Below are positions 1-53,072 of a stretch of 53,072 nt of DNA, piece by piece. Positions within the stretch are counted from its first letter, which is position 1; every line of letters begins with the position of its first letter. Made by a program: the position numbers and the translations under genes. The stretch spans positions 1 to 53,072 of the forward strand of contig JACRER010000040.1 of NCBI GenBank assembly GCA_016234365.1, written 5' to 3'. Source of the stretch: Elusimicrobiota bacterium (GTDB lineage: Bacteria > Elusimicrobiota > Elusimicrobia > Elusimicrobiales > UBA9959). A model generated the notes under the pieces. It was not told where the DNA came from and did no database searches. It worked only from the letters and a program-made list of their open reading frames with translations.

Positions 1-333
1 CGTCAGCTGCGCGCGCGGCCGGTCGTAAAGGTTGCCTATCACGGCTTCTTTAAAGATCCAGCGGCTGCCCTCGAACTGCACCGGGTGAAAAGTGACGCGC
101 TTTATGTTGTCGTTCTTGATGCGCCACATTATGCGCTGCGTCTCGAACACGTCGCCTTCCAGGAAGGCCTTCTCGAAATAAGCCGCGTTCTGCCGCATCG
201 CCGTGAGCAGCTTATCGTCGGCCACCCGCACCGCGGAAAAAGCCGAGAACCCCTGCCAGAACGCCACGAACACCAGCACCGCCGCCGCGTAATGCCGCCA
301 GTTATAGGCCAGGATGCGGGTAAAGATACTCAA
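1..333 (-). CDS. Membrane-anchored protein, N-terminal part only
   Basis: Partial gene running off the left edge; 111 codons are visible. The frame opens with TTG at 331-333, preceded by AGG about 10 nt upstream. Residues 13-35 (YAAAVLVFVAFWQGFSAFSA) form one membrane segment after a short basic N-terminus. The rest is soluble (QNAAYFEKAFLEGDVFETQR), as in the extracytoplasmic sensor part of a histidine kinase or chemoreceptor. No catalytic domain is inside the window, so the function is not assignable. It lies 104 nt behind the nitroreductase on the same strand and may or may not belong with it; its base composition is higher in GC than the cassette upstream. Confidence 0.6.
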   Translation of the reverse strand, partial: MSIFTRILAYNWRHYAAAVLVFVAFWQGFSAFSAVRVADDKLLTAMRQNAAYFEKAFLEGDVFETQRIMWRIKNDNIKRVTFHPVQFEGSRWIFKEAVIGNLYDRPRAQLT

Positions 334-437
334 GATAAAACCTCATACTTTCGAGTCACGTCTCCTGCTCGTTTACGGATTATTTTTAAAATTAAAGTCA
401 TCAAATCTACTTTCTCCTTGGCAGCGGATATCCCAAC

Positions 438-1289
438 TTAACTCTTGCGCCTGGACAAAAAACAGGACAAGCCGGCCTTCGAGAGTATCTTAAACTGTTT
501 TGGAGTGGAGAGCAGCAACCTGTCAGCCTGATAATTCAACCCGAAATACACCTGCGCCCTATTTACAAATCCGAGTCTCTTAGCCCCATTCACGCTCTTC
601 TCTGCAAACGCTGCCCCATGCACACGCCGGCAAACCCTATGCAAGGTCTCTAAGTCTTTTTCACTAATTTCTCTTTTGAAGCCATTATACTTTTCAGAGT
701 AAGCCGCAAGCAGCTCCTTGTCATCGATATCTCTGTAAATCTCATTGTGAAGCACTATTTTCGCCTCAAGCCGCTTGCGTGGGGGTGGGCGCATTGACGG
801 GTATCCAACCACCAGGGAAACAACCGGAACCACCCCCTTGGGCAGGTGGCACATTTTGCGTATCTCCGGAATCCTGTCAAATATGGGACCAATATACACA
901 GAACCCAGGCCTAGCGCGTCGGCCGCAGTACACATGTTCTGGGCACATATTACAGTATCTTGGAAAGCAATCCAGAAAGGCCTGAGAGCCCGATCAGCGG
1001 AGAAAGGAGCCGATTCCATCTTCGCCCAGCGCTTCAATCTGTAAAGGTCTATACAGAACACAAGGTGCAAAGGAGCCGTTTTCATAAACCGCTGTCCACA
1101 CAGTTTTGCCAACCGGTTAATAGCAGCCCGTTTCTCTATCTTGACTATTGAATAGGGCTGAAGATTTCCCCCTGTAGGCGCATGAATGCCTGCCTCAATA
1201 ATATTTTTTACCACCGCAGCGGGGACTTTCCTCTTGGTAAATGCCCGGCAGCTTGCCCGCCCCAACAGAAGCTGTAAAGTCTTATTCAT
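438..1289 (-). CDS. Nitroreductase-family FMN oxidoreductase with C-terminal extension
   Basis: The 283-aa product has the nitroreductase fold signature: SCRAFTKRKVP near residues 13-23, APTGGNLQPYSI near 37-48 (FMN phosphate binding) and GLGSVYIGPI in the middle. Family members are FMN-dependent two-electron oxidoreductases; some act as dehydrogenases on peptide azolines in RiPP pathways. About 90 residues follow the usual family core (YSEKYNGFKREISEKD onward) and have no recognised domain. The start at 1289 is chosen because GGGAGAG precedes it; the open frame extends 13 codons further upstream. It is the last gene of the low-GC cassette, 117 nt behind the lipoprotein gene. The role in peptide modification is inferred only from neighbourhood. 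Confidence 0.8.
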   Translation of the reverse strand: MNKTLQLLLGRASCRAFTKRKVPAAVVKNIIEAGIHAPTGGNLQPYSIVKIEKRAAINRLAKLCGQRFMKTAPLHLVFCIDLYRLKRWAKMESAPFSADRALRPFWIAFQDTVICAQNMCTAADALGLGSVYIGPIFDRIPEIRKMCHLPKGVVPVVSLVVGYPSMRPPPRKRLEAKIVLHNEIYRDIDDKELLAAYSEKYNGFKREISEKDLETLHRVCRRVHGAAFAEKSVNGAKRLGFVNRAQVYFGLNYQADRLLLSTPKQFKILSKAGLSCFLSRRKS

Positions 1290-1406
1290 TTGCTCTCCCT
1301 GCGGTTTCCTTCGATTGCAATATTCCACACAAGCGGTTAAGCGGCGAACTAGTTCTCATTTATAGAAAACCGGCATGGATCTGTAGTCCCTGCGCATTAT
1401 CACGCT

Positions 1407-2804
1407 TCACCATTGAAAATCACCTATTTCTGGATACTCAAGGAACCCTTTTCCGACCACGATATTTTCAATCTTTTTCGGATACCAGAATACGCGGACA
1501 CTCTGGTATAGTGGGAGCGCTACGGCCTCCTTGGCCAACTCGCCCACGACCGACATGGCGAGTGCATGTTTGCGCCCGACATCCTCCGCGCTGAGCATGC
1601 CTTCAAAAAACTTTGCGCCGGCCGGAAGGTCAAAATCTAGATATCCGTCCTTACGGAAAAAAACTTCAAGAAAGGCCCGATGATCGGGCACAACGGCATC
1701 CAGGTGCATTATTGTCAGATGGTATGGCCGGGGCCGGGAATGGAGCATTTTTTTAAATTCTGCGGGAGGATAGTGTACTATCCGCATTCCCACTCCAGTC
1801 CTCTTAAAGAACGCCGCCGCAAAGCGATTCATCTGCTCGTCATTATCAGTACGCCAGTTAGAAAAAACAATGGGGCCATGTTTGTGCGTCAGCGCGGCAA
1901 GAGCCGCGCCGCAATCCTGCCTTGGCTCCCCCTGTTTCGCCCCGGGCACGCCTATCGGGAGCACTGACACCACGTCGAAAAAATCACTTTTTGACGGGAA
2001 GAAGGAACTGCGCAGCATTTTAATGTCCGTACAGTTGTATATCATCCTGCGCATCTCCGGATCAAGATGATTAATTATCAGGGCACCAGTCCTAAGTTCT
2101 GTACTATAAAAGCCCTGATAGTCTCCTTGGGCAGAAAGGGGCAGCTCCATTCCGCTAATCAAATTCCTATCCGCGATCCCACGGTCTCCCGCGGAGATAT
2201 CCGGAGAGTTTTGCCGCACGTCTATCGTGTTGTAACCGCGCCTCACCGGCACTTTCCGCGTCAGCAGTATTCTGTTTTTTTCGACCTTTTCCACCATGAA
2301 CGGGCCGAGCCCGTCCTCAACGACGCCGTCCCTCTCTACGGTTGGAGCGTTTTCGTACTGGGTCAAATAGAACAGGTAGTTTGGATGGCTGCGCGCGAAC
2401 TTCACGTTTACGCAACTATCCCGGACCTCCAGGACGGCGGAATCGTCCAATTTCCTCGTTACGCTCTCCAGGTGTTTTCCCAGCAGCCCGGCGGTAAATT
2501 TCGTCCGGGCATTAAACCGCAGTGATTGATTCGGGCAAAAGGCAAAATCCCTGAAATCCAAGCTTCGCTCCCATTTACGCAGTATTCTGGAGGAATAGTT
2601 TTCGCCATCATCCCTGCGCAACAGCGGCTCGTGGGTCTGCTTCAATATATACAGCACTATGCTGACGAACGCCTGGTTTGTGCGCACCTGGGACGGCAGG
2701 CTATTGGCCAGGACAACCCAGTTCTCCCTGGCGCCCCGGCAACCGGCGGCGAAGATTAGCCCAGCCAATATTAAAGGAAGGATTTTTTTGTTATATGCAG
2801 GCAT
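1407..2804 (-). CDS. Oligopeptide-binding-type extracellular lipoprotein (SBP family 5-like)
   Basis: The 465-aa protein begins with a lipoprotein signal: basic MPAYNKK, hydrophobic LILAGLIF, lipobox FAAGC with Cys22. The mature part has the look of ABC-transporter solute-binding family 5 (OppA/DppA): an N-terminal THEPLLRRDDGENYSSRILRKW segment followed by SLRFNARTKFTAG, matching the family pattern of a bound substrate lobe. It is shorter than usual (about 465 against 500-550). Family members bind peptides or other small solutes outside the membrane. No ABC permease or ATPase lies in the cassette. Its start overlaps the end of the GNAT-like gene by 34 nt, implying co-translation. A role in sensing or retrieving the cassette's peptide product is inference. 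Confidence 0.7.
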   Translation of the reverse strand: MPAYNKKILPLILAGLIFAAGCRGARENWVVLANSLPSQVRTNQAFVSIVLYILKQTHEPLLRRDDGENYSSRILRKWERSLDFRDFAFCPNQSLRFNARTKFTAGLLGKHLESVTRKLDDSAVLEVRDSCVNVKFARSHPNYLFYLTQYENAPTVERDGVVEDGLGPFMVEKVEKNRILLTRKVPVRRGYNTIDVRQNSPDISAGDRGIADRNLISGMELPLSAQGDYQGFYSTELRTGALIINHLDPEMRRMIYNCTDIKMLRSSFFPSKSDFFDVVSVLPIGVPGAKQGEPRQDCGAALAALTHKHGPIVFSNWRTDNDEQMNRFAAAFFKRTGVGMRIVHYPPAEFKKMLHSRPRPYHLTIMHLDAVVPDHRAFLEVFFRKDGYLDFDLPAGAKFFEGMLSAEDVGRKHALAMSVVGELAKEAVALPLYQSVRVFWYPKKIENIVVGKGFLEYPEIGDFQW

Positions 2805-3457
2805 ACGGGGCTGAACCCTGTTTTTCGAAAAAATCTTATCGATCTAAAGTTGAAAGAATCCACAAAAGCGTCTATCGCCCGTCCTTTCTTCGCCAGCCAT
2901 TCAACCGTAAGATAATGCGCCCGCGAGCGCTCATGCACAGCCAGTTCCGTGCTGAACCAGATCCAATTAAGGCAATACGTTCCCGGCTCCTCCCGCTCGT
3001 ATACGGTAGTCAGCCCCACGGGAGAAGACTGTTTTACAAGACACAACGAATTCTCAGGCAGCAACCTGTATTGCGCGACATCCCGTGAAAAGGCAATCCT
3101 GTCCGGAGTTATACTGGGCTTCCATTCCTCGTAGAACTCCATCACCCTCCGGAGATAAAGCTCGCGGATGAACGATATCTCTCCGGGCATTACGGCCACG
3201 GCCGTCTCCTCCCCGAGGCATGGCGGCAGGATGAACTGCCCGGCAGCTGCGCGATACTGTATTCTGGCCGAATAGGCGTCCGGGATATTCTTTTTTAATG
3301 TCTCGTACTCTCCGATATCGCCGCAAGGAACGCTGAATATCAATTTCGCACAGGCCGCCGCCGAAAAGCCGCCCCGGATTGCCTCTTCGGTTATATCTGA
3401 AATCGCTTCGGCCTTATAATACGCGTTCTGACCTTTGATATCCGTTTGCTTGATCAT
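2771..3457 (-). CDS. GNAT-like acyltransferase
   Basis: 228 aa. The C-terminal half (about 105-228) shows GNAT traits: an internal Val-Gly-Leu-Thr strand (SSPVGLTTVYE), then a strand-helix ending in DSFNFRSIRFFRKTGFSPV, which matches the typical closing motif of N-acetyltransferases (N..S..F..K.GF). The N-terminal 100 residues are unassigned. GNAT enzymes transfer an acyl group from acyl-CoA to an amine. The SD AGG sits inside the TTGAGG that also contains the stop codon of the radical SAM gene 10 nt upstream, so the two are translationally linked. Substrate unknown; modification of the cassette's peptide or its product is inferred from context. Confidence 0.6.
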   Translation of the reverse strand: MIKQTDIKGQNAYYKAEAISDITEEAIRGGFSAAACAKLIFSVPCGDIGEYETLKKNIPDAYSARIQYRAAAGQFILPPCLGEETAVAVMPGEISFIRELYLRRVMEFYEEWKPSITPDRIAFSRDVAQYRLLPENSLCLVKQSSPVGLTTVYEREEPGTYCLNWIWFSTELAVHERSRAHYLTVEWLAKKGRAIDAFVDSFNFRSIRFFRKTGFSPVCLHITKKSFL

Positions 3458-3467
3458 TCACAAAACC

Positions 3468-4331
3468 TCAAGGGCGAAGCTGGCTGTTTTCTTCCGGCCC
3501 GGAGAAGAGCTCCGCGCATAAAACGCACGGGCAGGAATACTCCGCAGACAATCTCCCCTCGTTCAACCCGACCTTTTTTGCCAGCTCCCCGAAAGAACAG
3601 GCCGTGATTTGCCGGTAGAATCCGCTTTCCCGCAATTGCTCCACGGTCCGGAAGAAATACTTCTCATAGCCTCGGCGGGGGATGTCACACACGGAAAACC
3701 CGCGGCCGCACATGTACACCATGCCATCCTTGTTCGGACAATACTGCGCGAGAATCTCTTTGTCAAACGACGGATATGCGTATGATATTTTATTCTCTTT
3801 CGCGGCCCCGTAGGGGACCACTTTCTGCACCCCTATGGTAAACTCCCCGGATTTTCGCAGTTGCGCTATCAGAGCGAGGTCTAGCGGGGATTGTATCGTC
3901 AGCACCACGCTGAACCGCAAGCCGAGACGATCACAAGCTTTTTTTAGGTTCTCAACATTTTCTATCGCAAGAAATTCACTATGGAACCTGTCGTATGAAA
4001 GCTGGACCTCATTCAGGCCGGTAATCTGCCGCAGTGTCTTCTCCGCAAGTTCCTCGGTAACGGCAAAGCCTCCGTTTGTGGTAATGACCACGCGGGGAGT
4101 ATACGCCACTGCGGACAACAAATCGTTAATGACGGGAATATACAGGGTCGGTTCGCCGCCTACCAAGATTAGAGTATCAAAGCGGAACTTGTTAATTGAT
4201 TTCGTTAGAAACAGAATCTCTGGCGCCGACAAACACTGCTGCTGAGGCCCGATAATAGCACAATGCCTGCACTTGAAAGTGCAGGCATAGCCAAGAACTA
4301 TACTTAAAGAATGCGCCATTTTGCTGTTCAT
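3468..4331 (-). CDS. Radical SAM enzyme with Cys-rich C-terminus, probable peptide maturase
   Basis: 287 aa. Residues 17-24 give the radical SAM cluster motif CTFKCRHC (Cys17, Cys21, Cys24), followed by VGGEPT at 57-62 and TTNGG at 84-88. The C-terminal part holds further cysteines at about 198, 208, 215, 245, 267, 269 and 272, arranged like the auxiliary iron-sulfur cluster region (twitch/SPASM) of peptide- and protein-modifying radical SAM enzymes. It starts 27 nt after the 65-aa peptide gene and is followed after 10 nt by the GNAT-like gene. No strong Shine-Dalgarno sequence precedes the start. Modification of the upstream peptide, for example at its two cysteines, is an inference from gene order and domain type. 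Confidence 0.85.
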   Translation of the reverse strand: MNSKMAHSLSIVLGYACTFKCRHCAIIGPQQQCLSAPEILFLTKSINKFRFDTLILVGGEPTLYIPVINDLLSAVAYTPRVVITTNGGFAVTEELAEKTLRQITGLNEVQLSYDRFHSEFLAIENVENLKKACDRLGLRFSVVLTIQSPLDLALIAQLRKSGEFTIGVQKVVPYGAAKENKISYAYPSFDKEILAQYCPNKDGMVYMCGRGFSVCDIPRRGYEKYFFRTVEQLRESGFYRQITACSFGELAKKVGLNEGRLSAEYSCPCVLCAELFSGPEENSQLRP

Positions 4332-4358
4332 ATCACAACAAAGACGCGAAAACAGGAA

Positions 4359-4556
4359 TTACTTCGGGGTAGGGACAGCCAATGATTCGTCGCAAGAACC
4401 ACCGGTGCCGCACGCATCCCCAGCCACTGCTATCGTGGACATAAGAACGGTCTTCTCATCCTGAGAGATAACTGAAACATAACTAGAGGCTTGGGCGACA
4501 GACAACGCCCCGAGAGACACTAGAAAGGCCGCGATAACCGCATCTTTGTTAGTCAT
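4359..4556 (-). CDS. Small Cys-containing exported peptide, candidate modified-peptide precursor
   Basis: 65 aa. Residues 1-23 look like a signal peptide: MTNK, hydrophobic AVIAAFLVSLGALSV, then AQA and SS as a cleavage site. The rest is short and polar and ends in ACGTGGSCDESLAVPTPK with cysteines 49 and 55 (C-x5-C, Gly-rich between). AAGGGG lies 8 nt before the ATG. It is the first gene of the low-GC cassette and directly precedes the radical SAM gene. I recognise no family. Short length, a Gly/Cys-rich tail and a neighbouring radical SAM gene are what one expects of a RiPP precursor, but a simple secreted peptide is also possible. Confidence 0.6.
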   Translation of the reverse strand: MTNKDAVIAAFLVSLGALSVAQASSYVSVISQDEKTVLMSTIAVAGDACGTGGSCDESLAVPTPK

Positions 4557-4617
4557 TTTATTTCCCCTTAACCCCTATATTCTGCCATTTCTGGAACTTT
4601 TTTGCAATTTGCCGATT

Positions 4618-4651
4618 AAAAAAGGGAAAGCAAAGTCACTTTTGCTTTCCC
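4618..4651 (-). terminator. Rho-independent terminator upstream of the peptide gene
   Basis: On the minus strand the stem GGGAAAGCAAA pairs with CTTTGCTTTCCC and is followed by six T. It lies 61 nt before the 65-aa peptide gene, so it either blocks read-through from the IS transposase or acts as an attenuator in the cassette's leader. Confidence 0.7.
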
Positions 4652-4793
4652 TGGATACATCCGGTTACGGCCGGATCGTGGATACTCTGGGGCCAATTCC
4701 CCAAATTACAAGGAAGACTACAGTGATAGTATAGCCGAACCGCAGCCCGGGCGTAAGGGCCCTTGGTCCCACCCCCGGCTAGGCCTTCCGGTA
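4652..4793. other. Intergenic leader with two further hairpins
   Basis: No coding sequence is seen. Reading the minus strand, two hairpins precede the terminator: TGGGG/CCCCA around 4697-4712 and ATCCGG/CCGGAT around 4660-4678. I could not match this to a riboswitch consensus. Together with the terminator it may be a regulatory leader of the cassette or a small RNA. Confidence 0.35.
4785..4793. repeat. Left target-site duplication of the IS
   Basis: CTTCCGGTA immediately outside the left inverted repeat; matches CCTCCGGTA at 6090-6098 in 8 of 9 positions. Confidence 0.6.
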
Positions 4794-6089
4794 CAGGGCT
4801 GTCCCAAGAAACTTTTTTAAGCGAAGGGCAGGAAGGGTTGCAAATCCCCGTCACGTATCCTGTTTAAGCGGTTTTGATTCAAATTCAGTGTATCCAGCAG
4901 CGATAATCGCTCCATAAGTCCGGCTTTTATCACCAGGTGCAGGTAATACAGCGAATGCGCGTAGCGGCTCTGGTACTTGATGTAAGCCAACAGCAGGTAA
5001 TAACACATGGCCGACCAGATCTGCGTCAAAACAGCGTTCTCGCTGGTCCCAAGAAACGTCTTTATCTTCAGGTTCTGCTTCACCCACCGGAAAAACGCCT
5101 CTATCTGCCAGCGCGATTTATAGATGTCGGCTATGGTCCTGGCCGGCAGCTTCAACTGGTTCGTTATAAACTCGAAGGTCTTGTCATGCTCTTTGTCGTA
5201 GTACCTTATAAGACGCATGAACCGGGGGTAGTTCTCCCTGCCCTTGCCAGCCAGTTCTATCACATCATCGCTTACCACCCCTTTGGCCGGGCCCTTCCAG
5301 CTTACATGCTGTCCCACAATGCGGTAACTAACCCGTTCCCGCAGCCTGGTTACGAAGTACACCCCGGCGTCGCTGATACGCCGCAACCACTTGGAATCGG
5401 TATAGCCCCGGTCAAAGCAATAGATGCTGTCCCGTGAAAGCTTAAAATGGGCTTTGGCGGCGACTACATCGTTTTCTTCGCCGCCGGTCATCACCATGAA
5501 ACACGGGATGTCCCCGCTGTGGTCGTACTGGAAGTGCATTTTGATGGCCCCCTTCTTGTGCTTTATCCGCGACCAGGGGAAGACCGACAGGCAAAGGCTG
5601 ATGGTGGTGGCGTCTATGCTGTAAAGCGGGTTCGGAAACTTGAACTTGTGTTTGGGCGTCAGGTCGCGGCAACGGGCCAGCAGTTTATAGAACATGCCTT
5701 CATAAATGCGGCTGTCACGGTTGGCGTTGGCGTGGGATAGGGTATTGCGGCAGATCTTGGCCGGCAGGCCCAGGTGGTAGGTGCGCATGGCCTGCACGGC
5801 AAAGGCGCTTTCTATCTCGCGCAGGCTTTCCAGCCCGCTTATCTGCGCGTATAGCAGGGCCGTGAACTGGTTCCAGGTGGTCAGGTTCTTCGTGTAGCGG
5901 TCGGCGCCGTGCTGACGCACGAGGTTTTCAAAATCATGTCTAGGTATCTGCGAAAGAACGTGCGAAAACAATGTGCTATAATGGGACATAAGGAATCCTC
6001 CGTCGGGAAAGACGTTTTTCTAGACCAAAAACATCTTACCATTAACGGAGGATTCTCTTTTTTTAACGGATTTTCTTGGGACAGCCCTG
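4794..6089 (-). mobile_element. IS4-family insertion sequence, complete
   Basis: The element is 1296 bp with perfect 18-bp terminal inverted repeats (CAGGGCTGTCCCAAGAAA at 4794-4811, its complement at 6072-6089). It contains one transposase gene and nothing else. Flanking 9-bp repeats CTTCCGGTA (4785-4793) and CCTCCGGTA (6090-6098) differ at one base and look like a slightly decayed target duplication. IS4-family elements make duplications of about this size. It sits exactly at the border between the low-GC cassette and the GC-rich backbone. Confidence 0.88.
4817..5989 (-). CDS. IS4-family transposase
   Basis: 390 aa, full length for the family. DDE-type catalytic features are visible: LYSIDATTIS near residue 127 (first Asp), CFDRGYTDSKW in the middle (second Asp), and the IS4 YREK signature in DIYKSRWQIEAFFRWVK (Tyr, Arg, Glu, Lys). 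It catalyses cut-and-paste movement of its own element. ACGGAGGATTCCTT precedes the ATG. The reading frame is uninterrupted and both inverted repeats are intact, so the element may still be mobile. Confidence 0.95.
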   Translation of the reverse strand: MSHYSTLFSHVLSQIPRHDFENLVRQHGADRYTKNLTTWNQFTALLYAQISGLESLREIESAFAVQAMRTYHLGLPAKICRNTLSHANANRDSRIYEGMFYKLLARCRDLTPKHKFKFPNPLYSIDATTISLCLSVFPWSRIKHKKGAIKMHFQYDHSGDIPCFMVMTGGEENDVVAAKAHFKLSRDSIYCFDRGYTDSKWLRRISDAGVYFVTRLRERVSYRIVGQHVSWKGPAKGVVSDDVIELAGKGRENYPRFMRLIRYYDKEHDKTFEFITNQLKLPARTIADIYKSRWQIEAFFRWVKQNLKIKTFLGTSENAVLTQIWSAMCYYLLLAYIKYQSRYAHSLYYLHLVIKAGLMERLSLLDTLNLNQNRLNRIRDGDLQPFLPFA

Positions 6090-6098
6090 CCTCCGGTA
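6090..6098. repeat. Right target-site duplication of the IS
   Basis: CCTCCGGTA immediately outside the right inverted repeat; one mismatch to 4785-4793. Confidence 0.6.
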
Positions 6099-6127
6099 TA
6101 ATTAATAATTATTAATTCCCACTTTTG

Positions 6128-6133
6128 TATAAT
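6128..6133 (+). promoter_or_regulatory. -10 element of the M16 peptidase operon
   Basis: TATAAT 43 nt before the ATG at 6176, just 38 bp inside the right end of the IS. No convincing -35 hexamer is seen. Confidence 0.5.
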
Positions 6134-6175
6134 ACCCGGGTGGTAATTCAACCGCCTTTTTCTCCGGAGGATATG

Positions 6176-7723
6176 ATGCGTTTTTCCTTTCTTCTTCCCT
6201 GTCTTCTCATGTTCACCCAGGCATCCTACGCCAAGGACGCCGCCGGCAGCGCTCTCCCGCCGGGAGCCGTAGTCGAGACCGACCCCAAGTATCCACCGGT
6301 AGTTTCCTATACCCTGAAGAACGGGTTGAAGCTGCTGATCCTGGAAAAGCATTTCACCCCCACCATCTCCTACTCCATCGCCTTTAAAGTAGGGAACGTG
6401 GACAGCCCGCAGGGGAAAACCGGCCTGCCCCACCTTTTCGAACACATGGCGTTCAAGGGCACCCAGACCGTCAACACCAAGGATTACAAGAAGGAAAAGG
6501 TCGCCCTCGACAAGATAGAAACCGCCGCGAAGGCCATGATAGCCGAGGAACGCAAGCCCAACCCCGATAAGACCCTCCTCGAAACCCTCAAGAAGAACCT
6601 GGCCGCCGCCGAGAAAGAGGCCGACGCCTTCATCATCAAGGACGAGTTCACCCAGATCTACAAGAACCTGGGCGAGAACGGCCTGAACGCCGCCACCGGT
6701 TACGACTACACCTTCTATCTGGTCTCGCTGCCAGCCAACCAGCTCGAAACGCTGATGGCCATGGAAGCGGACCGCTTCAAGAACCCGGTGCTGCGCGAAT
6801 TCTACCGCGAGCGCAGCGTGGTAATGGAAGAACGCCGCATGTACGAGGCCAAGCCCGAGAGCGCCCTGAGCGAGGAACTTACCACCACGGCCCTGGAAGC
6901 GCACCCGTACCGCTACCCCATCGTGGGCTGGATGGACGACATAAAGACCTTTACCCGCACGGACGCGGAGAAGTTCTATAAGCGTTTCTACGTGCCCAAT
7001 AACGCCACCCTGGCCATAGTGGGCGACGTAAAGCCGACTGAGGTCATAAAGTTGGCCGAAAAATATTTTTCCGACTGGAAACCGGCGGAACTGCCCGACA
7101 CCAACTACACCAAGGAGCCCCAGCAGAACTCGGAAAAGCGTTTCGACCTTTTCTTCAAAGCCAACCCGTCGCTGCGCATGGCCTTCCATAACCCCGGCTA
7201 CGCCAACCCAGACATGTACCCGCTGATGATGGTGAGCGAGGTGCTCTCCGGGGGCAAGACCGCGCGCTTCTACCGGAACCTGGTGGAAGGCAAGCAGTTG
7301 GCCCTCTACGCGGCCTCCGGCGCCAGCACCTCCTCCCGCTATCCCTCGCTCTTCATAGTGGTGGGCGCCCCCAAGGCCCCCAACACCCTGGAAGCCCTGG
7401 AGAACGGGATTTGGGAAGAGATAGAGAAGCTCAAGACCGAACCGCCCACAGCCTGGGAACTGGAACGGATAGTTAACGCCCACGAGGCGGAGATGGTAAA
7501 GGGCCTGGAGTCCAGCCTGGACACCTCGCAGAACCTGGCCATCTCCCAGCAGATAATGGGCGACTGGAAATTCGACTGGAAGACCATAGAGGAACTGCGC
7601 AAGGTGAAGCCGGAGGACGTTTCCGCCGCCGCCGCCAAGTACCTCATCCGCAGTAATTACACCGTAGGATTCCTCCGCCAGCCGCTGGCCGCGCCCGCGC
7701 CGGCCAAAGGAGACTCCAAATGA
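6176..7723 (+). CDS. M16-family zinc metallopeptidase, catalytic member
   Basis: 515 aa with a Sec signal peptide (MRFSFLLPCLLMFTQASYA). The inverted zinc motif HLFEH is at residues 86-90, as in pitrilysin and the processing peptidases. Length fits one M16 unit of two domains. GGAGG lies 5 nt before ATG 6176; a second ATG one codon upstream is too close to it. The stop overlaps the start of the next gene (ATGA), which encodes an inactive paralogue, the usual bacterial arrangement of a heterodimeric periplasmic peptidase. Residues 110-155 (KKEKVALDKIETAAKAM) form an inserted charged helix. Substrate unknown. Confidence 0.92.
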   Translation: MRFSFLLPCLLMFTQASYAKDAAGSALPPGAVVETDPKYPPVVSYTLKNGLKLLILEKHFTPTISYSIAFKVGNVDSPQGKTGLPHLFEHMAFKGTQTVNTKDYKKEKVALDKIETAAKAMIAEERKPNPDKTLLETLKKNLAAAEKEADAFIIKDEFTQIYKNLGENGLNAATGYDYTFYLVSLPANQLETLMAMEADRFKNPVLREFYRERSVVMEERRMYEAKPESALSEELTTTALEAHPYRYPIVGWMDDIKTFTRTDAEKFYKRFYVPNNATLAIVGDVKPTEVIKLAEKYFSDWKPAELPDTNYTKEPQQNSEKRFDLFFKANPSLRMAFHNPGYANPDMYPLMMVSEVLSGGKTARFYRNLVEGKQLALYAASGASTSSRYPSLFIVVGAPKAPNTLEALENGIWEEIEKLKTEPPTAWELERIVNAHEAEMVKGLESSLDTSQNLAISQQIMGDWKFDWKTIEELRKVKPEDVSAAAAKYLIRSNYTVGFLRQPLAAPAPAKGDSK

Positions 7724-9135
7724 AGAACCTCATCTCCAAAGCCTCGGTATTAGGAGCCATCATGGCAATGTCCCTCTCCACGGCGCGCGCCGTGCCGCTT
7801 AACCTGCCCAAAGCCCCCCCGCTGAAGTTCGACCCGCCCAAGGGCGAACGCGTGGTCCTGCCCAACGGCATGATAGTCTACCTGCTCAACGACCCGGCCC
7901 TTCCCGCGGTCAGGATAAACGCCGTGGTCCGCACCGGCACCATCAACGACCCGGCCGACAAAGTGGGCCTGGGCGCCCTGACGGCCGGCATGCTGGAGGA
8001 CGGCGGCAGCGCCGCCTACAAGGCCGAAGAGATCGACAAGACGCTGGAGTACCTGGGCGCCACCATCAACTCGTCCATAGAAGTTGAGGACGCGAGCGTC
8101 TCCATGTTCGCCCTCAAGAAGGACTTCGACAAAGTGCTGGACATCTACGCCGACGTGCTGATGCACCCGGCCTTCGAAGCGGAGAAATTCAACATCTTCA
8201 AGAAAGCGGAACTGGAAATGATACGGCGCCGCAACGACGATCCCGGCAAATCCGTGGTGCGCGAGGCCCTGCGCCAGTATTATGGCAAGAACCATCCCTA
8301 CGGCCGCCGCAACGAGGCCGAGGTGATAGAAGGTATTACCATAGCGGACCTCCAGGCGCAGCACTCCGCCTACTACAGACCCAACAACGTCATCATGGCT
8401 GTGAGCGGCAGCTACGGCACCAAAGAGGAGATCCTGGCCAAGCTGGAGCAGCGCTTCGGTAAATGGGAAAAGCGCGAGATCAAAGCGCCAGTCATGGCGC
8501 CCCCCGCCACCCACGCCGGCCGCAGCGTCTTCTTCATCGACAAGGAGGTCCCCCAGGCCTTCATCATGATAGTGCAGAAGGGCATACAGCGCCCGGACCC
8601 GGTATTCTTCCCGCTCGGCATCACCAACGACGTGGTGGGAGCCCCGGGCCTTTCGTCCAGGCTCTGGGACACGGTCCGCGCCCGCAAGGGCCTGGCCTAC
8701 ACCGTCTACTCCGCCTCGGTCAGGCACACGGAGTACCCGGGCCACCTGTTCGCCTACTGCGGCACCAAGCCCGAAACCTATTCCCAGGCCCTGTCCGAGA
8801 TCCTCAAGCAGCTCAAGATCGCCAAGACAGAGCCGCTTTCCCAGCAGGAACTCGACGACGCGAAAGGTGCCAAGATTAACTCCTTCGTCTTCATGTTCAA
8901 GACGCCTTTCGACGTGGTCAGCCAGCGCGCCCTGCTCGAGCACCTGGGCTTCGGGCCTGACTACCTGGAGACATACGTGAGCAACGTCTCCGGCGTCACC
9001 CGGGACTCCGCCTTCGCGGCGGCCTCCAAGATCTTCGACCCCGACAACGCGCTGATCTTTGTGATCGGGAATTCCAAGAAGTTCGACAAGCCGCTGTCCG
9101 AGTTCGGGCCGGTAACCGAGCTGAAGGAAGACTGA
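7720..9135 (+). CDS. M16-family peptidase, non-catalytic partner
   Basis: 471 aa with a signal peptide (MKNLISKASVLGAIMAMSLSTARA). The fold matches M16 (LPNGMIVYLLNDPALPAVRI; later RLWDTVRARKGLAYTVYS, the C-terminal-domain motif), but where the zinc motif should be it reads GLGALTAGMLEDGG, so the His/Glu ligands are missing. Family knowledge: such partners complete the substrate chamber of the active subunit. It overlaps the active gene by 4 nt, so the two should be made in equal amounts. Confidence 0.9.
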   Translation: MKNLISKASVLGAIMAMSLSTARAVPLNLPKAPPLKFDPPKGERVVLPNGMIVYLLNDPALPAVRINAVVRTGTINDPADKVGLGALTAGMLEDGGSAAYKAEEIDKTLEYLGATINSSIEVEDASVSMFALKKDFDKVLDIYADVLMHPAFEAEKFNIFKKAELEMIRRRNDDPGKSVVREALRQYYGKNHPYGRRNEAEVIEGITIADLQAQHSAYYRPNNVIMAVSGSYGTKEEILAKLEQRFGKWEKREIKAPVMAPPATHAGRSVFFIDKEVPQAFIMIVQKGIQRPDPVFFPLGITNDVVGAPGLSSRLWDTVRARKGLAYTVYSASVRHTEYPGHLFAYCGTKPETYSQALSEILKQLKIAKTEPLSQQELDDAKGAKINSFVFMFKTPFDVVSQRALLEHLGFGPDYLETYVSNVSGVTRDSAFAAASKIFDPDNALIFVIGNSKKFDKPLSEFGPVTELKED

Positions 9136-9157
9136 CGGGGGGCGCGCTGCGGCGGAA

Positions 9158-10564
9158 ATGGCGAAAGTACTGCTGATCAACCCGGCCTACTACGAGGATA
9201 TTTTTGCCGCCTCTAACGTGCGCGCCGCCATTTCGCCGGGCACGCCGCCGCAGGGGCTGCTGAGCGTGGCGGCCGGCCTGCTTAAGGCCGGGCACCAGGT
9301 CAAGCTGCTGGACCTGAACGTTTCGGAGAACCCCGCCGCGGACCTGGACCGCGCCGTAAAAGACTTCGCCCCGGCCTACGCCGGCATCACTTCCACCACG
9401 CCCCTCATCAAAAAGGCCGGGCAGCTGGCGGCCACGCTTAAAGCCCTTAACCCCAAGATCTACATCCTCGCCGGCGGGCCGCACCCGTCGGCCCTGCCGC
9501 ACGAGGTGCTTAAAGAGACCGCCATAGACTGCGTGGTGCGCGGCGAGGGCGACTTTATTTTCAGCCGCGTCATAGACGAGGGCCCGCACGCGGGCATCCC
9601 CAATATTTTCTTCAAGAAGGACGGCGCGGTAATAGCCGCCGAAACGCAGGGCGCGCTTACGGAAAACCTGGACACGCTGCCCTTCCCCGCTTACGAACTG
9701 CTGGACTCTTCCAAATACCACCAGCCGCGGCTGTCATCCAGGAGATCGCCGCTGGCCTACATGGAGACCTCCCGCGGCTGCTACGCCCGCTGCGTCTACT
9801 GCAACAAGAACATCTGCGGCTTCCGGCTGCGCATGAAGACGCCGGCGCGCGTGGTGGACGAGATGGAGCACCTGCTGGGGCTGGGCTACAAAGAGATCCA
9901 CATCATAGACGATATTTTCACCGCGGACATGGCGCGCGCGCAGGCCGTGTGCGAAGAGATAATAAAACGCGGGCTGTCGTTCCCGTGGTACCCGCGCGGC
10001 GGCATCCGCGTGGACCGCGTGAACCCGGGCCTGCTGGCCGCCATGAAGAAGGCCGGCTGCTACCGCATCCCTTTCGGCGTGGAATCCGGCAGCCAGCGCG
10101 TGCTGGACGTTATCCAGAAGCGCATAACCCTGGAGCAGGCGGAGAACGCCGTGCGGCTGGCCCGCGAGGCCGGCCTGGAAACGGAATGCTATTTCATGCT
10201 GGCCCTGCCCACCGAGACGGAAGAGGACATCCGCAAGACCATAGCTTTCGCGGTCAAGCTGAACCCGGATTACGCCAAGTTCGCGGTAACCATCCCGCTG
10301 CCCGGCACGCCCATGTTCGACCAGATGGCCCGGGAAGGGCGCATCCGCACCAAGGACTGGAGCAAGTTCACTTTCTCCACGCCGCCGCACGAACTTTTCA
10401 GCCACGAGATACTTTCGCCGGAAACCATAGACCGCTGGCGGCGCACGGCCTACCGGAGCTTCTATTTCCGGCCCGGCTACGCGGTCCGGACGCTGGGCAG
10501 AACGCTGCGCGACGGCACGTTCCTGTACCACGTGAAGGCGTTTTTTCAGACCCGCTGGTCTTAA
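9158..10564 (+). CDS. B12-binding-domain radical SAM protein
   Basis: 468 aa. Residues 1-150 form a cobalamin-binding-type Rossmann domain (LLSVAAGLLKAGHQVKLLDLN, LAGGPHPSALP, VVRGEGD), followed by the radical SAM core with CYARCVYC (Cys208, Cys212, Cys215) and IPFGVESGSQRVLDVIQK. Proteins of this class do methylations, ring changes or cyclopropanations, often on lipids, pigments or peptides. It starts 22 nt after the M16 pair, with only a weak SD (GGCGGAA), and is followed by a GT2 gene 32 nt on. The exact reaction cannot be read from the sequence. Confidence 0.88.
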   Translation: MAKVLLINPAYYEDIFAASNVRAAISPGTPPQGLLSVAAGLLKAGHQVKLLDLNVSENPAADLDRAVKDFAPAYAGITSTTPLIKKAGQLAATLKALNPKIYILAGGPHPSALPHEVLKETAIDCVVRGEGDFIFSRVIDEGPHAGIPNIFFKKDGAVIAAETQGALTENLDTLPFPAYELLDSSKYHQPRLSSRRSPLAYMETSRGCYARCVYCNKNICGFRLRMKTPARVVDEMEHLLGLGYKEIHIIDDIFTADMARAQAVCEEIIKRGLSFPWYPRGGIRVDRVNPGLLAAMKKAGCYRIPFGVESGSQRVLDVIQKRITLEQAENAVRLAREAGLETECYFMLALPTETEEDIRKTIAFAVKLNPDYAKFAVTIPLPGTPMFDQMAREGRIRTKDWSKFTFSTPPHELFSHEILSPETIDRWRRTAYRSFYFRPGYAVRTLGRTLRDGTFLYHVKAFFQTRWS

Positions 10565-10596
10565 GGCCGGGCGGAAGTTAAGATAGGGGAACTTAC

Positions 10597-11454
10597 ATGG
10601 ACCTGAGCATAATAATACCCGCTTACAACGAAGAAGGCGGCATCGCCGGAGTGGTAAAAGAGATCAACGACGCCATGGCCGGCACCGGGCACAATTACGA
10701 GGTCCTGGTGGTGGACGACGGCTCCGCGGACAAGACCATGGAGAAGGCCCGGCAGGCGGGCGCCACGGTAATAGACCACGTGGTGAACCGCGGCTACGGC
10801 CAGTCCATCCTGACCGGCATGGAGAACGCGCGCTACGACCTGGTGGCCACCCTGGACGCCGACGGCTCCTACTCGGCCCACGACCTGGTCAAGATCTTGC
10901 CGCACGCGCAGCGCTTTGCCATGGTGGTGGGGCAGCGCACCGGCAAGGAATACCGCGGCCGGCTGCTTAAGTACCCGGCGCGCATCATGTTCCGGGCTCT
11001 CGCGGAATACATCTCCGGCGTAGAGATCCCCGACATCAATTCTGGCCTGCGCGTTTTCCGCAGATCCGCCTACAACATGCTGCCCAAGGCGCACGAATGC
11101 AAGGGCTTCTCGTTCTCCACCACGGTGACGCTGCTGTTCCTGGCGGCCGGCTACAGCGCTTATTTCCAGCCTATCGAGTACCGGCACCGCAGCGGCGTGT
11201 CCAAGATAAATTATTACCGCGACACGGTGCGCGCGCTGCAGATCCTCTTCGAGATCGGCATCCACTTCAACCCCATGAAGCTGATCCTGCCAATGAGCGG
11301 CCTGCCGCTGGCGCTGGCGGCGGTCTTCGCCGGGCTGCAGCTGGCCGGGCAGCCGGGGCCGTGGATCATAGCCTCGCTGCTCTCGTTCTATATGTCGCTG
11401 GTTATCTTCGGGATCGGGATGATCCTGCTGCAGATAAAGGTATCCGGGGACTGA
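10597..11454 (+). CDS. GT2 glycosyltransferase (polyprenyl-phosphate sugar synthase type)
   Basis: 285 aa. Starts with LSIIIPAYNEE, then VVDDGSAD at 39-46 and TLDADGSY at 85-92 (nucleotide-sugar and metal binding), QRTGKEYRGRLLK, and a C-terminal hydrophobic pair at about 226-275. This is the layout of dolichyl/undecaprenyl-phosphate mannose or glucose synthases, which load a sugar onto a lipid carrier at the membrane. AGGGGAAC precedes the ATG. The convergent neighbour is a polytopic transferase of the type that uses such lipid-linked sugars, which supports a joint role in envelope glycosylation. Donor sugar unknown. Confidence 0.87.
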   Translation: MDLSIIIPAYNEEGGIAGVVKEINDAMAGTGHNYEVLVVDDGSADKTMEKARQAGATVIDHVVNRGYGQSILTGMENARYDLVATLDADGSYSAHDLVKILPHAQRFAMVVGQRTGKEYRGRLLKYPARIMFRALAEYISGVEIPDINSGLRVFRRSAYNMLPKAHECKGFSFSTTVTLLFLAAGYSAYFQPIEYRHRSGVSKINYYRDTVRALQILFEIGIHFNPMKLILPMSGLPLALAAVFAGLQLAGQPGPWIIASLLSFYMSLVIFGIGMILLQIKVSGD

Positions 11455-12736
11455 ACGCTGCGGCGGCTGCCAGCAGCGGCAGCATGGGGATCCTGAAGCG
11501 GTAATAACCCTGGTAGCTAGATAGCGCCAGGAAGTACAGCGTCCCCGCCAGCAGGCAGCCGGCCTCGGCCCGGCGGCCTTCCCTCCACAGGTTCCTCAGG
11601 CCGCGCGCGGCCGACCAATAAAAGAAAAGCAAGAACAGCAGGTACGCCAGCTTAAGCGCGGCCGCCCACGGGTACGCGCGCACGAGCGCTATGGTGCCGC
11701 CCAGCGGCACGGCGGGCGCCGCCGCCAGTATAGGCCCCAAATCCCGGCCCAGCGCGTAAAAGACCATTTCCTCTCCGGTCCCAAACAACACATAAGCCGC
11801 CCCGCGCAGGCAGAACGCCGCGCAGATAAAAGGGTGCTGCTTTATTATCGGCAGCGCGGCCGCCATATACGCCGCGCCCTTCTGAGCGGTGCTGGTATAA
11901 GGCCCGTTGGCGGCGTCCACGCGCGCGCGCAGCAGCCGGTCGGCCTCGCTCCAGCTGGTGCCGTTGAGTTTGGCCTCTATGTTGGCCGCGGGGTAGCGGA
12001 GCAGCGAAATGCCGCCTATGGTGGAAAAGGTGAACTGCCCGGTAAGCGCGCGGTTGCGGGCCATCCAGGCGCCGGGCAGCAGCAGCGCGGCCAGCAGGAA
12101 CGCCGCCGCGGCTTTACGGTTGCCAAGCAGGAACGGCAGCAGCACCACCGGCAAGTAAACGGAGACCGGCCTCACCAGGGTGGCCGCGCCCAAGAGCAGG
12201 CCGGCCAACGCGGCTGCGCGCGCGGAGCCCTGGCGCAGGGCGGGCCAGAAAAATCCAAGCGAGAGCACGAAGAGCAGCATGAACAGCGTTTCGGTGAGGA
12301 GCAGCGGCGTGTGGAGCACGTAAACCAGGTCGGCGGCCAGCAGCAGGCCGCCAAGCGCGGCGCCGCGCCCGGGCGCCAGGGCGTTGAGCCAGCGCCAGGC
12401 GAGCATTACCGTGAGCGTGCCAAAAAGACACTGCAGCAGCGCGGCGAACGCCGGCACGTTCCACGGCGTAAGCTCCAGCGCGGCCAGGAATGCCGGGTAG
12501 CCCGGCGTGCGGAAAGTGTCCGGCAGGGCCGGGCCGCATTCCGTGGACGTAAAACCCCCGCCGGTCCGCAGGCTGCCGGCCAGTTCCAGGTACTGCGCGG
12601 AGTCCCCGGAGACGGCCCGTTCGGGATGCAGCAGCACCGGCACGGTCACCGCCAGGCGCGGCAGCAGCGCCGCCAGCAGCAGCCAGGCCGGCACGCCGGC
12701 CAGCGTCGAGGAGAGGAAAGCTTTCAGTTTCGTCAC
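11402..12736 (-). CDS. Polytopic membrane glycosyltransferase (ArnT/PMT type)
   Basis: 444 aa, with about ten hydrophobic segments. The first periplasmic loop reads HPERAVSGDSAQYLELA and the second RTPGYPAFLAAL, matching the catalytic-Asp loop and RTPGYP motif of GT39/GT83-like enzymes that transfer sugars from polyprenyl phosphate to lipid or protein. It overlaps the thioesterase gene upstream by 4 nt (ATGA). Its 3' end overlaps the convergent GT2 gene by 53 nt, so the last 17 codons of each are read from opposite strands. The acceptor is unknown. Confidence 0.8.
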   Translation of the reverse strand: MTKLKAFLSSTLAGVPAWLLLAALLPRLAVTVPVLLHPERAVSGDSAQYLELAGSLRTGGGFTSTECGPALPDTFRTPGYPAFLAALELTPWNVPAFAALLQCLFGTLTVMLAWRWLNALAPGRGAALGGLLLAADLVYVLHTPLLLTETLFMLLFVLSLGFFWPALRQGSARAAALAGLLLGAATLVRPVSVYLPVVLLPFLLGNRKAAAAFLLAALLLPGAWMARNRALTGQFTFSTIGGISLLRYPAANIEAKLNGTSWSEADRLLRARVDAANGPYTSTAQKGAAYMAAALPIIKQHPFICAAFCLRGAAYVLFGTGEEMVFYALGRDLGPILAAAPAVPLGGTIALVRAYPWAAALKLAYLLFLLFFYWSAARGLRNLWREGRRAEAGCLLAGTLYFLALSSYQGYYRFRIPMLPLLAAAAAFSPRIPLSAAGSSRSRR

Positions 12737-13128
12737 GGCTTAACACCGTCCCGCTTCAGCGCCGCGGCCACCGCCGGCGGGATCTCTATCAGTTTCAGGT
12801 CCCGGCCAACGCAGACCAGGTCGGTTTCGGCTTTGGCTATAAGCTTGCCGTCCTGGTTGTGCACGACGTAAGAAAAAACTATGCGGTACGGCGTGTACTC
12901 TTTAACCCTGGTCTCTATATCCAGCGTGTCGCCGTACAGCGACGGGAATTTGTATTCCACTTCCTGCCGGCGTATGGCGAAGCCCACGCCCTCCGCGAGC
13001 AGCCCCTTAACGGTCAGGTCGCGCGCCTCCAGGTATTCCGAGCGCGCCTCTTCGAAATACTTCAGGTAGTTGGCGTGGTAAACCGCGCCGCTGGTGTCCG
13101 TGTCGTAGTAGTAGATGCGCCGTTTCAT
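12733..13128 (-). CDS. YbgC/FadM-like acyl-CoA thioesterase
   Basis: 131 aa hot-dog fold thioesterase. YYYDTDTSGAVYHANYLKYFEEAR near the N-terminus is the 4-hydroxybenzoyl-CoA thioesterase signature with the catalytic Asp (DTDTSG..YHANY). It hydrolyses acyl-CoA or acyl-carrier thioesters in the cytoplasm. In many Gram-negatives the relative YbgC lies with tol-pal; here it lies between YjbQ and a membrane glycosyltransferase, coupled to both (TAATG upstream, ATGA downstream). Confidence 0.9.
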   Translation of the reverse strand: MKRRIYYYDTDTSGAVYHANYLKYFEEARSEYLEARDLTVKGLLAEGVGFAIRRQEVEYKFPSLYGDTLDIETRVKEYTPYRIVFSYVVHNQDGKLIAKAETDLVCVGRDLKLIEIPPAVAAALKRDGVKP

Positions 13129-13544
13129 TATTCACCTATTATCTTTACCAACACCCGTTTCTGGCGCTGGCCGTCGAATTCGCCGTAGAAGATGCGCTCC
13201 CACGGCCCGAAATCCAGTTCCCCTTCCGTCACGGCCACCACCACCTCGCGCCCCATTATGGTGCGCTTCAGGTGCGAGTCGCCGTTATCCTCGCCGGTGC
13301 GGTTGTGGTCGTAGCCATCCACGGAATACGGGGCCAGTTTCTCGGTCCAGCGCAGGAAATCGCGGTGCAGGCCCTGCTCGTTGTCGTTTATGAACACGCT
13401 GGCGGTAATGTGCATGGCGTTCACCAGGCACAGCCCCTCTTTTATGCCGCTTTTAGCCAGTTCGGCCTCTACGCGGTCCGTAATATTCACTATCTCGCAG
13501 CGTTGGGCGGTATTCAGCGTCAGGTAAGCGGTATGAGATCTCAT
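13128..13544 (-). CDS. yjbQ: YjbQ family protein (UPF0047)
   Basis: 138 aa, full length. Contains the family's [18 protein letters not shown] segment and [16 protein letters not shown] near the C-terminus, with conserved His residues. Members show weak thiamin-phosphate-synthase activity but the physiological role is not established. First gene of a three-gene minus operon; a TAGAAT at 13563-13568 (minus strand) lies 18 nt before the start. Its promoter region overlaps that of the divergent rpmB. Confidence 0.9.
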
Positions 13545-13573
13545 AAGTTTTTCCCCGCAGATATTCTACAAAC

Positions 13574-13602
13574 TTTAACGGGCCGGCCCGATTTGCTATA
13601 AT
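13574..13602 (+). promoter_or_regulatory. rpmB promoter, leaderless type
   Basis: TTTAAC (13574-13579), 17 nt, TATAAT (13597-13602) with an extended TGC in front. The hexamer ends 6 nt before ATG 13609, so transcription should begin at the start codon. Confidence 0.75.
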
Positions 13603-13608
13603 AATCCC

Positions 13609-13803
13609 ATGTCTTACAAATGCGAACTTTGCGGCAAGAAACCCGTTTCGGGCAATTCCTATAGCCATTCCCACAAGGCTACGAAGCGTGTTTTCCGGCC
13701 GAACCTCCAGAAACAGAAAGTGGTACACGGCGGCAAGACGCAGTCCATTTACGTCTGCACCGTCTGCATAAAGAGCGGCAAGGCTACCCGCCCCGCCAAA
13801 TAA
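13609..13803 (+). CDS. rpmB: 50S ribosomal protein bL28
   Basis: 64 aa. MSYKCELCGKKPVSGNSYSHSHKATKRVFRPN is the bL28 signature. Two CxxC pairs (Cys5/Cys8 and Cys50/Cys53) make this the zinc-binding version. It is part of the large ribosomal subunit. It stands alone rather than with rpmG. No SD is present; the promoter -10 is 6 nt from the ATG. Confidence 0.97.
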   Translation: MSYKCELCGKKPVSGNSYSHSHKATKRVFRPNLQKQKVVHGGKTQSIYVCTVCIKSGKATRPAK

Positions 13804-13991
13804 CCCTTCCAACAGGGACTTTCTAAGTTTCGTTAGGCCGCCCAGGCAGGGCGGCCGAACTTATTTGTGCACGGCAATAAGAATTTAATAATTCGTCAAC
13901 AAGCCTTTTGTATAATTTCCGTGATATATTAAAGGGATTTTTAATCCTTTATTAGTTCCGTTTTTCGGGAGTTTCGGCCGGAGGCCATATA
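13804..13991 (+). promoter_or_regulatory. Intergenic region with hairpin and promoter for the coiled-coil genes
   Basis: Holds a GC-rich hairpin GGCCGCC/GGCGGCC (13836-13857) without a T tract, a TATAAT at 13911-13916, and a leader hairpin TAAAGGGATT/AATCCTTTA at 13930-13951. GGAGG lies 7 nt before ATG 13992. No convincing -35 is seen. Confidence 0.45.
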
Positions 13992-16900
13992 ATGGAGCAG
14001 GAACCCAGACTCGACCCGTCCACGATAACAGACGTGGAAACCGCCAAGCTTGCCCTTCGCTGGGCCGTGGAGAAGATCCACGGCCTGCAGGAAGAGACCG
14101 GCCGCCTGCGCGAAGAGAACCGCACCAAGACCAGCATTAACCGCTCCCTCACCGAACAGGTGGAGCAGAAGACCGAAGTCCTCAAGAAGTGGCAGGGCAC
14201 CATTAAGACCTGGGAAGAGAACTGGAAGAGCCAGACCGCCCTGGAAGCCGACCTGAAGTCCAAGCTCCGCGAGCAGATCCTCAACGAGGAAACCTCCAAC
14301 TGGCGCGCCTCCCGCGCGCAGCTGGAAAAAGAAGTCGTGGCCCTCAAGAACGAACTCGCCTCCAAAGAGGAAGAGATAGGCCGCCTCAAGATCATGACCA
14401 TAGAGGAGCTCCGGAAAGCCTCCGAAGTGAAAGAGGCCGAGCTCCACACCCTCCTTACCAAGCACCAGGACAACCTGGCCGGCCGCGAAGCCGCCCTGCG
14501 CGAGAAATACGAGCGCCTGGAGCGCGAACTGCTGGAGACTTCCCGCCTGCGCGCCGAGCAGGAAGAGCTGGCGCTGCGCGACCGCCACGAAGTAAAAGCC
14601 GCCGAGCTGGCCAAACTTTACGAGCACAAGGAAGCGCAGCTGGAAAAGTTCAAGCAGCAACTGCAGGATGAACGTTTCGAAAAAGCGGAAGCCGCCAAGG
14701 CCGAAGCGCTGGCCCAGGTGGAAGCCCGCCGCCGCGAACTGGAAGAAACTTACGCCCGCCGCCAGGCCGAAGCCGAAGCCGCCGCCGCCGCACGCATGGA
14801 CGAGGCCAAAGCCGGGGCCGACCTGCTGCGCGCCGAGCTGGAGAAGGAATTTGCGGCCCGCGTGGCCCGCGCCGAAGAGGACCGCCGCGCCGAGCTGGAA
14901 GCACACAAGGCCGCGGCCGGCAAGGAACTGGCCGAACTGCGCGCGCGCATGACCACTTACGTGGAAAAGCGCGAGCAGGAATACGTTACCCTGCGCCTGG
15001 AGATGGAAGCCCAGCTGGTGGAACTGGTCAAGAAGCGCGAAGAAGAGACCCGCGCCCGCTACGAGAAAGCCATGGAAGAGTCCCGCCGCCAGTGGGAGAA
15101 GGCCGCCGCGGAAAGCCGCGCGCAGGCCGACGACTCCGCGCTGAAGCTGGCGGCCAGGATGGAAGCCGATTTCAGGAAGCGCGAGGAGGCCCTCGCCGAA
15201 GCCAAGGACGCCGAATTCAAAGCCTTCCGCGAAAAGACCGAGGCGGAAACCCGCGCCCGCGAAGAAGTGCTGCGCGCTTCGCTGCTGCGCGAACAGAACG
15301 AATGGACCGCCCGCCAGCAGGCCGGAGCAGAAGAGGCCCGCAAGGCCCTGGAAGCCAGCCACGCCGGTCGCCTTGAAAGCCTCAGGGCCGGCCTGGAAGA
15401 AGCCTACACCATGAAGGAGAAGGCGCTGGAAACTCGCGTAGCCTCCGTACAGCGCAAGCTGAAGGCGGAATGGCTGGCCCGCGAGGACGAATGGCGCCTC
15501 GAGAAGGAAGCCGCGCTGCATTCCGAGAAGGAAACCCTTAAAAAAGAGTTCGAACACCATCGCGAACTGCTCAACAAGAAGTTCTCCCACTTCGAGGACG
15601 AGCTTAAACTGAAGTACGCCCAGAAGGAATCGGAACTCGAGACCGCCGCCAAAGCCGCCATCTCGGCCAAAGCCGCCGAACTGAAACAGGACCTGGACGC
15701 CGAAAAGGCCCACCTGCGCGACCAGGCCGCCGCCGCCAAGCGGGACCTGGAGCTGCGCGTGCAGGAACTGCGCGCGGAGACCGCGGCCGCGGAGAAGGAA
15801 GCTGAGAAGAAATTCCTGAAACGCGAAGAAGAACTAAAAGAATATAATAAGGCCCGCCTGCTGGAAGCGGAAAAGGGCTTTAACGAACGCCTCGCCGCCG
15901 AACGCGCCTCGATGGCGGCCGAATACTCCGAACGCTCCGCCGAAGCCGAGCGCGCCCGCCTGCACCTGGTGGAGGAGATGCACGCCCAGGAAACCGCCCA
16001 CGCGGAAAAGCTGCGCCAGGCCGAGCTGGCCGGGGAAGAACGCGCCGCGCAGGAAAGGGCCAAGGCCGAAGCCGCCGCCCGCGAGAGCGATCTGCGCCTG
16101 CAGGGCCGCGAGGCCGACCTGGAGCGCCACCGCGCCACGCTGGACCAGCATTACAGCGAGCTCAAGGTGAAGCTGCACCGCGAAACGCAGGGCAAGGAAC
16201 ACGAACTTTTCGGCAAGCTGGCCGCCGCCAAAGAAGAGATGTACAAGGCCCTTAATTCCCACCGCGAGGTGCTGGACCGGGAATACGACCAACGGCTCTC
16301 GGCGCTGCGCGCCAAGGAGCTGGAGCTGCAGTCCAAGTTCGACGATAAGCTGCGCGCGGCGGAAGCCGCCATGAAGCAGCGCCTGCAGGACGAAGCGGAG
16401 AAACTGGAACTGGAGCACGAAGGCCGCAAAGCGGCGCTGGAAACCCGCGCCAAGGCCCGTGAACAGGCCCTCGCCGGCGCCGTTTCCGACAGGCAGGCCA
16501 AGCTGGAAGCGGAATTTATGGCCCGCGAGAAGAACGCCATAGCCGCGGCGGACAAATCGCTGGAGAAGCGCCGCCAGGAACTGGAGAGCGCCATGGCGCG
16601 CCGCGAAAAAGACCTGGACCGCAAATACTCCGAGCTTGCCGACCGGCTGCAGGCGCAGCACCAGGCGGAGCGCACCGTGTGGGAATCCCGCAAACTGGAA
16701 CTACTCAACGCCGAACGCCAGGCCCTCAGGGCCGACTTCGAAAAGAAAGAGGCGCTGCTGAACCAGAAATTCGACGAGGAACTGGCCAAGAACCGCGCGG
16801 ACCGGCTGCGCCGCGAGGAAGAGGTGTCGGCCAAGAAGGACGAGCTGGAAAAGAATTACTACGCGGAACTGGAGAGGGGCCGGGCTTCCCTGGAGAAGCT

Positions 16901-17003
16901 GCGCGCCGAGACCGAGGCCGAACTGGCCGCCAAATTCCGCGAGCTGGAAGAGGAAAAGAACCGCCTGGCCGCCCGCAGGGACGGCAAAGGATCCAACGGC
17001 TGA
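13992..17003 (+). CDS. Giant coiled-coil protein 1
   Basis: 1003 aa. After about 35 residues (VETAKLALRWAVEKIHGLQEE) almost the whole chain is predicted coiled coil: Ala/Glu/Lys/Arg-rich heptads with essentially no Pro, Cys or long hydrophobic stretch. No signal peptide, membrane segment or catalytic domain is visible, so a cytoplasmic rod is expected, roughly 140 nm long if fully helical (0.15 nm per residue; inference). Candidates are a filament, a spacer or a scaffold. It is followed after 2 nt by a second protein of the same build. I recognise no named family. Confidence 0.85.
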   Translation: MEQEPRLDPSTITDVETAKLALRWAVEKIHGLQEETGRLREENRTKTSINRSLTEQVEQKTEVLKKWQGTIKTWEENWKSQTALEADLKSKLREQILNEETSNWRASRAQLEKEVVALKNELASKEEEIGRLKIMTIEELRKASEVKEAELHTLLTKHQDNLAGREAALREKYERLERELLETSRLRAEQEELALRDRHEVKAAELAKLYEHKEAQLEKFKQQLQDERFEKAEAAKAEALAQVEARRRELEETYARRQAEAEAAAAARMDEAKAGADLLRAELEKEFAARVARAEEDRRAELEAHKAAAGKELAELRARMTTYVEKREQEYVTLRLEMEAQLVELVKKREEETRARYEKAMEESRRQWEKAAAESRAQADDSALKLAARMEADFRKREEALAEAKDAEFKAFREKTEAETRAREEVLRASLLREQNEWTARQQAGAEEARKALEASHAGRLESLRAGLEEAYTMKEKALETRVASVQRKLKAEWLAREDEWRLEKEAALHSEKETLKKEFEHHRELLNKKFSHFEDELKLKYAQKESELETAAKAAISAKAAELKQDLDAEKAHLRDQAAAAKRDLELRVQELRAETAAAEKEAEKKFLKREEELKEYNKARLLEAEKGFNERLAAERASMAAEYSERSAEAERARLHLVEEMHAQETAHAEKLRQAELAGEERAAQERAKAEAAARESDLRLQGREADLERHRATLDQHYSELKVKLHRETQGKEHELFGKLAAAKEEMYKALNSHREVLDREYDQRLSALRAKELELQSKFDDKLRAAEAAMKQRLQDEAEKLELEHEGRKAALETRAKAREQALAGAVSDRQAKLEAEFMAREKNAIAAADKSLEKRRQELESAMARREKDLDRKYSELADRLQAQHQAERTVWESRKLELLNAERQALRADFEKKEALLNQKFDEELAKNRADRLRREEEVSAKKDELEKNYYAELERGRASLEKLRAETEAELAAKFRELEEEKNRLAARRDGKGSNG

Positions 17004-17005
17004 CC

Positions 17006-19909
17006 ATGAACGGCGCGGAGCACGATTTCGAGGACATCCTGAAAGAGACCGAGCTGGACTCGGCCAAGATGATCCTGCGCCTCACTTCGGAACTCCGCGA
17101 TAAGGAGCTGGAGCTGGCGTCTACGCGTTCGCGCAGCTTCGACGAGATCCAGCGCAACAACAAGGCCAAGGAGGCCGAGTTCGAAGCGCTGATGCAGGCC
17201 CAGGAGGAGCGCATAGCCAAGCGCGAGCAGGCGCTGGCCCGCCTGCTGGTGGAGAAAGAATCCACCCTCTGGCAGAAGTACCAGGGCATGCTGGACGGCG
17301 CCGTGAACCGCCAGCGCGAGGATTTTGAGGCGGAACGCGCGGCGCTGAAGGCCGACATCGAAAAAAAAGAGGCGGAGCTGGCCGCCCAGAAGAAGAACCT
17401 CCGCCTCGAGATGGAAGCCCTCTTCCGCAAGTGGGAAGAGGAGCGCGAAGCCGATTTTAAGACCGAACGCGAAACCTTCATAGAGGAACTCAAGCTGGGC
17501 CGCGAAACGGCGCAGAAGGAAGCGGCCGAACGCGCGCGGCAGATGGAAGAACTCTGGCGCCAGAAACTGGCCCAGCAGGAGGCGGACTACAAGAACCGCG
17601 AAGAACTGGCCGTGGAAGAGATCCGCAGCCAGATGCGCCGCGAGCGCATAGAGGAACTGAAGGCCCTCAACGACCGCCTCAACGAGGATTTCAACAAACG
17701 CGAGAAAGAGCTCTACGCCCATTACACCGGCTGGCTCGACGAGAACAAGAAACTCATGGAGGAGAAAGCCGCCCGCAGGCTGGAAGCCTCCGAAACGGAG
17801 TTCCGCGACCGGGCGGTGCGGCTGGGCGAGTCCCTGGCCAAGGCCCGCGAGGAGCTGGAACTGCGGGAGAAAAGCTGGGAAGAGAAATATTCCGAGCTGA
17901 AAGATTTTTACACCCAGAAAGAAGCCGGGCTGGAAGCGGCCACCAGGGAACTGCACGCCAGGCACCTGGCCCGCGAAAAGGAATTGGCGGAAAAGAACGA
18001 GCAGATGGCGCGCGAACTGCGCGACGAGGCCGCGCGCGGCAAAGAATCCCTGCTGCGCAAGGAAAAGAACCTGGAGCAGCATTTTGCCGCCGCCCAGGCC
18101 GACCTGGCCGCCGAAACCGAACGCCGCCTGCGCTCCATGGAGGAGCGCGAAGCCAAGACCGCCGCGGAACGCCGCGAGGTAGGCGAGATGCGCAAACAGA
18201 TCAGTTCCCTGCTGGAACAGAAACAGCAGGAACTGGAGAGGACTTTCGAGGAAAGGGTTTCCCTCCTGCGCCAGTCGCTGGAGGAGTCCTACAAGATAAA
18301 GGAAATAACCCTCGCCAAGAAATACGAGGACATGGAGCTGCAGCTTTCCGCGCTGGTGGCGCAGAAGGACGCGGCCATGGCCCGCGCCGCTTCCCTGCAC
18401 GAAGAGAACACCCGCATCAAGGACGCGCTGCTGGCCCGCGACTCCCAGGCCCACGGGCTGCTGGAGTCGGAGCGCGCGCGCATAGACGCCGAGCGCAAGC
18501 AGCTGGAAGAGGAATTCCGCGCCAAGGCGGAACGCCTGAAAGCGGAAGCCGCCGAGCGCGAAGAAGAGGCCAAGGCCTCCTACGCCGAACGCCTGCGCAT
18601 AGAAGGCACGCGCCTGGACGCCCAGCTTAAGATCAAGGAAGAGGCCCTGGAACGGGAACGCGAGGCGCTCAACAAGCGCGCCGCCGAGCTGGAGGCCGGC
18701 TTCCTGGACACCCTGCGCTCGCGCGAAGCCGAAGTCACCGAGAATTTTAAACGCAATTCCGAACTGCTCAAGGCGCAGGCCGCCGCCGCCCGCCGCGCCT
18801 GGGAAGAAGAGCGCGAAGCCCTGGCGGCCGAAACCGCCGAGCGCGAGGCCAAGACCCGCTCCGACGAGCGGGAGAAAGCCGCGCGCCGCGAGGCCGAACT
18901 GAAGGCTTTCTACGAGAACCGCGAGAAGGAACTGCGGCTGTCCGCCGAGGACGCCGCCTCCGGCGCGGTGCGCCACCTGGAAGAGACTTTCCGCCTGAAG
19001 GAACGCGACATCTCCGCCCGCGTAAAGGCGCTGGAGGAAGGCCTGGCCAAGGCCACCGCCGAAGCCGGCGCCGCCTCCGCCGACCTGTCGGCCGCGCGCG
19101 GGGAACTGGAATCCCTCACCCACCGCCTGGACGACAGCGAGCGCGAGAAGCAGAAGCTGATCCAGGAGAACCTGACCAAGTCCCGCGACCTGCGCCAGAC
19201 GCTGGAAAAGGAGTTCCTGGACAAGCTCAAGGAGATCGAGCAGAACTACCTGGGCCAGATCAAGGAACTGGCCAAGCGCTCCGACGACGCCCGCAAGGCG
19301 GACCAGGACGAATATTTCCGCAAACTGCAGTTCCTCAAGGACGATTTCGACGCCCGCCTGGCCGGGCAGGCCCGCGAACTGGAGACCGCCTACCTGGAAC
19401 GCGAGCGCAACGTGACCGCGGCCATGACCGACGCGCTGAAGGTGAAAGAAAAGGCCCTGGAAGCGCGCCAGGCGCAGCTGGAGAGCAGCTACCAGGCGAT
19501 GCTCGCCGACAAGAGCGCCAAAGTGGACGACGACCGGGCGCTGGCCGACAGCGTTAACCGTCTGAAGGAAGAACTGGAACAGAAGAACGCCCAGCTCAAC
19601 CAGACCATCTCCACCCACAACAGCCGGCTCGAGGAGCTCGAGGGCAAGCTGCGCGCCGAGTTCGACGCCCGCCGCAAGGACCTTGAAGACACGCACCGCG
19701 TGCGCCTGGCGCAGCTGGAAGGCGAACGCGCCAAGCTCAAGGGCCTGCTGGACCAGGAACAGCACCTGGTCACCGACCTGCAGAAACGCGAAGCCGCGCT
19801 GCAGGAAGGCTACGCCGCCCGCGAGGCGGACCTGGCCAAACGTTTCAAAGAGGCGCGCGAGCGCCTGGAAAAGGACTACCAGGACAAGCTCAAAGACATA
19901 GGGAAGTAA
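17006..19909 (+). CDS. Giant coiled-coil protein 2
   Basis: 967 aa, starting at ATG 17006, 2 nt after the stop of protein 1; the open frame continues upstream but that part reads the neighbour out of frame. The N-terminus DFEDILKETELDSAKMILRLTSELRDKELEL resembles that of protein 1 in layout: a short amphipathic lead, then continuous heptads. Few breaks are seen (for example DSEREKQKLIQENLTKSRDL near 700). No membrane segment, Cys or enzyme motif. The tandem pair suggests paralogues forming a hetero-oligomeric rod. Function unknown. Confidence 0.85.
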   Translation: MNGAEHDFEDILKETELDSAKMILRLTSELRDKELELASTRSRSFDEIQRNNKAKEAEFEALMQAQEERIAKREQALARLLVEKESTLWQKYQGMLDGAVNRQREDFEAERAALKADIEKKEAELAAQKKNLRLEMEALFRKWEEEREADFKTERETFIEELKLGRETAQKEAAERARQMEELWRQKLAQQEADYKNREELAVEEIRSQMRRERIEELKALNDRLNEDFNKREKELYAHYTGWLDENKKLMEEKAARRLEASETEFRDRAVRLGESLAKAREELELREKSWEEKYSELKDFYTQKEAGLEAATRELHARHLAREKELAEKNEQMARELRDEAARGKESLLRKEKNLEQHFAAAQADLAAETERRLRSMEEREAKTAAERREVGEMRKQISSLLEQKQQELERTFEERVSLLRQSLEESYKIKEITLAKKYEDMELQLSALVAQKDAAMARAASLHEENTRIKDALLARDSQAHGLLESERARIDAERKQLEEEFRAKAERLKAEAAEREEEAKASYAERLRIEGTRLDAQLKIKEEALEREREALNKRAAELEAGFLDTLRSREAEVTENFKRNSELLKAQAAAARRAWEEEREALAAETAEREAKTRSDEREKAARREAELKAFYENREKELRLSAEDAASGAVRHLEETFRLKERDISARVKALEEGLAKATAEAGAASADLSAARGELESLTHRLDDSEREKQKLIQENLTKSRDLRQTLEKEFLDKLKEIEQNYLGQIKELAKRSDDARKADQDEYFRKLQFLKDDFDARLAGQARELETAYLERERNVTAAMTDALKVKEKALEARQAQLESSYQAMLADKSAKVDDDRALADSVNRLKEELEQKNAQLNQTISTHNSRLEELEGKLRAEFDARRKDLEDTHRVRLAQLEGERAKLKGLLDQEQHLVTDLQKREAALQEGYAAREADLAKRFKEARERLEKDYQDKLKDIGK

Positions 19910-19947
19910 GCTTCCCCCCGCCAGCGGCGCGCGCCGCAAAAAAGCGC

Positions 19948-19977
19948 GACGGAAACTCTCCGTCGTGTTTTTTTATT
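19948..19977 (+). terminator. Terminator after the coiled-coil pair
   Basis: Stem GACGGA / TCCGTC with loop AACTC, followed by GTGTTTTTTT. Confidence 0.85.
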
Positions 19978-20074
19978 TTCCAAAAATATTTGTATATAAT
20001 TTAAATCCCGCAGGCAGGCCCGGACGCGCGCGCGGGAACGAGACGTTGACTATATTAAGGCGGTGAAACTGAAA

Positions 20075-21532
20075 ATGAAAAAATTCGACAAGAAGATACT
20101 TTTCGTGGGCTACGGTTCGGTGGCGCAGTGCGCCCTGCCGATGCTGTTCAAACTCATCAAAGTCCCCGCCAAGCACATTACCGTGATGGATTTCGAGGAC
20201 AAGCGCGAGGTCCTTAAGCCCATGCTGGCCAAGGGCGTGAAATACGTGCGCGCGCAGGTCACCGAGAAGAACATGAGCTCGCTGCTCTCCAAGTACCTGA
20301 AGACCGGCGACATGCTCATAGACCTGGCCTGGAACATAGACGCAACCGAGATCCTGCAGTGGTGCCACGACCGCGGCGTGCTCTACATCAACACCTCCAC
20401 CGAACTGTGGGACCCCTACAAGGACGCCGAGCACAAGCACCCCACCGACCGCACCCTCTACGTGCGCCACATGGCCATGCGCAAGATGATAGCCAAGTGG
20501 AAGACCCCCGGCCCCACCGCCGTCATAGAGCACGGCGCCAACCCCGGCCTGATCTCCCACTTCGCCAAGAAGGGCCTCATAGACATAGCCAACAGCCTCA
20601 TCGCCGACAAGAAGGCCAAAGGCGCCCGGGCCGAGAAGCTGCGCCAGCTGGTGAACGACCGCACCTTCAACGTGCTCGCCAAGGAACTCGGCGTTAAGGT
20701 CATCCACGTCAGCGAACGCGACACCCAGATCACCAACAAGCCCAAGCAGGTCAACGAGTTCGTGAACACCTGGAGCGTGGAAGGCTTCCGCGAGGAAGGC
20801 GTGGCGCCGGCCGAACTGGGCTGGGGCACGCACGAAAAGACCCTCCCCCCGTTCGCCTGCGAGCACAAGTCGGGCCCCAAGAACCAGATCTGCATAGCCC
20901 GCATGGGCATGAACACCTGGATCTCCACCTGGGTACCCAACTACTGCATCCACGGCATGCTGGTGCGCCACGGCGAGGCTTTCACGCTCTCGGACAAGCT
21001 GACCGTCTGGAAGAACGGCAAGGCCGTGTACCGCCCCACGGTGCACTACGCCTACTGCCCGTCCGACTCCGCCATAGCCTCCCTTAACGAACTGCGCGGC
21101 TACGACTTCAAGCTGCAGCCCAAGCTCCGCATCCTGGGCGACGAGATCATAAGCGGCTACGACACGCTGGGCGCCCTGCTGATGGGCCACGAGTACAACG
21201 CCTGGTGGACCGGCACCATCCTGGACATCCACGAGAGCCGCGAACTGATCCCTCACCAGAACGCCACCACCATCCAGGTGGCCATAGGCGTGCTCTCCGC
21301 GGCCATGTGGATGATGGAGAACCAGGAGAAGGGCGTGCTGGTGCCCGACGACCTGCCGCACGAATACGTGCTCAAGATCGCCAAACCCTGGCTGGGCAAG
21401 CTGCACTCGGCCAAGTCCGACTGGACCCCCCTGAAGCATTACACCAACGCCTTCAAGGGCTTCAATAACCCGTACGTGGACAAGAAGGACCCCTGGCAGT
21501 TCAAGAACTTCCTGATCACGGACGGCGACTAA
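20075..21532 (+). CDS. hss: Homospermidine synthase
   Basis: 485 aa, usual length. GYGSVAQCALP at residues 12-22 is the NAD-binding loop; HGANPGLISHFAK and the MGHEYNAWWTG region match bacterial homospermidine synthases, which join two putrescines (or putrescine plus spermidine) using NAD as a transient oxidant. The start at 20075 is chosen because AAGGCGGTGA (20057-20066), one base off the ideal SD, lies 8 nt before it; a GTG at 20063 would sit inside that SD. First of four polyamine genes, closed by its own hairpin. Confidence 0.93.
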   Translation: MKKFDKKILFVGYGSVAQCALPMLFKLIKVPAKHITVMDFEDKREVLKPMLAKGVKYVRAQVTEKNMSSLLSKYLKTGDMLIDLAWNIDATEILQWCHDRGVLYINTSTELWDPYKDAEHKHPTDRTLYVRHMAMRKMIAKWKTPGPTAVIEHGANPGLISHFAKKGLIDIANSLIADKKAKGARAEKLRQLVNDRTFNVLAKELGVKVIHVSERDTQITNKPKQVNEFVNTWSVEGFREEGVAPAELGWGTHEKTLPPFACEHKSGPKNQICIARMGMNTWISTWVPNYCIHGMLVRHGEAFTLSDKLTVWKNGKAVYRPTVHYAYCPSDSAIASLNELRGYDFKLQPKLRILGDEIISGYDTLGALLMGHEYNAWWTGTILDIHESRELIPHQNATTIQVAIGVLSAAMWMMENQEKGVLVPDDLPHEYVLKIAKPWLGKLHSAKSDWTPLKHYTNAFKGFNNPYVDKKDPWQFKNFLITDGD

Positions 21533-21539
21533 AGCGCCA

Positions 21540-21567
21540 GCGGGCCCGGCCTAAACGCCGGGCCCGC
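21540..21567 (+). terminator. Hairpin after hss
   Basis: Perfect 11-bp stem GCGGGCCCGGC / GCCGGGCCCGC with loop CTAAAC. The T tract is weak (TCTTAAGTT), so termination may be partial. Confidence 0.6.
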
Positions 21568-21622
21568 TCTTAAGTTCTGAAGTAAAATAATGATCAGATA
21601 CGGAGGAAGACCAGACAAAAGT

Positions 21623-22777
21623 ATGATCACAAAGAAACAGATGCAGGACCTAGCCAGGAAGCACGGCACGCCCCTTTTCATCGTCGACCACGATGAAATA
21701 CGCAAGAACTACGCGCAGTTCAAGAAGTACCTGCCGCGCGTGCAGGCCTACTACGCGGTGAAGTGCGAGCCCATGCCGGAGATAGTACGCACGCTCTACA
21801 AGTGCGGCGCCAGCTTCGACGTGGCCTCGATGCCCGAATTCAAGATAGTCTACGAGAACATCAAGGGCATGGAGCCGAAGAAACGCCAGGACTGGATCTG
21901 GGACAAGATCATCTACGCCAACCCGATAAAGCCTCACGAGACGCTCATCGAGCTGGACAAGTACCGCCCGCTGGTCACCTACGACAACTTCGAAGAGATC
22001 AAGAAGATGAAGAAGTACTCGCCGCACGCGGGCCTCTGCCTGCGCATCCGCGTGTCCAACACCGGCGCGGTGGTGGAGCTCTCCTCCAAGTTCGGCGCGC
22101 ACGCCGGCGAAGCCGTGGACCTCATCCTCGAGGCCGCCAAGCAGGGCCTGGGCGTGGAGGGCATCAGCTTCCACGTGGGCAGCCAGACCACCAACTTCGA
22201 GAACTACGTGCAGGCCATCAACCTGGCCGCCGAGATCTTCGACGAGGCCAAGGCCCGCGGCTACGACAAGATGAACCTGCTCGACATCGGCGGCGGCTTC
22301 CCGGCCCCGTACGACTCCTCAGTAAAGCCCTTCCAGGAGCTGGCCAGGAAGATAAACGCCGAGCTGGACCGCCTGTTCCCGGACCCGAAGATGGAGATCC
22401 TGGCCGAGCCGGGCCGCTTCATGGTGGCCACCGCCGGCACCTCGGTAACGCGCATCAACGGCAAGACGGTGCGCGACGGCAAGACCTGCTACTACGTCAA
22501 CGACGGCGCCTACCATACCTACTCGGGCATCATCTTCGACCACCAGCACTGCCCCATGTATTCCTTCCGCAAAGGCAAGAAAACGGAGAACTGCAGCGTG
22601 TTCGGCCCTACCTGCGACGCGCTGGACGTGATCTCCCACTCCATGCCGCTGCCGACAGACCTGGAACTGGGCGAGCTGCTCTACGGCCCCATGATGGGCG
22701 CCTACGCGCACTCGTCCTCCACCTGGTTCAACGGCTTCCCGCCGGCCAAGGTTATACATGTGAACTACAAGAAGTAA
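21623..22777 (+). CDS. Ornithine/lysine decarboxylase, PLP alanine-racemase fold
   Basis: 384 aa. AYYAVKC places the PLP-binding lysine at residue 47; HVGSQ, GGGFP, LAEPGRF and GPTCDALDVI (catalytic Cys and Asp at the dimer interface) are all present as in eukaryote-type ornithine decarboxylase. It would make putrescine from ornithine, possibly cadaverine from lysine. Start: an upstream in-frame ATG at 21590 exists, but GGAGG at 21602-21606 would then be coding (RYGGRP), so 21623 is preferred although the spacing (16 nt) is long. It feeds the substrate of the upstream hss. Confidence 0.9.
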   Translation: MITKKQMQDLARKHGTPLFIVDHDEIRKNYAQFKKYLPRVQAYYAVKCEPMPEIVRTLYKCGASFDVASMPEFKIVYENIKGMEPKKRQDWIWDKIIYANPIKPHETLIELDKYRPLVTYDNFEEIKKMKKYSPHAGLCLRIRVSNTGAVVELSSKFGAHAGEAVDLILEAAKQGLGVEGISFHVGSQTTNFENYVQAINLAAEIFDEAKARGYDKMNLLDIGGGFPAPYDSSVKPFQELARKINAELDRLFPDPKMEILAEPGRFMVATAGTSVTRINGKTVRDGKTCYYVNDGAYHTYSGIIFDHQHCPMYSFRKGKKTENCSVFGPTCDALDVISHSMPLPTDLELGELLYGPMMGAYAHSSSTWFNGFPPAKVIHVNYKK

Positions 22778-22800
22778 GCCGGGCCGTCCCGGATAAAAAG

Positions 22801-22831
22801 ATACCGCGGGCCCGCCCCGCGGTATTTTTTT
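22801..22831 (+). terminator. Terminator after the decarboxylase, abutting the next promoter
   Basis: Stem ATACCGCGGG / CCCGCGGTAT, then T7. The -10 of the next gene begins 3 nt after the T run. Confidence 0.88.
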
Positions 22832-22833
22832 AT

Positions 22834-22839
22834 TATAAT
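22834..22839 (+). promoter_or_regulatory. -10 of arginine decarboxylase, leaderless type
   Basis: TATAAT followed by 6 nt and then ATG 22846. The -35 position would fall in the preceding terminator stem and is not consensus. Confidence 0.65.
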
Positions 22840-22845
22840 TTACCT

Positions 22846-23397
22846 ATGTCACAACTCCTCGTTCCCAAAGAATTATTCCTGACCAAAGGCCTCGGCCGCC
22901 ACAAGGAAAAGCTGGCGAGCTTTGAGGAAGCGCTCCGGGACGCCAAAATAGCCAAATATAATCTTGTGCACGTCTCCAGCATCTTCCCTCCCTATTGCAA
23001 GGTCATCCCGCGCCAGAAGGGCATAGAAAAGCTGCACGACGGCCAGATCGCGCACTGCGTGCTCAGCCGCAACGCCATAAACGAGAACCACCGGCTCATA
23101 GCCTCCTCCATCGGCCTGGCCGTGCCCAAGGACCGCTCCCATTACGGCTACATCTCCGAACACCACACTTTCGGCGAGACCGACGAGAAGACCGGCGACT
23201 ACGCCGAAGACCTGGCGGCCATGATGTTATCCACCATCCAGGGCGTGGAATTCGGCAGCGAAACCACCTGGGACCAGAAGGAAGAGATCTGGAAGCTGAG
23301 CGGCAAGATCGTGCGCGCGTCCAACATCACGCAGAGCGCCATTGGCACCGAAGGCGTCTGGACCACCACCGTAGCCGCCGCCGTCTTTATTTTCTGA
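22846..23397 (+). CDS. Pyruvoyl-dependent arginine decarboxylase
   Basis: 183 aa. HVSSIFPP at residues 42-49 is the self-cleavage site: the chain splits between Ser44 and Ser45, and Ser45 becomes the pyruvoyl cofactor. The family (archaea, Chlamydiae and scattered bacteria) converts arginine to agmatine. It is followed by agmatinase 35 nt on, giving arginine to agmatine to putrescine. No SD; the -10 is 6 nt from the ATG. The upstream frame is open across the previous gene but that is a shadow. Confidence 0.93.
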   Translation: MSQLLVPKELFLTKGLGRHKEKLASFEEALRDAKIAKYNLVHVSSIFPPYCKVIPRQKGIEKLHDGQIAHCVLSRNAINENHRLIASSIGLAVPKDRSHYGYISEHHTFGETDEKTGDYAEDLAAMMLSTIQGVEFGSETTWDQKEEIWKLSGKIVRASNITQSAIGTEGVWTTTVAAAVFIF

Positions 23398-23432
23398 GCC
23401 GGCGCCCGGGCCTGCCGTCCGATAAGGTCATC

Positions 23433-24293
23433 ATGCAGTTTAAAAAAGCTAAAAAACAATTCCTGATAGACACCAAGGCCTCCCTGCGCGACGCCGCCTT
23501 TGTAATACTGCCGGTGCCGTATGAAAAGACCGTCTCCTACGGGCGCGGCACCAAAAACGGCCCGTCCGCCATAATCACCGCGTCGCCCCAGGTGGAACTG
23601 TGGGACGAAGAAGTTAAGGCCGAAACCTGGCGCAAAGGCATTTTCACCGCCGAGCCCGTGCCCTGTTCGGGCCCGGAGCACGCCTTCTTCCCGCGGCTGG
23701 AGAATACCGTGGACGCCCTGCTTTCCTCCACCAAAGCCTTCCCCTTATTCATTGGCGGCGAACATAGCGTTACGCAGGCCCTGCTGCCGCCGTTCATGCG
23801 CCGCCACAAGCGCCTGTCCATCCTGCATTTCGACGCCCACGCGGACCTGCGCCCCTCCTACCAGGGCTCGCGCCGCAGCCACGCCTGCGCGCTGTACCCG
23901 GCTTCCCGCACCCACCGCGTGGTGCAGGTGGGCATACGCAGCGTTGGCGCCGACGAAGTGAAATTCCACTCCGCCGGCCACGTAAAGACGCACCTCATGC
24001 ACGAGAACCTGGATTTCCGCAAGCTGGAGCGCGAAGTGCTGCGCGAGCTCGCGGACACGGTCTACATCACCATCGACGTGGACGGCTTCGACCCTTCGGT
24101 AATGCCCGGCACCGGCACGCCGCAGCCCGGCGGCTTCCAGTGGCACGACGCCATGCGGCTTTTCAAGGCAGTTTGCGCCAATAAAAAGGTGGTAGGGGCG
24201 GACGTGGTAGAGGCCTCTCCGGTAAAGTACTCCAACATCACGGAACTTGCCGCCGCCAAGCTGATCTACCGGCTGATGGGATACTTGAGCTGA
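23433..24293 (+). CDS. speB: Agmatinase
   Basis: 286 aa ureohydrolase. The dimanganese ligands are visible: GGEHSVT (His111), HFDAHADLR (Asp134, His136, Asp138) and DVDGFDPSVMPGTGTP. It hydrolyses agmatine to putrescine and urea. AAGG precedes ATG 23433. It pairs with the arginine decarboxylase upstream and supplies putrescine to homospermidine synthase. The agmatinase assignment, rather than arginase, rests on this context. Confidence 0.92.
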   Translation: MQFKKAKKQFLIDTKASLRDAAFVILPVPYEKTVSYGRGTKNGPSAIITASPQVELWDEEVKAETWRKGIFTAEPVPCSGPEHAFFPRLENTVDALLSSTKAFPLFIGGEHSVTQALLPPFMRRHKRLSILHFDAHADLRPSYQGSRRSHACALYPASRTHRVVQVGIRSVGADEVKFHSAGHVKTHLMHENLDFRKLEREVLRELADTVYITIDVDGFDPSVMPGTGTPQPGGFQWHDAMRLFKAVCANKKVVGADVVEASPVKYSNITELAAAKLIYRLMGYLS

Positions 24294-24379
24294 ATCACGC
24301 CCAAAACCGCGGAAATTTGGTAGTATAAGGGCATAGGGCCCCTTCATAGGGGACAAAGTCAGATTTAAGGAGAAATACT

Positions 24380-24625
24380 ATGGCAAACCCGAGCTTCATG
24401 AAACCCCTCACCCCCTCCGCGGACCTCGCCGCGATAGTGGGCAGCACCCCGCTTCCCCGCACGGAAGTGGTGAAGAAACTGTGGGCCTACATAAAGGCCA
24501 ACAACCTTCAGGACAAGGCGAACAAGCGCAACATCAACGCCGACGCCAAACTGCTGAAGATATTCGGCAAGAACCAGGTCAACATGTTCGAAATGACCGG
24601 CCTGGTCTCCAAGCACCTGAAATAA
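24380..24625 (+). CDS. SWIB/MDM2-domain protein
   Basis: 81 aa consisting of one SWIB domain: FMKPLTPSADLAAIVG, then LWAYIKANNLQDKANKRNI and FEMTGLVSKHLK. The domain is best known in eukaryotic SWI/SNF and MDM2, and is found in a limited set of bacteria, notably Chlamydia. It may be a nucleoid- or DNA-linked protein. AAGGAG lies 8 nt before the ATG. It has a GGCCCC/GGGG hairpin in its leader (24335-24355) and its own terminator. Confidence 0.9.
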   Translation: MANPSFMKPLTPSADLAAIVGSTPLPRTEVVKKLWAYIKANNLQDKANKRNINADAKLLKIFGKNQVNMFEMTGLVSKHLK

Positions 24626-24645
24626 GAAGGCGCGACGGACAGAGA

Positions 24646-24677
24646 GGGCTGCCCGCCCCGGCGGGCGGCCCTTTTTT
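24646..24677 (+). terminator. Terminator after the SWIB gene
   Basis: GC-rich stem GGGCTGCCCGC / GCGGGCGGCCC then six T, ending 3 nt before the rsmH start codon. Confidence 0.85.
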
Positions 24678-24680
24678 GCC

Positions 24681-25745
24681 ATGACGGAAGGCACACCGCC
24701 CGAGAAACCCCACAAACGCCGCGTCCGCTACGCCGGCAAGCACCCGCGCCGCTTCGACCAGAAATACAAGGAGCTGGACCCCGCCAAGTACGCGGACCAG
24801 ATAGACCACATCATTGCCAAGGGGCTGACGCCGGCCGGCACGCACCGCCCCATCTGCGTGGACGAGATCCTTAAAATACTCGCGCCCAAGCCGGGCGAAA
24901 CCGCCTTCGACGCCACGTTGGGTTACGGCGGCCACACGCGCACCATCCTGCCCAGGCTGCTGCCGGGCGGGCGGCTGTTCGCGGTGGACGTGGACACCAT
25001 TGAGCTGCCCAAAACCGAGGCGCGCCTGCGCGCGGAAGGCTTTGGCCCGGACTCGCTGGTGGTGAGAAAAATGAATTACGCCGGCGTGATGGGCCTGCTG
25101 GGCGAGGCCGGCGGCGGCTTCGACTGCGTGCTGGCGGACCTGGGAGTTTCCTCCATGCAGCTGGACAACCCCGGGCGCGGCTTCACCTACAAGGCCGACG
25201 GCCCGCTGGACCTGCGCCTGAACCCGGAGCGCGGCGCCTCCGCGGCCGACCTTATAAAGAACGTCACGCAGACCAAACTGAAGAACATCCTGGCCGACAA
25301 CGCCGACGAACCGCACGCCGCCACCATAGCGGCCGCCATTAAGGAAGCGCCCATCCACATTAAAACCACGGCGGAACTGGTTGACGCCGTGCGCGGCGGC
25401 ATGAAAGCGGCCCACGCCAAGCTGGGCGAGGATATAATCAAAAAATCTTTACAGCGCGTTTTTATGGCGCTGCGCATAGAGGTGAACGGGGAGTTCAGCG
25501 CGCTGGACCGCTTTCTGGAGGCGCTGCCGTGGTGCCTTAAGCCGGGCGGGCGCGCGGCCATCCTCACCTTCCACTCCGGCGAGGACCGCCGGGTCAAAAA
25601 AGCTTTTTTCAAGGGCGAAGAGGACGGCCTCTACTCCGAGGTGTCACAGACGCCCGCGCGCCCCTCGGCCGCGGAGCGCCGCTCCAACCCGCGTTCGGCC
25701 TGCGCCAAACTGCGCTGGGCCGTACGTTCCGAAAAGAAGATCTAG
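24681..25745 (+). CDS. rsmH: 16S rRNA m4C1402 methyltransferase RsmH
   Basis: 354 aa. HRPICVDEILKIL, DATLGYGGHTRTIL (SAM loop), DLGVSSMQLDNPGRGFTYKADGPLDLRL and LTFHSGEDRRVKKAF are the RsmH signature. It methylates the ribosomal P-site cytidine 1402. About 50 extra residues precede the usual start, rich in Arg/Lys (KRRVRYAGKHPRRFDQKY). The gene stands alone, not in a division/cell-wall cluster. No SD; the start lies 3 nt after a terminator T run, so either initiation is unusual or the true start is further in. Confidence 0.88.
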   Translation: MTEGTPPEKPHKRRVRYAGKHPRRFDQKYKELDPAKYADQIDHIIAKGLTPAGTHRPICVDEILKILAPKPGETAFDATLGYGGHTRTILPRLLPGGRLFAVDVDTIELPKTEARLRAEGFGPDSLVVRKMNYAGVMGLLGEAGGGFDCVLADLGVSSMQLDNPGRGFTYKADGPLDLRLNPERGASAADLIKNVTQTKLKNILADNADEPHAATIAAAIKEAPIHIKTTAELVDAVRGGMKAAHAKLGEDIIKKSLQRVFMALRIEVNGEFSALDRFLEALPWCLKPGGRAAILTFHSGEDRRVKKAFFKGEEDGLYSEVSQTPARPSAAERRSNPRSACAKLRWAVRSEKKI

Positions 25746-25746
25746 G

Positions 25747-26034
25747 TTATTCCTGAACCGCCCAGAGCCAGGCCAGCGCCTTGCGGGCGGCCGCTTCCGC
25801 GGCCTGCGGGGTAGGCTGGGACTGCGACATGCCGCGGGGTTCCCAGCGCATATCCAGCAGTTTATCGTTGTAGGTTTCTTCCTGCCAGCAGAAATTCCCG
25901 TCCGACATTTTATAGATCGCCGCGCGCACCTTGCCGCCGGGGTCGTAGAGGATCTTTTCCACGCCCACGGGGTGCGGCAGGCCGTCCACCGCCCCGAACA
26001 CCGCCAGCACCAGCCGCCAGGCCTTTTTCAGCAT
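25747..26034 (-). CDS. Small protein of unknown function
   Basis: 95 aa. Basic-hydrophobic N-terminus (MLKKAWRLVLAVFGAVDGLP), then a compact domain with FCWQEETYNDKLLDMRWEP. No family recognised. It lies 4 nt after the 3-hydroxyacyl-CoA dehydrogenase on the same strand, so it is the last gene of that operon, and it ends 1 nt from the convergent rsmH. Confidence 0.65.
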   Translation of the reverse strand: MLKKAWRLVLAVFGAVDGLPHPVGVEKILYDPGGKVRAAIYKMSDGNFCWQEETYNDKLLDMRWEPRGMSQSQPTPQAAEAAARKALAWLWAVQE

Positions 26035-26038
26035 AGGC

Positions 26039-27148
26039 TCAGAAGGTGTCCAGCTTCTCGAATTCGGAAACCACTTTTTTCTCCATCAGGTTTCCAAGTT
26101 CGCGGCTGTAGGCGAACGGCCCCTTTGGCCAGCCCATGGCCAGTTTCATGGCGGTCTCTATGTCGTATTCCGAAGCCATCACCTCGGAGGCCAGCAGCTT
26201 GGCTTCCTCCACCACCGGGCGCATGATCTCGGCGAAGACTTCCTCTTTGGCTACCTTCTTGAGGCCCAGGTATTTTACCAGGTTGGGCAGGATGGGGTTC
26301 TCGCCCACTATGCGGCCATCCTCGTAGATGTAAAAACCTATGGTGGACTTGCGGCCCAGTTGGCCGTACTGCACCAGCCGCAGCTGGGTGGGCGACGGCG
26401 CCAGGCGCTCGGGTTTGCCAAGCGCCGCGTAAATGGCTTCGGAGGCGGCGTGGTCGGAATCCAGCCCGGCAAAGTCCATCGCCTCGAACGGCCCCATAGC
26501 GGCCTGCGACACTTCCTTGAAAGCGGCGTCGATTTCGTGCGGGCGGCCCTTGCCGGCGTCCAGCAAGCGCAAGGCCCCCAGGCTGAACGGCCGCGCCAGC
26601 CGCTGCACTATCTGGCCGGGGTTATCTTTAACTATCACCGGCGTCTTGCCTATCTTGCGCAGCAGGCCGGCGGCCGCCTCTATGAACTCGTCCTTTACCA
26701 GGTCGGTGCGCACCACTTCCACCAGCGCGTTCAAGCGCACCGGCTTTATAAAATGGAACCCCAGCGTGCGTTCTTTGGGCAGGTCCGTGTAGCCCACCAG
26801 GTCCTTGAGCGGCTGCACGGCGCAGCGCGCGGCCACCACGCAGGTCTCGTCCAGGTGCGGCTTGAGTTTGGCAAAACACGCTTTTCTCTCGTCCGGGGAT
26901 TTACTGGCGGCCTCTATGATTATATCCGCGCCCTTGAACTTGGCCATGTCCTGGATGCCTTCGATATTGGCCAGCAGGTCCTCGCGGCCTTCCTTGTGCA
27001 GCGTCCAGCTGATCTTGGCCAGCGCCACGTTAAGGCTGTCCTTGAAGTCGTCGTAAAGGCGCACCTGGAAGCCGTGTTTGAGGAAGATCTCCGCGGCGCC
27101 GGCACCCGTGGTATTGGCGCCCATTATCCCTATAGCCTGTATTTCCAT
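26039..27148 (-). CDS. 3-hydroxyacyl-CoA dehydrogenase
   Basis: 369 aa. GIMGANTTGAG at 7-17 is the NAD loop; LGFHFIKPVRLNALVEVV carries the catalytic His; NPGQIVQRLARPF starts the C-terminal domain, which appears twice as in fatty-acid or butanoate-pathway enzymes. It oxidises 3-hydroxyacyl-CoA to the keto form (or the reverse). AAGGAG precedes the ATG. The catalytic-motif loop NPGQ replaces the usual NRPGF, so the exact substrate is uncertain. It is co-transcribed with a membrane protein of unknown function. Confidence 0.85.
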   Translation of the reverse strand: MEIQAIGIMGANTTGAGAAEIFLKHGFQVRLYDDFKDSLNVALAKISWTLHKEGREDLLANIEGIQDMAKFKGADIIIEAASKSPDERKACFAKLKPHLDETCVVAARCAVQPLKDLVGYTDLPKERTLGFHFIKPVRLNALVEVVRTDLVKDEFIEAAAGLLRKIGKTPVIVKDNPGQIVQRLARPFSLGALRLLDAGKGRPHEIDAAFKEVSQAAMGPFEAMDFAGLDSDHAASEAIYAALGKPERLAPSPTQLRLVQYGQLGRKSTIGFYIYEDGRIVGENPILPNLVKYLGLKKVAKEEVFAEIMRPVVEEAKLLASEVMASEYDIETAMKLAMGWPKGPFAYSRELGNLMEKKVVSEFEKLDTF

Positions 27149-27163
27149 TGACGCTCCTTAAAG

Positions 27164-28717
27164 CTAGCCTACCTTCACTTCTTCCAGCCGCACTATGCCG
27201 TCCTTGTTAAGCACTATGCGGATGCGGTCGTAATGTATGGTGAGCTGGCCCGCGCGGTCGAAATATGTGTATTTCAAGAGCAGGTTGACGTGGTACACGC
27301 GCGCGCAGGCGGCCACGCGCACCTCGCCGCTGGCGGCGTCCACGTACGGGTAGTCCACGGCCGAATCGTCGGCCTGGCCCACCAGCTCGCGGATATTGAA
27401 GCGCATGATATCGTTAAGGTCGCGGCGCCGCTCGTGGCTCTTTATGATGACCTCGGGGTAAAGGATTATTTCCTTCTTATACTTGAAGACCCGCTCCGGC
27501 TTGCCTTCCTCGTCCACGGAGGTGATGTTGTCTATGCGGCGCAGGCGGGCTATATCGGGCGGCACGTCGCGCTCGGAGAGGAACGTGAACGCTTCTTTAA
27601 GCAGGCCCAGGCGCGCGCCGCCGCCGGAAGTGTCGAAGATGTCTATTTTGCGGTCGCTGATCCAGCGCGTCAGGTTCTTGGAGAACAGCAGCTTCAGCCA
27701 ATCCTTGATGCGGTCCTTGAAGATGTAGCTTATCACCACGGCCAGCACGAACGGCATGCTGTTCATGGCGTAGCGGGCCTGGAAATACACGGTGACCATC
27801 ACCGCGAACAGCATGGCCGCGCCGGCCGCCAGCCCAAAGAACACCTGCGTGAGCGTCTCCCACTCGGAGAACTCGGCTTTAAGGTAGAGCACGCCGGAAA
27901 TAAATTTCTTCAGCACGCCCCGGCGGTAGATAATGGTCTCGTTGGACGAGCCCGGCACCAGCACCGAAGGGTACTTCATGGCCTGGCGGTAGCGGGACTG
28001 CGCGGTAACTATGGCCAGCACTTCCTTCTCCACGTTCTCAAAACGGGGCCGCCCGGGATGGTCGGCGCGCAGCGCCTCTACCAGCGAGGTCAGGTATTCT
28101 TCCAGGATCAGGCTGACGTACTCGTCGAAGAACCCTGCGGTCTCGCGGATCTTGAGCGGCACGGCCGGGTCGGAGATCTCGGCCTTAAGCGAGCCCAGCG
28201 CCGCCTCCAGCCGCTTCAGGTCGCCCAGGAAATTATCCAGCCCCTCGCCCACGAACAGCTTGCGCTGCGCGGCGGGCACGGCCTCGTCGTAGGTGGCCAG
28301 CCCTTCCACGAACACCTTAACGTAGTCGCGGATCTCGCCGCGGATAATGCAGCCAAGCAGGCGCAGCTCGTCGCAGATGCCGTCCACCAGCGCGGCTTCG
28401 CCGGCGCCGGCCAGCACTTTGGAAAGGTCCTCGCGCACGCGGTTGAGCGGCGAAGTTTTAAGCGCGGGGTCGCAGATCTTGCCCAGGCTCATCTTGGGCG
28501 TGCGGAAGCGGATATAGCGCTGGCTGGAGTTGTAAAAATTCTCTTTTTTGTAGTTGTGCGGGCCCACGTTGAGCGCGCGCGGCACAAAGAAGTAAGTTTC
28601 CACTTCGTAGGAACTTTTGGAGCCGGCGTCCAGGTCTATATCCAGCTTTATCTCAAAGCGGTGCCGGTCGTGCAGTTTTATGCGGGAATCCAGTATGTCG
28701 TTATGGTCTTCTATCAT
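27164..28717 (-). CDS. Membrane protein of unknown function, 517 aa
   Basis: Soluble N-terminal 285 residues, two transmembrane segments at about 291-312 and 317-333, and a C-terminal soluble part of 180 residues. The N-terminus is acidic (MIEDHNDILDSRIKLHDRH); the C-terminus ends in a beta-rich stretch (AARVYHVNLLLKYTY). I recognise no family. It heads the three-gene operon with the dehydrogenase (15-nt gap). No clear SD; an ATTATA complement (TATAAT, minus strand, 28750-28755) lies 32 nt upstream. Confidence 0.75.
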   Translation of the reverse strand: MIEDHNDILDSRIKLHDRHRFEIKLDIDLDAGSKSSYEVETYFFVPRALNVGPHNYKKENFYNSSQRYIRFRTPKMSLGKICDPALKTSPLNRVREDLSKVLAGAGEAALVDGICDELRLLGCIIRGEIRDYVKVFVEGLATYDEAVPAAQRKLFVGEGLDNFLGDLKRLEAALGSLKAEISDPAVPLKIRETAGFFDEYVSLILEEYLTSLVEALRADHPGRPRFENVEKEVLAIVTAQSRYRQAMKYPSVLVPGSSNETIIYRRGVLKKFISGVLYLKAEFSEWETLTQVFFGLAAGAAMLFAVMVTVYFQARYAMNSMPFVLAVVISYIFKDRIKDWLKLLFSKNLTRWISDRKIDIFDTSGGGARLGLLKEAFTFLSERDVPPDIARLRRIDNITSVDEEGKPERVFKYKKEIILYPEVIIKSHERRRDLNDIMRFNIRELVGQADDSAVDYPYVDAASGEVRVAACARVYHVNLLLKYTYFDRAGQLTIHYDRIRIVLNKDGIVRLEEVKVG

Positions 28718-29113
28718 AAATTAACGGGCGCGCCGCGGCCTGTCCTCACATTATAGAAATTGTAGGAACCATAAGTGCTGCTATCGTCAAAGCGCGGGCT
28801 CACGTCTTCCGGGAGCGGACGGAGCCCTTGCCCCTAATACCCACCCTGGAAAACACGGGATTTTTTGTCAAGATCCGGCACCTGGCCACGAAGTATGCCT
28901 AGGCACGAATAGGTGGGTGTTGACAGGCACCGCAGAACTTGGGTAGATTCTCCATGGGGGAAGGGTAGCATGATTCATATTGTTTAAGTGCCCGCCGGGA
29001 GAATTCCCGCGGTTCAGACGGCCGCGCATGACCAGCGCGGCTCCGGTCGTCCTTCACTGGACGCTCACGGCGCGTCGCCCCTCCCCGGAGACTACGTGAC
29101 CTCGGAGGATAAT
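28718..29113. other. 396-base intergenic region with a sigma-70 type promoter
   Basis: TTGACA (28920-28925), 18 nt, TAGATT (28944-28949) point right to the histidine kinase, giving a leader of about 157 nt. A hairpin CCCGCCGGGAGAATTCCCGCGG lies around 28991-29012. No coding sequence is evident. Confidence 0.5.
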
Positions 29114-31420
29114 ATGCTCAACGCAATAAAAAGCCCCAGCCAGTTCGAGCCGGTCTTTCAAAAAGCCCAGGATTATGTGGCGGAATACTTCGGGGACATG
29201 AACATGTCGCCGTCGAAGGGGACCATAGAGATCTCGGGGGAGCGCTATATCCTGGTGCGCGCGGCCGCCATGTCCACCGACTTCTTCGATATTTTCCGGC
29301 GCCTGTACTCCGACGAAGGCGCCGACGAGGGGTTCAGGATCGCCAAGCAGCTGCTCTTCGACATAGCCCACAGCATAGGCATCCAGGACGCGAAGAACTT
29401 CCATGCCAGGATGCGCCTCACCGATCCGGTGGAAAAACTGTCCGCCGGGCCCATCCATTTCGCGTATTCCGGCTGGGCCTTCGTGGATATTTCGCCCGAT
29501 TCCCGGCCCTCTCCCGATAACGACTATTTCCTGCTCTACGACCACCCGCGCTCCTTCGAGGCCGATTCCTGGATAAGGAGCGGCAGGAAGAGCCGCGGCA
29601 CGGCCTGCGTGATGAACGCCGGGTATTCCTCGGGCTGGTGCGAGGCGAGTTTCGGCATTCCCCTGGTTGCCACGGAAATAACGTGCCGGGCCAGGGGCGA
29701 CGACGCCTGCCGGTTCATCATGGCGCCGCCCTCCAGGCTCGAGGGACATATCCAGGATTACCTCACAAGGGCCGGCAACGGGCGCGGCCGGCCCACCAGC
29801 TACGAGATCCCCGCTTTCCTCAGGGGCAAAGAGATAGAAAAGGCGCGGCGCCGGGCCCTGCAACTGAGCGAAGAGCGTTTCCGCGGGCTGGTGGAAACCA
29901 CGGGCGACTGGATGTGGGAACTTGACGCGGACGGCGTGTTCACCTATTCCAGCCCGCAGGTGACGAAGATCCTGGGCTACACTCCGCAAGAGGTCCTGGG
30001 AAAGAAATTCTCCTCCTTCATGGACCCGGAAAACTCCTCGCGCTGCTCCGCCCTGCTCCAGGAGACGGCGGCGTTTGAAAAACCGTTCAGCGACGCCGAG
30101 TTCGTCTGTCTGCACAGGAGCGGCTACAGGATAGCCATGGAGACCAGCGGCGTGCCGGGAGTGGCCGCGACCGGTGAGCGGTGCATCTGCCGCGGGACCA
30201 GCCACGACATCACCAGGCGCAAGGACGCGGAGCGACGGCTCGCTGAAAGCGAGGGACAGTTGAGGCAGGCGCAGAAAATGGACGCGGTAGGACGCCTGGC
30301 CGGCGGCATCGCGCACGATTTCAACAACCTGCTGATGGCCATGGAGGGCTATGCGGGGCTGTTGCTGCGCAGCATGCCTCGGACCGACGAGCGCCGCGGC
30401 GACCTGGAGGAAATAATGAAATCCGCGGAGCGGGCGGCTTCCCTGACGCACCAGCTTCTAGCCTTCAGCCGGCGGCAGATCCTGGTGCCGCGGCGGCTGA
30501 ACCTCAACACGGTGGTGAGGAATATGGAAAACATGCTCCGCAGGCTCATCAGCGAAAAAATAGACATAGAGTTCCATCTTGAGCCCAGTCTTAAGCCCGT
30601 TAAAGCCGACCCGGGGCAGCTGGAGCAGATAATCCTGAATCTGGTGATAAACTCCAGGGACGCGGTTTCCGGTTCCGGAAAAATAATCGTAGCCACCAGG
30701 AACGTCCCGGTGCGGACCCCACTGCAGAAAGCGCAGGACACCATACCCCCGGGAGACTACGCGGAGTTCACCGTGCGCGATACGGGCACCGGCATGGACG
30801 CCGGGGTACTGTCCCATCTGTTCGAGCCGTTCTTCACCACGAAGCCGCGCGGCAAGGGAACGGGCCTCGGGCTATCCATGGTTTACGGCATAGTAAAACA
30901 ATCCAACGGCTATATTTTTGTGGAGAGCAATCCCGGGCAAGGCACGGACGTCCGCATCTTCTTCCCCCTGGACGGAGAAAGCGCCGGCGGGGCGGAGGAT
31001 TTTCCCTCCGTCCCGGAGAAGGGGACGGGAGGAACTGAAACCATACTGATAACGGAAGACGAGCCCCAGGTGCGCTGCGTGGCCGCCAGGTTCCTGCGGG
31101 AGAGCGGCTATACCGTGCTGGAGGCCGGCAACGGTGAGGAGGCGCTGGGCCTCCTGGCCGCGCCAGGCAGGCCCTCGGTGCAGTTGGTGCTTACGGACCT
31201 CATTATGCCTAAAATGGACGGCGCCAGGCTGGCGCAGGCGCTGGAGGAAAAGTACCCGGAGATAAAAGTGGTCTTTATGTCCGGCTATTCGGACGACGCG
31301 GTGCTGCAGGAGGCGGGGTTCAAGGCGGGCACGCCGTTCCTGCAAAAGCCGGTCACCGAAAATGACCTGCTGAGGCAAGTGCGCAGGACCCTGGATGGCG
31401 ACGCTACGGACAGCCGCTAA
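29114..31420 (+). CDS. Hybrid histidine kinase: V4R-PAS-HisKA-HATPase-receiver
   Basis: 768 aa, cytoplasmic. Residues 60-205 resemble the V4R domain (AGYSSGWCEASFGIPLVATEITCRARGDDACRF), a small-molecule-binding module also found in XylR-type activators. PAS spans about 252-370, the phospho-His is His401 (GGIAHDFNNLL), ATP-binding boxes follow (NLVINSRDAV, DTGTGMD, GKGTGLGLSMVYGI), and a receiver domain sits at 643-768 with phospho-acceptor Asp695. Start at 29114 follows GGAGG by 5 nt; the open frame extends 42 codons up. It has no neighbouring output regulator; ligand unknown. Confidence 0.92.
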   Translation: MLNAIKSPSQFEPVFQKAQDYVAEYFGDMNMSPSKGTIEISGERYILVRAAAMSTDFFDIFRRLYSDEGADEGFRIAKQLLFDIAHSIGIQDAKNFHARMRLTDPVEKLSAGPIHFAYSGWAFVDISPDSRPSPDNDYFLLYDHPRSFEADSWIRSGRKSRGTACVMNAGYSSGWCEASFGIPLVATEITCRARGDDACRFIMAPPSRLEGHIQDYLTRAGNGRGRPTSYEIPAFLRGKEIEKARRRALQLSEERFRGLVETTGDWMWELDADGVFTYSSPQVTKILGYTPQEVLGKKFSSFMDPENSSRCSALLQETAAFEKPFSDAEFVCLHRSGYRIAMETSGVPGVAATGERCICRGTSHDITRRKDAERRLAESEGQLRQAQKMDAVGRLAGGIAHDFNNLLMAMEGYAGLLLRSMPRTDERRGDLEEIMKSAERAASLTHQLLAFSRRQILVPRRLNLNTVVRNMENMLRRLISEKIDIEFHLEPSLKPVKADPGQLEQIILNLVINSRDAVSGSGKIIVATRNVPVRTPLQKAQDTIPPGDYAEFTVRDTGTGMDAGVLSHLFEPFFTTKPRGKGTGLGLSMVYGIVKQSNGYIFVESNPGQGTDVRIFFPLDGESAGGAEDFPSVPEKGTGGTETILITEDEPQVRCVAARFLRESGYTVLEAGNGEEALGLLAAPGRPSVQLVLTDLIMPKMDGARLAQALEEKYPEIKVVFMSGYSDDAVLQEAGFKAGTPFLQKPVTENDLLRQVRRTLDGDATDSR

Positions 31421-31537
31421 ACGACCAAAGGCTCCGTATGCGGCACAAAAGACCCCCGCCGCCTTTTCCGGTGAGCAACCCACCGCGAAACGCCCGGCAG
31501 GATCTGTAATGATAAATTTATTTGTGCCCCCATCCCG
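31421..31537. other. Intergenic between convergent kinase and recombinase genes
   Basis: 117 bases, no hairpin followed by a T tract and no coding signal seen. Confidence 0.3.
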
Positions 31538-32428
31538 TTAATCCGTGTCGGGGTGATATTTGTCGTGGGCGCGCTTGATGTCGCCCTTGTCCACGTGGGC
31601 GTAGATCTGGGTGGTGTTGAGGCTGGCGTGGCCCAGCATTTCCTGCACGCTGCGCAGGTCCGCGCCGCCCTGCACCAGGTGGCTGGCAAAGGTGTGGCGG
31701 AACAAATGCGGGTGCGGTTTTATTTCCACCCCCGCCTCCCGGCCAAAGGCCGCCAGGTCCTTCCACATCTGTACGCGGCTGAGCCGGCCCCCGGAGCGGT
31801 TAACGAACAGTTCGTCCTGCACGGCCTGCCCGCCAAACTTCTGCTGGCGCGCGGCCAGGTACTCCCTTAACCGGGACAGCGCCGCGGCGTTAACCGGCAC
31901 CATGCGCTCCTTGGAACCCTTGCCGAACACGCGCAGCCAGCCCTGCTGGAAATTAACGGACTCCAGCCGCAGGCCCAGCAGTTCGGACACGCGTATGCCG
32001 CTGGCGTAAAGCAGTTCTATGGCGGCGGCGGCGCGCACTTTGGCGAAGGCGCCGCCGGTGGGGCAGATAAGCAGTTTCTCCATGTCGCGCCGGTCCAAAA
32101 AGCGCGGCACCTTACGGGGCAGTTTGGGGGCGCGGAAGTTGGCGGTAGGGTCTTTCTGCGCTTTGCCTTCCAGCCGCAGGTAGCGGTAAAAGGCGCGCAG
32201 CGCTTCGGCTTTGCGGAAGATGGACGCGGGTCCCAGCTTGCGCACGGTCTTAAGCGACCACAGGTAACTCTCCACAAAAGTTGGCTCGGCGCGCGCGGGG
32301 TCGGTCTTGCTGGCCTCGCAATAGGCCAGGAAGGCTTCGGCGTCTCCGGCATAGGCGAGGCAGGTATTCTTTGCCAGGCCCCGCTCCATGCCAAGATGCC
32401 GCGAGAAATCCGCGGCTAACGGGCGCAT
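31538..32428 (-). CDS. Tyrosine recombinase, XerC/XerD type
   Basis: 296 aa, full length. Catalytic residues: Arg146 (GIRVSEL), Lys170 ([11 protein letters not shown]), His241 and Arg244 ([13 protein letters not shown]), His267 (LGHASL) and Tyr276 (TTQIYAH). An N-terminal SAM-like DNA-binding domain covers 1-95. Such enzymes resolve chromosome dimers at dif. Its ATG follows the recA stop TAA without any spacer, so it depends on recA translation; co-expression with recA ties dimer resolution to recombination. Confidence 0.93.
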
Positions 32429-33517
<1,089 letters not shown>

Positions 33518-33553
33518 GTTAGTGTAACCTCCGTTAAATTTTCTTACCTCAAT

Positions 33554-33588
33554 AGTCTACAAACTCATCCCGACAGCGTAGTGTCGGG
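33554..33588 (-). promoter_or_regulatory. recA promoter with palindromic candidate operator
   Basis: The perfect 20-bp palindrome CCCGACA-CTACGC-TGTCGGG (33569-33588) is followed on the minus strand by 9 nt and TAGACT (33554-33559), the -10. The palindrome overlaps the -35 position. The same architecture occurs before ssb (52878-52910). Confidence 0.7.
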
Positions 33589-33699
33589 TTGCGGCCGGTG
33601 TATTATGTTAACATTTCCGCGCCAGCCGCAAAAACCTCAAACACAGAACTGCATAGAGTATAGACGATTTTCCGGCATCTGTCAAGTATTAAGGAGATA

Positions 33700-33728
33700 T
33701 TGACTTTACCGACATTATATATTATCCT
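33700..33728 (+). promoter_or_regulatory. lexA promoter, leaderless type
   Basis: TTGACT (33700-33705), 17 nt, TATCCT (33723-33728), then 6 nt to ATG 33735. No second copy of the recA/ssb palindrome is seen here; the nearest is 112 bp upstream. Confidence 0.7.
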
Positions 33729-33734
33729 CTATAT

Positions 33735-34391
33735 ATGCACCCCATACAGGAAAAACTTTTAACCCTTTCCAAAAAGACCAACCTGGCGCAGATCAGCCTG
33801 CGCGAGATGGCCGCGGCCATAGGCCTGCCCGCCGAATCCCCCCAGAAAATAAAGCATCACCTCCAACAGCTGGAGAAGAAAGGCTTCTTCACCATAGACA
33901 AGGCCAAGGGTATGATGGAAAAAGCCAAGCTGCTGCCCGGCCTGGCGCACGGCCTGCTTAAAGAGGCCTCCTCATTATTTTCTATTCCTATAGTGGGCAC
34001 CGCCAACTGCGGCGCCGCCACCATCTACGCCGAGCAGAACTTCGAAGGCTTCCTGCGCGTCTCCGGGCGGCTGGTGGGCCGCGCCACGCCGGCGGGCCTC
34101 TACGCCATAAAGACCAACGGCTCTTCCATGAACCGCGCCGAAATAGCCGGCAAGAAAATAGAGGACGGCGACTACGTGGTGATAGACAGCAACAAGCGCG
34201 TGCCGGCCAACAACGACATTGTGCTGGCCATCATAGACAACAAAGCCACCATCAAGCGCTTCATAGACGACCGCCCCAACGGCCAGGTGATCCTGAAGGC
34301 GGACTCCTCCCACGACTACGAGCCCATCTACCTGCACCCCGACGACGACTTCCTCATAAACGGCAAAGCCGTGGCCGTGATCAAACGCTAA
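33735..34391 (+). CDS. lexA: LexA-family repressor
   Basis: 218 aa. A winged-helix-like N-terminus (ISLREMAAAIGLPAESPQKIKHHLQQLEKKG) is longer and less typical than E. coli LexA. The peptidase part has catalytic Ser131 (TNGSSMNRAEI) and Lys174 (ATIKRF). The self-cleavage site reads TANCGAAT with Cys92-Gly93, where LexA usually has Ala-Gly; E. coli UmuD also uses Cys-Gly, so cleavage is plausible. It lies divergent from recA. The nonstandard DNA-binding half would fit the nonstandard operator candidate at recA and ssb. Confidence 0.88.
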   Translation: MHPIQEKLLTLSKKTNLAQISLREMAAAIGLPAESPQKIKHHLQQLEKKGFFTIDKAKGMMEKAKLLPGLAHGLLKEASSLFSIPIVGTANCGAATIYAEQNFEGFLRVSGRLVGRATPAGLYAIKTNGSSMNRAEIAGKKIEDGDYVVIDSNKRVPANNDIVLAIIDNKATIKRFIDDRPNGQVILKADSSHDYEPIYLHPDDDFLINGKAVAVIKR

Positions 34392-34427
34392 AGAAAGACC
34401 CCCGGCCCGGCCCGGGGGTTCTTCTTT
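34392..34427 (+). terminator. Terminator after lexA, abutting the chaN promoter
   Basis: Stem GACCCCCGG / CCGGGGGTT with flanking AGAA/TTCT pairing and T-rich tail; the next -10 begins 10 nt later. Confidence 0.75.
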
Positions 34428-34436
34428 GCCCTATGC

Positions 34437-34442
34437 TATAAT
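34437..34442 (+). promoter_or_regulatory. -10 of chaN-like gene, leaderless type
   Basis: TATAAT with extended TGC before it; ends 6 nt before ATG 34449. Confidence 0.65.
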
Positions 34443-34448
34443 AAATTT

Positions 34449-35483
34449 ATGAGAACAATAATTTTCCTCTTTGTCATCCTAACCATCCCCCTCGCGGCCT
34501 ACGCCAAATACGTTAAGAAGCCGGAAGCAAATATTGAAAAGCGCCAGGGGCCCCAAACCGCCCCCGCCCCCATAGTGCTCAGCACGGACGCGCCCAATTT
34601 CTGCATTTTCGGCGCGCGCACCGGCAAGCCCTACACCAGCGAGGCGGCCTTTAAGTCGCTGGTGTGGAGCAACACCGTGGTGTACGTGGGCGAAACGCAC
34701 GACCAGCCGCTGGACCACATGGCGCAGTTCGAGGCGCTCAAAGCCATGAAGATAGCGCGCGGCGGCAAGATAGCCGTCGGGTTCGAGATGCTCAACCAGA
34801 CGCTGCAGCCCGTGCTGGACGATTACGCCGCCGGCAAAATAACGCAGGAGGAGTTCCTCTCTAAAATAGACTGGAAGAAGGAATGGGGCTTCGATTTCAA
34901 CATGTACAAGCCGCTGTTCGACTTTATCGCCGAGAACAAACTGCGCGGCCTGGCGCTGAACGTGCCCAAGAAAATAGTTTCAAAGATAGCGCGCACCGGG
35001 CTGGAGAGCCTGACGCCGGAGGAAAAGGCCTTCCTGCCGGAGAAGGTGGAGATAACCAAGCACAAAAAGTACGTCGAATACCTGCGCGAATCTTACGGCG
35101 GCCACGGCGATTCCCCGATGGCCAAGATCATGACGTTCGAGAACTACCAGGCTTCCATGGCGGCCTGGAACGAAGGCATGGGCGCGCGCATAGCGGATTT
35201 TGTGAACGCCAACCCCGGCTACGCGGTGCTGGTAATAGCGGGCAACGGCCACATAATGTACAACGCGGCCATCCCGGCGTCGGTAAAGGCGCGCGTGAAA
35301 GACGTTCGGCAGGCTTCTTTTTACACGGAGAACGCGGACAAGTGCCCAGAGACCATGCCCAAGGAACACAAGGACATGGCGGGCTACATGTGGTACATCA
35401 AGCACCCGGTGAAGGCCGAACCGCCAGCCGCCGCGCCCGCCATGCCGGCGGTCAGCACCACAACTCCGGCCGCAGTTCGCTAA
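34449..35483 (+). CDS. ChaN-family haem-binding uptake-type protein
   Basis: 344 aa with an N-terminal signal (MRTIIFLFVILTIPLAAYA). VYVGETHDQPLDH near 76-88, GFEMLNQTLQPVLDDYAAGKI and VLVIAGNGHIMYN match the ChaN/Tiki fold (DUF399), whose Campylobacter member binds haem as a dimer. Ends in a Pro/Ala/Thr-rich tail (AEPPAAAPAMPAVSTTTPAA), probably disordered. Single-gene transcript, no SD. Haem binding here is inferred from family. Confidence 0.85.
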   Translation: MRTIIFLFVILTIPLAAYAKYVKKPEANIEKRQGPQTAPAPIVLSTDAPNFCIFGARTGKPYTSEAAFKSLVWSNTVVYVGETHDQPLDHMAQFEALKAMKIARGGKIAVGFEMLNQTLQPVLDDYAAGKITQEEFLSKIDWKKEWGFDFNMYKPLFDFIAENKLRGLALNVPKKIVSKIARTGLESLTPEEKAFLPEKVEITKHKKYVEYLRESYGGHGDSPMAKIMTFENYQASMAAWNEGMGARIADFVNANPGYAVLVIAGNGHIMYNAAIPASVKARVKDVRQASFYTENADKCPETMPKEHKDMAGYMWYIKHPVKAEPPAAAPAMPAVSTTTPAAVR

Positions 35484-35496
35484 CGATTTATCCACT

Positions 35497-35651
35497 AGGG
35501 CCACCAAGGGTATGGGTTCGGCGGGTGCTCGCGCAGGGCGAGGCTTACGTAAGCGCCGCGTGGAGCGAAGCGACACTTTCTTGCCCGAGCGGCAGCGCGG
35601 CCACGGTGTGGCCGACAGCGTGCCCGACGGGCCCATACCCTTGGTGGCCCT
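35497..35651. repeat. 155-bp structured element with perfect 20-bp terminal inverted repeats
   Basis: Arms AGGGCCACCAAGGGTATGGG (35497-35516) and its exact complement (35632-35651). Inside are further hairpins, including GGCCACGGTGTGGCC and GGCTTACGTAAGC. No transposase or coding potential. It fills the gap between chaN and the MFS gene and resembles a MITE or a REP/BIME-type element. No second copy is seen in the window. Confidence 0.8.
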
Positions 35652-35665
35652 CTACATAAGTCATC

Positions 35666-36928
35666 ATGAAAGATATTCTTAAGAATTACGCCGCGGCGCT
35701 GCGGGCTTTCCGCCCCAACGCGCGGCGGTTCTTGGCGTTCACGTTTTTGCTGTCGCTGGCGCAGAGCGTGTACGGGCTGGTATTCAACCTCTACATCCTC
35801 AAGACAGGCTACACCATGGATTTTGTGGGCACGCTGGGCGCTATCCCGGGGCTCACCGTAGCCGCGCTGTCCATACCGCTGGCCGTGCTCACCGCCGGGC
35901 TGCCGGCGCGGCGCATGCTGCTGGTCTCGGTAGGGCTGTCCTCGGCGGTAATGCTGGGCATGGCCGTTTTCACCGGGCGCGCGCCGCTTATGCTGCTGGC
36001 CGTGCTGGGCGGGGCCGCCGGCGCGCTTATGGGCATAACCTCGGCGCCGCTCATGGCGCGCAGCTCCTCGCAGGAAGAACGCCAGCATTTCTTCAGCTTC
36101 CAGTTCGCCGCGTCCATGGTGGCCGCTTTCGCCGGCTCGCTTAGCGCCGGGTGGCTTACGCGCGGCTGGGCCGCGCTGTTCTGCGCCGGGGAAGAGAACG
36201 CCGCCGCCTACCGCCTCACGCTTTTCTTCGCGTGCCTGCTCATGCTGGCCGCCGCGCGCGCGGCCGCCGCCATAAACGAGCCCGACGCCGCCGGCAAAGA
36301 TTCCGAGGGCGGCTTTGCCGAACTGAACAAAGGCCTGGCCCTTTACGTGCTGCTGCCGCAGCTCATGATAGGTTTTGGCGCCGGCATGATAATGCCGTAC
36401 CTCAACATCTTCTTCAAGTCCGGGTTCAGCCTCAATATCGCCAGCCTGGGCGTGTGCATGTCGCTCATGCCGCTGGCCATGGCCGTGGGCGGGCTTATAG
36501 GCCCGCTGGCGGTGCGGCGCCTGGGCCAGGTGCGCACCATGATCTTCTTCCAGTCGCTGTCCATCCCGTTCCTGGCCACCATGGGCTTCTCCGGCCTGCT
36601 GGTGCCCACGGTAATGGCGGCCTTCGCCCGCACCATGCTCATGAACGCCAGCTGGCCGGTGTACAGCGTCTTCATGCTGGGGCATTTCCCGGCGTCGCAG
36701 CACCAGGCGGTCAGTTCCATTTACAGCGCCGGCTGGAACCTGGCCAACGCGGCCAGCACGCGCTTGAGCGGCCGCCTGCAGATGGACTTCGGCTTTACGC
36801 TGCCCTTCCTTATCACCATCACCTGCTACGCGGCGGCCACGCTGCTGCTCAGCCGGCGCTTCCTGCGCACGGAGAAAGCCAATAAAAAAGCCGCCGGTCC
36901 GGCGGCTCCCGAAGAGGGTCTGGAATAG
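35666..36928 (+). CDS. Major facilitator superfamily transporter
   Basis: 420 aa with about 12 hydrophobic segments; loops such as LPARRMLLVSVG and LAVRRLGQVRTMIF fit the MFS A-motif position between helices 2-3 and 8-9. The substrate cannot be inferred. No SD is evident; TACATA lies about 7 nt before the ATG and the 155-bp palindromic element is just upstream. The last 15 codons contain a terminator that serves the convergent operon. Confidence 0.85.
   Translation: MKDILKNYAAALRAFRPNARRFLAFTFLLSLAQSVYGLVFNLYILKTGYTMDFVGTLGAIPGLTVAALSIPLAVLTAGLPARRMLLVSVGLSSAVMLGMAVFTGRAPLMLLAVLGGAAGALMGITSAPLMARSSSQEERQHFFSFQFAASMVAAFAGSLSAGWLTRGWAALFCAGEENAAAYRLTLFFACLLMLAAARAAAAINEPDAAGKDSEGGFAELNKGLALYVLLPQLMIGFGAGMIMPYLNIFFKSGFSLNIASLGVCMSLMPLAMAVGGLIGPLAVRRLGQVRTMIFFQSLSIPFLATMGFSGLLVPTVMAAFARTMLMNASWPVYSVFMLGHFPASQHQAVSSIYSAGWNLANAASTRLSGRLQMDFGFTLPFLITITCYAAATLLLSRRFLRTEKANKKAAGPAAPEEGLE
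36884..36907 (-). terminator. Terminator for the clpC operon inside the MFS coding sequence
   Basis: On the minus strand AGCCGCC / GGCGGCT then six T, encoded by the KKAAGPAAP codons of the transporter. It terminates transcription arriving from yaeQ 22 nt upstream. Confidence 0.75.
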
Positions 36929-37447
36929 TCAGCAGGCGCTAAGCTGCACTGAAAACGCCGCGTCGTTGAGCACCAGGTTCAGCTGGTGCCCCTCGGCCTC
37001 GCCGTAAACGTAGTTGCTCTCCTTCAGCGCGGCCTTCCACGCCGCAAAGTCCTTGCGCGGCCAGGCCAGGATCTCTATTTTCTCGCTCTTGTTGAGTTCG
37101 GCCTTCACCACTTCGCGCAGGCGCTGCCCGCTTGGCTCGTCCTCTTTAAGCACCACCAGCCTGCCTTTCACGCGGCGGTTCACCTTGGTGAGCTTGTTCA
37201 TGGCCACGTTGCCGCACTCCACCCACACGCCCACGCCGCCAATGCCGTCGGGCACCATAAGGTCCGGCACAAAACCTATGTCGGCCAGGGCGGGGTCGCT
37301 GGGGCCCGGCTCCACCGGTTCCCCGTCGAAGAACAGGATAGCCGCGGTAAGGCGCAGGGCCACGTGCTCCAGCGTTTCCTCTTCCCCGGCCATAATGAGC
37401 ACGCGGCGGGTCTTGCCGTTGATGTTCAGTTCACAGCGCAGGGTCAC
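36929..37447 (-). CDS. YaeQ-like protein
   Basis: 172 aa. ALRLTAAILFFDGE, then GPSDPALADIGFVPDLMV and VWVECGNVAMNKLTKVNRRVKG match the YaeQ family, which has a PD-(D/E)XK nuclease-like fold but no proven activity. GTG start with GGAG 7 nt before. Overlaps the U32 gene by 17 nt, last gene of the clpC operon, and abuts the convergent MFS stop with no spacer. Confidence 0.75.
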   Translation of the reverse strand: MTLRCELNINGKTRRVLIMAGEEETLEHVALRLTAAILFFDGEPVEPGPSDPALADIGFVPDLMVPDGIGGVGVWVECGNVAMNKLTKVNRRVKGRLVVLKEDEPSGQRLREVVKAELNKSEKIEILAWPRKDFAAWKAALKESNYVYGEAEGHQLNLVLNDAAFSVQLSAC

Positions 37448-39260
37448 TTTTTTTCTCCGGGTAAAGTTTCATCACGCAGGCGGCGCAGTCGAATTCCAGG
37501 CGGAAGCGGTGCCCTTCGCCGTCTTCCAGGTAAAGCGGCTCCACGTCCTTGCCTTTTTTACACAGCCCCAGCTGGCGGCGCAGGCAGAACTTGGTGGTCA
37601 TCAGCGGCTTGCCCGCCAGGTCGGCGCCGGCTTCGGCCGCGCGCGTAATTTCCTTAACGCCGTGGCGGCGGTAAAAGGCCGCGGCCCTGGCGTTGAAGAC
37701 GTTGGCGTTGAAATCCAGCGTTTCCTGCGGGTACGGAAAATCGTTGGGCGTCAGTACCGCCTCTTCGCGGGGCGGGGCGGCGGGGAGCGCCGCCTCCAGG
37801 GCGGCCAGCGCTTCGCGGCGCAGGTCGTTGAGCGCCGCCACCGGCATAAAGTAAGCCTTTGAAAGTTTCAGCTCCAGCCCGGCCAGGTAATAGTCCGTTT
37901 CGCCCAGCTTGGACAGCTGCTTCTTAATGGTCTCCAGCGCGGCTTCCGGCTTTTCGGCCTTCGCCTTCTGGCCGCGCCACTTCACTTCGGCGCTGGCGCC
38001 GCGCTCGTCGCTGGCTTTAAGCGTAAAGCCGCCCTCGTAGTCGGAGAACTCCAGCCGCAGCGCGAACTTGCGCCGGGGCGCGCCTCGCTCTATGGCCTTT
38101 AAAAATTCCTTATCCAGGTTGCGGTAGATCAGCGTGCCGTTATCCATGCCCTTCAGGTTGTCGGCCCGCACGCGCCCTTCCATTACGCCGTTCACCAGGC
38201 TCCCGGCCAGCACGCCGGTCCTGTCGAAATAAGAAATGCCGTCGCCCGGGTGCAGCTTGGCCGCTTCGCGCAGGCGGAAGGAGCCGTTCTTGACCTCGGT
38301 GGCGGGGCCCAGCGCCTCGCCCACGAACTTGGGAGAATCGGGCGCCGTGATATTGGAGGGATTGCCGTCCAGAAAATATTCGGTATAACCGCGGTTGAAA
38401 GTTTTATTCAGGTCCGGCTCGAAGCCGGCGAAGCTTTTGCCCAGCGACGGGCGGGCGTAGCCTTTTTTCTCCATGAGCTTGTCCAGCTCGCGGCGGTAAG
38501 CCGACACCACGTTGCGCACGTAGTCGCGGTCCTTCAGGCGGCCTTCTATCTTGAAACTGGTAACCCCGGCGGCGGCCAGGTTGCCCAGGCGGCGCGAGAG
38601 GTTAAGGTCTTTCAAGGACAGCAGGTGCTTGCCCGCGGAGAGCGTTTCGCCGGCGGCGTCCTTGAGCGTGTAAAGCTTGCGGCAGGGCTGGGCGCATTCG
38701 CCGCGGTTGCCGCTGCGGCCGCCCGCAAAGTAGCTCAGGTAGCACTGGCCGCTGTAGCACACGCACAGCGCCCCGTGCACGAAGAATTCCAGTTCTACCG
38801 TGGTAACGGCGCGGATGGCCTTTACCTGCTCCAGCGTCAGCTCGCGCGCCAGGATCACGCGCTTAAAGCCCGCCTTCTCCAGGAACAGCACTTTCTCCGG
38901 CGTGGCGTTGTGCGCCTGGGTGCTGGCTATCAGCGGCACCGGCGGCAGGCCGGCCTCCAGCAGGCCCATGTCCTGCACAATAAGCCCGTCTATGCCGCCC
39001 TCCCACAGGCGGCGCGCCAGTTTTACGGCGCCGGGCAGTTCGCTGTCCGAAAGGATGGTGTTCATGGCCGCGTAGACCTTGGCGCGGTAGCGGTGCGCGT
39101 AGGCGGCCAGTTTGTCTATGTCGCCGGCGGTGTTGCCGGCCGAAATGCGCGCGCCAAAGCGCTCGGCGCCTATATAAACGGCGTCGGCGCCGGCGTCAAT
39201 GGCGTCGATGCCGGTGCGCAGGTCTTTGGCGGGAGCCAGGAGTTCGAGTTTTTTATCCAC
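37431..39260 (-). CDS. Peptidase U32 family protein, probable tRNA hydroxylation factor
   Basis: 609 aa. LLAPAKDLRTGIDAIDAGADAVYIG starts a TIM barrel; the Cys-rich segment CVCYSGQCYLSYFAGGRSGNRGECAQPC is the iron-sulfur site of the family. A second domain follows from about 370, and CLRRQLGLCKKGK and FDCAACVMKLYP near the end add Cys residues. Family knowledge: TrhP-type U32 proteins help hydroxylate U34 of tRNA from prephenate; others were named collagenase. GTG start overlapping the upstream gene by 8 nt. Confidence 0.9.
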   Translation of the reverse strand: MDKKLELLAPAKDLRTGIDAIDAGADAVYIGAERFGARISAGNTAGDIDKLAAYAHRYRAKVYAAMNTILSDSELPGAVKLARRLWEGGIDGLIVQDMGLLEAGLPPVPLIASTQAHNATPEKVLFLEKAGFKRVILARELTLEQVKAIRAVTTVELEFFVHGALCVCYSGQCYLSYFAGGRSGNRGECAQPCRKLYTLKDAAGETLSAGKHLLSLKDLNLSRRLGNLAAAGVTSFKIEGRLKDRDYVRNVVSAYRRELDKLMEKKGYARPSLGKSFAGFEPDLNKTFNRGYTEYFLDGNPSNITAPDSPKFVGEALGPATEVKNGSFRLREAAKLHPGDGISYFDRTGVLAGSLVNGVMEGRVRADNLKGMDNGTLIYRNLDKEFLKAIERGAPRRKFALRLEFSDYEGGFTLKASDERGASAEVKWRGQKAKAEKPEAALETIKKQLSKLGETDYYLAGLELKLSKAYFMPVAALNDLRREALAALEAALPAAPPREEAVLTPNDFPYPQETLDFNANVFNARAAAFYRRHGVKEITRAAEAGADLAGKPLMTTKFCLRRQLGLCKKGKDVEPLYLEDGEGHRFRLEFDCAACVMKLYPEKKSDPAL

Positions 39261-39609
39261 GGTATATCCAGTACGGCAAGGCCAGCAATAAGATAAGCCA
39301 CACTATCTGCCAGGCCGGCGCCGATTTCTCGGGGTAGAGGCGGTCCGTCACTATAAGCCAGGTCTTCTTCCAGATGCGCCACGTAAAGAACAGCAGCGCG
39401 GCCGCGGCCGCGGCTTCTCCCAGCGGCACCGCGAGCGGGCCCCAATCCGCCAGCGGGGTGAACATGGCGCCCGACAGGCGGTGCAGGTTAAGCAGGAAGT
39501 AATGCAGCCCCATCAGGGTAACCGGCACCAGCCAGGCCAAGCGCAGCACCAGCACCAGCCGCACAAAGCGCCGCGACGGGCGCTGCGGCCCGGCGACGGG
39601 GCGCTTCAC
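39253..39609 (-). CDS. Small membrane protein of unknown function
   Basis: 118 aa with a basic N-terminus and three hydrophobic segments (LVLRLAWLVPVTLMGLHYFL, LAVPLGEAAAAAALLFFTW, WQIVWLILLLALPYWIY). GTG start overlapping the stop of the upstream gene (GTGA). No family recognised. Confidence 0.7.
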   Translation of the reverse strand: MKRPVAGPQRPSRRFVRLVLVLRLAWLVPVTLMGLHYFLLNLHRLSGAMFTPLADWGPLAVPLGEAAAAAALLFFTWRIWKKTWLIVTDRLYPEKSAPAWQIVWLILLLALPYWIYRG

Positions 39610-40652
39610 CCGTTACCGCCGGCCGCGGGGGCGCCGGCGTAGTCCGAGTCTATCTTGTAGTACTTGTACGTAAGCTTGGCCACCTTGGCTATAAAATTCT
39701 TGGCGCTGGTGTAATCCGGCACGTTGGAGGTAAGCACCGCTATCACAAAATCCCCGCGCGGGGTGAACACTATGCCCACGTCGTGGCAGGACTTGCGCAA
39801 GAGCCCCGTCTTGTGGCCTATCTCCCAGCCCAGCGGCAGGCCTTTACGCAGGCGGCTGCGGCTCTTGGTGTGCTTAAGCACGTCCAGCATGAACTCGCTG
39901 GCCTCGCGGTTCACCAGCTTGCCCTCGTAAATGCGTTCCAGCAGGCCGGCCATCTCGCGGGCGGTGGTCCAGTTCTCGCGGGTCACGCGGCCGGAGCTCA
40001 GGCTCATCCCCTCCGGCGTAATGTTGGTGCGCGCCAGGTCCATCCGGGCGAAGGTCATGGCCAGGTAATCCATCCCCACGTAATCTATCAGCATCCGGGT
40101 GGCCGTATTGTCGCTCTCGGTGATCATCTTGTAGATGATCTCCATCACCGAGAGGCTGGTGCCGTCGCGCACCCATTTAAGCGACCCGGACCCGCCCACG
40201 CGGTCGCGCCGCGTCAGTTTTATCTGCGTGTCCAGCGTAATGTCGCCCAGCTTTATTTTTTCAAAGACCGAAGCCATGATGGGCAGCTTGATAAGGCTGG
40301 CCGACGGGAAAAGCTGGTCGGCGTTGCGCTCCCACACGCGCCCGGTGTGCAGGTCCCTCAGGTAAATGCCCACGCGGCCGTGGTAGGCGTCCGAGGCCTT
40401 GGCCAGCTCGTTCACCATCTCGGCCCATTCCTCGTCGCGGATCGGCGACTCCACCGACTTGGGTCCTTCAATAGTTGGCGCCAGCAGGAACTTAAGCCGC
40501 GCGCCCTCGTAGTACAGCGCGAACCCGCACCCCACCAGCACCAGGGCCAGCAGGAATTTCTTAAAGAACCCGCCGGGCACGCCGCCGCCGGCCGGCTCCT
40601 GGGCCGGCCTGGCGGGCATGTTGAAGTGTCGGTGCTGATGATGCTGCTGCAA
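39606..40652 (-). CDS. Membrane-anchored class A beta-lactamase-like serine hydrolase
   Basis: 348 aa. One membrane anchor at 31-48, then a penicillin-recognising fold: SLIK (Ser119, Lys122), SDN at 180-182 and KTG at 281-283. The Glu-x-x-Leu-Asn omega-loop motif that lets class A enzymes deacylate is not visible; PEGMSLS stands at the expected distance. Hence it may act on cell wall or be a slow hydrolase, not confer resistance; this is inference. Start is TTG 40652 with GGAG 6 nt before. Downstream of clpC by 36 nt. Confidence 0.85.
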   Translation of the reverse strand: MQQHHQHRHFNMPARPAQEPAGGGVPGGFFKKFLLALVLVGCGFALYYEGARLKFLLAPTIEGPKSVESPIRDEEWAEMVNELAKASDAYHGRVGIYLRDLHTGRVWERNADQLFPSASLIKLPIMASVFEKIKLGDITLDTQIKLTRRDRVGGSGSLKWVRDGTSLSVMEIIYKMITESDNTATRMLIDYVGMDYLAMTFARMDLARTNITPEGMSLSSGRVTRENWTTAREMAGLLERIYEGKLVNREASEFMLDVLKHTKSRSRLRKGLPLGWEIGHKTGLLRKSCHDVGIVFTPRGDFVIAVLTSNVPDYTSAKNFIAKVAKLTYKYYKIDSDYAGAPAAGGNG

Positions 40653-40688
40653 GAGGTGCTCCGTGCGGCGGGGACGCCGCGGGCCCGG

Positions 40689-43166
<2,478 letters not shown>

Positions 43167-43217
43167 GTGAGTTCCTCCGTACTGTGTTGCAAATCGTGAG
43201 AATACGAACAAAATCTG

Positions 43218-43274
43218 CGGCGAAAATGCTCTTCGCCGAACCTATATTATGACACAACGGGCGGTGGAATTCAA
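43218..43274 (-). promoter_or_regulatory. clpC promoter and leader hairpin
   Basis: TTGAAT (43269-43274), 17 nt, CATAAT (43246-43251) on the minus strand, followed by a 7-bp stem CGGCGAA/TTCGCCG at 43218-43238 in the leader. Confidence 0.6.
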
Positions 43275-43345
43275 CTTCCCCGAATGCAATTATAATTGTA
43301 ATTAAAGGGAACAGCGAGGGGGTGGCACCTTCGCCGTTCTGCTTG

Positions 43346-44689
43346 CTACCTGCTTTGGCGCACTTTTATCCGGAAGCCTTCCACGGCGGTCACTTCCACT
43401 TCGGCGCCGGCCGGGATATCTCCGGAAACGCTTTGGGCGTCCCACAGTTCCCCCGCCACCAGCACCTTGCCTTTGGGCGCCAGCGCGGTCTTGGCCAGGC
43501 CGCGTTTTTCACGCAGGCTTTCTATGCCGGTGACCACTTTGCGCAGCTGGGCGCGGGCAACCACAAAAGCCAGCGCGGCCACCACGCCTATAAGGCCTAT
43601 TATGGTGGCCAGCACCATATGCATGGAAACCGAAAGCCCGCCCAGCGACGGCTGGTTGAACAGCATCAGCGCGCCCAGCAGAATGGACGCCGCGCCGCCC
43701 AGCGTAAGCAGGCCGTAGCTTACCACCTTTATCTCCGCTATGAAGAACAAAAAGCCCAGCAGGATAAGCGCCACGCCGGCAAAATTGGCGGACAGCGTCT
43801 GGAAGGAGTAAAAAGCCATCACCAGCGACACCGCGCCCACCACGCCGGGCAGGATAAGCCCCGGGTTGTAAAGTTCTATGAACAGCCCGGCCGCGCCCAG
43901 GCTCATCAGGATCATGGCGATGTCCGGGTTGGTGATGGTGGCCAGGAAATTCTGCCGCCGCGTCTGGCGCAGGTAGTCCACCTGCGCGCCCGCGGTCTTA
44001 AGCGCGCCAAATTCCCCGGCGGTCCGCCCGTCGGCTTTGGCCAAAAAGTCGCTCACGTCGGACGCCACCAGGTCCGCCACGCCGGTCTTCACGGCTTCCT
44101 CGGCCGAAATGGATTCGCTCCTGGTCACCGACTTCATGGCCCAGTCCGCGTTGCGGCCGGTCTTCTGCGCTATGGACTTCATATAGGCGGAGGCGTCGTT
44201 AACCACCTTCTCCTCCATCGGCGCCTTTTCCTTCTTCTTGGGATCCCCAAAACCGCCCAACGGGGAACCGCCGCCCAGCATAACCGGGTGCGCCGCGCCT
44301 ATATTGGTGCCGGGGGCCATGCCCACCAGCGGCGACGCCATGGAAATAAAAACGCCGGCGGAAGCCGCGCGCGCGCCCTGGGGCGAAACGTAAACCGCCA
44401 CCGGCTTTTTGGAGGCCAGCATGGCCTTAATGATGATTCGCATGGAAGAATCCAGCCCGCCGGGCGTGTCCAGCGCCACCACCAGCAGGTCGGCGCCCCC
44501 GGGCGCGTTAACCTTGTCCACCGCGCCGGACAGGAACTCGGCCGCGGCCGGTGTTATTACTCCGGAATACGGCGCCACCAGCACGCGCTTTACCTCGTAA
44601 ACTTTTAGACTTTTATGCGCAGGCGCCGCGGCCGCGGGCAGCGCGGCGGCAAACGCGACTAGCATGGAAAAGACGGTTTTAAGGTTCAT
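43346..44689 (-). CDS. NfeD-type membrane serine protease
   Basis: 447 aa with signal peptide, ClpP-like protease domain and four or more C-terminal membrane helices. ALDTPGGLD at 72-80, PQGARAASAGVFI with catalytic Ser110, and GAAHPVML follow; the C-terminus ends in a small beta-barrel (GKVLVAGELWDAQSVSGD, NfeD domain). Such 1510-N-type proteases cleave stomatin partners; no stomatin gene is adjacent. AGGAG precedes ATG 44689. A TATAAT lies in the leader about 28 nt up. Confidence 0.9.
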   Translation of the reverse strand: MNLKTVFSMLVAFAAALPAAAAPAHKSLKVYEVKRVLVAPYSGVITPAAAEFLSGAVDKVNAPGGADLLVVALDTPGGLDSSMRIIIKAMLASKKPVAVYVSPQGARAASAGVFISMASPLVGMAPGTNIGAAHPVMLGGGSPLGGFGDPKKKEKAPMEEKVVNDASAYMKSIAQKTGRNADWAMKSVTRSESISAEEAVKTGVADLVASDVSDFLAKADGRTAGEFGALKTAGAQVDYLRQTRRQNFLATITNPDIAMILMSLGAAGLFIELYNPGLILPGVVGAVSLVMAFYSFQTLSANFAGVALILLGFLFFIAEIKVVSYGLLTLGGAASILLGALMLFNQPSLGGLSVSMHMVLATIIGLIGVVAALAFVVARAQLRKVVTGIESLREKRGLAKTALAPKGKVLVAGELWDAQSVSGDIPAGAEVEVTAVEGFRIKVRQSR

Positions 44690-44730
44690 AAAATTTCTCC
44701 TGTACCCTTCGTTCCAATTATACATTTTGT

Positions 44731-44736
44731 TAGAAT
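44731..44736 (+). promoter_or_regulatory. -10 of the 260-aa gene, leaderless type
   Basis: TAGAAT with extended TGT; ends 6 nt before ATG 44743. Confidence 0.65.
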
Positions 44737-44742
44737 AAACCC

Positions 44743-45525
44743 ATGAGCTGGTGCGTACTAACCGCGGGCGAGCAACCGCCCCTGCAGCCGGTGCTGGCGG
44801 CCATTTTGGGCGCGGCTTTTAAACTGGACCGCGACACGGCCGCCAAAGAAGCGCGCCGCGGCTGGGGCCTGCTGGGCCGCAACCTGGACGACGCCACCAC
44901 CGAAAAACTGGAAGAAGCCGCCGCGGTTTACGACGTAAAACTGCTGAAACTGCCGGAACAGGGCCTGCCCGCCCTGCCCGCGCCCCGGCCCGCCAAAAAA
45001 GTTATCTTCTCGCCGGGCTCGGCGCTGTTCACGCTGGAGGGCGCGGAGCTGCCCTGCGCCCCGGACCGCGTGCTGGTACTGGCCGCGGCGCCCGTAAAAG
45101 AAGAATTTTTCCGCGAAATCAAGACCAGCGAGGGCCCTTCGTCCAAAGAAAAAGCCGTGCGCATGGGGATAATGGCCGTGACCGGCCTGCCCATAGGCCT
45201 GGGAAAAACCAAGGAAACCGTAAAGCAGGTAAAGTCCTTCGAAACCTCTTTCTACATGGACCTCCTGCTCGACGGCGGGGCGGAAAGGCTGCGCGTAGCC
45301 TCCGACGATTTCGATTTTTCCGGCCTGAAGGAAAAAAAGACCTATTCCAGCCAGCTCAACTTCCGTCTGCTCTGCGCGGAACTGGCCGCCTTTGCGCCGG
45401 CCGCCGCAAAGAACGCGGGCATAAGTGCCATTTTAGCCGGCCGCCCGCTCACCCCGCTGCCGTACGACGGCCTTTCCGACCTGGAAACCGAAACCCTGCG
45501 CCTGTTGCTGGCCCGGGGCAAATAA
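44743..45525 (+). CDS. Protein of unknown function, 260 aa
   Basis: Soluble. An Ala/Leu-rich N-terminal part (about 1-80, with paired RGWGLLGRNLDD), a middle stretch PCAPDRVLVLAAAPVKEEFFREIKTSEG, and a C-terminal half with KQVKSFETSFYMDLLLDGGAERLRVASDDFDF. I recognise no family. Single gene, no SD, closed by a bidirectional terminator. Confidence 0.7.
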   Translation: MSWCVLTAGEQPPLQPVLAAILGAAFKLDRDTAAKEARRGWGLLGRNLDDATTEKLEEAAAVYDVKLLKLPEQGLPALPAPRPAKKVIFSPGSALFTLEGAELPCAPDRVLVLAAAPVKEEFFREIKTSEGPSSKEKAVRMGIMAVTGLPIGLGKTKETVKQVKSFETSFYMDLLLDGGAERLRVASDDFDFSGLKEKKTYSSQLNFRLLCAELAAFAPAAAKNAGISAILAGRPLTPLPYDGLSDLETETLRLLLARGK

Positions 45526-45553
45526 AAAAGCCGGCCCAAAGGCCGGCTTTTTT
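45524..45553. terminator. Bidirectional terminator
   Basis: Stem GCCGGCC / GGCCGGC, loop CAAA, A6 on the left and T6 on the right; serves both the 260-aa gene and the convergent receiver gene. Confidence 0.9.
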
Positions 45554-45565
45554 ACGCGGGGCCGG

Positions 45566-45919
45566 TCAGCTCAGCGCAGCCTCCACCGCGGCCATGAACT
45601 GGTTCACATTGAAAGGTTTTTCAAAATACCCGGTAAGCCCCTCGTGCTCCGGGCGGTTGCCCTCGGTGGAAGACCCGGTTACCAGGAAGCTTTTGGCGTC
45701 CTTCTTTTTTGAGCGGAACATGCCTATCAGGTCGGTCCCTTTCCCGTCCGGGAAATCGAAATCCGTAATAAGCAGGTCGTAGGCGTTGGAGCCTATAAGC
45801 GCCGAGGCCTCCGCCACGCTGGCGGCAATGGCCACCGAATGCTGGGTACTCTCGAAGATGCGCTTATAAAGCTTCAGCATCGAAACGTCGTCGTCTGCAA
45901 CAAGTATTTTTGCCGCCAT
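45566..45919 (-). CDS. Single-domain response regulator
   Basis: 117 aa receiver domain only. VADDDVSML (acidic pocket), phospho-acceptor Asp in LLITDFDFPDGKG near residue 53, Thr/Ser in FLVTGSS and Lys in YFEKPF. With no output domain it may act in a phosphorelay or on a protein partner. SD AAGGGA. No adjacent kinase. Confidence 0.9.
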   Translation of the reverse strand: MAAKILVADDDVSMLKLYKRIFESTQHSVAIAASVAEASALIGSNAYDLLITDFDFPDGKGTDLIGMFRSKKKDAKSFLVTGSSTEGNRPEHEGLTGYFEKPFNVNQFMAAVEAALS

Positions 45920-46039
45920 GGTCCCTTTCCCCTTCCTGCCCTAACCCTTTCCCCTATGTAACTATTGTTACACATTTAACGCTGCCGGAAAAGTGCCTTA
46001 CGGCCCACAAACCCGGCGTTTTTAGGCCTATGACACAGG

Positions 46040-46585
46040 TCAAACCCTCCAGGCCGGCCATACCCCCCCGCGCCCGCCCGAAAGCACGCACACGTGCGCG
46101 CCCGACGGGGAACCAGCGCCTTCCCAGGCCGCCCTGGCCAGCGCGGCAGGGGCCCCGCCCGCGGCGTCCAGCACCAGCACCACCCCCAGGCCTCCCAGGG
46201 AATTTTTCTTCTTAAAGGCGCCGGCTTGTTTTATTTTCGCCCGGACTTTTGTGGCCAGCGCGGCCGCCGGCTTTACGCAACCGGGCGCGCAGAAAGAACT
46301 GCGCCTGGTAACGCATTGCACTTCAAAAGCGTACAGCGTGCCCGCCCTGGCCGCCAGGATATCCGCCGTGGGGCTTACCGAAGGCGGCACCAGCCGGATA
46401 CCGCAAAAGCCCTGCGCCGCCAGAAAAACCACCGCCCGCAGTTCGGCCTGCGCGGCGGCAAGCCGCCCGTTGTCCTTATTGGAAGTTTCGTAGCCGGTCT
46501 CAAAAAGCACCAGGGCCGGGTCCAGGCCCAGTATGGCGCCGGCCTGGGCCAGCAGCGGCGCGTCGGGCGAGGGGCTCTTTTTCAT
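46040..46585 (-). CDS. Possible nuclease-fold protein of unknown function
   Basis: 181 aa. PTADILAARAGTLYAFEVQCVTRR near 72-95 gives Asp, then Glu-x-Gln, a pattern seen in PD-(D/E)XK-like folds with Gln in place of Lys; this is weak support. C-terminus is Gly-rich. Coupled to the NRAMP gene by ATGA overlap. The function is not assigned. Confidence 0.55.
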   Translation of the reverse strand: MKKSPSPDAPLLAQAGAILGLDPALVLFETGYETSNKDNGRLAAAQAELRAVVFLAAQGFCGIRLVPPSVSPTADILAARAGTLYAFEVQCVTRRSSFCAPGCVKPAAALATKVRAKIKQAGAFKKKNSLGGLGVVLVLDAAGGAPAALARAAWEGAGSPSGAHVCVLSGGRGGVWPAWRV

Positions 46586-47847
46586 GAGCCAAGCAGGCTG
46601 AGCAGCAGTTTAATGTTCAGGAAAGTGACCGCCAGGCCGATGAGCAGCAGCAGCGCTGTGTCCAGCCCGCTGTTGGCATGGCGGCCCATGACTTTTTTAG
46701 AGGAGGTAAGGTACACCTGCAGGAAGATGGTGAAAGGCAGCTGCACGCTCAGCGCCATCTGCGAAAGGATAAGCCCGCGGAAAGGATCGGTGATGAAAAA
46801 GATTATCAGCAGCGCCGCCGCCAGGGAGATATACACGCCAAGCCGGCTGTGGTTGTCGGCCAGGTTCATGGGCTCGCCGTAGAGGCCGGCAAAGATGGAC
46901 GCGCCGGCCATGCCCGACGTAACGCTGGAGGCCACCCCGGCCAGCAGCAGCGCCAGCGCGAACACCGTGGAAGCGCCCCCGCCCAGGAGCGGCACCAGCA
47001 TGGCCTGCGCCTGGGGAAGTTCCGTAACCACGGTTCCCGCCGCGTAAAAAGTGGCCGCCGCCATTATTATCATGGCGCTGTTTATGGCCCAGCCCACCAG
47101 CATGGAAAGCAGCGTGTCCACGAACTCGTACTTAAGCTGCAGCTGGATAACTTTTTCGTCCTCCAGGTTCCACTGGCGGCTCTGGATCACCTCGGAATGC
47201 AGGAACAGATTATGCGGCATCACCACCGCACCCAGCACGCTCATCACAATAAGCATGGAGCCGTGGGGCAGGGCCGGTGTTAGCCAGCCGGCCGCGGTCG
47301 CGTGCCAGTCTACCGGGGCCAGCTTGAGCTCGTATATAAAGGAAAGGCCTATAAGCGACACAAAACCTATTATCCACTTCTCCAGACGCCGGTAGGTATT
47401 GGACAGCAGCAAAAAGACCACCAGCCCGGTTACCAGCGCCGCGCCCAGCTTGAGCGGCACGCCAAAAAGCATCTGCAAAGCTATGGCCCCGCCGAGTATT
47501 TCCGCCAGCGACGTGGAGACCGACGCCGCCATGGCCGACCACAACAGCGGCCGCGCCGCCGCGCGCGGCAGGTGCTTGTTGGCGGCCTCGCTCAGGCACA
47601 GGCCGGTGGCAATGCCCAGGTGCGCCACGTTGTGCTGCAGGATAATGAGCATCAGCGTGGACAGCGTAACCATCCACAGCAGGGAATAACCGTAGGAGGA
47701 ACCGGCCGCCAGGTTGCTGGCCCAGTTGCCGGGGTCTATAAAACCCACCGTCACCAGCAGGCCCGGGCCGATGTATTTAAGCAGCTCGCGCGCGCCAAAA
47801 ACGCGTTTGTGATGCCTGTCTTTAAGGTCCTGCCAGAAGCCGGCCAT
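46582..47847 (-). CDS. mntH: NRAMP-family divalent metal transporter
   Basis: 421 aa with about 11 hydrophobic segments. GFIDPGNWASNLAAGS is the DPGN metal-binding helix and VVMPHNLFLHSEVIQSR the MPH(N) helix of NRAMP/MntH, which imports Mn2+ or Fe2+ with protons. Start at 47847 is taken because TATTAT on the minus strand (47854-47859) ends 6 nt before it; an ATG five codons upstream lies inside the promoter. No SD. The intergenic region with the divergent HD-GYP gene is only 41 nt. Confidence 0.92.
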   Translation of the reverse strand: MAGFWQDLKDRHHKRVFGARELLKYIGPGLLVTVGFIDPGNWASNLAAGSSYGYSLLWMVTLSTLMLIILQHNVAHLGIATGLCLSEAANKHLPRAAARPLLWSAMAASVSTSLAEILGGAIALQMLFGVPLKLGAALVTGLVVFLLLSNTYRRLEKWIIGFVSLIGLSFIYELKLAPVDWHATAAGWLTPALPHGSMLIVMSVLGAVVMPHNLFLHSEVIQSRQWNLEDEKVIQLQLKYEFVDTLLSMLVGWAINSAMIIMAAATFYAAGTVVTELPQAQAMLVPLLGGGASTVFALALLLAGVASSVTSGMAGASIFAGLYGEPMNLADNHSRLGVYISLAAALLIIFFITDPFRGLILSQMALSVQLPFTIFLQVYLTSSKKVMGRHANSGLDTALLLLIGLAVTFLNIKLLLSLLGS

Positions 47848-47853
47848 AACCCA

Positions 47854-47882
47854 ATAATACAATTTTCAAAGTTTGCTAGAAT
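47854..47882. promoter_or_regulatory. Back-to-back leaderless promoters of mntH and the HD-GYP gene
   Basis: Minus strand TATTAT at 47854-47859 (6 nt from ATG 47847); plus strand TAGAAT at 47877-47882 (6 nt from ATG 47889), preceded by TGC. The two -10 elements are 17 bp apart. Confidence 0.65.
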
Positions 47883-47888
47883 CATCCA

Positions 47889-48887
47889 ATGCAACGCGCT
47901 TACCGCATTCTTTGCGTGGACGACGAAGATTTCAACCTCGAGATCCTGGAAACCCTGCTTACCCCTTACGGCTACGAAGTGGTTACCGCCATGGACGGAA
48001 AGAGCGCCCTTGAGACGCTGGCCAAGAAGAACATAGACCTGGTACTGGCCGACATCAACATGCCGGTAATGAACGGCCACGAACTCTGCGCCGCCATCCG
48101 CGCCGACGCGGACCTTAAGCACATCCCCGTGGTAATGATCACCTCGCTGGATTCGCGCGATAACAAGCTGCGCAGCATTGCCGCCGGGGCGGACGAGTTC
48201 CTGTCCAAGCCCGTGGACGGCGCGGAGCTGCTGCTGCGCGTGCGCAACATCCTGACCTCGCGCGAATACGAGGACGCCTTCACCTACCTTATCCACTCGC
48301 TGGCGCGCGCGGCCGAAGCCAACGACCTGGACACCGGCAACCACATCCTGCGCGTGGGCGAGTTCGCGGCGCTGATAGCGCGCGAGCTGGGCCAGCCCGA
48401 AAAATTCATAGAGAACATCCGCCTGCAGGCCACCCTGCACGACGTGGGCAAGGTACACGTACCCAGCCACATCCTTAAGAAGTCCGGCCTGCTGGACCCC
48501 GACGAGATGGAAGAGATGAAGAAGCACCCCGCCTTTGGCGCGCTCATAATAGGCGACCACCCCCACCTGGAGAGCGGCAAAAAAATAGCCCTCTGCCACC
48601 ACGAAAAGTGGGACGGCACCGGCTACCCGAAAGGTCTTAAGGGAGAGGAAATACCGCTGGAAGCGCGGATAGTGGCCATGGCGGACTGTTACGACGCGCT
48701 GCGCAACTCCCGCGTGTACAAACCCTGTTACGACCACGCCGGCGCGGTGCGCATAATAACCGTGGGCGACGAACGCCTGAAGCCGGAACACTTCGATCCC
48801 AAGGTGCTCGAGATCTTCAAGCGCATCGCCCCCCAATTGGAAACTCTCTACGAAAAAATGAAGGACGACCCGGCCTGCAAAGAGTAA
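47889..48887 (+). CDS. Response regulator with HD-GYP phosphodiesterase domain
   Basis: 332 aa. Receiver domain (Asp55 in [13 protein letters not shown]) joined to [15 protein letters not shown] (His184, Asp185), [25 protein letters not shown] (GYP at 245-247) and [14 protein letters not shown]. It would degrade cyclic di-GMP on phosphorylation. The partner kinase is not adjacent; the hybrid kinase at 29114 is too distant to link. No SD, leaderless promoter. Confidence 0.93.
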
Positions 48888-48902
48888 AGGACCCGCGGCG
48901 GG

Positions 48903-50333
48903 TTATTTCTTTTTCAGTTCGGCGGTGTAGGCGGAGTGAAAAGCCTTCATTTTCTCCACCAGCGCCAGGATGTCTTCTTTGGGCGGCAGGAACGTGGTAC
49001 GGAAGTGCAGCGTACCCGGCGCCTGGCCAAAGCCCGACCCCGGCACCACGCAGATCCCCGTCTCTTCCAGCAGGCGCAGGCAATATTCCTCGTCGCGCGC
49101 GGCCCCGTACTTCTGCAGTTCGGCCGGGCTCATTTTAGCCGGGTAGCTGCCCTTGGGGTGCGGCAGTTCGAAGCGCACAAAAGCGTACATGGCGCCCTGC
49201 GGCACGTCTATGTGCATGCCCTCTATGGCGGACAGGCCCTTACCCAATATCCCGGCCTTCTCTTTAAGGTCGCCCAGGATGCCGTCGCGTTCCTTAACGT
49301 AAAGTTCGTAGCTCTCGTCGCCTTTAACGGGCGGCGCCACCATAAGGTAGGTCACCACCTGGCCGTCCACGTTGGAGCACAGGCCTATGCTCTGCAGCTT
49401 CACCAGTTCGGCGTAAACCTCGTCGGACATGTTGCGCACTTCCATGTAGCCGCCGCGGTGGCCGCATTCGCCTAAAAAGCCCTTGGAGACCGAATGAAAG
49501 CTGAACAACGTGGCTTCGGTCTCGCCCATGTCGTGCATGACCTTGGCAAAAGACACGAACTTATGCCCGGGCGCGTACACGTTCTCCTGGTAAACCTCGT
49601 CGGCCATAATGGCCAGGTGGTGCTTGCGCGCGAAGCGGATAACCATCTCTATGTTCTCGTGCGACAGCAGCGCGCCCGTGGGGTTGCCAGGGTTGATCAC
49701 CGCTATGGCCACCGGGTTGATGCCGGCTTTTTTTGCGCCCTCGTAGCTGGCGTTCAGTTCCTTCTCGTTAAGCTGCCAGCCGGCGCCTTCGTCCAGGAAG
49801 TAATTTATCTGCTTGGCGCCGTACAGTTCTATAGTGGCGCTGTACAGCGGGTACTGCGGGATGGGGATCATGTAGCCGTCGTTCTCGTGGTTGGTAAGCA
49901 GCGTGAACGCGGCCTGCACGCCCTTGGACGCCCCGTCGGTAAGGAGCACGCGGTTCATATCCGCGGGGATGCCGTCGCGGTGGTGAATAAAGTCGGCCAC
50001 GGCCTTGCGGATGAAAGGGATGCCCGCGCTCTGCGTATAGGCGCCGGTGCCGCTGGGGTTGTGGCCCAGAATGGTTTTGGCGCGCTTCACCGCGTCCGCC
50101 GGGAACAACTTGGCCGCCTCCGGCGAGTCCATGAGCGCCGGGTATTCAAGCAGGCTAAGCACCTGCCGCACAAAGGTGAGGGGCTTCTGCTTAAGCGCCT
50201 GGGGATTGCCTATATTGCAGTAAATTATCTTATGGCCCTTGCCTTCCAGTTCCTGCGCGCGGTTAACTATCTTGCCGCGTACGGCGTAACGGGCTTTTAA
50301 AAGTTTGGAGTTAACATCGGTGAGTTTTACCAT
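48903..50333 (-). CDS. Alanine-aminotransferase-like PLP enzyme
   Basis: 476 aa class I aminotransferase. CNIGNPQALKQKPLTFVRQVLSL at 38-60 and TDGASKGVQAAF, INPGNPTGALLS, DEVYQENVY and FHSVSKGFLGECGHRGGY (PLP lysine) match the eukaryote-type alanine transaminase group. It interconverts alanine and 2-oxoglutarate with pyruvate and glutamate. The minus-strand -10 TATAAT (50340-50345) ends 6 nt before the ATG, so the mRNA is predicted leaderless. Confidence 0.93.
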   Translation of the reverse strand: MVKLTDVNSKLLKARYAVRGKIVNRAQELEGKGHKIIYCNIGNPQALKQKPLTFVRQVLSLLEYPALMDSPEAAKLFPADAVKRAKTILGHNPSGTGAYTQSAGIPFIRKAVADFIHHRDGIPADMNRVLLTDGASKGVQAAFTLLTNHENDGYMIPIPQYPLYSATIELYGAKQINYFLDEGAGWQLNEKELNASYEGAKKAGINPVAIAVINPGNPTGALLSHENIEMVIRFARKHHLAIMADEVYQENVYAPGHKFVSFAKVMHDMGETEATLFSFHSVSKGFLGECGHRGGYMEVRNMSDEVYAELVKLQSIGLCSNVDGQVVTYLMVAPPVKGDESYELYVKERDGILGDLKEKAGILGKGLSAIEGMHIDVPQGAMYAFVRFELPHPKGSYPAKMSPAELQKYGAARDEEYCLRLLEETGICVVPGSGFGQAPGTLHFRTTFLPPKEDILALVEKMKAFHSAYTAELKKK

Positions 50334-50339
50334 ATCTTA

Positions 50340-50345
50340 ATTATA
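50340..50345 (-). promoter_or_regulatory. -10 of the aminotransferase gene, leaderless type
   Basis: TATAAT on the minus strand, 6 nt (TAAGAT) before ATG 50333. Confidence 0.65.
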
Positions 50346-50411
50346 TAACTCTGCCTCCAAAAACAAAAGCCGCCGGGCAGCCGGCGGCCGGGAGCGCGGG
50401 CGGCGGGGAAT

Positions 50412-50762
50412 TTACCTCCGTTCCCTGACCGCCGTTTCCACCACGTTCAGCAGTTCCGCCAGCGGGGTGCCCTTCAGAACGCGCGCGTCGGCCGCGCAGG
50501 CCCCTTCCTGGTCGGCGCCGCTGTAAACCACCAGCGCCATCTTATTAAACCTGGCGTCGCCGCGCACCCTGGCGCAAAAATCTGCAGAATTGCCGTCGGG
50601 CAGGTCGCCGTCCAGCAGCACGCAGTCGGGCAGGGCCTGCTCCAGCAGGCCCGCGGCCTCTTTCCAGGTGGCGGCGCACAGCGCCTCGTGATTTAATTCG
50701 GAAAAGAAACGGCAGAGAACTTTCTTAAGGGCCGCGTCGTCGTCGGCTATCAGTATTTTCAT
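50412..50762 (-). CDS. Single-domain response regulator
   Basis: 116 aa receiver. IADDDAALKK, phospho-acceptor Asp in CVLLDGDLPDGNSAD near 53 and Lys in VLKGTP. Related in length and build to the lone receiver at 45566. AAGG before the ATG. No output domain. Confidence 0.85.
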   Translation of the reverse strand: MKILIADDDAALKKVLCRFFSELNHEALCAATWKEAAGLLEQALPDCVLLDGDLPDGNSADFCARVRGDARFNKMALVVYSGADQEGACAADARVLKGTPLAELLNVVETAVRERR

Positions 50763-50889
50763 CGGTGCCTTCCATGGATGCTCAACGTAGTAAAAACAAC
50801 CATGATTATAATACTAATTCTTCCGCGGCCGGGCAAAAAGGACCGCCGGGGCCTGCCCCGGCGGTCCAGACAGAGCCGGCCGGGCCGGT

Positions 50890-51201
50890 CTATTTCATCT
50901 GCTTGGCCAAGTGCGCCCAGCCCTGCTTGAGCTCGGCGGTAAGGGCCTTTATTTCGGCCGCGCCCACCTTCTCCAGTTTGGCGTATTTGGCCGCCACGTC
51001 GTCCACTATTTTCTCGTAGTCCTCGCGGTCCATGGCCTTAACCTTCTCCACTTTCTCAAGGATCTCGCCCTTCATCTTAAGGGTCCAGCCGGCTATGATC
51101 TCGCGGTTCTTGGCGCCGCGCTTGCCGGTGAGGAAGTAAGCGCCTATGGCGGCCAGGGCCGCCAGGCCTATGCCCGCGCCTATAACTTTTTCTTTTTTCA
51201 T
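50890..51201 (-). CDS. Small membrane-anchored protein (YtxH-like)
   Basis: 103 aa. One N-terminal hydrophobic segment (VIGAGIGLAALAAIGAYFLTG), followed by charged helices (KNREIIAGWTLKMKGEILEKVEKV). Start taken at 51201 because AAGGAG precedes it; the open frame continues ten codons further. Resembles stress-linked YtxH-type proteins in layout only. Confidence 0.7.
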   Translation of the reverse strand: MKKEKVIGAGIGLAALAAIGAYFLTGKRGAKNREIIAGWTLKMKGEILEKVEKVKAMDREDYEKIVDDVAAKYAKLEKVGAAEIKALTAELKQGWAHLAKQMK

Positions 51202-51267
51202 AATGTGCTCCTTATAAATCGGCTTCTGCATTGAATATACAAAAATTCCGGCCGGCGCAAACAGCCG

Positions 51268-51795
51268 CTACTCTTTTTTAGGCGCCTGGTCGCCGGGGAA
51301 CACCAGCTCTTCCGCCGGGAAACCCAGCACCCGCGCCTTGGAGACCAGCATCTCAAGGGTGCCGTTGGGCAGCTGGGGCGTGCGGGCCAGTATCCACAGG
51401 TAGTCCGGGCTGGGCCCGGCCACCAGCGCGTAGCTGTAATCCCCCGCCAGCTCTATGATGTTATAGTCGCCGTAAAAAGGCCGGAAGAAACTTACCTTCA
51501 GTTCCCCCACGGTCTTTTCCCCGCGAAAATAGACGCGCCCCGTGGCGGTTTTCCACTTGTTTTTGTCCGTGCTGTAGCCGCGGTTCACCACGTTAACGCC
51601 GCCGTCGGGCCGCAGCGTATATTCCGCCGTAACGCTGGTAAGCCCGTTCTCGAAGCTGTGGCTCAGCCGCGCCACCTCGTGCCAGGTGCCCAGGTAGCGG
51701 TTAAGGTCAAAACCCTTCACCGTTTCCACGCCCCTGGGCAGGCTGGCGCAGCCCGCGCAAAAGAGCCTCAGCAGCGCCGCAAAATATTTATTCAT
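51268..51795 (-). CDS. blc: Bacterial lipocalin
   Basis: 175 aa. N-terminal FCAGCAS suggests a lipobox. DLNRYLGTWHEVARLSHSFENGLTSVTAEYTLR is the lipocalin N-terminal signature; YSYALVAGPSPDYLWILAR is strand F-G. It holds phospholipid or fatty acid at the outer membrane. AAGGAG precedes the ATG. Coupled by 5 nt to the 137-aa gene. Confidence 0.9.
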   Translation of the reverse strand: MNKYFAALLRLFCAGCASLPRGVETVKGFDLNRYLGTWHEVARLSHSFENGLTSVTAEYTLRPDGGVNVVNRGYSTDKNKWKTATGRVYFRGEKTVGELKVSFFRPFYGDYNIIELAGDYSYALVAGPSPDYLWILARTPQLPNGTLEMLVSKARVLGFPAEELVFPGDQAPKKE

Positions 51796-51800
51796 GCCGG

Positions 51801-52214
51801 CTACTCCTTGTAAGTTACGCTCACCGACGCTTTCTCCGCGTCCCCGGCCGCTTTGGCCTTGTAAGGCCGCGGGCCGGCGTTGATGTAAGTTTCAAAAGCC
51901 CTGGCCGTGTCCAGCGCGGTCTGCCCGGGCTTTAGCGCCAGCATTATGTTCCAGCCGGCCACGTGGTTAACCGTGCCGTCGGGCCGCATGTAGCGGAAAA
52001 TACTCAGCCACAGGCTCATGGTGCCGTCTATGCCGCCGGCGCTGTCGCGCCCGGCCGCCGTGCCGGTAAATTCCGCCACGCCGGCTTTGCCGCCAACCGT
52101 AACTTTATGCGCGGCCACGGCCACGCCCTGCGTCTTGTCGTAAGAAGACGCCGTCAGTTCGGCCCCCTTGGCCAGTTCCACCGCGGGATCGTATTTATAA
52201 TTCTCGTTAGTCAC
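51801..52214 (-). CDS. Protein of unknown function, 137 aa
   Basis: Beta-rich, soluble, no signal peptide or membrane segment. GTG start with an AGGGGGGTGG stretch just before. Sits 5 nt before the lipocalin gene and 121 nt after ssb. No family recognised. Confidence 0.65.
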   Translation of the reverse strand: MTNENYKYDPAVELAKGAELTASSYDKTQGVAVAAHKVTVGGKAGVAEFTGTAAGRDSAGGIDGTMSLWLSIFRYMRPDGTVNHVAGWNIMLALKPGQTALDTARAFETYINAGPRPYKAKAAGDAEKASVSVTYKE

Positions 52215-52261
52215 AAGCCACCCCCCTAACCTGCTGAAAGTCTACAAAATTCCGGGCAGGC

Positions 52262-52299
52262 AAAAAAAAGACCGGGGCCCTCCCTCGCCCCGGTCTTTT
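52262..52299 (-). terminator. Terminator after ssb
   Basis: AGACCGGGGC / GCCCCGGTCT stem with eight T on the minus-strand side (52262-52269). Confidence 0.88.
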
Positions 52300-52335
52300 A
52301 TAACCCCGGCTTAACTCGGCTTAACCGCCGGCGCG

Positions 52336-52845
52336 TCAGCGCTTGCGGCCGCGCTTGCCCGGCGCCGGAGCGGCCTCGGCCGCACCGTCGGGCCCGGGCA
52401 GCTCTTCCGGCCAGCCGGCGTCCGCCACGTGCTCGCCCGGCGCGTGGTCGGGCGGGGCCGCGTGCTCCGCGCCCTCCCCCGCGTGCCCCTCCGGCCTGCC
52501 GCCGCCCAGGAACTCTATGCCGTCCACGTACACCAGCATTTTGCTGTGGTGCTTGCCGTCCTCCTTGCCGTCCCACTGCTCCAGCACCAGGTGCCCCTCC
52601 ACGTACACCTGCCGCCCCTTCTGCAGTTTGGCCGCCAGGTCCGCCAGTTTGCGGCCGTGCTCGTGGTTATAGGCCTTCATGTTAACCCACACCGGCGCTT
52701 CTTCCCACTCTCCGGTCTGCGCGTTCTTGCGGCGGTTGTTAACGGCAAAGCCCAGGTTGGCCACCTTGCCGCCGTTCTTGAACTCCGTCACCTCCGGGTC
52801 CCGCGTCAGCCGCCCTATCAGCATCACTTTATTCAAGTTCCCCAT
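52336..52845 (-). CDS. ssb: Single-stranded DNA-binding protein
   Basis: 169 aa. NLNKVMLIGRLTRDPEVTE and VNMKAYNHEHGRKLADLAAKLQKG are the OB-fold signature. The C-terminal 65 residues are Gly/Ala/Pro-rich and end in APGKRGRKR: the usual acidic tip (DDDIPF) is absent and the tail is basic instead. The start uses a TAGGGGGACGT run as SD. Its promoter shares the recA palindrome at identical spacing. Confidence 0.95.
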   Translation of the reverse strand: MGNLNKVMLIGRLTRDPEVTEFKNGGKVANLGFAVNNRRKNAQTGEWEEAPVWVNMKAYNHEHGRKLADLAAKLQKGRQVYVEGHLVLEQWDGKEDGKHHSKMLVYVDGIEFLGGGRPEGHAGEGAEHAAPPDHAPGEHVADAGWPEELPGPDGAAEAAPAPGKRGRKR

Positions 52846-52877
52846 ACGTCCCCCTAAGTTTGATCTGCCACGCCAAT

Positions 52878-52910
52878 AGCATAGCAGGCCAACCCGACAG
52901 CGTAGTGTCG
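52878..52910 (-). promoter_or_regulatory. ssb promoter with the palindromic candidate operator
   Basis: CGACACTACGCTGTCGGG (52893-52910, minus strand), 9 nt, TATGCT (52878-52883). The 18 bases are identical to those at recA, and the -10 regions end TATTG in both. Confidence 0.7.
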
Positions 52911-52931
52911 CTCATTAGAGGGTTATTTTTC

Positions 52932-52961
52932 AAAAAAAAGGCCCCTTCCACAGTTTTGTGG
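52932..52961 (-). terminator. Possible weak terminator
   Basis: CCACA/TGTGG hairpin (52948-52961), then AAGGGGCC and T8 (52932-52939) on the minus strand, perhaps for a gene entering from the right edge. Confidence 0.35.
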
Positions 52962-53008
52962 CATGTTTTCGTCTAAAATCCGCTACGATATCCCTCCGTT
53001 CAAGGCTT

Positions 53009-53071
53009 CTACGCTACCGGGTTCTCTCTTATTTGACGTCGGACGAAGCCGCGCCAGTCACTCATCAGGAT
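53009..53071 (-). CDS. Possible C-terminal end of a gene beyond the window
   Basis: An open stretch of about 20 codons ending in TAG (53009-53011), reading MSDWRGFVRRQIRENPVA. Too short to identify. The weak terminator 50 nt downstream fits a real gene end. Confidence 0.25.
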   Translation of the reverse strand: MLMSDWRGFVRRQIRENPVA

Positions 53072-53072
53072 C

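What the first reader, a model, noticed from the sequence alone, without database searches (positions are those of the whole stretch)
438..4556. Unassigned peptide-modification cassette: 65-aa Cys peptide, radical SAM, GNAT, peptide-binding lipoprotein, nitroreductase
Seen: five same-strand genes in order, four of them closely spaced or overlapping, starting with a 65-aa exported peptide (Cys49 and Cys55 in a Gly-rich tail), a radical SAM enzyme with seven extra C-terminal cysteines, a GNAT-like protein, an OppA-type lipoprotein and a nitroreductase with a novel C-terminal extension. Known: radical SAM plus small precursor is the mark of RiPP pathways, and nitroreductases and GNATs occur as RiPP tailoring enzymes. 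Inferred: the peptide is modified before or during Sec export, and the lipoprotein binds it or a target. No ABC exporter or protease is present, so this does not match a standard cluster.
Basis: partly seen in the sequence, partly recalled or inferred. Interest (0 to 1): 0.75.

Follow-up and report, generated by a model that had tools for sequence, protein, structure and literature searches.

The report
Riboswitch-controlled modified-peptide sensing operon
An uncultured Elusimicrobia bacterium carries a conserved operon, switched by an RNA that belongs to a DNA-nucleoside-sensing family, that makes a small exported peptide, an enzyme likely to modify it, a surface protein likely to bind it and a membrane sensor kinase, so it looks like a previously undescribed kind of bacterial peptide signalling rather than an orphan antibiotic cluster.

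Summary
The five genes are real and on the minus strand (4556 to 438), but the unit is larger. (1) A 2'-deoxyguanosine-II riboswitch aptamer (4716-4646, 84.9 bits, cut-off 60) with an overlapping terminator precedes the peptide. (2) The operon runs into a membrane histidine kinase cut off by the contig end (333-1). In 27 loci from related Elusimicrobia MAGs the core is peptide - radical SAM - variable gene - cluster-C solute-binding lipoprotein - histidine kinase. Lipoprotein and kinase ORFs overlap by 4-8 nt in 31 of 34 loci. The core also occurs in Bacteriovoracaceae, including Halobacteriovorax marinus, without the riboswitch. The radical SAM enzyme is closest to the peptide epimerase EpeE/YydG by sequence and predicted fold, but the window copy lacks the proposed catalytic Cys. 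The peptide N-terminus is conserved (61% mean identity) and its tail hypervariable (16%). Other 2'-dG-II operons repeat the plan with other precursors, a different radical SAM or a YcaO. The nitroreductase is an accessory. Best reading: a RiPP-type peptide signal sensed by its own binding-protein/kinase pair, with expression gated by 2'-dG. Architecture and conservation are shown; modification, peptide binding, signalling and ligand identity are inferred.

The parts
4727..4766 (-). Promoter-like block upstream of the aptamer (CCAAGGGCCCTT-N21-TATACTA)
   Evidence: Similar block recurs upstream of the aptamer in most aligned cassettes; single exact match in the genome; function not tested
4646..4716 (-). 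2'-dG-II riboswitch aptamer (RF03165)
   Evidence: 84.9 bits, E 2.3e-21, gathering score 60; the same aptamer precedes the peptide gene in 20 related cassettes
4617..4652 (-). Intrinsic terminator hairpin plus U-run; its 5' arm shares 7 nt with the P1 3' strand of the aptamer
   Evidence: Folding; same overlap in all 21 folded relatives, U-run evident after the predicted hairpin in 19 of them
4359..4556 (-). 65-aa exported precursor peptide: conserved signal/leader, variable tail with Cys49 and Cys55
3468..4331 (-). Radical SAM peptide-modifying enzyme, EpeE/YydG-like, one auxiliary cluster predicted (C198, C215, C269, C272 invariant)
2771..3457 (-). GNAT-like protein (weak assignment), variable slot of the cassette
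   Evidence: Pfam E 0.06, below cut-off; homologues in 11 related cassettes
1407..2804 (-). Cluster-C (OppA/DppA/NikA-fold) solute-binding lipoprotein
   Evidence: AlphaFold pLDDT 88, PDB hits all cluster-C SBPs, E down to 1e-25
438..1328 (-). NfsA-type nitroreductase (likely start 1289), accessory gene inserted between lipoprotein and kinase
1..333 (-). N-terminal 111 codons of the sensor histidine kinase, cut by the contig end
   Evidence: Translation matches the N-terminus of the complete kinase in L029 (561 aa; HisKA + HATPase_c + receiver-like tail)
4794..6089 (.). IS4-family insertion (transposase 4817-5989, perfect 18-bp terminal inverted repeats) just upstream of the operon; not part of it
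   Evidence: absent in L029

Best explanation
A self-contained peptide signalling operon. When intracellular 2'-deoxyguanosine rises, the 2'-dG-II aptamer forms, stops the terminator from folding and lets RNA polymerase into the operon (predicted ON switch). The 65-aa precursor is made; its conserved N-terminus serves both as radical SAM recognition leader and as Sec signal peptide. The EpeE-like enzyme modifies the tail (alpha-carbon radical chemistry: epimerisation in most members, possibly another outcome here). The peptide is exported and trimmed. The lipoprotein, a cluster-C solute-binding protein with no ABC permease beside it, captures the mature peptide and contacts the periplasmic loop of the two-TM histidine kinase translated with it, changing phosphorylation of an NtrC-type sigma-54 regulator of the kind encoded beside several relatives. 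The hypervariable tail would give strain-specific signalling. Shown: operon, riboswitch, terminator overlap, folds, conservation, overlapping lipoprotein/kinase ORFs. Inferred: ligand identity, modification, export, binding, signalling, the kinase-regulator pairing.
For: Conserved order in 27 loci of related genomes, some cut by contig ends, and in other Elusimicrobiota families and two Bdellovibrionota. All 27 strong peptide matches are directly upstream of a family radical SAM gene. Lipoprotein-kinase ORF overlap of 4-8 nt in 31/34 loci; two of the three exceptions carry the nitroreductase between them. Peptide residues 1-23 61% mean identity, 24-40 38%, tail 16%; radical SAM distances track the leader (rho 0.52, Mantel p 0.0005) and the tail less (0.24). 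EpeE is the top PDB hit by profile (E 7e-26, full length) and fold (E 1e-13, TM 0.76). Lipoprotein is a cluster-C SBP. Kinase has two predicted TM segments around a ~100-aa loop. NtrC-type regulators beside L032, L098, L158. Aptamer in 20 of 24 cassettes with enough upstream DNA, terminator overlap throughout. Parallel 2'-dG-II operons with small exported peptide, SBP_bac_5 and kinase plus another radical SAM (L105, L109) or YcaO (L106, L117, L119, L127). Precedent: cluster-C Vibrio CBP negatively controls chitin signalling (PMC10667598).
Against: No experiment. The EpeE donor Cys223 aligns with position 216, which is Asp in the window enzyme (Cys in 21 of 25), so its reaction may differ. Distances of the lipoprotein and the peptide tail are only weakly correlated (rho 0.17, p 0.03), so specific binding is not shown. 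Only 14 of 25 peptides have a tail Cys. L094 and L095 keep lipoprotein-kinase without a recognised peptide or radical SAM. Cluster-C SBPs bind many ligands. No maturation protease is constant. The riboswitch is absent from the distant relatives and its ligand was not tested.
Confidence: 0.55

Rival explanations
1. An epipeptide-like antimicrobial RiPP. The D-amino-acid peptide kills competitors; the lipoprotein is an immunity/sequestration protein and the kinase senses self-made toxin or envelope stress to autoinduce.
For: Nearest enzyme is EpeE, whose product is membrane-active and triggers the LiaRS two-component system (PMC8326336); hypervariable tail fits arms-race evolution.
Against: No dedicated exporter or immunity ABC genes recognised in the mapped cassettes (maps by eye); lipoprotein and kinase ORFs overlap in 31/34 loci and persist without the radical SAM gene; lipoprotein is an SBP fold, not a known immunity fold.
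Confidence: 0.2
2. A metallophore or nutrient-scavenging system: the modified peptide chelates a metal or probes the surroundings, and the SBP/kinase reports the loaded form.
For: Best sequence-profile and fold neighbours of the lipoprotein include CntA and NikA, metal/metallophore SBPs; Cys in 14/25 tails.
Against: Cys not conserved; no permease or TonB receptor recognised within the cassettes; the theme recurs with unrelated peptides and YcaO enzymes.
Confidence: 0.12
3. The lipoprotein/kinase pair is a sensor of environmental oligopeptides or other nutrients; the small peptide is an inhibitor or placeholder ligand rather than an intercellular signal.
For: Cluster-C SBPs usually bind nutrients; Vibrio CBP negatively controls signalling; pairs without a recognised peptide exist (L094, L095).
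Against: Peptide and radical SAM gene are constant companions and peptides recur in independent 2'-dG-II SBP-kinase operons.
Confidence: 0.13

Closest known systems
Epipeptide system (EpeX-EpeE, formerly yydFG) of Bacillus subtilis
   Same: Small exported precursor next to a radical SAM enzyme of the same fold with RS cluster and one auxiliary cluster; C198, C215, C269, C272 align with the EpeE C-terminal cysteines
   Different: All members far below the TIGR04078 cut-off for the window (45.8 vs 300); donor Cys replaced by Asp in the window; no EpeP/EpeAB-type protease and transporter genes; an SBP and a histidine kinase instead
Vibrio CBP-ChiS and LuxP-LuxQ (binding protein coupled to histidine kinase; LuxPQ from general knowledge)
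   Same: Periplasmic-facing solute-binding protein paired with a membrane histidine kinase; CBP is also cluster C (PMC10667598)
   Different: Known ligands are chitin oligosaccharides or AI-2, not a co-encoded modified peptide; the kinase sensor loop here has no Pfam match
Rgg/SHP-controlled RaS-RiPPs of streptococci (e.g. tryglysin; PMC8092268)
   Same: Peptide signalling and radical SAM RiPP biosynthesis in one regulatory unit
   Different: There the signal (SHP) is separate from the RiPP and acts on a cytoplasmic regulator; here a single small peptide sits with an SBP and kinase in an Elusimicrobiota operon
2'-dG-II riboswitch class (RF03165; PMC9295807 and the earlier papers it cites)
   Same: Aptamer above gathering score with the class consensus
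   Different: In the held papers that were searched I found no link of this class to RiPP genes; the founding 2017 paper is not held, so its gene list could not be checked

Membership tests
2'-dG-II riboswitch (RF03165) | Covariance-model score above the gathering cut-off | tested here: met
   84.9 vs 60 bits, full model 1-71
2'-dG-II riboswitch (RF03165) | Expression platform mutually exclusive with ligand-bound P1 | tested here: met
   7 nt shared by P1 3' strand and terminator 5' arm
2'-dG-II riboswitch (RF03165) | Selective binding of 2'-deoxyguanosine | not testable with these tools
   Needs in-line probing or ITC
EpeE/YydG peptide epimerase (TIGR04078) | Curated family score cut-off (300 bits) | tested here: not met
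   Window 45.8 bits; all 25 members match, best E 2.3e-22
EpeE/YydG peptide epimerase (TIGR04078) | Fold and auxiliary-cluster cysteines | tested here: met
   Top nine PDB fold hits are all EpeE; C198/C215/C269/C272 aligned and invariant
EpeE/YydG peptide epimerase (TIGR04078) | H-donor Cys223 | tested here: not met
   Asp216 in the window; Cys in 21 of 25 members
RiPP precursor plus modifying enzyme | Conserved leader with variable core, next to the enzyme | tested here: met
   61% / 38% / 16% mean identity; 27 of 27 strong matches
RiPP precursor plus modifying enzyme | Demonstrated post-translational modification | not testable with these tools
   Mass spectrometry required
Cluster-C solute-binding protein | Cluster-C SBP fold | tested here: met
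   NikA, DppA, OppA hits, E about 1e-25 to 1e-21, TM 0.6-0.7
ABC oligopeptide importer | Adjacent permease and ATPase genes | tested here: not met
   Lipoprotein is followed by a histidine kinase in 33 of 34 loci, directly or after the nitroreductase
Two-component system | HisKA + HATPase_c kinase with a nearby regulator | tested here: met
   Kinase domains; NtrC-type regulators beside L032, L098, L158. None identified next to the window copy

The most novel reading that the evidence does not exclude
2'-dG-II riboswitches in Elusimicrobiota gate a whole class of RiPP-type peptide signalling modules (exported precursor + EpeE-like radical SAM, SPASM-like radical SAM or YcaO + cluster-C SBP + histidine kinase), linking the availability of DNA-derived deoxynucleosides to modified-peptide communication in a phylum where such signals are unknown; the core radical SAM module is shared with Bdellovibrionota of the predatory Bacteriovoracaceae lineage.
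Probability: 0.4. Interest if true: 0.92.

Novelty: new variant of a known kind. Interest (0 to 1): 0.8.

Why it matters
Modified-peptide autoinducers are best known from Gram-positive bacteria; a radical SAM- or YcaO-modified peptide read by a dedicated binding-protein/kinase pair would be a new signalling layout. It also ties a little-understood riboswitch class to a concrete, testable regulon, gives EpeE-like enzymes a possible role other than toxin making, and supplies a marker set for many uncultured groundwater bacteria plus one lineage (Halobacteriovorax) that belongs to a cultivable genus.

Tried and rejected
Nitroreductase as core gene: rejected, 7 of 12 close homologues lie outside cassettes. 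Downstream 560-aa gene as ABC permease: my first guess from its hydrophobic start, rejected by Pfam (histidine kinase). Conserved Cys as the modification site: rejected as a general rule, 14 of 25. A genome-wide regulon for the promoter-like block: only one exact match in the genome, no regulon claimed. Riboswitch as universal part: absent in L042, L046 and L096, partly lost in L055, and absent in the distant relatives. Curated NCBIfam radical SAM families: none reaches its cut-off for the window. Papers joining Elusimicrobia with radical SAM and histidine kinase, or Halobacteriovorax with radical SAM: none held. Founding 2'-dG-II papers not held.
Full report
What is in the window. All five reported genes exist on the minus strand. 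Two features were missed. Directly upstream of the peptide gene is an RF03165 2'-dG-II riboswitch aptamer (4716-4646; 84.9 bits, E 2.3e-21), followed by a terminator hairpin with a U-run (4652-4617). Downstream of the nitroreductase the contig ends inside a sixth gene whose 111 visible codons (333-1) match the start of a histidine kinase that is complete in the near-identical locus L029. L029 carries the same genes at 91-98% identity and lacks the IS4-family element that sits at 4794-6089 in the window; the element has perfect 18-bp inverted repeats and leaves promoter-like block, riboswitch and operon intact.

Conservation. A search of 101 relatives with the radical SAM protein found a distinct family at 39-97% identity in about 23 genomes, some with two or three copies. 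Named records show Elusimicrobia MAGs, many from groundwater or lakes. In 27 fetched loci, some cut by contig ends, the order is peptide, radical SAM, variable slot, lipoprotein, histidine kinase. The slot holds the GNAT-like gene in 11 of them; others carry an M3 peptidase, a transglutaminase-TPR protein, a beta-lactamase-fold serine hydrolase, or nothing. Of 27 strong peptide matches all lie directly upstream of a family radical SAM gene. The lipoprotein and kinase reading frames overlap by 4-8 nt in 31 of 34 loci; in two of the three exceptions the nitroreductase lies between them. Further out, the same core is found in other Elusimicrobiota families (L096, L097, L098) and in two Bdellovibrionota, a Bacteriovoracaceae MAG (L158) and Halobacteriovorax marinus (L160, where the exported precursor candidate is a 317-aa protein). 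NtrC-type sigma-54 regulators are encoded next to L032, L098 and L158.

The enzyme. Profile search against the PDB puts EpeE (YydG) first over the full length (E 7e-26), and the AlphaFold model (pLDDT 90.5) retrieves nine EpeE chains before anything else (E about 1e-13, TM 0.76; next best 8e-8). The radical SAM motif and C198, C215, C269 and C272 are invariant and align with the EpeE C-terminal cysteines. EpeE epimerises Val and Ile by alpha-H abstraction and proposed re-donation from Cys223 (PMC8326336). By alignment Cys223 falls on position 216: Cys in 21 of 25 members, Asp in the window, its 71% relative L030, L040 and one copy in L036 (the residue correspondence assumes a 25-residue tag on the crystallised chain). 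Membership in the YydG family is therefore not claimed (45.8 vs 300 bits); EpeE-like chemistry is the working model, with the window copy possibly different.

The peptide. Residues 1-23 form a signal-peptide-like segment with 61% mean pairwise identity, residues 24-40 38%, and the tail 16%. That residue-level conservation is high for a mere signal peptide and fits a combined recognition leader and export signal (inference). Radical SAM distances follow leader distances (rho 0.52, Mantel p 0.0005) and tail distances less (0.24). Lipoprotein and tail distances are only weakly correlated (0.17, p 0.03), so the proposed binding is not demonstrated.

The receiver side. The lipoprotein has a lipobox-like Cys22 and an SBP cluster-C fold (pLDDT 88; PDB hits NikA, DppA, OppA). 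No permease follows it; a histidine kinase does. The kinase has two predicted TM segments bracketing a loop of about 100 residues and a receiver-like tail (the tail judged by eye). A cluster-C SBP that controls chitin signalling is known in Vibrio (CBP; PMC10667598).

The switch. The aptamer precedes the peptide in 20 of 24 cassettes with enough upstream DNA, plus the window. In all 22 folded cases at least 7 nt of the P1 3' strand are also the 5' arm of the downstream hairpin, so ligand binding and termination exclude each other: a predicted ON switch. The class occurs in 53 of 101 relatives, all in one family. Elsewhere it precedes several variations on the same plan: small exported peptide, SBP_bac_5 protein, kinase, with a different radical SAM (L105, L109) or a YcaO (L106, L117, L119, L127; only L127 passes the Pfam cut-off). 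It also precedes exported metallo-beta-lactamase-fold proteins and a family of about 210-aa exported proteins. Distant relatives of the cassette have no match, so riboswitch control is a local addition.

Interpretation. The best single account is a 2'-dG-gated, modified-peptide sensing operon. Antimicrobial, metallophore and nutrient-sensor readings remain open. The nitroreductase is an accessory. Modification, export, binding and signalling are inferences that need the experiments listed.

Noticed in passing
L105, L109, L106, L117, L119, L127, L113, L125: Other 2'-dG-II riboswitch operons encode a 57-77-aa exported peptide, an SBP_bac_5 protein and a histidine kinase, with a different radical SAM or a YcaO-like protein in six of the eight; independent precursor families on the same plan.
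   Followed up: partly
L061, L100, L104, L114, L126, L129, L131: 2'-dG-II riboswitches upstream of exported metallo-beta-lactamase-fold proteins (L061: PF00753 E 7.5e-16) that resemble ComEC-type or nuclease-type domains; possible link to external DNA.
   Followed up: partly
L060, L101, L102, L107, L110, L112, L123: 2'-dG-II riboswitches upstream of a family of roughly 200-290-aa exported proteins, several beginning with a signal peptide then xVDFD; no significant Pfam match for two tested.
   Followed up: no
window 6125-9135 (+): Two M16 (insulinase-type) peptidase genes diverge from the cassette just beyond the IS4 element and are also next to it in L029; candidates for peptide trimming, but not conserved across cassettes.
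   Followed up: partly
L036, L038, L039, L034: TldD/TldE (PmbA) metallopeptidase genes lie directly upstream of the cassette in a few genomes; TldD/E process other RiPPs.
   Followed up: no
G000:C68, about 6-63 kb: More than 20 radical SAM gene matches within roughly 57 kb of the window's own genome.
   Followed up: no
window 4727-4766 (-): Palindromic CCAAGGGCCCTT block about 21 nt before TATACTA, recurring upstream of the aptamer in most cassettes; possible regulator site.
   Followed up: partly
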